A DNA stretch of 32,539 nucleotides from Planctomycetaceae bacterium (GTDB taxonomy: Bacteria > Planctomycetota > Planctomycetia > Pirellulales > Pirellulaceae). Made by a program: the position numbers and the translations under genes. Below the pieces are notes generated by a model. That model ran no database searches and had not been told where the DNA came from. It worked only from the letters and a program-made list of their open reading frames with translations. Shown in pieces: positions 1-32,539 of this stretch (positions are counted from its first letter, which is position 1; each line of letters starts with the position of its first letter). The stretch covers positions 1 to 32,539 of the forward strand of contig PKCN01000236.1 in assembly GCA_002862205.1 (NCBI GenBank), read 5' to 3'.

Positions 1-36
1 TTGCCCAGCAGGCGGCCGTTGCCCAGCAGGCGGCCA
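1..36 (+). repeat. 18-bp tandem duplication inside CDS
   Basis: Two copies of an 18-bp unit (TTGCCCAGCAGGCGGCC plus G or A) lie side by side at 1-18 and 19-36. The unit length is a multiple of three and encodes the repeated hexapeptide-like pattern AQQAAV/AQQAAN. More copies may lie upstream of the window. Confidence 0.85.
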
Positions 37-1166
37 ACGACGCTCGTGAGGAGGTTGACGAGAAACAAGCGATCGGAAAACCGTCAACGAATAGGGTGAT
101 ATCTGGTCAGGACGCCGATCCTGTTGCGTATTGGATTTCTCAGTTATCTCATGAGCATTATCTGCGTCGCGAGAAGGCCAGTCAGAAGCTGAAAGAATTG
201 GGGCCTGTCGTCATCCCCGCGTTGACCGTGGCTATTAACACAGGTGACTTGGAGGTGATTGAGCGTTCGGTTGCCGTAATCTCCAATTTCGCCAGCTCGC
301 TTGCACCAGCTGATGACGGGAATGCTTGGGAGACACTCAACGATATCGCGTCAAATTCGGTGGGGCGTCGCGCGTTAGCAGCCAAGGCTGCCAGGAAAGA
401 AGTTTTCGAGGAACGTTGCATTCAGGCCAAGAGTTTGCTGGCTGCTGCCGGCGTGTTTATCGGAGAGGGTGATTTTACTGTCGCTGCCAGGAGGGAGCCT
501 CTCGTGAGTTTTGTGGAGGTGGGAGAGAAGTGGAATGGAGACCTGAAAGTACTGTATTGGTTGAAGTGGGTCACTGGGGTTGACCATGTGCTTGTGACGG
601 GAACAGCGATTCGTGGCAATGTATTCCGGAATGTCGTGAAGATGCCTGACTTGATTGGAATTGCAATCGCCGATTCCGAACCCGGTGTTGCCATCGACGA
701 TGAGGTGTTTACCGCACTCGGTGAGATGCAGCGCATCAAGTCTCTTGATATTCGCTATGTGGAGGTGACGGAGCGGCAGAGTGATATCATTGCCAGTTTG
801 CCGATTCGTAAGTCCTTGACTCTGATGGGGACTGGAATCAAGTCAGAAGCGCTAGACAGTATTCGCAAGCGATTAGCGGGCCTTGAGATTCATTATCGCA
901 TGGGTGGGTTTCTTGGTGTTTCCTGTTCCGACAATACGCGGGCATGCATGGTCATGGGCGTGGATCCTGGCACAGCGGCGGTTGAAGCAGGTTTGATGTA
1001 CCGTGACGTGATTGTAGGTGCTGGCGAGGATGAAGTCACTTCATTCAGTACTCTGCAGCAGGCCATCAACAAACACGTTGCCGGTGAGGAGATTGAGATC
1101 AGCTTCTTGCGTGGCTCCAAGTTGATGAAAGCCAAAGTGCGTTTGGGGCGGTTGAAGGACAATTGA
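3..1166 (+). CDS. HEAT-like / LRR-like / PDZ-domain protein, 5' end outside window
   Basis: The reading frame is open from the window edge, so the gene starts upstream; a GTG at 96 is only an internal possibility. The first residues are an Ala/Gln-rich stretch encoded by a duplicated 18-bp unit. Counting from the GTG at 96, residues 10-70 look like a HEAT-type helical repeat (YLRREKASQKL...GPVVIPAL). Residues about 150-265 contain short Leu-rich strands resembling degenerate leucine-rich repeats. Residues about 269-350 form a PDZ domain (FLGVSC...DPGTAAVEAGL...RDVIVGAG...FLRG). HEAT plus PDZ proteins are common in planctomycetes and are usually periplasmic or membrane-linked scaffolds; no catalytic motif is visible. 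The TGA overlaps the TTG start of mutY, which suggests translational coupling. The exact function is unknown. Confidence 0.8.
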   Translation, partial: AQQAAVAQQAANDAREEVDEKQAIGKPSTNRVISGQDADPVAYWISQLSHEHYLRREKASQKLKELGPVVIPALTVAINTGDLEVIERSVAVISNFASSLAPADDGNAWETLNDIASNSVGRRALAAKAARKEVFEERCIQAKSLLAAAGVFIGEGDFTVAARREPLVSFVEVGEKWNGDLKVLYWLKWVTGVDHVLVTGTAIRGNVFRNVVKMPDLIGIAIADSEPGVAIDDEVFTALGEMQRIKSLDIRYVEVTERQSDIIASLPIRKSLTLMGTGIKSEALDSIRKRLAGLEIHYRMGGFLGVSCSDNTRACMVMGVDPGTAAVEAGLMYRDVIVGAGEDEVTSFSTLQQAINKHVAGEEIEISFLRGSKLMKAKVRLGRLKDN

Positions 1167-2362
1167 ACGGTTCGCAATCGTCGAAACAGAACGCCCCAAC
1201 TCCAGAGCACGATGACGTCTGGCAACAGGCGTATTGGCGCTCCCGCGTGCGTCGGAGTTTGCTGGTGTGGTTTGCAAAAAATGCAAGAGATCTGCCGTGG
1301 CGTCGTGAGCCGACCCCGTATCGGGTCTGGATCAGTGAAATCATGTTGCAGCAGACGCAGGTGGCAACGGTGCTACCGTACTATGCTCGGTTCATGCAGG
1401 CCTACCCGAGCGTTCATGAACTTGCGGCCGCTGACGAGCAGGTTTTGCTCTCGCATTGGGAAGGCTTGGGGTACTACCGCCGAGCACGGTCACTTCATGC
1501 GGCTGCGAAGCTGATCGTTGCTGACCATGATGGGCATTTTCCGTTGAAGTTCGAAGACGTATTGGCGTTGCCCGGGATTGGCCGTTACACCGCGGGGGCC
1601 ATCCTTTCCATTTCCAACGGGCAGAGGCAGCCTATTGTGGAAGGAAATACCCAGCGAGTATTCAGCCGCTGGATTGCCCTCAGAGGGACTCCTGCTGACA
1701 CCATCAACAACCGGTTGTTGTGGCAAGTTGCCGAGAAAATGTTGCCTCGCAAAGATGCCGGCACATTCAATCAGGCGTCAATGGAGTTGGGAGCACTGAT
1801 TTGTACTCCCAAGACGCCGGCATGTGATCAGTGCCCGGTTGCACCTGCGTGCCGTGCGCATCAAGCGGGCCTTGAGCAGGAGATCCCTGGCAAGGTAACG
1901 AGAGTAACTTATGAAGACCGGACGGAGTACGCCATGGTGATTGAAAAACCTGTTGCGGAAAATCTTAGCGGCCCCAAACGAGCGAAGCGATCGGGGAATT
2001 CAGAGCGACGTTTTTTAGTCCGCCCCTTGCCAGAGGGTGGCCGTTGGGCGGGGCTCTGGGACTTTCCCAGAACCACACAGGCTTCCCATGCGGATGTTGC
2101 TGAGGCCGCCACGCAGCTTTCCGCGGAAGTGGGTGTGAATCTTATTCCTGGGATACGGTTAACCACGGTGAAGCATGCGGTTACAAAGTATCGGATCTCC
2201 TTGCAGGTGCACTTGGCCGGCTGGCGGGAAAAAGAGGAATCTCCCGGGAAACCTTGGAAATTCGCGACTTTGGGCGAGTTGGCGGAACTGCCAATGAGCG
2301 TCACCGGCCGGAAAATCGTCAAAATGCTCTCAGAGGATTCCCAGCGGCTATTAACAATGTAA
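1163..2362 (+). CDS. mutY: A/G-specific adenine DNA glycosylase MutY
   Basis: MutY removes adenine mispaired with 8-oxoguanine in base-excision repair. The HhH-GPD core is clear: WISEIMLQQTQV carries the catalytic Glu (E59), LPGIGRYTAGAI is the helix-hairpin-helix, and C214-x6-C221-x2-C224-x5-C230 is the [4Fe-4S] loop. A C-terminal NUDIX-like 8-oxoG recognition domain starts near residue 280 (RRFLVRPLPEGGRWAGLWDFP). Length (399 aa) is normal. Two positions differ from E. coli. The residue equivalent to catalytic Asp138 is Glu (E160, in VEGN). The FSH recognition loop reads VTK. The TTG start overlaps the preceding stop and has GAAGGA just upstream; a later start is possible because the first 30 residues are not conserved family sequence. 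Confidence 0.95.
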   Translation: MNGSQSSKQNAPTPEHDDVWQQAYWRSRVRRSLLVWFAKNARDLPWRREPTPYRVWISEIMLQQTQVATVLPYYARFMQAYPSVHELAAADEQVLLSHWEGLGYYRRARSLHAAAKLIVADHDGHFPLKFEDVLALPGIGRYTAGAILSISNGQRQPIVEGNTQRVFSRWIALRGTPADTINNRLLWQVAEKMLPRKDAGTFNQASMELGALICTPKTPACDQCPVAPACRAHQAGLEQEIPGKVTRVTYEDRTEYAMVIEKPVAENLSGPKRAKRSGNSERRFLVRPLPEGGRWAGLWDFPRTTQASHADVAEAATQLSAEVGVNLIPGIRLTTVKHAVTKYRISLQVHLAGWREKEESPGKPWKFATLGELAELPMSVTGRKIVKMLSEDSQRLLTM

Positions 2363-2497
2363 TTTCCCAACGAGCCGCATCGTTTGAGTATACTTCCCAG
2401 AGTCATGTCTCGTGGTTCTGGTTACTAATGTGAAGATTGTCGTCACCCACCGATCCAAGCGCAGTTTGAGTGCGCTTTTGAAGAGGAAGGTTCAAGT

Positions 2498-3730
2498 ATG
2501 AAATTTTTTGTGGTTTTATCATTTCTGGCTACTGCTGTTCTTGGCACTTCGGCGTTCGCAGTTTCGCCTCGCAACGCGTCCGACGAAGTTGTGCTAGGTG
2601 ATCCAGCGTTGACCGCGGGAGTTCCCGGTGTCGGTTTGCTGACCGCCGAAGCATTGGATGCGTGGCTTAGTGACCCAGCAAATCACAAAACTTTGAAAGT
2701 TCAATTACCAGCCGGGTTGGATGCGGCTCAGGCAAATGTCTACATTCCCGCAGACAATCCCATGACCCGTGCGAAGATCGAGTTGGGACGCCAATTGTAT
2801 TTCGACGAGCGGCTTTCTTCTGATAACACAATTTCCTGCGCTTCGTGTCACGATCCGTTTCAGGGTTATGGTGCAGAAACTGCTTTCGGCATCGGAGTAC
2901 GGGGGCAGCAGGGCGGGCGGAATTCACCCATCTCGTATAATCGAATTCTTAGCAAGAGTCAGTTTTGGGATGGAAGAGCGGGGTCGCTCGAAGAACAGGC
3001 GGTAGGCCCTGTTGCCAATCCAATCGAGATGGGCAACACGCACGCAACCTGCGTTGAAACCCTGAAGAAAATCCCCGGTTACAAGAAACAGTTTGATGTG
3101 ATTTTCAGCGATGGTGTCACGATCGACAATGTTGGCATGGCCATCGCAACCTTCGAACGGGCGATTGTGACTGGCCCCGCACCCTCGGACGCCTATGATG
3201 CGGTGATCAAGTTCGAAAAGGTGTTTGCCGATGATCTCGAATATCTCGACGAGGAACCTGAACTGAATGCAAAGTACACGAAGCTCAAGAAAGCTGTCGC
3301 CCAGTCACCCATGAGCGATTCAGCACAGCGTGGTATGGTCTTGTTTGCCGGAAAGGCGAATTGCACTGCTTGCCATGCAGGCGCAAACTTTACTGATGAG
3401 CAGTACCACAATCTGGGTGTGGGGATGGCTACCGACAAACCTGACCTTGGGCGATACGAAGTCACGAAAGATGACAAGGACCGGGGAGCATTCAAGACAC
3501 CAACCCTGCGGAACGTTGCCATGTCGCCGCCTTACATGCATGACGGCAGTCAGCAGACACTCGAAGAGGTGGTTGATTGGTACGATAAAGGCGGGCACAA
3601 GAACCCCGGCCTGAGCGACAAAATGAAAGTTCTAAAATTGAACGATCAGGAGAAAGCTGACTTGGTGGCTTATATGGTTGAGGGCTTGTCAGGTGAGTTC
3701 CCTGTGGTGAATCAGGGGCGACTTCCCTAG
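2498..3730 (+). CDS. Secreted di-haem cytochrome c peroxidase (CCP/MauG family)
   Basis: A 410-aa protein with a signal peptide (residues 1-22, hydrophobic FFVVLSFLATAVLG then AFA), so periplasmic. It has two c-type haem sites, CASCH at 114-118 and CTACH at 289-293. PPYMHDGS (Met347) matches the conserved distal region of bacterial di-haem peroxidases. The family reduces hydrogen peroxide using electrons from small cytochromes; some members instead oxidise proteins or cofactors (MauG type), which cannot be separated here. An AGAGGAAGG Shine-Dalgarno element precedes the ATG. It is convergent with nnrE: the palindrome CTAG at 3727-3730 gives the TAG stop on both strands. Its terminator lies about 80 bp further on, inside nnrE. 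Confidence 0.93.
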   Translation: MKFFVVLSFLATAVLGTSAFAVSPRNASDEVVLGDPALTAGVPGVGLLTAEALDAWLSDPANHKTLKVQLPAGLDAAQANVYIPADNPMTRAKIELGRQLYFDERLSSDNTISCASCHDPFQGYGAETAFGIGVRGQQGGRNSPISYNRILSKSQFWDGRAGSLEEQAVGPVANPIEMGNTHATCVETLKKIPGYKKQFDVIFSDGVTIDNVGMAIATFERAIVTGPAPSDAYDAVIKFEKVFADDLEYLDEEPELNAKYTKLKKAVAQSPMSDSAQRGMVLFAGKANCTACHAGANFTDEQYHNLGVGMATDKPDLGRYEVTKDDKDRGAFKTPTLRNVAMSPPYMHDGSQQTLEEVVDWYDKGGHKNPGLSDKMKVLKLNDQEKADLVAYMVEGLSGEFPVVNQGRLP

Positions 3731-4440
3731 CTTTCATCGGAACGCTGCCGACTGAGCATGGACTTGAAGTCCTCCAGCAGTCTTCTGGGTACTCCAATCC
3801 CAACTTCATGAACAACGCCGATAAATTGGTCGGCGTTGTTTTTTTTGAAGCCTACCTTTTCAGCAACAAACGTGATCGTGTGATCAGCAATGAAGGTAGG
3901 GTTGGATGCTACGCCCGTATTGCAGTCCAACCCGGTTGGGATATCGATTGCAAACCGAATGCCCGGATGTGTGTTTGCGGTTTCTACAAGGGCTCGATAG
4001 CAGCCCCGTAAAGGTCCACGTGTTCCCGTGCCAAGCAAGGCGTCCACGACTGAAACCGTCTCGATATTCAGTTTCGGAATCTCGGGTGGCACCGCCGCAG
4101 TGTTGATGGTTCTTATGGGGATGTGAGATCGTTCCGCAGTGCTGGCGTTGATGCTGGCGTCACCGTGCAGTTGGGACACCGGAACAACACAGGTCATGCT
4201 CACCGTTCGTCCCATGAGCTGCAGGTGTCTGGCAATCACATAGCCATCTCCTGCGTTGTTGCCGCCACCACACAGGATTTCGATCGGCCCAGAGGGTGAA
4301 AGTTCATGGATAAGTGCTGCAGCACGAGATCCTGCATTTTCCATCAGCACGATACCAGGAATCCCGTATTCACTGATGGCAATTTGGTCGATTGCTCTAA
4401 CTTGATCTCGCGTCAGCGCTGGCAGCTTTATCATGTTCAA
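3727..4440 (-). CDS. nnrE: NAD(P)H-hydrate epimerase (YjeF N-terminal domain family)
   Basis: This enzyme interconverts R and S forms of damaged, hydrated NAD(P)H so that the companion dehydratase can repair them. Family motifs are present: GIPGIVLMENAG near the N-terminus, the nucleotide-binding CGGGNNAGDGYVIARHL, DALLGTGTRG, and IDIPTGLD. The 237-aa length fits the stand-alone epimerase. There is no fused dehydratase (NnrD) domain, so that partner must be encoded elsewhere. The start could be the first or third codon (MNMIKL). It is convergent with the cytochrome c peroxidase, sharing the stop palindrome, and its last 130 bp carry the peroxidase terminator on the opposite strand. Confidence 0.93.
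   Translation of the reverse strand: MNMIKLPALTRDQVRAIDQIAISEYGIPGIVLMENAGSRAAALIHELSPSGPIEILCGGGNNAGDGYVIARHLQLMGRTVSMTCVVPVSQLHGDASINASTAERSHIPIRTINTAAVPPEIPKLNIETVSVVDALLGTGTRGPLRGCYRALVETANTHPGIRFAIDIPTGLDCNTGVASNPTFIADHTITFVAEKVGFKKNNADQFIGVVHEVGIGVPRRLLEDFKSMLSRQRSDES
3811..3846 (+). terminator. Intrinsic terminator for the peroxidase gene, embedded in nnrE
   Basis: A perfect 11-bp inverted repeat (AACAACGCCGA at 3811-3821, TCGGCGTTGTT at 3830-3840) with an 8-nt loop runs straight into a run of eight T (3839-3846) on the plus strand. The minus strand has no T run after the hairpin, so it should stop transcription from the peroxidase side only. The same bases encode FKKNNADQFIGVV of NnrE. 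Confidence 0.85.
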
Positions 4441-4533
4441 AATCCAAGTCGCGAGCGATCCTGTGGGTTTGGCAGTCTCGCGGCTATTGCCCTAAGTGAA
4501 TGAGAAAAATGCGGAAATCTCAGAAGCTGAATC

Positions 4534-4839
4534 ATGTCACGGTACGAAATTGAGTTTAAATCGTGCGACAGCATTGTCGAGGTGCTTGTTCGAGCGATGC
4601 CGAAAACAAATGCTTGCCCAGGTTGTGGCAATGCTGATTTGAAACGCCTGCTGAGCGTGCTCGCCAGTCCGACAGTCAAAAGCAAATCAAGTTTGTCTGT
4701 GACTGGGACAGGCGAGCCCTGCGGTACTCCGCGATGTTGCGGTGGTCCAAGCTGGGGAATTGTTATCAAAGCGAGACAGTGCAGTGTTCTGCAAGTCGAA
4801 GTCTACCTAGGAATGTGGCCACTTGCCGTAACGAGATAA
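4534..4839 (+). CDS. FmdB-like zinc-ribbon protein, probably degenerate
   Basis: The first 70 residues follow the FmdB/putative regulatory zinc-ribbon pattern. They open with MSRYEIEF, then a single Cys where CxxC is usual, VEVLVR, a complete CPGCG knuckle, LKRLLSVLASP, and a small C/G-rich tail (CGTPRCCGG). The first Cys of the N-terminal knuckle is Phe (FKSC instead of CxxC). About 30 residues follow the point where related proteins normally end. Both suggest decay or loss of the original stop. There is no good ribosome-binding site. It is divergent from nnrE. FmdB-like proteins are small and of uncertain role. Confidence 0.5.
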   Translation: MSRYEIEFKSCDSIVEVLVRAMPKTNACPGCGNADLKRLLSVLASPTVKSKSSLSVTGTGEPCGTPRCCGGPSWGIVIKARQCSVLQVEVYLGMWPLAVTR

Positions 4840-5113
4840 TTCTGTGGTTGCTAAAGGCCTGTTTGGGATGCCCGGTTCGTCATGACGGTCGCCTCTGCTG
4901 CAGGTAGATGACAGCCTGTGAGGCCGTGTCTCTCATCTGTTCTTGTCAGTCGGTTCTCTCCACGTGTGTGAGGCCAGACTGAGCGGGATGAGTTTGAGCG
5001 ATAACTCCGTGCACGTGTCAGAGAGGGGCCCAGGATGGTACCTTGGGCCTCGGCGTATCTGGCCGCCGGTCGCGGTGGTCATTCCCAGTTTTGAATCACC
5101 ACGAGCAAACTCA

Positions 5114-5620
5114 ATGTCTGATACCAGCGAATCTCAGGAGAATCCTGAAAAGATGCCTGTCATCGCACCGCGTTTGCACCTGTCGCGACGGGGCTTGTGC
5201 ATTTCGCTTGCCCTCATGGTAATCGCGGGGCTATCGGTGTACGCCACGTTTCCAGACAGTGTTGGCGGGCCACCCCTGCCAGTTGAAGTTGAGCTTGCAA
5301 TGGGACCGATGCCAACTGCCGATGGTGCCGGGAGTTTACTGACGGAAACGATTGTCTTGACCAACTTGGCTGAACATCCCATTCCCAAGTTTTCAATCGA
5401 GATAAATGGCCAGTACCTGCTGTTCCGCGAGGCACCTCTTGGAGAGTATCAGCGATTGGAACTGCCTCAGCGTGTTTTTACAGATAAACGCAGCAATCAC
5501 CGATTTAACCCAGTCAAGTATCCTGTTGAGGAAGTGACCCTGACCGGGCAGTTGCCCAGTGGCGCCAGAGGAGTCACTCGATTCATCTTCAAGGATGGTG
5601 TGGTCGTCGATAGCCACTAG
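5114..5620 (+). CDS. Conserved single-pass membrane protein of unknown function
   Basis: The frame is open from 4943, but upstream codons look non-coding, so I place the start at the ATG at 5114. A second ATG at 5153 with AGGAG upstream is an alternative. One transmembrane helix (about residues 24-42, RGLCISLALMVIAGLSVYA) anchors the protein. The rest is an extracytoplasmic beta-rich domain with phrases such as LTNLAEHPIPKFSIEINGQY, NHRFNPVKYPV and LPSGARGVTRF. This resembles a small immunoglobulin-like or DUF11-like fold, but I do not recognise a named family and no catalytic residues stand out. It lies upstream of the S9 peptidase on the same strand, with a hairpin between them. Confidence 0.7.
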   Translation: MSDTSESQENPEKMPVIAPRLHLSRRGLCISLALMVIAGLSVYATFPDSVGGPPLPVEVELAMGPMPTADGAGSLLTETIVLTNLAEHPIPKFSIEINGQYLLFREAPLGEYQRLELPQRVFTDKRSNHRFNPVKYPVEEVTLTGQLPSGARGVTRFIFKDGVVVDSH

Positions 5621-5655
5621 ACTGTATTTCGTCCGGGCCTCGTAGTACGGCATCA

Positions 5656-5680
5656 GTACTGCATCAATGAAGTGCAGTAC
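5656..5680 (+). promoter_or_regulatory. Small inverted repeat between genes
   Basis: A perfect 8-bp inverted repeat (GTACTGCA, 9-nt loop, TGCAGTAC) lies 36 bp after the preceding stop. There is no T run, so it may be a weak terminator or RNA 3' end structure for the upstream gene, or an operator for the peptidase gene. Confidence 0.35.
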
Positions 5681-5786
5681 GGCGCAGCAGGTGGAATTCC
5701 GGGTTCCTTTTTTGGGGAGCCCATGCACTTGATGGCCCTTGCTTTCGATGATTCACACTTCATTTTTATCCCACGGAGTCATGAGA

Positions 5787-8375
5787 ATGGTTGTGTCCGT
5801 TTTGAGTGTCCGATCGCTTCGCCGCTTTTTCAGTTGGTCATTGAGTGGAATGATTCTGCTGTGCTTGATACCTGCGGCGACAGGACAGGGACGTAAGAGC
5901 GATTACGAACGCTCAAAAACATACTCGACGAGGATGCGTAATCATGTTTTTCGTGACCAGGTGAGACCAAACTGGTTCGACGCTAACCGAAAATTCTGGT
6001 ACCGCGTGCAAACTGGCACGGGGTCCTACGAATATGCATTGGTTGATACTGAGATGGGAACACGTGGACCCGTCTTTGATCATGACAGGGTAAGTGCGCT
6101 TCTTTCCGAGGAATTGAAACGCAAGGTTGATATCACAAAACTGAAACTTGCCGGCTTCAGCGTTTCGGCCGATGCGAAAGAGTGCACGTTCCGATACGGT
6201 GGGCAAAGTTGGAGTTTGAGTCTTCCGGGTGGCGATTTGATTTCTGCGGCGAAATCGCGGGGGTCCGGGGAGCGTCAGGGTTTGCCGGCAGAAACCCGTG
6301 TCGTCCGCAGCAACAGTCAGGGTGAGCGAACCCCCATTTGCTTTGAGAATCGACTTGATCGAGTTCTGGATATTTACTGGGTCAGGTCGAATGGTGATCT
6401 AAAGCACTACGGTTCAGTGGAACCCGGACGCGAGCACAAAATTTCAACCTTCGCCGGAGACTCGTGGCTGTTGAAGGATCCCGATGGACGAAATGTTGCT
6501 GTGTTCGTTGCCGATCACGACGACGAATTGGCGGTGATTGATGTGAACACGCGTTCGCCTCAGGCGAAAACCAAGCCCCAGTCCGATGCCCAAGGCAAGG
6601 CGCCGCGTCGATCGCGACGGGCGAGTGCTCCCAATCCCTCTCCCGATCAAAAATGGTCGGTTGCGATCCGCGAGGCCAATCTGTGGATGAAAGATCTGGA
6701 TACGGGGAAGGAACGAAAGCTGACAAATGACGGGAACGCTGACAAAGTTTACCAAGGGCGAGTTTGGTGGTCGCCTGATTCCAATCACTTTGTCGTGATG
6801 CGAATGAGGCCAGGATTGAAACGCAAAATTCATTTGATCGAATCGGCGCCGCGTGATTCAATCCATGCGAAACTGTTGACAATGTCATATGCCAAGCCAG
6901 GTGATCGGATAGATCAACAACGGCCAGTATTGTTTTCAATGGCACAGGACTGGTATCCAAGGTTGGTTGATAACGCTGACTTTTCCAATCCATACAGCAC
7001 TCGTGACTTGGCCTGGAAACGGGATAGTCAATCGTTCTCGTTTCTTCACAATGAACGTGGGCATCAGAGATTGGCGTTGGTTTCTGTTGATGCAGTATCG
7101 GCAAAGGCCAAACTGACGATTGACGAAAGAGCAGATACGTTCATTTGCTATTCAAGCAAATCGTATTTTCGTCGCTTGGAGGATACAAATGAGTTGATCT
7201 GGATGAGCGAACGTACTGGTTGGAACCACCTTTACTTGCTTGATGGTGATACCGGCGCTGTAAAACGACCGTTGACCCAGGGGCATTGGGTGGTTCGAAA
7301 AGTGCAGGGCTTAGATCCCCAGGCTAGAAAAATTGAATTGGAAGTCTCTGGCTTGGATGCTGGGCAGGATCCCTATTACCGACATCTGATTCGGGTCGAC
7401 TTGGATACCGGAGAAATGGTCAGATTGACTGCGGGCAATGGGGATCATACGTGGGAGTATTCACCCGACCGGAAGTACTTGCTGGATCGCTTCTCCCGGG
7501 TTGACATGCCAACCGTGACTGTGCTCCGGGATGCGGTTACTGGAAAAGAAAAATGCCTGGTTGAACGTGGTGACATGAGCGAGCTGGTTTCCGCTGGCTG
7601 GCAGCCACCGGAACGATTCGTTGCCAAGGGCAGGGACGGGAAGACGGATATACATGGCATCATTGTCCGTCCAACCAACTTTGATCCCAACAAGAAGTAT
7701 CCGGTGCTTGAGCAGATTTACGCGGGCCCGCACTCGTCCTTCGTGCCCAAATCCTTTGGATTGCAAACGCAACTCTACTCCATGGCAGAGTTGGGGTTCA
7801 TCGTGGTGAAGATGGACGGTATGGGAACGAGTAACCGTAGCAAGGCATTTCATGATGTTTGTTGGAAGAACCTGGGAGACAGTGGTTTTCCTGATCGCGT
7901 TCAATGGATTGAGGCTGCCGCAAAGGGGCGACCTGAAATGGATCTTCAGCGAGTGGGGATTTGGGGTGGCTCCGCAGGCGGTCAGAGTGCCATGCGAGCT
8001 CTGCTGGCTCATGGAGATTTCTACCATGCGGCTGTGGCTGACTGTGGTTGTCACGACAATCGTGTTGATAAGATCTGGTGGAACGAGCAGTGGATGGGTT
8101 GGCCAATCGGCCCGCATTATGATGAGCAGTCAAATGTCACTCAGGCTCATCGCTTGCAAGGTGATCTGATGCTGATTTGGGGTGAACTGGATCGAAACGT
8201 TGATCCAGCAAGCACCATGCAGGTCGTTGATGCACTGGTCAAGGCAAACAAGGATTTTGTGCAATTGATTGTGCCGGGGGCTGGGCATGGTGCAGCGGGC
8301 CATCCGTATGCACGCCGACGTCAGGCTGATTTCTTTGTCAGGACATTGTGGAAACGCGAACCACGTTCCGAGTGA
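5787..8375 (+). CDS. Secreted S9/DPP-IV-family peptidase with VHL-like beta domain insert
   Basis: Start choice: ATG at 5787 has GGAG eight bases upstream; ATGs at 5739 and 5781 are alternatives. The product is 862 aa. A signal peptide (FFSWSLSGMILLCLIPAATGQ) predicts export. Residues about 40-165 and 290-600 make the DPP-IV N-terminal propeller (WWSPDSNHFVVMR, DLAWKRDSQSFSF, WTYSPD-like strands). The alpha/beta hydrolase domain follows, with Ser729 in GGSAGG, Asp802 in GELDRNV and His834 in GAGHG, a full catalytic triad. Such enzymes remove dipeptides, often after proline. Residues about 182-242 are an insert resembling the VHL beta domain (ICFENR...YWVRSNG...Y...EPG...DSWLLKD), followed by a basic, proline-rich linker (about 255-290). 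It is flanked by unrelated genes and probably transcribed alone. Confidence 0.92.
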   Translation: MVVSVLSVRSLRRFFSWSLSGMILLCLIPAATGQGRKSDYERSKTYSTRMRNHVFRDQVRPNWFDANRKFWYRVQTGTGSYEYALVDTEMGTRGPVFDHDRVSALLSEELKRKVDITKLKLAGFSVSADAKECTFRYGGQSWSLSLPGGDLISAAKSRGSGERQGLPAETRVVRSNSQGERTPICFENRLDRVLDIYWVRSNGDLKHYGSVEPGREHKISTFAGDSWLLKDPDGRNVAVFVADHDDELAVIDVNTRSPQAKTKPQSDAQGKAPRRSRRASAPNPSPDQKWSVAIREANLWMKDLDTGKERKLTNDGNADKVYQGRVWWSPDSNHFVVMRMRPGLKRKIHLIESAPRDSIHAKLLTMSYAKPGDRIDQQRPVLFSMAQDWYPRLVDNADFSNPYSTRDLAWKRDSQSFSFLHNERGHQRLALVSVDAVSAKAKLTIDERADTFICYSSKSYFRRLEDTNELIWMSERTGWNHLYLLDGDTGAVKRPLTQGHWVVRKVQGLDPQARKIELEVSGLDAGQDPYYRHLIRVDLDTGEMVRLTAGNGDHTWEYSPDRKYLLDRFSRVDMPTVTVLRDAVTGKEKCLVERGDMSELVSAGWQPPERFVAKGRDGKTDIHGIIVRPTNFDPNKKYPVLEQIYAGPHSSFVPKSFGLQTQLYSMAELGFIVVKMDGMGTSNRSKAFHDVCWKNLGDSGFPDRVQWIEAAAKGRPEMDLQRVGIWGGSAGGQSAMRALLAHGDFYHAAVADCGCHDNRVDKIWWNEQWMGWPIGPHYDEQSNVTQAHRLQGDLMLIWGELDRNVDPASTMQVVDALVKANKDFVQLIVPGAGHGAAGHPYARRRQADFFVRTLWKREPRSE

Positions 8376-8636
8376 TTTCCAAGCCAAGTGGTAATGTGAA
8401 ATCAAGCAAACTGTCATGGCATCCCAGATCGTGTCCCCGTTGGGACATGGGGAAGTCTGATGCCGATAGAAGATCGAAATAGAAGATAGTCCCCTTGCCG
8501 CGTCGGTCAGGGGTAACCCGTGGTTTTCAAGTTCAATGCGTGAGCGACTGGGACTCTGGTCGCGCCGCCTTCCCATGATGGGGCAGAACCACGTTGTCCT
8601 GAGTTGAATTGCAGCAGATCAACAGAAAGGTTTGGT

Positions 8637-8975
8637 ATGAACCAACGATTGTACAAGATCCTGTCCGGCACAGAATGGCAGCAGGTGCATTCGGATCAGG
8701 CGTTGGCTGGATTTGGGATCGATTTGACGGATGGTTTCATTCATCTTTCCTCAGCTGGTCAGGTCAAGGAAACAGTGCAGCGCTATTTTTCAGGGCGTGA
8801 TGACCTGATGCTGGTCAGCATTGATGGCAGCTTTTTGGGAGAGTCTTTGCGTTGGGAGGAGTCCCGTGGCGGAGCCTCGTTCCCACATGTCTATGGTGTG
8901 ATCCCAATGGAGGCGATTCTGAAGGCTGAGCCTCTACCCTTGGGATCGGATGGTGAGCATCAGTTTCCGTTTTGA
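8637..8975 (+). CDS. DUF952 family protein
   Basis: A 112-aa protein matching the DUF952 pattern from end to end: LYKILSGTEWQQV at the start, then GIDLTDGFIHLSSAGQV, VQRYFSGRDDLMLVSID, LRWEESRGGASFPHVYGVIP, and a short acidic end. The fold is thought to resemble ADP-ribosyltransferase/RNA 2'-phosphotransferase-like or glutathione-S-transferase-associated proteins, but no function is proven. The ATG at 8637 has AGAAAGG upstream; an earlier in-frame ATG at 8604 would add 11 unconserved residues. Likely cytoplasmic. It is convergent with the TIGR03545 gene only 35 bp away. Confidence 0.88.
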   Translation: MNQRLYKILSGTEWQQVHSDQALAGFGIDLTDGFIHLSSAGQVKETVQRYFSGRDDLMLVSIDGSFLGESLRWEESRGGASFPHVYGVIPMEAILKAEPLPLGSDGEHQFPF

Positions 8976-9010
8976 GAACTGGAAGCTGTGGTTCAAGGAT
9001 AGTACTGAAG

Positions 9011-10768
9011 CTACCTCAATTTGCCACGAATGGCGCCACGCAGTTTGCCAAGATAGGCGTCAGCGTCTCCCACTTCACTTTGCACTTTTCGCCCCATCTC
9101 GTCGATGAATTTTTCGGCGTTCGCAAGTAATGACTGAGCTTCATTTTGACGTGAGCCCAGCCATTGCTGCAGAGCAAGAGATTGATTGACGTGTTCCTGA
9201 CGAATTGTTGCTGCAAGTTGACGCTTGGAATCAGCAACTTGTTGCGCAATGGCATCTTCACCTGCCCGGCGAAGGACTTGCCCCAGGTTTGAAGTCAGAT
9301 TCAAGTCCAGATCTCGCCATGTTCCTGTGAATCTTGCGTCCATCTCAATTCGATCAACGAAGGAAAGGCTTTCCCGCAAGGACTCTGCGGCAGCCGTATT
9401 TGCAAACTTTTCAGGTGCATTCAGATCCAATGAAACTCCGGTTTGTTTGCTGACCAGTCGGCCTTCCAGTTGGTCGCCCTCGGCCTTCACCTGAACCCAC
9501 AGTTCACGTTGTCCACCGTTGATTTCGATCGAAGTTTCCCCGTCTTTACCAATTCGAAGAGGCTTTGCCTTGATCTCTGGCCAGTGCAGTGTCAAAAGAT
9601 CCACACTCGCATTTTGACGGCGGTCTCGAACATATTCAACTCGCACGACTTCTGGCCCTTCCAGGCGTAAACCAACTCGCGTTGGTTGATCAAGTCTTTC
9701 AGGGTTGGGAGTCAGATTCTCGAGGAATCCCGTCATCTTGTAACGATTGCCATCTGCACGCAGCAAGCCATTCACTTCACAGCGACGTACCAGCAGTCCC
9801 GGCGAAGGCTTGGGATTTAGGTCATGATTGACGCCCCGGATTCGCACGCTTTCTGGTGCCACCACTGTATAGTTTGCCAGTGTTCGGCCACCATCAAGAT
9901 AAGACCTTATCTGCTGGATCTGGTCACGCACTGTATCACCAAGCATTTCAATTCCCAAATCTCCCGTCGATGCCAGATCTCCCGGAACGTATTGCTCTAC
10001 CTTAGCCAAGTCGGTCTGTTTCGCCCTTTCTAGACGCACAAGATCTGCCTGAAGTCTGCCGGGCAGTGAATCGATGGCGCGATGCACACTGCTTAACTCT
10101 GAACGCGCGTTGCGTGCACGTGTAAGAGTACGTTGGAGTTCGGGAAGATCTCGCAGTGGATTCTGGACCACTCTTGCCTCGTCCCGAACACCTCGGATTT
10201 GATTTTCAAGGTTCTTGGCACGAATGACCAGGCGGTTGTACTCAGCTTCCCACTGGGATCGGATTTCCTGACTGCATTTAACCGTTTCGAGATTGACGAG
10301 GATGGTTTTAGCTTCATCCGTGAGACGGTTGGTTGTCCCGCCAATGAGTTGGTCGAGCGAAGGACTTGAGCTTTCGCTGGACCCGGAATCCAAATTTTCA
10401 AGACGACTCAGCCTGCCGCTTGTCTTGCGACGCGAACCAATCTCCACTCCCGAGATGATTCCCTCCTTGGCAACCCAGCGGCGATGAAGCAAGGCCTCAC
10501 CATCCATCACCAGATCAATCGATTTTGCTCGAAATGCATCTCGCATCTCCTTGTTGTCTCTAGGGTCAGAAATCCGAATATCCGAAAAATGGATGCTCGG
10601 TGGAAACATTCCGACCTGAGTGTCCTGAATATCAACTTTGGAACCCGTCGCAGTTTGCAGACTGTGCACGGTGATGTATCGGGCCACCGGTCCCATGCCC
10701 CAACGCAATAAAGCAAGAACTGCGATGACAATCAGAAGTCGTGTCAGTACAAATCGCCAGCGAATCAT
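9011..10768 (-). CDS. TIGR03545-family AsmA-like membrane-anchored protein
   Basis: A 585-aa protein with one N-terminal transmembrane helix (about residues 8-24, RLLIVIAVLALLRWGMG). An AsmA-like region follows at once (SLQTATGSKVDIQDTQVGMFPPSIHFSDIRISDP). Residues about 150-260 are strongly helical and coiled-coil-like, and the C-terminal 90 residues are again helical and Gln/Ala-rich. Order and features fit TIGR03545, an uncharacterised family that is usually encoded beside TIGR03546, as here with a 4-bp overlap. AsmA-type proteins link inner and outer membranes and help move lipids, so a role in the planctomycete envelope is a reasonable inference but not shown. No enzyme motif is present. 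Confidence 0.85.
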   Translation of the reverse strand: MIRWRFVLTRLLIVIAVLALLRWGMGPVARYITVHSLQTATGSKVDIQDTQVGMFPPSIHFSDIRISDPRDNKEMRDAFRAKSIDLVMDGEALLHRRWVAKEGIISGVEIGSRRKTSGRLSRLENLDSGSSESSSPSLDQLIGGTTNRLTDEAKTILVNLETVKCSQEIRSQWEAEYNRLVIRAKNLENQIRGVRDEARVVQNPLRDLPELQRTLTRARNARSELSSVHRAIDSLPGRLQADLVRLERAKQTDLAKVEQYVPGDLASTGDLGIEMLGDTVRDQIQQIRSYLDGGRTLANYTVVAPESVRIRGVNHDLNPKPSPGLLVRRCEVNGLLRADGNRYKMTGFLENLTPNPERLDQPTRVGLRLEGPEVVRVEYVRDRRQNASVDLLTLHWPEIKAKPLRIGKDGETSIEINGGQRELWVQVKAEGDQLEGRLVSKQTGVSLDLNAPEKFANTAAAESLRESLSFVDRIEMDARFTGTWRDLDLNLTSNLGQVLRRAGEDAIAQQVADSKRQLAATIRQEHVNQSLALQQWLGSRQNEAQSLLANAEKFIDEMGRKVQSEVGDADAYLGKLRGAIRGKLR

Positions 10769-11631
10769 GCTGCTTTCCTTTGCTGAGAGTCACGCAACTG
10801 GCGAAGCAAGTAGTTCAATGCTTCATCCATTGGTTCGGAATCCTCTTTCTCTGCCTCATTCGCCACGTATTCTGTTTTTGTTCCGTAGTGATCAGTCATT
10901 CGTATCACATCGATGCGGGTTTCAACAGCAACTTGCGGCTCCGCCGTGGGTTCCGATTCGACCTCTTCGAAATCAACCGGTTCTGTAGACACCCCTTTCG
11001 AAGCATCACGTGAGTCTTGCAGCAATGCTGACGAATGGGACTCCTTGGAGTGAGCGTCGGTTTTTTCTTGGGGAGCACGCTTGGGGCCAGTGGGGACCGT
11101 GTGACCGTGGTCGATCAGAACCACCTGATGAGGATTGCTTTGGTGATGGGGCGATGATTTTACGAGCGGTTTGGCACCGCTTTCTGCTGCTTCATCGTTC
11201 GGTGGAGCGACCAAGCGGAAGAGGGGATAAGTGACTAGAAAAACCGGGACGACTGCCGTCAAGCCAATCAAAAAGCTGCCCATCACGATGGTATTGTTGA
11301 GATCTGTCCACGGCATGAGTGGAAGATTCCAAGCCAGTTGGCTGGTTTGCTCCAGCTGCGGGTGAGTCAGGACAAAATTGCCCAGCTCATGGGAATAGGG
11401 ATCCAGCTTGACCGCAAGAAACGTTGCACAGACAGCCGTCAGACCCGCCATCGCGTGGTTGATCTTGAGGGACAGTACGAGCACCACGAGACCAAATGCA
11501 AGCAAATTTCCGTGCGGTACAATCCCCAGTAACAGCCCCAGGGCCACTGCCCAGGCGAGTTGGTGTGGATACTTGCGTCCCGCAATCGCTCGGCGAATGC
11601 TACTGACTAATTTTACGATCCAAAAAATCAT
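10765..11631 (-). CDS. TIGR03546-family integral membrane protein
   Basis: The start at 11631 (MIFWIVKLV) has GGAGG about ten bases upstream; an upstream in-frame GTG would add eight residues. The product is 288 aa. The N-terminal half has three or four hydrophobic segments (HQLAWAVALGLLLGIVPHGNLLAFGLVVLVLSLKIN, MAGLTAVCATFLAV, IVMGSFLIGLTAVVPVFLVTYPLF). This is the DUF2062-like arrangement of family TIGR03546. The C-terminal half is hydrophilic, Glu/Ser/His-rich and probably disordered, ending in a short helix (MDEALNYLLRQLRDSQQ). It is translated first and overlaps the TIGR03545 gene by 4 bp, so the two proteins are likely made together and may form one membrane complex. Function unknown. 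Confidence 0.85.
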   Translation of the reverse strand: MIFWIVKLVSSIRRAIAGRKYPHQLAWAVALGLLLGIVPHGNLLAFGLVVLVLSLKINHAMAGLTAVCATFLAVKLDPYSHELGNFVLTHPQLEQTSQLAWNLPLMPWTDLNNTIVMGSFLIGLTAVVPVFLVTYPLFRLVAPPNDEAAESGAKPLVKSSPHHQSNPHQVVLIDHGHTVPTGPKRAPQEKTDAHSKESHSSALLQDSRDASKGVSTEPVDFEEVESEPTAEPQVAVETRIDVIRMTDHYGTKTEYVANEAEKEDSEPMDEALNYLLRQLRDSQQRKAA

Positions 11632-11641
11632 TTTGATGCGC

Positions 11642-11695
11642 CTCCGTGCGCACACAATTTTCCATAGACTCCGTGCGCATGCACTTTTCCACAGA
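11642..11695 (-). repeat. 27-bp tandem duplication covering the TIGR03546 ribosome-binding site
   Basis: Two adjacent 27-bp copies (11642-11668 and 11669-11695) differ at five positions. On the minus strand each ends in GCGCACGGAG, so the Shine-Dalgarno sequence is duplicated. Only the copy nearest the gene has correct spacing to the ATG. Confidence 0.85.
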
Positions 11696-11911
11696 CACTT
11701 TCCGTTTTCTGTATCGGCACTCCATCACTGATAAATTCAGTACAGCCGTTAGCTTTTCCCAAACCAGATCAATTTTCGTGATCCTTTTGCTTTTCCGTGG
11801 CTAAGTTTTGCTGACCAAGCTTCGAGCCGGATTTGCTATCGCGTGAATTTCATTTTCATGACATTCCTTGCTTGTCGGATCTCTTTTTTTGTCGGCTTCA
11901 TCGTGAGCACG

Positions 11912-11938
11912 GTTTGCGTCGCAAAAAGCGAGGCAAAC
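11912..11938. promoter_or_regulatory. Inverted repeat, candidate operator or hairpin
   Basis: GTTTGC-G-TCGC-AAAAA-GCGA-G-GCAAAC: ten paired positions with one G/G mismatch and a five-base A loop, lying between two divergent operons. No T run follows directly on either strand, so an operator is more likely than a terminator. No regulator is identified. Confidence 0.4.
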
Positions 11939-12163
11939 TGACATAATTTGCGGTCTCAGCGTTGTGGTTGACCCAACGTGTCAAATCAATCGCCGAAGGT
12001 GGTGGGCTGGGGAGTCCAACTTCAGCAGATATCTCGGATATGCTGTCGTGGGAATTACCAGATCGATCGGTCCTCGGTTGGGCAGCGTCATTTCCATAGG
12101 CGGCATGGGTGGCCTGATTCGGCAGGTGCGGTCTTCCAGAACGAAAAGAAAAGGCTTTGAAAC

Positions 12164-12219
12164 AGCCGGGCAGTGATAGCCGGGCAGTGATAGCCGGGCA
12201 GTGATAGCCAAATCGTGAT
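12164..12219 (+). repeat. 14-bp tandem array before the addB-like gene
   Basis: Three exact copies of AGCCGGGCAGTGAT (12164-12205) are followed by a diverged copy AGCCAAATCGTGAT (12206-12219) and a start of another. The array ends about 25 bp before the GTG start, so copy-number change would alter the promoter or 5' leader of the operon. Confidence 0.9.
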
Positions 12220-12245
12220 AGCCAAATTAAGGACGATGGAACAGC

Positions 12246-15173
12246 GTGAAACTTTTTTCAACTTCTTGTGAAACTGTCTATCTGGGTTGGGATGCTCCTC
12301 TGCTGCCGCGTGCAGCTGAATTTCTGCGTGAGAGGTTTACGATCAAATCTGATTGTGACTTGCGTGGAACGATTTGTGTTCTGCCATCTTCCCGTGGGGT
12401 GCAGCGTTTTACACGCTTGCTAAGTCATGAGATGGAATCGCATGGTTTGCAATATTCTCTGCCCCGAGTCATTACGATTGGTCAATTGGCTGAGTGTTTG
12501 CACACTCCTGAAATCCCAGTTGCGTTGGAACTCGAGCAAACCTTGGCTTGGGCCAGTGTGCTGCGAAGCCAGCATCCAGATCATTTGAAATCTCTCTTTC
12601 CGGTGATTCCTCCCACGGAATCGATTGGGCCTTGGCTGGAACTTGCGTCAACGCTGAGGCGTCTGCACGAAGATCTTTCTGCCAATGAGATGACTTTTCG
12701 AAGTGTTGTTGATGTGACTGAGACTGATTCCGAGAAACGCCGTTGGGAATTATTGAGCGGTTTATTTGATCAGTACCTCAAAACTCTTTCGTTGGCTGGT
12801 GTTTGCGATCCAAACTGGGCGAGGCGGCAAGCGGTGTTACATGGAGCTTGCCGCTCGCAGGGTAAAGTGGTGCTGGTGGGGACCAGTGACCTGAGCAATG
12901 CCATGGTTGGGATGCTGCGAGCACAAGAGGAGGATCTGACATCGCTGGTCGCAGCGCCGGAGAGTGATTCGTGGCGATTCGATGAATTTGGTTGTGTTGA
13001 AACCAAGGGGTGGCTGGATCATCACCTCCCACTGCAAGACGAGCAATTGGTTGGCGCCGGAGATGTTGCGGATCAAGCCATGGCGGTTGCTGCATCTTTG
13101 GCGGCTCTTGGGGACGAATTCTCAACGGATCAGGTCACTGTTGGCGTAACCGATGAGTCCCAGGTGGGGCCAGTCGAAATTGAGTTGCGGGGTTGTGGGT
13201 TGGGAACCACTCGAAACCTCGGCTGGCCGATTTCACAAACTGCAGTTGGGCGACTCCTGCAATTGACATCCACATTCTTGCAGCGAAGAAATTGGCAATC
13301 CCTTGCGTCTCTTGTACGACATGCAGACGTTGCCCGGTACATCTCGAACCAGTTGGGCCAGTTAAAAATATCTGATTGGCTGACAGAATTGGACCGCTTG
13401 CTCTCCAACCATTATCCGGTCAAAACCCACGATGTTCTCCCGCCAGAGGTTCTTCAGGCTTATCCTCAAGCCATTGAAGTGTTGAAGACTGTTGAGCTAT
13501 GGCTTGCCGAATTCATGGGGTCGGATCAGTCCATTGCAAAATGGAGTGGCACGATCGAAGCATGGCTTGATGTTGTTTACGGCAATCTGAATGCTGGTGA
13601 GAGTGGGGTTGGTGAGAGTGATGGGCGAGCAGTTCCTGAAAACGCTGCCGAAGGCAGTGACCACGAGAATCAAGACTCGGGTGGGGATGTTACAGTCCAC
13701 ACGATAACCCCACCAAGAACGCAACGTGCATTTGATACGGTAAAGCGACTTGCAAAGCGTTTCGAAACCCTGAACGCGGATCTTGATTTGATTCTCAATG
13801 GATCGGCGGCTTTGGAAATGTTGGCAGGACGCCTTGCGGATGCCCGCGTATCTGATGTCGGTGACATGGATGATGTCAAGATTCTGGGGTGGCTCGATCT
13901 CGCGTTGGATGATTCCGCAGCAATGGTGGTGATTGGTCTCAATCATCCTTTTGTGCCCGGCGCGGTAACCAGCGACCCGTTTCTGCCAGGGGCTCTTCGT
14001 AGCAAGCTCAGGATGGCCGACAATGAACGTCGATACGCACGCGATGTTTATGCCATGCATGTCATGTTGTCTTCGCGTGAATCGATCCAATTCATCGTAG
14101 GGCGTCGAGCAGCAGACCAAACACCCACACCCCCCAGTCGCCTTTTGGCGGCTACTGAACCGACCCATGCCGCTCGCAGGGTGAGGAATCTTCTCGATGG
14201 AGCACAGGATGCGATGTTGGTACAGCATGCATGGGACCGAACGATCGAGGGTGGGGAATTAACGATTCCAGTTTTGCCTGAATTAGGAACAGATGGGCGC
14301 GTTCGAACGCTGAGTGTCACGGCCTTTCGTGACTATCTGGATTGTCCTTACCGGTTTTATTTGCGGCATGTCTTGAAGTTGCGGCCAATGGATGATGCAA
14401 CAGGCGAACTGGCTGCGAATCAGTTTGGTGACATGGTGCATGGTGCATTGGAAACGTTTGGGGATTCTCCGGACCGGGATGAAACAGAGTGTGGCAAGAT
14501 CGAGCAGGCTTTGTTGTCACATTTGGATGATTACGTTGGCAAGCACTACGGAAGTGCTGTTTCGTCAGCAGTGACCTTGCAAGTGGCACAGGCAGAACGA
14601 CGTCTCAAGGCAGTAGCCAAGGAGCAGGCGAAGCGAATCGATCAGGGGTGGACGATCCATGCGTCCGAGGCAGCCGTGAACGAAAGTGATGGTGCCGGGA
14701 TCGAAGTCGATGGGATGACCATGGGATTGAGAGGACGGTTCGACCGAATCGACTTTCATGCTCAAACCGGACGCTACGCCATCCTTGATTACAAAACTCA
14801 CGGGCACCTCCCGGAGAAAAAACATCTCAAAAAGGTGGACGGTGTTTACCAGTGGATTGATTTGCAATTGCCACTATATCGCATGATGGTGCCGTTTCTC
14901 GGAATCAAGGAAGATCCAGCCACGGTTGAGTTGGGGTACTTCAATATCAGTGAAAAAGATGAAGAGACCAAAATCAACATTGCTGATTTTACAGAGGAAC
15001 AGATGGCGGAGGCGGTCGAGATCATTCAGGGATGTGTTCGTGGTATTTGGGCGGAACAGTTTGAGCCCACAGCAGAACGCGTTCAATATGACGATTATGA
15101 AATGATCCTGCAGTCAGGAGTCGCAAGCCGATTGATGAACGAGGCGGAAGTGTCTGTCAGGGAGGTGAGGTGA
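12246..15173 (+). CDS. AddB-like helicase/exonuclease subunit with PD-(D/E)XK nuclease
   Basis: A 975-aa protein probably forming the nuclease-bearing subunit of an AddAB-type double-strand-break resection complex. The N-terminal 550 residues have the inactive helicase fold of AddB (ICVLPSSRGVQRFTRLLSHE, ITIGQLAECL) and no Walker A. Residues about 690-925 are a RecB-type nuclease. His732 is in GDMVHGALE, Asp833 in GRFDRID, Asp848 and Lys850 in LDYKTH, and a QLPLYR motif follows. Cys700 (CPYRFYLRHVL) is the only recognisable ligand of the AddB iron-sulfur staple; the usual C-terminal Cys trio is absent. Residues 455-480 are a low-complexity acidic linker. Start: GTG at 12246 with AGGA about 12 bases upstream. 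Its TGA overlaps the ATG of the helicase gene. Confidence 0.85.
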   Translation: MKLFSTSCETVYLGWDAPLLPRAAEFLRERFTIKSDCDLRGTICVLPSSRGVQRFTRLLSHEMESHGLQYSLPRVITIGQLAECLHTPEIPVALELEQTLAWASVLRSQHPDHLKSLFPVIPPTESIGPWLELASTLRRLHEDLSANEMTFRSVVDVTETDSEKRRWELLSGLFDQYLKTLSLAGVCDPNWARRQAVLHGACRSQGKVVLVGTSDLSNAMVGMLRAQEEDLTSLVAAPESDSWRFDEFGCVETKGWLDHHLPLQDEQLVGAGDVADQAMAVAASLAALGDEFSTDQVTVGVTDESQVGPVEIELRGCGLGTTRNLGWPISQTAVGRLLQLTSTFLQRRNWQSLASLVRHADVARYISNQLGQLKISDWLTELDRLLSNHYPVKTHDVLPPEVLQAYPQAIEVLKTVELWLAEFMGSDQSIAKWSGTIEAWLDVVYGNLNAGESGVGESDGRAVPENAAEGSDHENQDSGGDVTVHTITPPRTQRAFDTVKRLAKRFETLNADLDLILNGSAALEMLAGRLADARVSDVGDMDDVKILGWLDLALDDSAAMVVIGLNHPFVPGAVTSDPFLPGALRSKLRMADNERRYARDVYAMHVMLSSRESIQFIVGRRAADQTPTPPSRLLAATEPTHAARRVRNLLDGAQDAMLVQHAWDRTIEGGELTIPVLPELGTDGRVRTLSVTAFRDYLDCPYRFYLRHVLKLRPMDDATGELAANQFGDMVHGALETFGDSPDRDETECGKIEQALLSHLDDYVGKHYGSAVSSAVTLQVAQAERRLKAVAKEQAKRIDQGWTIHASEAAVNESDGAGIEVDGMTMGLRGRFDRIDFHAQTGRYAILDYKTHGHLPEKKHLKKVDGVYQWIDLQLPLYRMMVPFLGIKEDPATVELGYFNISEKDEETKINIADFTEEQMAEAVEIIQGCVRGIWAEQFEPTAERVQYDDYEMILQSGVASRLMNEAEVSVREVR

Positions 15174-18028
15174 TGAGCGAAGACAAATACGATGATGAAA
15201 ATGAACGTTCCTCACAGCGAGCTGCCCCATTGCAGCAAGAGGATTCCTTGCAACGTGAGCAGAATGATACTGGAAGCTCAATGACGAAAAAAAATGCTGC
15301 CGATCAATCCAACAGCCATGGCTTCGTTGAGGAAGACGTTGCCCAGAGAATTGGTGATACTGTCGAACCTCTCGACTCGGATGAGGCCATGGTGGAAGTT
15401 CACGAGCAGGTCTCTGATGGACTGTTGTTGCCAACGGTGGTCAGGGCATCAGCAGGAACGGGGAAAACTTACCGGCTGACAGCTCGTCTGATGCGGATTT
15501 TGTTGCAAGGTGCAGCGCCTGAGTCAATTCTGGCGACTACGTTCACGAGAAAAGCGGCAGGTGAGATTCTTGATCGCGTTCTGTTGACACTCGCCCACGC
15601 AGCCAATGAGAGTGATCCCAATGCATTGCAGGAGTTACGAGCGCAGGTGGATTTGCCAACCTTGCCCCGTTCTGCGTGTTTAAAGCTATTCGAGAAGTTG
15701 TTGCGAAATGTGCACCGTCTTCGCATCTGCACGCTGGATAGCCTTTTTTCGCAATTGGCGAGATCTTTCTCTTTCGAATTGGGACTGCCACCTGCTTGGC
15801 GTCTGACGGATGAGATCGAGGAGGCTTGGCTTCGCGAACAGGCCGTTGATGCTCTGATTGCAACTTTGGATCCAGCGGAGATGATGGCCTTGCTTTCGAT
15901 GCTTGGGAAAGGTGAGAACCGCCGCTCAATCGCAAGGGAATTACTGCAGGTTGTGGATACTGCGTACAGCGGTCAGCGGCAGTGTGGTGTAAAAGTCTGG
16001 GATAAACTTGTCGCACCAAAATCGCCGAGTGATAAGGAACTCGCTGAAGCAGTGATTGCCATGCGGTCGGTTCAGTTACCTCAGAAACGTCTGATGACCC
16101 GATTGGAAAAGTTGGCGCAACAAATCGAAGCGAGAGATTTCGCGGCACTCGCTGACGACACCTTGATCGCAAATATCGCATCCGCAAGAAGGTCGAATAC
16201 TGAGGTCACTTATTTTCGGTCTCCTTTTCCCGAAGAGTTGAACGTAGCTTTCGACACTTTGTATGCAGCGGTGCGAACGAACGTTCTAGGTCTGTTAAAA
16301 GGGCAGAATCAGGCAACCGGTACAGTGCTCGAGGTTTATAACCACAACATCACTGAACTGAAACAATCGGCTCGGGTTCTGGGATTCGAGGATGTGTCCA
16401 TTCGACTTGCGTCACGATTTGCATCGCTGGATCAAAAACTGCTGGGAGATCGCATGGACGGTGCCATCAACCATGTTCTGTTGGATGAATTCCAGGATAC
16501 TTCTCCGGTGCAATGGCAGGTCCTGCGTCCCCTCGCCATGAGGGTGACTGATCCTGAGGCTACTTCGACTCATCCGGTCCCGGATGAGCGAGAGGTGTTG
16601 CAGTCATTCTTTTGTGTGGGTGATACCAAACAGGCTATTTATGGGTGGCGTGGTGGCGTGGCTGAAATCTTCGATGCCGTGGCCGACCAAATACCGGATG
16701 TTGTGGAGGATGTTCAGAATAAGAGTTATCGAAGCAGCCAAATTGTGATTGATGTTGTCAATCAAACCTTCAAAAACCTTGTGCGACATCCCATTGCCGC
16801 TGCAGCCGATGCTGCTGATCCCACAAGCAAGTCAACTTATGAGGTGGCTGCCTTGAACAGTTTTTGTCGACGTTTTCCAGAGCATGAAGCCTTCAGAAAA
16901 GAACTCCCCGGCCATGTTCAGATCATGACGTCAACGAATCCTGAAAAAGCAGATAGTGAGGCGAGACAGCAGGCCTGCTGCGAGCGTGCCGCAGAGCTTG
17001 TGGCAGATCTGAATCGTAAAGCTCCAGAGAAATCGATCGGTATTCTGACTCGCACAAATCGTGGAGTTGCTCAGCTGATATTTCTGTTGGAAAATTTGGG
17101 TGTTGAGGTCAGTCAGGAGGGTGGGAATCCGCTGACCGATGCAGCGGCAGTCGAGACCATTCTCAGTACTTTGATGATGGCAGAGCATCCCGGTGACGGG
17201 AGATGGGAATTTCACGCCAGATCGACTCCACTGGGCGACTTGCCAGATTTCGGGCCTGATTATGTGCGAGACCTCGTCGAGGAGACAGGGTTGGCTGAGG
17301 CGATTGAGCTTTTTGCTGGAGTGTTGGCACCGGTGTGTGATGAGAGGGAGACACTGAGGTTGAAGCAGTTGACTCGTTTGGCCATCAGTTATCAATTGCA
17401 GGCGGCGCCCAGAATCAGGGACTTTGTCCGGCTAGTGCGTGAAAAACGAGTCGAACGACCTCAGAGGGCACCAGTCCGTGTCATGACGGTTCACCAATCC
17501 AAAGGATTGGAATTTGACGCTGTTGTGCTGCCTGAACTTGATGGTGCGTTGACACGTGCTTCGGGTAGTTGTGTTTCGGATATCAAGGAAATCGGTGAGC
17601 CACCCGCAGGGATGACACGTTACCTGAACCAGAAGGCCTGGCACTTTTTGACAGGTCATTGGCAACGAGTGTTCGGTGCGCAGGCGGCAGGTGGCATGAC
17701 TGAAGCCTTGTGCCTGTTGTATGTCGCCATGACACGCGCCCGTCAAGGTTTGTATGTCGTCATGCAGCCTGCAAAGAAAAAAACATTCGATGTCAAAACT
17801 GCGGCTTCTTTGCTCTATCACGCGCTTGGCTGTGATGCCGATCCGACCGAAAATGATGCCGTGCTTTTTGAACACGGTGATCCTGCCTGCTGGTCGAATG
17901 AATCCAGTGTGAGTGACGTCGCGCAACCGAACAAAATCAAGGCTGACGTTCAGGACGTCGCAGGTGAGCCTGTTCGCATCAGATTGCGCTCAACAAACTC
18001 CAATCAGCTTGCAGCCACATCCACCTGA
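15173..18028 (+). CDS. AddA-like UvrD/RecB superfamily 1 helicase, lacking nuclease domain
   Basis: The ATG at 15173 sits in TGATG with the addB-like stop, with GGAGG seven bases upstream, so the two are translationally coupled. The 951-aa protein has an 85-residue acidic, Gln-rich N-terminal extension. SF1 helicase motifs follow: Walker A SAGTGKT (Lys98), TTFTRKAAGE, LDEFQDTSPVQW (near 438), GDTKQAIYGWRGG, SYRSSQ, VMTVHQSKGLEFD (near 769) and LLYVAMTRARQGL (near 848). AddA and RecB normally continue about 250 residues beyond the last motif into a nuclease. This protein stops about 95 residues later (RIRLRSTNSNQLAATST) and no nuclease motif is visible. It is either naturally helicase-only or truncated by a stop or frameshift; tandem repeats lie 110 bp downstream. 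Confidence 0.88.
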   Translation: MSEDKYDDENERSSQRAAPLQQEDSLQREQNDTGSSMTKKNAADQSNSHGFVEEDVAQRIGDTVEPLDSDEAMVEVHEQVSDGLLLPTVVRASAGTGKTYRLTARLMRILLQGAAPESILATTFTRKAAGEILDRVLLTLAHAANESDPNALQELRAQVDLPTLPRSACLKLFEKLLRNVHRLRICTLDSLFSQLARSFSFELGLPPAWRLTDEIEEAWLREQAVDALIATLDPAEMMALLSMLGKGENRRSIARELLQVVDTAYSGQRQCGVKVWDKLVAPKSPSDKELAEAVIAMRSVQLPQKRLMTRLEKLAQQIEARDFAALADDTLIANIASARRSNTEVTYFRSPFPEELNVAFDTLYAAVRTNVLGLLKGQNQATGTVLEVYNHNITELKQSARVLGFEDVSIRLASRFASLDQKLLGDRMDGAINHVLLDEFQDTSPVQWQVLRPLAMRVTDPEATSTHPVPDEREVLQSFFCVGDTKQAIYGWRGGVAEIFDAVADQIPDVVEDVQNKSYRSSQIVIDVVNQTFKNLVRHPIAAAADAADPTSKSTYEVAALNSFCRRFPEHEAFRKELPGHVQIMTSTNPEKADSEARQQACCERAAELVADLNRKAPEKSIGILTRTNRGVAQLIFLLENLGVEVSQEGGNPLTDAAAVETILSTLMMAEHPGDGRWEFHARSTPLGDLPDFGPDYVRDLVEETGLAEAIELFAGVLAPVCDERETLRLKQLTRLAISYQLQAAPRIRDFVRLVREKRVERPQRAPVRVMTVHQSKGLEFDAVVLPELDGALTRASGSCVSDIKEIGEPPAGMTRYLNQKAWHFLTGHWQRVFGAQAAGGMTEALCLLYVAMTRARQGLYVVMQPAKKKTFDVKTAASLLYHALGCDADPTENDAVLFEHGDPACWSNESSVSDVAQPNKIKADVQDVAGEPVRIRLRSTNSNQLAATST

Positions 18029-18135
18029 AAGATTCTGGCACTGCAAGCGGCGTAGCCTGATGTCAGCAGAACACTCAGGAAAAACGCCCATCCTCACTCC
18101 CCAAGGGAACCACGCAGCGGCCCTGCTCCGCTCTG

Positions 18136-18187
18136 TAGTTCCGCTCAGTAGTTCCGCTCAGTAGTTCCGCTCAGTAGTTCCGCTCAG
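18136..18187 (+). repeat. 13-bp tandem array after the addA-like gene
   Basis: Four exact, head-to-tail copies of TAGTTCCGCTCAG (18136-18187), preceded by a degenerate partial copy. It lies in the 203-bp gap between the convergent addA-like and propeller genes. Each unit contains in-phase TAG in one frame, so it closes any read-through of the upstream frame. Confidence 0.9.
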
Positions 18188-18231
18188 TGGTTCGATGGAA
18201 CCGAATCTCACTGTGGAGCCGTTGCTGGTCC

Positions 18232-19536
18232 TTAAGGTTTCCCAATCAGGAAAAGTTTGGTCCCGGTTCTTACGACAAAGCCATTCCGGGTCGGCGCGAC
18301 TCCGTACTGGATTTCCCCACCAAATCCACCTGGACCGCCACCTCCCTCAGAATCCCAAAGCTGATTTTCATCAAGGATTTCCTTTTTGGGCCCTGCCTGG
18401 ACAATGGTTGTCCTTCCGTCTTTGCCAAAAAAGAAAATGTGCTCGCCAACGCCAACGGGAGTTGCCCAATTGCTGTCGGCCATCCGAGCTGTGTAATTCG
18501 TTTCGCCGGTCGTCGCGTCGATGCAATAGAGGACGCCCGCTCGATTTGTGTAATAAGCGTGTCCTTTGTAAACGATCGGAGATCCGAATGAGCTGGTTGC
18601 GTCTTTGCTTTGCCAGAGAACTTTGGGCTGGAAGCCATTATCCGAAGCAATGATCTTCATCATTAAATTGGACTCCTTGGCTCCTTCTGATGCTTCTCCA
18701 TTTCGACCAGGCGAGGCACCTACCAGAAACGATCCATCGCCTGCATCTATTGTCGAAGGAACTGTATTTCCACCGACGTTGTTATAGGTCCAAAGCTGTT
18801 TGCCATTGGTGGGGTCGTAGCCATCGACACTTCCAGAGGATGAAATGACGATTTGATCCTTCCCGTCGATTTTTACCATCATCGGCGAGGACCATGATAT
18901 TCGACTGTCGCGATCCGTCTTCCAGGAGGTTTTCCCCGTCTTTTTGTCAAACCCTGCGATATAGGAGGGGCCATCGTTATCGGCAACGATGAAAATCTGG
19001 TCTCCCAACTGCGCGACGGAACCGCCCAGACCGAATCGCCCAACGTATTTGCCGTAATCCTTGATCAGGTCACGCTCCCACCGCACTTCACCTTCCGGGC
19101 TCAATGCAACCAGGTTGCCACTTTCGAAAAAAGCAAACACTCCTGATTCATCTGCGGTAGGTGTAGGTGCTGCCCTGCTCGTGTAGACGTTGTTCGCGAC
19201 AGGCAGACTGCTTGGGAACGAGCGCTTCCACAAAACTTCACCGGTGGTCAGTTGATGACAAATCACCAGATTGTCATTTTTCATGGGGCCCTCTACCGCT
19301 GTCACATAGATGCGGTCACCTACGATCACAGGACTGGATTGTCCGTGGCCTGGTAGCGAGGTCTGCCAACCAATGCCTTCTTCCGGATTCCATTTCAGGG
19401 GAGGAGTGAAATCGGTAACCGTAGACCGGGACTTACCACCCAAGAATGCGGGCCAGTCGGCTTTCGTTACTTGAGACTGCAGGAACGTGCTTGCAAATAA
19501 GACCAGTAAAACACGTGAAAACAGGAGTCGAGCCAT
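18232..19536 (-). CDS. Secreted PQQ-like beta-propeller repeat protein
   Basis: The start at 19536 gives MARLLFSRVLLVLFASTFLQSQ, a clear signal peptide ending before ADWPAFLGG, with GAAGG upstream; the frame is open further upstream but that part looks non-coding. The 434-aa product consists of repeated propeller strands of the PQQ/WD-like type (GQSSPVIVGDRIYVTAV, LVALSPEGEVRWERDL, IAGFDKKTGKTSWKT, VDGYDPTNGKQLWTYN, LYCIDATTGETNYTAR). The DWPxFLG opening is typical of the large planctomycete family of outer-membrane or periplasmic propellers. No haem site or PQQ-dehydrogenase active site is seen, so it is more likely a binding or scaffold protein. It follows the DUF1501 gene after a 241-bp gap, so it may have its own promoter. 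Confidence 0.88.
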   Translation of the reverse strand: MARLLFSRVLLVLFASTFLQSQVTKADWPAFLGGKSRSTVTDFTPPLKWNPEEGIGWQTSLPGHGQSSPVIVGDRIYVTAVEGPMKNDNLVICHQLTTGEVLWKRSFPSSLPVANNVYTSRAAPTPTADESGVFAFFESGNLVALSPEGEVRWERDLIKDYGKYVGRFGLGGSVAQLGDQIFIVADNDGPSYIAGFDKKTGKTSWKTDRDSRISWSSPMMVKIDGKDQIVISSSGSVDGYDPTNGKQLWTYNNVGGNTVPSTIDAGDGSFLVGASPGRNGEASEGAKESNLMMKIIASDNGFQPKVLWQSKDATSSFGSPIVYKGHAYYTNRAGVLYCIDATTGETNYTARMADSNWATPVGVGEHIFFFGKDGRTTIVQAGPKKEILDENQLWDSEGGGGPGGFGGEIQYGVAPTRNGFVVRTGTKLFLIGKP

Positions 19537-19777
19537 GATAGAGAGACCTTCGAGGTTGATAGTGGTTAGACCCTGAGCCAAAGCGGGGATTCGGATCGAT
19601 GTGTTTCTGTTATAGGAGCTTCTACGAATATTTTGGCTCCCAGCACGAGGCGTATGGATGTCGCCACAGCGTTCTATACGACTGCGGCCATTTGGTCGAC
19701 ACCAACATGCCGATCTGATGGAATCGTAGTGTTCTGTGAAGATGGACACGGAACGGGGATTTTGCAACTGCAAGATT

Positions 19778-21178
19778 CTAGGTGAAGACCTGTTCGATGA
19801 TTTTGCCGTGCACATCGGTAAGACGAAAATCTCGGCCAGCGTAACGATAGGTCAGACGCTCGTGATCATAGCCGAGTAGTCTCAGCATCGTGGCGTGCAG
19901 ATCGTGTACATGAACGCGATTCTCAACGGCCTGGAAACCGAGTTCATCTGTGGCTCCGATTGCCTGACCGCCTTTCACGCCTCCACCTGCCATCCAGCAT
20001 GTGAAACCATAGTGATTGTGGTCACGTCCGTTCATCTTTCCCTGGTTGGATCCTTCCTTGGGCATTTCAACGACTGGGGTTCTTCCAAATTCTCCGCCCC
20101 ATAGGACGAGTGTTGAATCAAGCATTCCTGTTCGCTTGAGATCACTCAGCAGGGCACCAATGGCCTGGTCAACTCCCCTCGCAACATTGCGATGTGCTTC
20201 TGCCAGATCGTCGTGGCTGTCCCAAGGCTGACCTGAACCTGTGTAGAGTTGGACAAAGCGTACGCCGCGTTCTACCAAACGTCTTGCAATCAGGGCTTGT
20301 CTGGCAAACGCACCTTTGCCATACATTTTTCGCGTCGCCACTGATTCACGTTGAATGTCAAAAGCGGTAGAAGCCTCGCTTTGCATTCGGTATGCAAGTT
20401 CGAACGAATCCAGTCTCGATTCCAAACGCTTGTCATCTTCTCGCGTGCTCGCGTGCTCGCGATTCAAATTCTGTAGCAGGTCGAGCTGCTGTCGTTGATC
20501 ATGCTGTGATACCCTGTTATTTCGAATGTGATCAATCAGTTCCTCGACCTGCTTTGCACCTGTATTGATATAGGTCGCTTGATACTTGCCAGGAAGAAAA
20601 GCATTTTGCCAATTTTGTGATTCCTTGATGGGATATCCGCCGGGACACATCGTGACAAACGACGGAAGGTTCTCGTTGGCACTGCCGAGACCGTAGGAAA
20701 CCCAGGAGCCCATGCTTGGTCGTACCAGACGCGACTCGCCTGTGTTCATCAGCATCAGCGATGGTTCATGGTTGGGTACATCGGCGTGCATGGATCGGAT
20801 CACACAGATGTCATCCATGTGTGCCGCAGTGTGAGAGAAAATCTCACTGACAGGCAAACCGCATTCACCGTATCGCTGGAACTTGTAGGGTGACTTCAGG
20901 ACATTTCCTGTGGGACGTTCGGTCCTCAGATTCCTGGTTGGCGCAGTTTTTCCATGATGTTTTTCCAACGCACTCTTAGGATCGAATGTATCTACCTGGC
21001 TTGGACCACCATTCATGAACAGGTGGATGACATGTTTTGCCTTGGCTGGGTACTGAAGTGGTACTTCACCCGTGGAAACACCTTCCTGAGCAAGTAAATC
21101 AGTCAACGCGACACTCCCAAAACCTGCTCCACATGTCTTGAGAAAGTTGCGACGCGCTGAGGTGCGGTAATTCAACAT
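19778..21178 (-). CDS. DUF1501 protein with Tat signal
   Basis: A 466-aa protein whose N-terminus has a twin-arginine signal (ARRNFLKTCGAGFGSVALTDLL), so it is exported folded. DUF1501 features follow: HVIHLFMNGGPSQVDTFDPK, IRSMHADVPNHEPSLMLMNTG, GSWVSYGLGS, LVLWGGEFGRTP and GRDHNHYGFTCWMAGGGVKGG. The fold is related to alkaline phosphatases and sulfatases, but the substrate is unknown. In planctomycetes it is almost always paired with a PSCyt1/DUF1549/DUF1553 gene, as here (111 bp upstream on the same strand). A short direct repeat (CGCGTGCT twice, near 20448) lies inside the coding sequence. No clear Shine-Dalgarno sequence. Confidence 0.93.
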   Translation of the reverse strand: MLNYRTSARRNFLKTCGAGFGSVALTDLLAQEGVSTGEVPLQYPAKAKHVIHLFMNGGPSQVDTFDPKSALEKHHGKTAPTRNLRTERPTGNVLKSPYKFQRYGECGLPVSEIFSHTAAHMDDICVIRSMHADVPNHEPSLMLMNTGESRLVRPSMGSWVSYGLGSANENLPSFVTMCPGGYPIKESQNWQNAFLPGKYQATYINTGAKQVEELIDHIRNNRVSQHDQRQQLDLLQNLNREHASTREDDKRLESRLDSFELAYRMQSEASTAFDIQRESVATRKMYGKGAFARQALIARRLVERGVRFVQLYTGSGQPWDSHDDLAEAHRNVARGVDQAIGALLSDLKRTGMLDSTLVLWGGEFGRTPVVEMPKEGSNQGKMNGRDHNHYGFTCWMAGGGVKGGQAIGATDELGFQAVENRVHVHDLHATMLRLLGYDHERLTYRYAGRDFRLTDVHGKIIEQVFT

Positions 21179-21289
21179 TGTTTTGAGATGTGTTTGCGGG
21201 TGATCGTAGCCGGGTATCTTGAGCTTGTTTTATCAGGACAGATGCACGTTGCAGCGTGGATGAGAAACCGAACACTACTTGCATCAACC

Positions 21290-23986
21290 TTAGTCAATGA
21301 AAGCAAATTCATTGCTGAGGATTAATATCTGTGCCAATTGTTCAAGTCGATCCAGCGGTTGGATTTTATCTTTGGTGAACGGTCCGCTGAAGTGGTTTTG
21401 CGTGTCGCGTTCGTAGCTTCGCCCGCTTGGAGTCGTGGTCTGGAGGGTTGCCGTCCATTCAAACGAGTCAAACGAACTGCTGCGTCCAGGGGTCGCAACG
21501 AGATCAAGGGTCTCGCCGGCTCGAAGTGGGATAATGTGGGGACCGTGCGTTTGCTTTGCGTGCAGTTGCGTTGTTTGGTAGATGATTTTACCACTGGCGT
21601 GAATTGAGAAAACGACGCCATCGCCTTGGTCACTGCTGTGGCTGATCTTTCCCTGCAGATTCACGGTTTCGTTTCGCGGTGCTGTGTAGCGACGCACGGT
21701 GCCAAGGGTTGGTTCGCTGGGTGTGTGGCCGCCGCGTTTTCCCAAGTATGTGTGGCCGAGAGGAAAGTCCGTGGGGAATTCTTCGGCTGCCTGCCAGCGA
21801 CCGTCTTGGAAAAATTGAAAGGGATGGAAGTCGGAAATCGCTCCACTTTGTTTCAGTGAGACTTTGCCCACTCCATAGGCCCACAGCGATCTGGCATCGG
21901 TGTCTGGTGTTGGCCGTTTGGTTGGCTGTTTCAGAAAGGCAGTGGTCGTGTCGAGTTCGTGTTGTGCTGGCTTTCGGCCAAGAACTTGCAGGAACAGAAG
22001 TTCCACCTGTGAACGGGATTCGTTTGGCGGGGCTGTCTGTCTGCGTACGACTGATGCGGTTGCCTTTGCAATCGCCATCATCTGCGGACTGTTCATCAGG
22101 AACAGAGCCTGTTGTGGCACCGTGGTGAAATACCGCCCCGGGGAGTGTGCGTCGGGACTGGCAAAGTCAAACGTGCGGAACAGCGCCGGCAAATTCTGGC
22201 GGTCAATCATCGCGTAAATGGTTCGGCGGGGCGTCGGGGTGTCGAGTGTGATCGTGACCGGACTGCCGCCCTGCGCAAGATCAAGCGTTTCAGACACTGC
22301 AAGGATTGAGTCACGCAGTGATTCGAAGTCGCGACGTTTCCGGTTGCCGCGAGCCAGAAACTGGTTGTCAGGATCATCCTTGAGGGCCTCTTGAGTGGTC
22401 GATGCACGCTGCTGATAGATTTTGGAGAGGACAATCCTTCGTACAAGCTTTTTCAGACTCCATTGAGTTGAGAATTCCTTGGCTAGGTCATCCAGAATTT
22501 CCGGGACCGCTGGTGGTTCGGTTCGAAATCCAAAATCACTGGGATTCGTAACCAGGGGCCGGCCGACCAAAGTCGTCCAAACCCGATTTACCATCACTCT
22601 CGCGGTCAGTGGATTATCAGCGGTAGCAATGCGCTCTGCCAATTCCTTGCGACCACTGCCATCGGTGAATCGTGATTCAGGATCGTCTCGCAGGGCAGTG
22701 AGAAATCTTCGGGGCACGATCTCGCCACGGTTGCTGATTTGTCCGCGGATCAGAACTGGGCTGTCCACGGGATTAGGTTTGTCTGTCAGCATCAACGGGC
22801 TTGCCCCGTCCTTGGGACGCTGGCTGCTCGCGATAATACCTCCCAAAGCATAGTAGTCCTCGGTGGGAATCGGATCGAACTTGTGGTCGTGACACCGAGC
22901 GCAAGCAACGGTCAGTCCCAATAAACCGCGGGTAATGACATCGATCCTGTCGTCAATCGTATCCAGTGGGTTCAGGAATTGCCGCCCCAATGTCAGGAAT
23001 CCCATCGCTTCCAGATTTCCCCTCTCGTTTCTGGGATCTGTCCGGTCAGCTGAGAGTTGGTGACGGATCATTTCATCGTATGGCATGTCCTCCGAAAACG
23101 CACGAATGGTCCAATCGCGGTATCTTTCACTGCCGGTCAAGCGTCGCTCCTTGCCTCCCAACGCGTAACCAACCGTGTCTGCGTACCTTGCTACATCCAG
23201 CCAGTGTCTGCCAAACCGCTCTCCAAATGTTGGTGAGGCAAGCAGGTGATTCACAAGCCGCTGGTAGGCATCGGGGCGAGTTGAAGTTGAAAATTTTTCG
23301 ATCGTATCGTGACTCGGTGGTAAACCCGTTAAATCGAAGTACAGGCGTCTGGCCAGCGTTTTGCGGTCGGCACGGGGGCTGGTTGTGATACCAGCTTGCT
23401 TTGCAGCAGAAGCCGCAAAGACATCAATTGGATCTTCAATGTCAGCATGGGGTAATGCAGCAGCCGCATGAAGAACTGGCAAGTTGAATGCCCAATGTGT
23501 GCTTGGATCACGATCCAGATGGGAGTTGTCATCGGAGTCAACAGAGTGCTCAGACCCATCTGGTTTTTCGAGTCGAGGGTCGATCGCTCCCGACTCGATC
23601 CATTGTCGCAGTAACTCAATGTCTCGATCAGAAAGCTTGCCATCGGGAGGCATTTGAAGATTCCTCTCTCGATAGTTGACAACTTTCATCAGCAGGCTTT
23701 GCTGGGGCTTACCAGGGTTTAGCACAGCACCCCGGTTGCCCCCTTTGAGTAAGGCTGCCGCAGAATCCATCAATAAACCGCCCTCAGATTCTCCGCTGGT
23801 ACGGGAATGGCATTCGTAGCAATTTTTGATGAGCAGTGGGCGGATATGAGTCTCAAAGAATGCAACTTTGTCGGGGTTGAGTTGAGTGGCTGGATTTTGT
23901 CCGCTCAGCGTGTCAGATGGACTCACCACGAATGCTGGCAACAGCAAGAGAAAAAAGAAGGCTTTGTGATCTGGAAGCACGATCAT
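21290..23986 (-). CDS. PSCyt1/DUF1549/DUF1553 planctomycete cytochrome-type protein
   Basis: The start at 23986 (MIVLPDHKAFFFLLLLPAFVV) gives a proper signal peptide; the frame is open 17 codons further. The 898-aa protein begins with the PSCyt1 haem domain (NCYECH at 56-60, then QMPPDGKLSDRDIELLRQWIESGA). PSCyt2/DUF1549 follows (LTGLPPSHDTIEKF, FGERFGRHWLDVARYADT, CARCHDHKFDPIPTEDYYAL near 360), then PSD1/DUF1553 (NPLTARVMVNRVWTTLVGRPLV, RALFLMNSPQM-like, EFAFID at the end). About 140 residues (710-850) form an inserted beta-rich domain (GDGVVFSIHASGKIIYQT, GETLDLVATPG) similar to carbohydrate-binding modules in related planctomycete proteins. It probably acts in the periplasm in electron transfer or polysaccharide breakdown together with the DUF1501 protein. 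Confidence 0.93.
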   Translation of the reverse strand: MIVLPDHKAFFFLLLLPAFVVSPSDTLSGQNPATQLNPDKVAFFETHIRPLLIKNCYECHSRTSGESEGGLLMDSAAALLKGGNRGAVLNPGKPQQSLLMKVVNYRERNLQMPPDGKLSDRDIELLRQWIESGAIDPRLEKPDGSEHSVDSDDNSHLDRDPSTHWAFNLPVLHAAAALPHADIEDPIDVFAASAAKQAGITTSPRADRKTLARRLYFDLTGLPPSHDTIEKFSTSTRPDAYQRLVNHLLASPTFGERFGRHWLDVARYADTVGYALGGKERRLTGSERYRDWTIRAFSEDMPYDEMIRHQLSADRTDPRNERGNLEAMGFLTLGRQFLNPLDTIDDRIDVITRGLLGLTVACARCHDHKFDPIPTEDYYALGGIIASSQRPKDGASPLMLTDKPNPVDSPVLIRGQISNRGEIVPRRFLTALRDDPESRFTDGSGRKELAERIATADNPLTARVMVNRVWTTLVGRPLVTNPSDFGFRTEPPAVPEILDDLAKEFSTQWSLKKLVRRIVLSKIYQQRASTTQEALKDDPDNQFLARGNRKRRDFESLRDSILAVSETLDLAQGGSPVTITLDTPTPRRTIYAMIDRQNLPALFRTFDFASPDAHSPGRYFTTVPQQALFLMNSPQMMAIAKATASVVRRQTAPPNESRSQVELLFLQVLGRKPAQHELDTTTAFLKQPTKRPTPDTDARSLWAYGVGKVSLKQSGAISDFHPFQFFQDGRWQAAEEFPTDFPLGHTYLGKRGGHTPSEPTLGTVRRYTAPRNETVNLQGKISHSSDQGDGVVFSIHASGKIIYQTTQLHAKQTHGPHIIPLRAGETLDLVATPGRSSSFDSFEWTATLQTTTPSGRSYERDTQNHFSGPFTKDKIQPLDRLEQLAQILILSNEFAFID

Positions 23987-24324
23987 TCGGCAACTGGGAG
24001 TGGAAGTTGATGCTCGGCACGAAACAAGTCGCTGCACTTTTCAAACATGGTGACGCGGACGAGTTGATCTCGATCCACGCCTTCGTCATCAATTGTAGCT
24101 GTTGCCGTGATGATAACTATCACAGAAAAATCTGTGAAATGAAAACAATGTACAACGAGCAGGGTCACCTCAGTGGGATGACGTTGAACTGGTTTTCAGT
24201 GCATTGAGTGGGGATGCTGCATTTTAAGCGTGGTGGGTTGATTTTTGTCAAAGCCCGCCATCATTTTTCGGGTTACGTTGTGGTCTTGACCGGGTACGTT
24301 GTGGGTCTGATCGGGTGATGCTTC
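23987..24324. other. Intergenic region upstream of the cytochrome gene
   Basis: This 338-bp gap lies between the cytochrome gene start and the uvrA stop, both on the minus strand. Apart from the imperfect tandem repeat at 24269-24311 I see no gene, RNA or clear promoter; the small frames here are shadows. Confidence 0.6.
24269..24311 (+). repeat. Imperfect 22/21-bp tandem duplication after uvrA
   Basis: CGGGTTACGTTGTGGTCTTGAC (24269-24290) is followed directly by a 21-bp near-copy (24291-24311) and the first bases of a third. It lies 13 bp beyond the uvrA stop codon in the direction of uvrA transcription. Confidence 0.8.
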
Positions 24325-27198
24325 TTAAGTGGGGTACGCATTGAACTGTTGCCGCAAGATGTTACCCGTGAGGCTTCCTTTTGTTTCAGCAACCTGTTTC
24401 GGGGTCCCCTTGGCGACGACCATGCCGCCTTTTTCGGCTGCCTCAGGGCCAAGGTCAATCAGGTAGTCCGCCGCCTGCATCAGCAGCGAGTTATGTTCGA
24501 CAATTACCAGTCCGTGCCCATCGGTGAGTAGGGCATCAAAACAGTCGACCAAGCGAACGATATCAGCAAAGTGCAGCCCTGTGGTTGGTTCATCCAGGAT
24601 AAACAGCGTTCTGCGTCTGGCGGTCGAGGCGAGAAAAGCAGCCAATTTCAGGCGTTGCCCTTCTCCGCTGGAGAGTGTCGTGGCCGGTTGACCAAGTTTG
24701 ATGTACTCCAGGCCTACGTCGAGCATCCTCTTAAGTCGCTTCTGTACTTTCTCGTAGCCACGGAAGAAGACTGATGCTTCTCGGACACTCATTTCCAGTA
24801 CGTCAGCGATGGATCGGTCACGATATCGCACGCTCAGTATTTCTTCGCGGTATCGACTGCCTCGGCAGGTCGGGCATTGCATGGATACGTCTGCCAGAAA
24901 TTGCATGTCGATCTGAATGACACCTGCGCCTTCGCACTGTGGGCACTGACCTTTCACGCTGTTGTAGCTGAAATGACCAGGGCCAAAATTGCGTGTGCGG
25001 GCCTCAACTGTATCAGCAAAAACCTTGCGGATCGGATCAAATGCCTTCACATAGGTGACGGGTGCGCTGCGTGGGCTTCGGCTGATCGGCGATTGATCGA
25101 TCAGCATGCAATCTTCGATCTGGCTTAAGCCTTTGATGGACTTGAATGGCAGAGATTTGGCAGACTCGCCATGCTTGTGTTGTTTGATTGCGCCATAAAG
25201 AGTGTCCTGCACGAGCGAGCTTTTGCCGCTACCGGAGATGCCAGTCACGAGGCAAAGTAATCCAAGCGGGAAATCGACGTCAATGTTTTTCAGGTTGTGT
25301 CCGCTTGCTCCCCTGAGAGTGATAAAGCCTCGGGGTTCTCGAGGTTCGCGATCCCGCAGGGACCAGCCTCTTTCGCCTCGGAGAAATTGCCCCGTCAAAC
25401 TTTCATTGTCGGAAAGCATTTCAGTCGGCTTTCCTTCGAACATGATGTTCCCACCAGCATTACCAGCCGCGGGGCCAACTTCGATAATGTGGTCGGCAAT
25501 CCGAATCATGGTTTCGTCGTGCTCGACAACAACCACTGTGTTTCCACGGTCCCGTAAACCTGTGATTGCATGCGATAAACGTTCCACATCTGATCCGTGC
25601 AGGCCAGCGGTGGGCTCGTCCAAAACGTAAAGCATGTTGACGAGGCTACTTCCCAGGGCGGAAGTCAATGCAACTCGCTGGGTTTCACCACCCGAGAGAG
25701 TCCGAAGTGTGCGGTCGAGTTGAAGGTACCCAAGGCCGACTTCCTGAAGGTAACTGATTCGGTCAATCACTTGGCGAATGGGTTCATCTGCGATTTCTGA
25801 CTCGCGCTTTTCCAGATCCAATCCGTTGAAAAATCTTGCTGCTTCATCTGCCTGCATGGTCAGGACGTCAGCGATGTTTTGGTCTTGCAGGCGGTACGCG
25901 AGAGCCTCCGGTTTGAAACGTTTTCCTTTGCACTGCTCGCATGACCGGTAGCTTTTGTAGCGTGACGCAAAGATGCGCACATGCATCTTGTATTTTTTGC
26001 GTTCGAGCCACGCAAAGAACCCATCCAGCCCGCCAAATTTTCGCTCCGGGACTCCATGTTGAATCAACTTCCGATGCTTTTTGGTCAACTTTCGAAACGG
26101 AACGTCGACTGGGATCTCGTAATCGTCTGCAAGGTCGAGTAATTCATCCAATTCATGTTTATAAGCCGGGCTGTTCCAAGGCGCAATTGCTCCTTCGGCA
26201 AGTGACAGTGACTTGTCAGGAATGACGAGATCCATGTCGACATCAACGATGTCGCCAAAACCTTCGCAGGTTGGGCAGGCACCCAGCGGATTATTGAAAT
26301 TGAAAAGCCGGGGAACTGGTTCCGGGTAATCAATGTCGCACGCGTCACATCGACGTGACTCACTGACGACGCGTTTGGACCACTCGGTTCCATCAATATC
26401 GATTGGCGTACTTTTTGTGGGGGAACTGCTGGATGTCAGAAGAACGGCGCGGCCGTTTCCCTCGACCATCGCTGTCTCGAGAGATTCTGTCAATCTTGAG
26501 AGCTCGGCGTTTGCCGTCACTCGGTCAACAATGACAATGAACTCGGCACCCTTCTTGCCAACTTTCCTGGCCAGCCGGGATCGATCACTTTCTGACAAGT
26601 GGAATGTTTCACCCCCCGCAACGAGCCTGAGATAGCCTTCCTGTTGAAGGCCGAGCAGAATTTCACTTGCATCTTTTCGGCTTGGCATCCAGACCGGAAA
26701 ACCAATCATCGTGCGACTGCCATCAGGCAGTTGTTGCAGGGTTTCGGCGATCATCGCAGGGTCGTCCCGCCGCACCGGTTCTTCGCAGCCAAAACAAAAC
26801 AGGCTTGCAGCTTTAGCGAACAGCAACCGCAGATGATCAGCGATCTCGGTAGCTGTGCCAACGGTGCTGCGGTTGGTTCTCGAGCCTCCAGCCCGCGTGA
26901 CTGCAATCGCGGGGGGAATTCCCGTGATCGCATCGCAGTCAGGTTTGTCCAGACGCTGAAGGAATTGCCGTGTATAGGCAGAAAAACTCTCGATGTAGCA
27001 TCGCTGCCCCTCGGCGTAGAGGGTGTCCAACGCCAACGACGTTTTACCGCTTCCTGAGAGCCCGCAAATTGCAACCAGTTTGCCGCGTGGAATATCGACG
27101 TCCACATCCCGAAGGTTATGTACGCGGCATCCTCGAATCGAAATGAAGTCTTTATTCAACGCACTGGCCGGGACTGGTGTCAAAGCGAATCCGACCAA
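24325..27198 (-). CDS. uvrA: Excinuclease ABC subunit A (UvrA)
   Basis: UvrA is the damage-sensing ATPase of nucleotide excision repair. Both ABC halves are complete. The first has Walker A GLSGSGKT (46-53), RSTVGTATEI, a zinc module CDACDID...CPTC (about 280-315), signature LSGGETQRVAL and DEPTAGLHG (near 530). The second has GISGSGKSS (near 655), zinc module CPQCEGAG...CPTCRGSRY (about 750-785), signature LSSGEGQRLKL and DEPTTGLHFAD (near 873). A UvrB-binding domain lies between about 160 and 275. At 957 aa it is close to the usual 940. Phrases such as SFSAYTRQFLQRLDKPDCDAI place it in a branch distinct from E. coli-type UvrA. The start is uncertain: TTG at 27198, or TTG at 27159 giving MNKDFISIRG. 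It is divergent from ligA. Confidence 0.93.
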   Translation of the reverse strand: MVGFALTPVPASALNKDFISIRGCRVHNLRDVDVDIPRGKLVAICGLSGSGKTSLALDTLYAEGQRCYIESFSAYTRQFLQRLDKPDCDAITGIPPAIAVTRAGGSRTNRSTVGTATEIADHLRLLFAKAASLFCFGCEEPVRRDDPAMIAETLQQLPDGSRTMIGFPVWMPSRKDASEILLGLQQEGYLRLVAGGETFHLSESDRSRLARKVGKKGAEFIVIVDRVTANAELSRLTESLETAMVEGNGRAVLLTSSSSPTKSTPIDIDGTEWSKRVVSESRRCDACDIDYPEPVPRLFNFNNPLGACPTCEGFGDIVDVDMDLVIPDKSLSLAEGAIAPWNSPAYKHELDELLDLADDYEIPVDVPFRKLTKKHRKLIQHGVPERKFGGLDGFFAWLERKKYKMHVRIFASRYKSYRSCEQCKGKRFKPEALAYRLQDQNIADVLTMQADEAARFFNGLDLEKRESEIADEPIRQVIDRISYLQEVGLGYLQLDRTLRTLSGGETQRVALTSALGSSLVNMLYVLDEPTAGLHGSDVERLSHAITGLRDRGNTVVVVEHDETMIRIADHIIEVGPAAGNAGGNIMFEGKPTEMLSDNESLTGQFLRGERGWSLRDREPREPRGFITLRGASGHNLKNIDVDFPLGLLCLVTGISGSGKSSLVQDTLYGAIKQHKHGESAKSLPFKSIKGLSQIEDCMLIDQSPISRSPRSAPVTYVKAFDPIRKVFADTVEARTRNFGPGHFSYNSVKGQCPQCEGAGVIQIDMQFLADVSMQCPTCRGSRYREEILSVRYRDRSIADVLEMSVREASVFFRGYEKVQKRLKRMLDVGLEYIKLGQPATTLSSGEGQRLKLAAFLASTARRRTLFILDEPTTGLHFADIVRLVDCFDALLTDGHGLVIVEHNSLLMQAADYLIDLGPEAAEKGGMVVAKGTPKQVAETKGSLTGNILRQQFNAYPT

Positions 27199-27447
27199 GG
27201 TAACGGCACGGTGACAAAAATTGCAATCGGAGGTCTTCGGCGCTGTTTTCTAATATTGTCTCGATTTCAATGCCTTCACCATTCTTTTCCCGATTCAGCC
27301 ACCCTTGGACGTATTGGTCCTGCAGACGCGTTTTCAAGACAGACTCGTTGCTTCCCAGGCAAACAGAGGTGAACATAGGGGGGGCTGCGATCAGCGTAGT
27401 GAACTGCCGGATTTATTTCACGCTCTCGAATACCGTCTGAAGGATCC

Positions 27448-29523
27448 ATGGTGTCATCAAGTGCGAAGCGAGTCGAAGAATTACGTGGTGAGATTCGACG
27501 TTTGGATCGGCTGTATTACGTCGAGGCGACTCCGGCTGTCTCGGACCTCGAATACGATCGGATTTTACAGGAATTGCGGGATCTCGAAGATCAATTTCCA
27601 GAATTGCAGAGCCCGGATTCCCCAACTCAGAGAATTGGCGATGCACCTGTTGAGCATCTGGTGCAGGTGCCCCATCGTGTTCCGATGTTGTCGATTGACA
27701 ATACGTACAGCCGAGAGGAACTCAAAGCCTACTTTGATCGCACCGAGAAATTACTGGACGGGGAACCCATTGAGTGGGTGATGGAATTCAAAATCGATGG
27801 TGTTGCAGCATCTGTTCGTTACGAGCAGGGACGCATGGTGCTGGCATTGACCCGTGGTAACGGAGAAGTGGGGGATGATATTACCCACAATATTCGGACC
27901 GTCCGTGATCTTCCACTGCAAATGGTCGGTGACGAACAACCGCCGGTGCTAGAAGTACGTGGTGAGGTCTACATGACGAACGCGGACCTCGCCGATCTGA
28001 ATTTGCGTCAGATCCAAGCTGGTGCCGAGCCATTCAAAAATACAAGGAATGTGACAGCAGGCACGATTCGGTTGCTTGATCCATCCATTGCGGCCGAACG
28101 AAGTTTGCGGTTCTTCTGCCATGGTGTGGGTGAAATCGATGGGCTGAAGGCAACCAATCACATCGATTTTCTCGCTGAAGTGGGGGCCATGGGAATCCCG
28201 CCTACACCATCTGTGAAGTTGCTACCCAATGTTGATGCAGTCATGAATGCGGTTGCACAGCTAGAGGAGGGGATGCCGGATCTTCCCTTTGAGGTGGATG
28301 GGATCGTCTTCAAGGTCAATGATTTCAAGCAACGTGAACGTCTTGGGATGAGAAGTAAAAGTCCTCGCTGGTTGATCGCCTACAAGTTTGAAAAGTATGA
28401 AGCCGTCACCAGGTTGGAAACCATCACCGTGCAGGTAGGGAAAACCGGGACGATCACCCCTGTCGCGAACCTGGTGCCCGTTGAAATCGCAGATACCACA
28501 GTATCACGGGCATCCTTGCACAACGCTGATGAAATTCAACGGCTGGATGTTCGTGAAGGCGATGTTGTTGTTGTTGAAAAAGCTGGAAAGATTATTCCAA
28601 AAGTTGTTCGTGTCGAAAAACATGAACGTAAAAACGAGTTGCCATGTTGGGAATTCCCCACCGAGTGTCCTGAATGTCTTACTGGCTTGGAACGTGACTC
28701 TGGAGGTGTTTATATTCGGTGTCCGAACCCTGCTTGCCCAGCTCAGTTGAAGCAACGTTTGATTTACTTTGGAAGCCGACCAGGGATGGACATTGACGGA
28801 CTGGGCGATGAGCTCGTCGACGTTCTGATTGCCGAGAGGTTGGTGACCAATTACGCCGATCTTTATCGTCTCACAGTGGAACAGATTGCCACCGTGAATT
28901 GGTTGCGCAAGCGTAAGGGAAAAGAAGGTCAGTTGATTGAGGTGCAGGTCGGAGAGGCAAATGCAATTAAACTGATTCAAGGCATTGACCAGAGTCGAGG
29001 ACGTGGGCTGGCACGAGTACTGGCTTCCATTTCAATTCGACACGTGGGCCCCCGCGTCTCTAAATTGATCACACGGGAGTATGCCAGTGTCGAGGCTCTC
29101 AGGAACGCAGGTGTGGAGGATCTGGCGGCGATTCACGAGATCGGAGATGCAATCGCCGAAAGTGTCCATCAGTTCTGTCACAGCGAATACGGGAAACTGA
29201 CCTTTGACGAGTTTCAAGCGGTTGGCGTCGACCTGACAGAGGTGGTTGAGCAGCCCTCTGAAGACTTGCCCTTGTCAGGAAAGTCAGTCGTGGTTACCGG
29301 AGCACTCAAGAAATTTAAACGCGATGGTATCAAAGCGTTGATTGAAACTTTGGGGGGAAGGTCTTCGTCCAGTGTCAGTAAGAAAACGGATTTTCTTATT
29401 GCAGGCGAAAAAGCGGGTAGCAAGCTGACCAAGGCAAGAGATCTTGGAGTGGATGTGATGACAGAAGATGAGTTCCATGCACGGTATGCCTCAGGTCAGG
29501 ATGGGGGAGAACCTGCTGGATAG
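27448..29523 (+). CDS. ligA: NAD-dependent DNA ligase LigA
   Basis: LigA seals nicks during replication and repair using NAD. The 691-aa protein has all domains: the Ia domain (YYVEATPAVSDLEYDRI), adenylation domain with catalytic Lys115 in EFKIDGVAASVRY, OB fold (KTGTITPVANLVPV), a four-Cys zinc finger (C407, C410, C425, C430), helix-hairpin-helix repeats (about 500-590) and a C-terminal BRCT domain (about 610-690, KSVVVTGALKKFKRDGIKALIETLGG). The ATG has GAAGGA just upstream. The 249-bp gap to the divergent uvrA should hold both promoters, but I cannot name the hexamers. It is convergent with the BON-domain gene 57 bp downstream. Confidence 0.97.
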   Translation: MVSSSAKRVEELRGEIRRLDRLYYVEATPAVSDLEYDRILQELRDLEDQFPELQSPDSPTQRIGDAPVEHLVQVPHRVPMLSIDNTYSREELKAYFDRTEKLLDGEPIEWVMEFKIDGVAASVRYEQGRMVLALTRGNGEVGDDITHNIRTVRDLPLQMVGDEQPPVLEVRGEVYMTNADLADLNLRQIQAGAEPFKNTRNVTAGTIRLLDPSIAAERSLRFFCHGVGEIDGLKATNHIDFLAEVGAMGIPPTPSVKLLPNVDAVMNAVAQLEEGMPDLPFEVDGIVFKVNDFKQRERLGMRSKSPRWLIAYKFEKYEAVTRLETITVQVGKTGTITPVANLVPVEIADTTVSRASLHNADEIQRLDVREGDVVVVEKAGKIIPKVVRVEKHERKNELPCWEFPTECPECLTGLERDSGGVYIRCPNPACPAQLKQRLIYFGSRPGMDIDGLGDELVDVLIAERLVTNYADLYRLTVEQIATVNWLRKRKGKEGQLIEVQVGEANAIKLIQGIDQSRGRGLARVLASISIRHVGPRVSKLITREYASVEALRNAGVEDLAAIHEIGDAIAESVHQFCHSEYGKLTFDEFQAVGVDLTEVVEQPSEDLPLSGKSVVVTGALKKFKRDGIKALIETLGGRSSSSVSKKTDFLIAGEKAGSKLTKARDLGVDVMTEDEFHARYASGQDGGEPAG

Positions 29524-29580
29524 CATTCTGAAGTGCCGAATGGCACCGGCAAGCTGAGGACAGGAACTCTGCATCACGCA

Positions 29581-29802
29581 TCAGGTTTCAACTTTGACTC
29601 GATTGACCATTCGCATTCCACAGGAGACGCGGCGAATGGTTTCCTGGGCCAGTTGTTTGTGATAATAACTGCGAACCCGTCCAGATAAATTCAACTGGTT
29701 GGCTGTTCCATCAACTCGCAAGTGACGCAATTCACGCACGGTGCTGTCAGCAAGTAGCTTGCTGGCAGCGGTCACGATTTCGGTTTGGATATTGATATTC
29801 AT
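29581..29802 (-). CDS. Small BON-domain protein
   Basis: A 73-aa protein that is essentially one BON domain. It has a central LRHLRVDGTANQLNLSGRVRSYYHKQLAQETIRR and ends in MRMVNRVKVE, with the expected alternation of beta strand, Gly and helix. BON domains bind phospholipid membranes or other envelope parts (as in OsmY), but this one has no signal peptide. Short single-BON proteins of this type occur in planctomycetes, often in several copies. The ATG has a GGGA-like element upstream. No operon partner: it is convergent with ligA and divergent from the GGDEF gene. Confidence 0.8.
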   Translation of the reverse strand: MNINIQTEIVTAASKLLADSTVRELRHLRVDGTANQLNLSGRVRSYYHKQLAQETIRRVSCGMRMVNRVKVET

Positions 29803-30309
29803 GATCGGGGTCCCGTGGCTCTGAATGTGGGCAGCAGTACCAATAGCAGTCCTTTACCAAGGCGAGTTGCTCATCACCGATTTGATTTGCAAAACATCGT
29901 TTGAGTGTTGCCCAAGTGTTCAACTGTTTCACACTCAACACACATTGCATGTGCGAAACTGAAATAAAAGGGTGTTGCTCGATGGGTTGATGGCGGTTGC
30001 CCCGATGTGTCCGATTGCGAGCATCGCCGCCAACGGCAAAAAGAATTGCCATCTTGTTGGATGCAATCTGGCTGAGGTGCAGGAGTGCGCTGAGGAGATT
30101 AGCGACTGTGTGGATTGCAACGAATATCTTTCCGGCTGTTGTATGAAGCTGAGGGAATCCAATGTGGGGGCTGGGCGATTGTTTGACTCGGGTCACGCAC
30201 AACCTATATGCCTGCTGGGAAGGCGGTCTGCATCCGCCTCGGCGCCCAGCGCCGCAGTGATCATGGATCAGTGTCATTCGTTCACCGGAAAACAGGAGTA
30301 AATAGCATC
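29803..30309. other. 507-bp region between BON and GGDEF genes
   Basis: Frames of 176 codons (-) and 110 codons (+) overlap here, but neither resembles a protein family and both are rich in Cys, His and Pro, so I treat them as non-coding. The part nearest the GGDEF gene contains nested inverted repeats (see 30170-30249). Confidence 0.5.
30170..30249 (+). promoter_or_regulatory. Possible structured 5' leader of the GGDEF gene
   Basis: An outer 8-bp pairing (GCTGGGCG at 30170-30177 with CGCCCAGC at 30242-30249) encloses an inner hairpin (AGGCGG, 7-nt loop, CCGCCT at 30221-30239). It ends 60 bp before the ATG. It does not fit the GEMM c-di-GMP riboswitch consensus as I know it. Confidence 0.35.
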
Positions 30310-31770
30310 ATGTGGTTTGACGTGGCAATCACGCTCAGCTGCGCTGGCTGTGGACTTGTCTGCGGATGGATCATGTGCGCCGTGACAGGTTTTGATACTG
30401 ACCAATATCACGAAACAATCGAGAAGCGTGTCGAAAATCGTGACGGTGAGGAAATTTCCGCGGAGCAGCTCAGTCAGGTTGCCAACAGGTTGCGGGATTT
30501 CGCCACAACGATGGTTGAGAATGTTGATGCGCACCAGAATCGTGTGCTAGCTGTCAGCGAGGAGTTGCAGGAGGCCAGCGATGCATCATCGGAGGTCGTG
30601 CTGGCTGCCGTCAGTCAGCTGATTCAGTCCAATGAGTCGATGCAGAGTCAGTTGCAGAATGCGAAAGATCGCATCCAGCAGCAAACCATGCAGATTGAAT
30701 CTGCAGAACGAAGAGCAGAAACCGATGCACTCACACAAGTTCCGAATCGCCGTGCTTTCGATTCCTATCTGAAACGGCGACATGCTGAGGGACCAGGAGG
30801 AGCTGGGACGCTCGCGTTGCTGGACGTTGACTTGTTCAAGCAGTTCAATGACGTTTACGGGCACCGTGCTGGCGACGAGGTGTTACGCGTCGTTGCAAAT
30901 GTTTTGCATTCCCACTTGCAGCCCTATGGACTGGTAGCGAGATTTGGTGGAGAAGAATTCGCGATCATTCTCGATGAATGCCCCATCAGTGAGGCGGCCT
31001 TGAAAATCGAGCAGGCACGTGTTGCGATCGGCCAATTGGTGATTGAATTTGAAGGGCAACCGCTGCGAGTAGCTGCTTCGGCTGGCGTTGCAACATTGAT
31101 GGAGGACGAGACCTTTGAGAGTTGGTTGCAACGTACCGATGATGCTCTGTACCACTCCAAAGAACAAGGCAGAAATTGTGCCCATCGAATGCAAGGAAAG
31201 AAGCCAACTCTGATTGAATTGAGCCGGGAAGAAGTCTCCGTGCCCAATCCGGATCTATTGTCTCTTGGTGGTGCAGAGTCGGATGAAGTCACATCCGATG
31301 GCACTGTTCTGAGAGCGATTGAAGGAAATGGCGTATTTGCTTCTCTGGCAAATCGTTCGTCGCTGGAAAAGTCATTCAATGATATTCGCAGTCGTACGCA
31401 GGAGTCGGTCTCAGTGCACCTGATGGTTGTGATGTGTGCACCAGGGTTGGGTAACTCATCAATCCGGTCGATTCTGCAGGTGGTTAGGATGCCGTTGAGA
31501 TCGGTCGATAGGATTGGGGCCATCGATGACTCGACGTTGCTGATTTGCATGCCCAGTGCTGATGAAGGATTAGCTCGTCAGCGTGGGGGACAGATTTGCC
31601 ACTCCATCATGTCACTCGGGATCAAGACACTTGATGATCAGGTTGCTCCGGTGAGAGTGGGGCTTGCAGAAGCCACCGCCGGAGAAGATTTCAATCGGAT
31701 CGTTTCACGTGCTCTGCAAGAGGCGGTAAGTCAGGGAGACGGTGCTGAGTCCCCTCAAAGCACAGCCTGA
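30310..31770 (+). CDS. Membrane-anchored diguanylate cyclase (GGDEF) with degenerate second GGDEF
   Basis: Start at 30310 (MWFDVAITLSCAGCGLVCGWIMC), with AGGAG upstream; an upstream in-frame start at 30208 would put the membrane segment inside the protein. The product is 486 aa. One N-terminal transmembrane helix is followed by a coiled coil (about 40-135). A complete GGDEF domain comes next: DALTQVPNRRAFDSYL, DVDLFKQFNDVYGHRAGDEVL, and the active loop GGEEF at 213-217. This predicts c-di-GMP synthesis at the membrane. The inhibitory RxxD site normally five residues before the loop is absent. Residues about 355-480 look like a second, inactive GGDEF (RSVDRIGAIDDSTLLICMPSADEG, VRVGLAEA) lacking the GG(D/E)EF loop. 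Probably monocistronic. Confidence 0.9.
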   Translation: MWFDVAITLSCAGCGLVCGWIMCAVTGFDTDQYHETIEKRVENRDGEEISAEQLSQVANRLRDFATTMVENVDAHQNRVLAVSEELQEASDASSEVVLAAVSQLIQSNESMQSQLQNAKDRIQQQTMQIESAERRAETDALTQVPNRRAFDSYLKRRHAEGPGGAGTLALLDVDLFKQFNDVYGHRAGDEVLRVVANVLHSHLQPYGLVARFGGEEFAIILDECPISEAALKIEQARVAIGQLVIEFEGQPLRVAASAGVATLMEDETFESWLQRTDDALYHSKEQGRNCAHRMQGKKPTLIELSREEVSVPNPDLLSLGGAESDEVTSDGTVLRAIEGNGVFASLANRSSLEKSFNDIRSRTQESVSVHLMVVMCAPGLGNSSIRSILQVVRMPLRSVDRIGAIDDSTLLICMPSADEGLARQRGGQICHSIMSLGIKTLDDQVAPVRVGLAEATAGEDFNRIVSRALQEAVSQGDGAESPQSTA

Positions 31771-31814
31771 TCAGGCTTGAAATCATTCGATTCGGTGTGA
31801 CGTCACAAGCCTGA
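31764..31814 (+). terminator. Overlapping inverted repeats at the end of the GGDEF gene
   Basis: The palindrome AGCCTGATCAGGCT (31764-31777) includes the TGA stop, and TCAGGCTTG (31771-31779) can also pair with CAAGCCTGA (31806-31814). TTTTT follows about ten bases later. This could be an imperfect terminator or an RNA 3' end with two alternative hairpins. Confidence 0.4.
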
Positions 31815-32118
31815 CGCGAACTTGATTTTTGCTGTGAAACTAGGAGTTGTGAAAAAACATGATTTCGGATGCCAATCCATCTTGACCTTCGGAAATGAAC
31901 TCCCCTATCCTCCCAAACATGTTGAGCGATTGGAAACAAACACTCAGCATTTGGTTTTCGGTTTCAGTACGGTCCTGCACTGGCAGTCAATTGATTGCTG
32001 CGGACAAACTGTTGGTTGTTCACACGGACGTGGGCATGCGACGGTCGTAATGATTTCGAAAAGTGTTCGATGAGTGATGGCAAGGATGCCGGATTCTGTA
32101 TCGAACTCCAATCCACCG

Positions 32119-32186
32119 GCTCCCGGGATTTTAAGCGCGTCGTCCTCCGCCCCCCTAGGACAACGTACTTTCCGGGAGCTTTTTTT
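32119..32186 (+). terminator. Intrinsic terminator with long branched stem
   Basis: GCTCCCGG (32119-32126) pairs with CCGGGAGC (32172-32179), followed by seven T (32180-32186). Inside, GTCCT (32142-32146) pairs with AGGAC (32157-32161) and extends with one mismatch. The nearest upstream gene ends 350 bp away, so it may end a long 3' UTR or an unannotated small RNA. Confidence 0.6.
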
Positions 32187-32297
32187 ATGCGCGGACAGTT
32201 CAGGAGGGGGGAATGTGATTTTCCGGAACGGCACACAATTTCGTTGCTCACCTGCGAACGAACGCAATTGCTCATGCTTTGACCAACGCGTTCCTTC

Positions 32298-32327
32298 AAC
32301 AGAGCCGTTGTGAACAGAGCCGTTGAG
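32298..32327 (+). repeat. 15-bp tandem duplication
   Basis: AACAGAGCCGTTGTG (32298-32312) is followed by AACAGAGCCGTTGAG (32313-32327), one mismatch, in non-coding DNA. Confidence 0.85.
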
Positions 32328-32461
32328 GTTGGCTGGATTCCTTCTGAAAAGCCTCAGCTCGCAATGGGCTTGAGTATGGAGGAAGCGAGGGCTGGAGTGC
32401 TGGTTGGGGACTGAACCACCTGAGTGACAGCTTTGTTTCCCCAGTGATTGGTTTTTCGTGT

Positions 32462-32539
32462 TTACACAGGGGGCGCTGTTTCTTCTTCTTCTTCTTCTTC
32501 TTCGTTTCCGTGGTCCACGTTTTCACCCGGACCCGGGTG
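32462..32539 (-). CDS. Possible C-terminal acidic tail of a gene running off the window
   Basis: One minus-strand frame is open from the window edge and ends in TAA at 32462-32464. It reads HPGPGENVDHGN, then eight Glu, then TAPPV. An acidic run with a short Pro-rich end is a plausible protein tail. A competing frame gives eight Lys. Only 25 codons are visible, so the protein cannot be identified. Confidence 0.35.
   Translation of the reverse strand, partial: HPGPGENVDHGNEEEEEEEETAPPV
32480..32503 (+). repeat. (TTC)8 microsatellite
   Basis: Eight uninterrupted TTC units (GAA on the minus strand). If the minus-strand tail is real, the units encode poly-Glu and changes in number keep the frame. 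Confidence 0.95.

Follow-up and report, generated by a model that had tools for sequence, protein, structure and literature searches.

The window analysed here is a stretch of 32,539 nucleotides from a Planctomycetaceae bacterium (contig PKCN01000236.1). It encodes an S9 peptidase with a VHL domain inserted ahead of its β-propeller (Table 1). Residues are numbered in the 878-residue frame, whereas the original prediction started at a Met 16 residues later. By eye, the N-terminus of this frame is a hydrophobic stretch ending in ATGQG, where relatives carry "aqg" at a frequency of at least 60%. This signal-like appearance suggests that the peptidase is exported. Upstream, a 225-residue frame at 4943-5617 has no Pfam match at 0.001, and no gene of the hydroxyproline (Hyp) route adjoins the peptidase gene in the window.

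Table 1. Features of the S9-VHL peptidase gene (positions in the window)
Feature	Position	Strand	Basis
S9 peptidase ORF with VHL insert and signal-like N-terminus, 878 aa	5739..8375	+	ORF and Pfam; ATG at 5787 is a possible start
VHL β domain, residues 190-267, seven predicted strands	6306..6539	+	PF01847 190-251; AF2 strands 197-267; Foldseek to VHL entries
W214 (human VHL W88)	6378..6380	+	alignment, conservation
Y224 (human VHL Y98)	6408..6410	+	alignment, conservation
T237 (human VHL S111)	6447..6449	+	alignment, conservation
D241 (human VHL H115; His in 87/91 relatives)	6459..6461	+	alignment, conservation
W243 (human VHL W117)	6465..6467	+	alignment, conservation
DPPIV_N β-propeller, residues 266-591	6534..7511	+	PF00930, 5e-43
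Peptidase_S9 catalytic domain, residues 676-865	7764..8333	+	PF00326, 1.3e-44
Catalytic S745, D818, H850	7971-7973, 8190-8192, 8286-8288	+	invariant in 60 aligned rows

The VHL domain and its peptidase

The original prediction had placed a VHL-like β domain at 6330-6512 from an alignment made by eye. A Pfam scan of the 878-residue frame matches PF01847 (VHL) to residues 190-251 with 29.2 bits (9.3e-7), above the curated cut-off of 21. In a phmmer search with window positions 6240-6570 against PDB sequences, human VHL chains were found at 1.2e-5 to 1.1e-4, and the next non-VHL match at 0.33. The phmmer alignment runs without gaps through the pocket and reproduces the predicted pairing of Trp198, Tyr208, Thr221, Asp225 and Trp227 (W214, Y224, T237, D241 and W243 in our numbering) with W88, Y98, S111, H115 and W117. 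A profile of 75 relatives matches VHL in the PDB at 2.7e-10, with one other match at 0.24.

Structure prediction points to the same fold. The AF2 model of the whole protein, computed from a 60-row alignment (pLDDT 84.9, pTM 0.78), contains a seven-stranded unit at residues 197-267, and confidence drops in both linkers that flank it. A model of the domain alone reaches a pLDDT of 78 overall and of 87-95 across residues 21-80 of 100. All 50 Foldseek matches listed for this model are entries containing VHL, as identified at entry level rather than chain by chain (E 3.5e-6 to 2.7e-5, TMq 0.59-0.70). The predicted interval thus covers the core of the domain correctly and stops short of its predicted end near residue 267 (nucleotide 6539). 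Together, the Pfam match, the PDB profile search and the Foldseek matches rule out a coincidental similarity or an ordinary propeller blade, and we regard the insert as almost certainly a VHL homologue. No Pfam hit with E up to 1 corresponds to the pVHL α domain with its elongin C box; the β domain is followed by DPPIV_N.

The catalytic domain (PF00326) and the triad place the enzyme in the S9 prolyl oligopeptidase family. Ser745, Asp818 and His850 show no variation across 60 aligned rows, which makes the enzyme likely to be active; the ends of these 60 rows (alignment A3), like those of the 75 rows of alignment A4, were trimmed to length. The original prediction had further described it as a DPP-IV-type enzyme that cuts after proline. 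In DPP-IV, a double-Glu stretch anchors the N-terminus of the substrate. This stretch is deleted in the window protein, which shows an 11-residue gap opposite it in the alignment to 5yp1, its nearest DPP-IV of solved structure. A short segment of 19-21 residues occupies the site in 107/114 S9-VHL rows, and any Glu pair occurs there in just six of the 114. By eye, the residues that we take to form the human DPP4 pocket also look changed in this alignment. Because the DPP-IV substrate anchor is missing, cleavage after proline is unsupported, and from its sequence the enzyme should not be called a DPP-IV. It shares the propeller and the S9 hydrolase with its Ser-Asp-His triad with bacterial DPP-IV and prolyl tripeptidyl peptidase (S9; 5yp1, 2ecf, 2d5l), and the whole-protein model matches DPP-IV-type enzymes in Foldseek. 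In contrast to these enzymes, to which it is 19-21% identical in the Foldseek alignments, it lacks the double-Glu stretch and carries the VHL insert.

Conservation of the hydroxyproline pocket

According to the available text of PMC9528729, the Hyp site of human VHL consists of Trp88, Tyr98, His110, Ser111, His115 and Trp117, with the hydroxyl group bonded by Ser111 and His115. The available text of PMC6650433 describes Trp88, Tyr98, Ile109, Ser111, His115 and Trp117 as almost invariant across vertebrates and invertebrates. We examined the corresponding columns in 91 S9-VHL domains. A search of the window's family with the full-length window protein supplied 57 of them and the VHL profile 33; the last, a degenerate copy (L190), was recovered in the catalytic-domain survey. 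All five pocket residues (W88, Y98, S/T111, H115 and W117) are kept in 83 of these domains, and the five columns rank 2-6 of 73 by entropy conservation, in agreement with the common pocket that had been proposed. N78 and W117 are invariant; S/T111 is kept in 90/91, Y98 in 89/91 and W88 in 87/91. Position 115 is His in 87 domains, Asp in two, Gln in one and Asn in one. Position 110 is His in 54/91, and position 109 is mostly Gln in these bacterial relatives, unlike the Ile of human VHL. The His and Thr columns are the telling ones, since conservation of the fold alone could also keep Trp and Tyr.

The 38 VHL domains found outside the internal S9 architecture have His (20), Ala (16) or Asn (2) at position 115, and the S9 copies from the same draw keep His115 in 38/39 cases. 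The frequency of Ala in the former group indicates that the fold tolerates loss of this His.

The window copy retains N78, both Trp, Tyr and Thr. With Thr counted for Ser it has four of the five pocket residues; a whole pocket is ruled out by the Asp at position 115. Only its closest congener, L204, shares this Asp, and the congeners L205 and L209 keep His115. The window copy also lacks H110, a position occupied by Ser in several related copies. Replacement of the His in contact with the hydroxyl group of Hyp probably means weaker binding or a shifted specificity. Whether this particular copy would still read Hyp is doubtful judging by its residues, and the same loss makes it one of the worse copies for testing the Hyp idea. 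Compared with the human pVHL β domain (1LM8, 1LQB, 4AWJ), the window domain therefore shares the predicted fold and most of the pocket, and differs in its bacterial origin, its place in a signal-bearing peptidase, the Asp at 115 and the absence of an α-domain match.

Distribution and history of the insert

PF01847 matches were found in 56 of 392 Planctomycetota genomes versus none of 14 control genomes. The 77 listed matches comprise 39 in full S9 frames of this subfamily and 38 elsewhere, including one S9 protein with a C-terminal VHL domain and one split S9 gene. Pfam scans of 18 of these 38 returned four sulfatases, a SASA esterase, an LRR protein, two F5/8C-NPCBM proteins, one protein of ATLF/M90 type, one weak M90 match, a kinase with MORN repeats, the C-terminal S9 case and six proteins with VHL alone; within this set, VHL fell short of E 0.001 in L065:3205-4956 and L071 and below the cut-off in L067.

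Several of these proteins deserve individual mention. The kinase (L064:2933-4654) combines MORN repeats with a C-terminal VHL domain, and L090:2777-4675 joins VHL and an ATLF/M90-type metallopeptidase match in one frame. The window genome (C75) has a second VHL match at the C-terminus of a sulfatase (L073:2-1114, 5' end cut by the contig), with Ala at position 115. Two genomes of one genus (G117 and G148) hold three and six VHL matches (L043, L048, L051, L052, L054, L067). Where scanned, these copies are C-terminal in unrelated proteins (esterase, LRR, sulfatase, F5/8C, S9) and resemble a shared attachment or sorting module. The S9 relative among them, L048:2212-3588, has its N-terminus cut by the contig end, so that it may hold an internal copy as well.

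A scan for the pocket motif QHT[FY]xGH[VRT]W in one genome per species of 84,980 species yielded 307 relatives, of which 80 were kept. They are labelled Planctomycetota, Verrucomicrobiota and Armatimonadota (Chthonomonadales). A few loci (L119, L126, L130, L140 and others) bear the labels Akkermansia, Klebsiella or Proteobacteria and may be misnamed MAGs. In 79 of the 80, phmmer matched the S9 part; the remaining ORF is cut by a contig end. As this set was picked by the pocket motif, it was left out of the pocket counts.

With the catalytic domain as query, 60 of the 392 Planctomycetota genomes yielded the S9 subfamily at E ≤ 1e-60. The VHL domain is present in some state in 44 of them, a partial, a degenerate, a split and a C-terminal copy included. 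By eye, a linker takes its place in 13, and the other three were left unassigned. In the window's own family, 90/119 genomes have the S9 gene; the 70 that were read divide into 57 with the domain and 13 without, and the 20 left out include several with cut or split frames. A FastTree phylogeny of the propeller and catalytic parts (115 rows) places 24 relatives without the domain, in keeping with its original description as an insert. This tree omits L185, L186, L193, L198, L201 and L202 by choice, and L199 and L200, which have no row-cutting motif. On this tree, presence of the domain changes at least eight times, compared with an average of 22 when labels are shuffled; three changes are required even when only well-supported branches count. 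The insert is always found in the linker ahead of the propeller in aligned S9 rows, and insert-less relatives are 58-72% identical over the catalytic domain (L199 and L200, 46-47%). The VHL insert is a discrete, old module that has been gained or lost several times.

Hydroxyproline-route genes and a proposed role of the insert

We clustered the 316 flanking ORFs of the 80 loci, taken from at most 4 kb per side. There is no dominant partner gene among them, and the largest clusters cover five loci. The top 12 clusters include Xaa-Pro aminopeptidase-like proteins (five loci, four of them scanned), D-amino-acid dehydrogenases or FAD oxidases (three) and 4-hydroxyproline epimerase-like proteins (three); in the remaining clusters of the top 12 we saw no link to proline. 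The available text of PMC4113996 presents epimerase, DAAO, DHDPS and aldehyde dehydrogenase as a set forming the Hyp route. On another contig, the window genome has DHDPS-like, 4-Hyp epimerase-like (384 bits versus a cut-off of 442) and D-amino-acid dehydrogenase genes in a row.

The epimerase-like gene adjoins the S9-VHL gene in three of the 80 loci. The order is DHDPS-like, epimerase, S9-VHL in L147 and epimerase, S9-VHL in L162; in both loci an aldehyde dehydrogenase-like frame lies downstream in the opposite orientation, as checked by Pfam in L162. In L109 it is S9-VHL, epimerase, FAD oxidase, the oxidase being just 26% identical to the dehydrogenase in the Hyp operon of the window genome. 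A D-amino-acid dehydrogenase gene follows S9-VHL in L154 and precedes it in L182, and both enzymes are 58-59% identical to the one beside the epimerase of the window genome. In all, Hyp-route genes adjoin five of the 80 loci. For the epimerase-like proteins, 4-Hyp epimerase models are the best match at 382-440 bits, below the curated cut-offs of 442-450; the neighbours of S9-VHL genes score 412-440 bits versus 450. Since L147 and L162 are close kin (87%), the three adjacencies count as two independent cases, with 0.054 expected and P(≥2) = 0.0014 for an epimerase that was chosen post hoc among the neighbour clusters.

At genome level, with genomes taken as independent and kinship ignored here and in the other association tests, the epimerase family (PF05544, called at E < 1e-20) occurs in 67/77 family genomes with an S9 gene not shown to be insert-less, 10/13 shown to be insert-less and 11/29 without the S9 gene. 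The frequency in insert-less genomes indicates that the association follows the peptidase and not the VHL domain. Among the 75 genomes that contain the named loci, some of which also belong to the family set, 44 have PF05544. A draw of 183 Verrucomicrobiota genomes (centre left out) showed no epimerase association (3/16 versus 12/167, p 0.13). The prolyl hydroxylase family PF13640 has no hit in the window genome. It is mildly enriched with S9-VHL (15/44 versus 48/348 genomes, uncorrected p 0.0016), so that substrates may also be endogenous.

On balance, we consider it somewhat probable from these sequence comparisons that the insert is a bacterial VHL β domain kept to read hydroxyproline, or Hyp/Pro-rich peptides, and that it tethers a secreted peptidase to its substrate. 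The neighbouring genes help this reading without proving it. The original link to hydroxyproline thus persists through pocket conservation and a few Hyp-catabolic neighbours, while its proline-cleavage part is unsupported. In the mechanism we propose, the peptidase would be exported, and the VHL domain, suspended from the linker that precedes the propeller, would hold 4-hydroxyproline substrates such as collagen- or HRGP-like proteins from other organisms. The S9 serine peptidase would then trim the held substrates, and the freed peptides would be taken up and burned via the epimerase, D-Hyp dehydrogenase and deaminase route.

The C-terminal VHL domains of sulfatases, a SASA esterase, LRR, F5/8C and other proteins, the occurrence of up to six matches per genome and the Ala at position 115 in 16 of the 38 domains outside S9 would also suit a protein-protein or surface-attachment module whose pocket holds proline or another ligand instead of Hyp. 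We consider this unlikely, as it leaves unexplained both the His/Thr/Tyr/Trp set of 83/91 S9 copies and the Hyp-route neighbours. The fixed place of the insert could also point to an action in cis, with the domain capping or bracing the propeller and its pocket occupied by a residue of the same polypeptide. This arrangement seems quite improbable, given that insert-less relatives retain the catalytic-domain identities noted above and that the modelled confidence dips in both linkers suggest a mobile tether. For the copy in the window's genus there is a further reading, compatible with Hyp recognition by its relatives, in which the domain is a relaxed remnant that binds nothing specific. The Asp that replaces H115 in both the window copy and L204, and the Ser at position 110 in several relatives, speak for it; the retention of N78, two Trp, Tyr and Thr, and of His115 in L205 and L209, speaks against it, and we hold it to be possible, if on the unlikely side.

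Returning to Hyp recognition as the favoured role, there is a published parallel for the combination of functions. A Colwellia collagen-utilisation cluster (PMC7883544) likewise brings together protein-degrading and Hyp-route genes (epimerase, D-Hyp dehydrogenase, KGSA dehydrogenase, aminopeptidase); in contrast to the S9-VHL loci it contains an M9 collagenase, and its available description includes no VHL domain. In a search of the open-licence literature for VHL in bacteria, including Planctomycetota and Verrucomicrobiota, PMC9002001 is the one match listed that concerns bacterial VHL domains. It reports a hypothetical protein of Litorilituus sediminis that, like the S9-VHL peptidases, is bacterial, secreted and matched by the Pfam VHL model. 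The word peptidase is absent from the main text of that paper, its available parts make no pocket comparison, and the protein is interpreted there as a tumour suppressor. Both the collagen/Hyp gene cluster and the secreted VHL protein come from Colwelliaceae (PMC7883544, PMC9002001).

More speculatively, bacteria of at least three phyla, by their labels, might use VHL as a Hyp reader on secreted peptidases that feed Hyp catabolism; this use might predate HIF signalling, and the eukaryotic oxygen-sensing VHL might descend from such a reader. We advance this scenario only tentatively. Animal oxygen sensing and VHL-based degrader drugs both depend centrally on the recognition of hydroxyproline by VHL. 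A bacterial family with a conserved pocket, unconnected with ubiquitin or HIF, would allow the origin of this recognition to be tested, and small bacterial VHL domains are possible hydroxyproline affinity reagents. For the bacteria themselves, the VHL homology, the pocket kept in most relatives and the few Hyp-catabolic neighbours suggest that the S9-VHL enzyme may be steered to collagen-like proteins, which would name a new way of targeting peptidases to such substrates.
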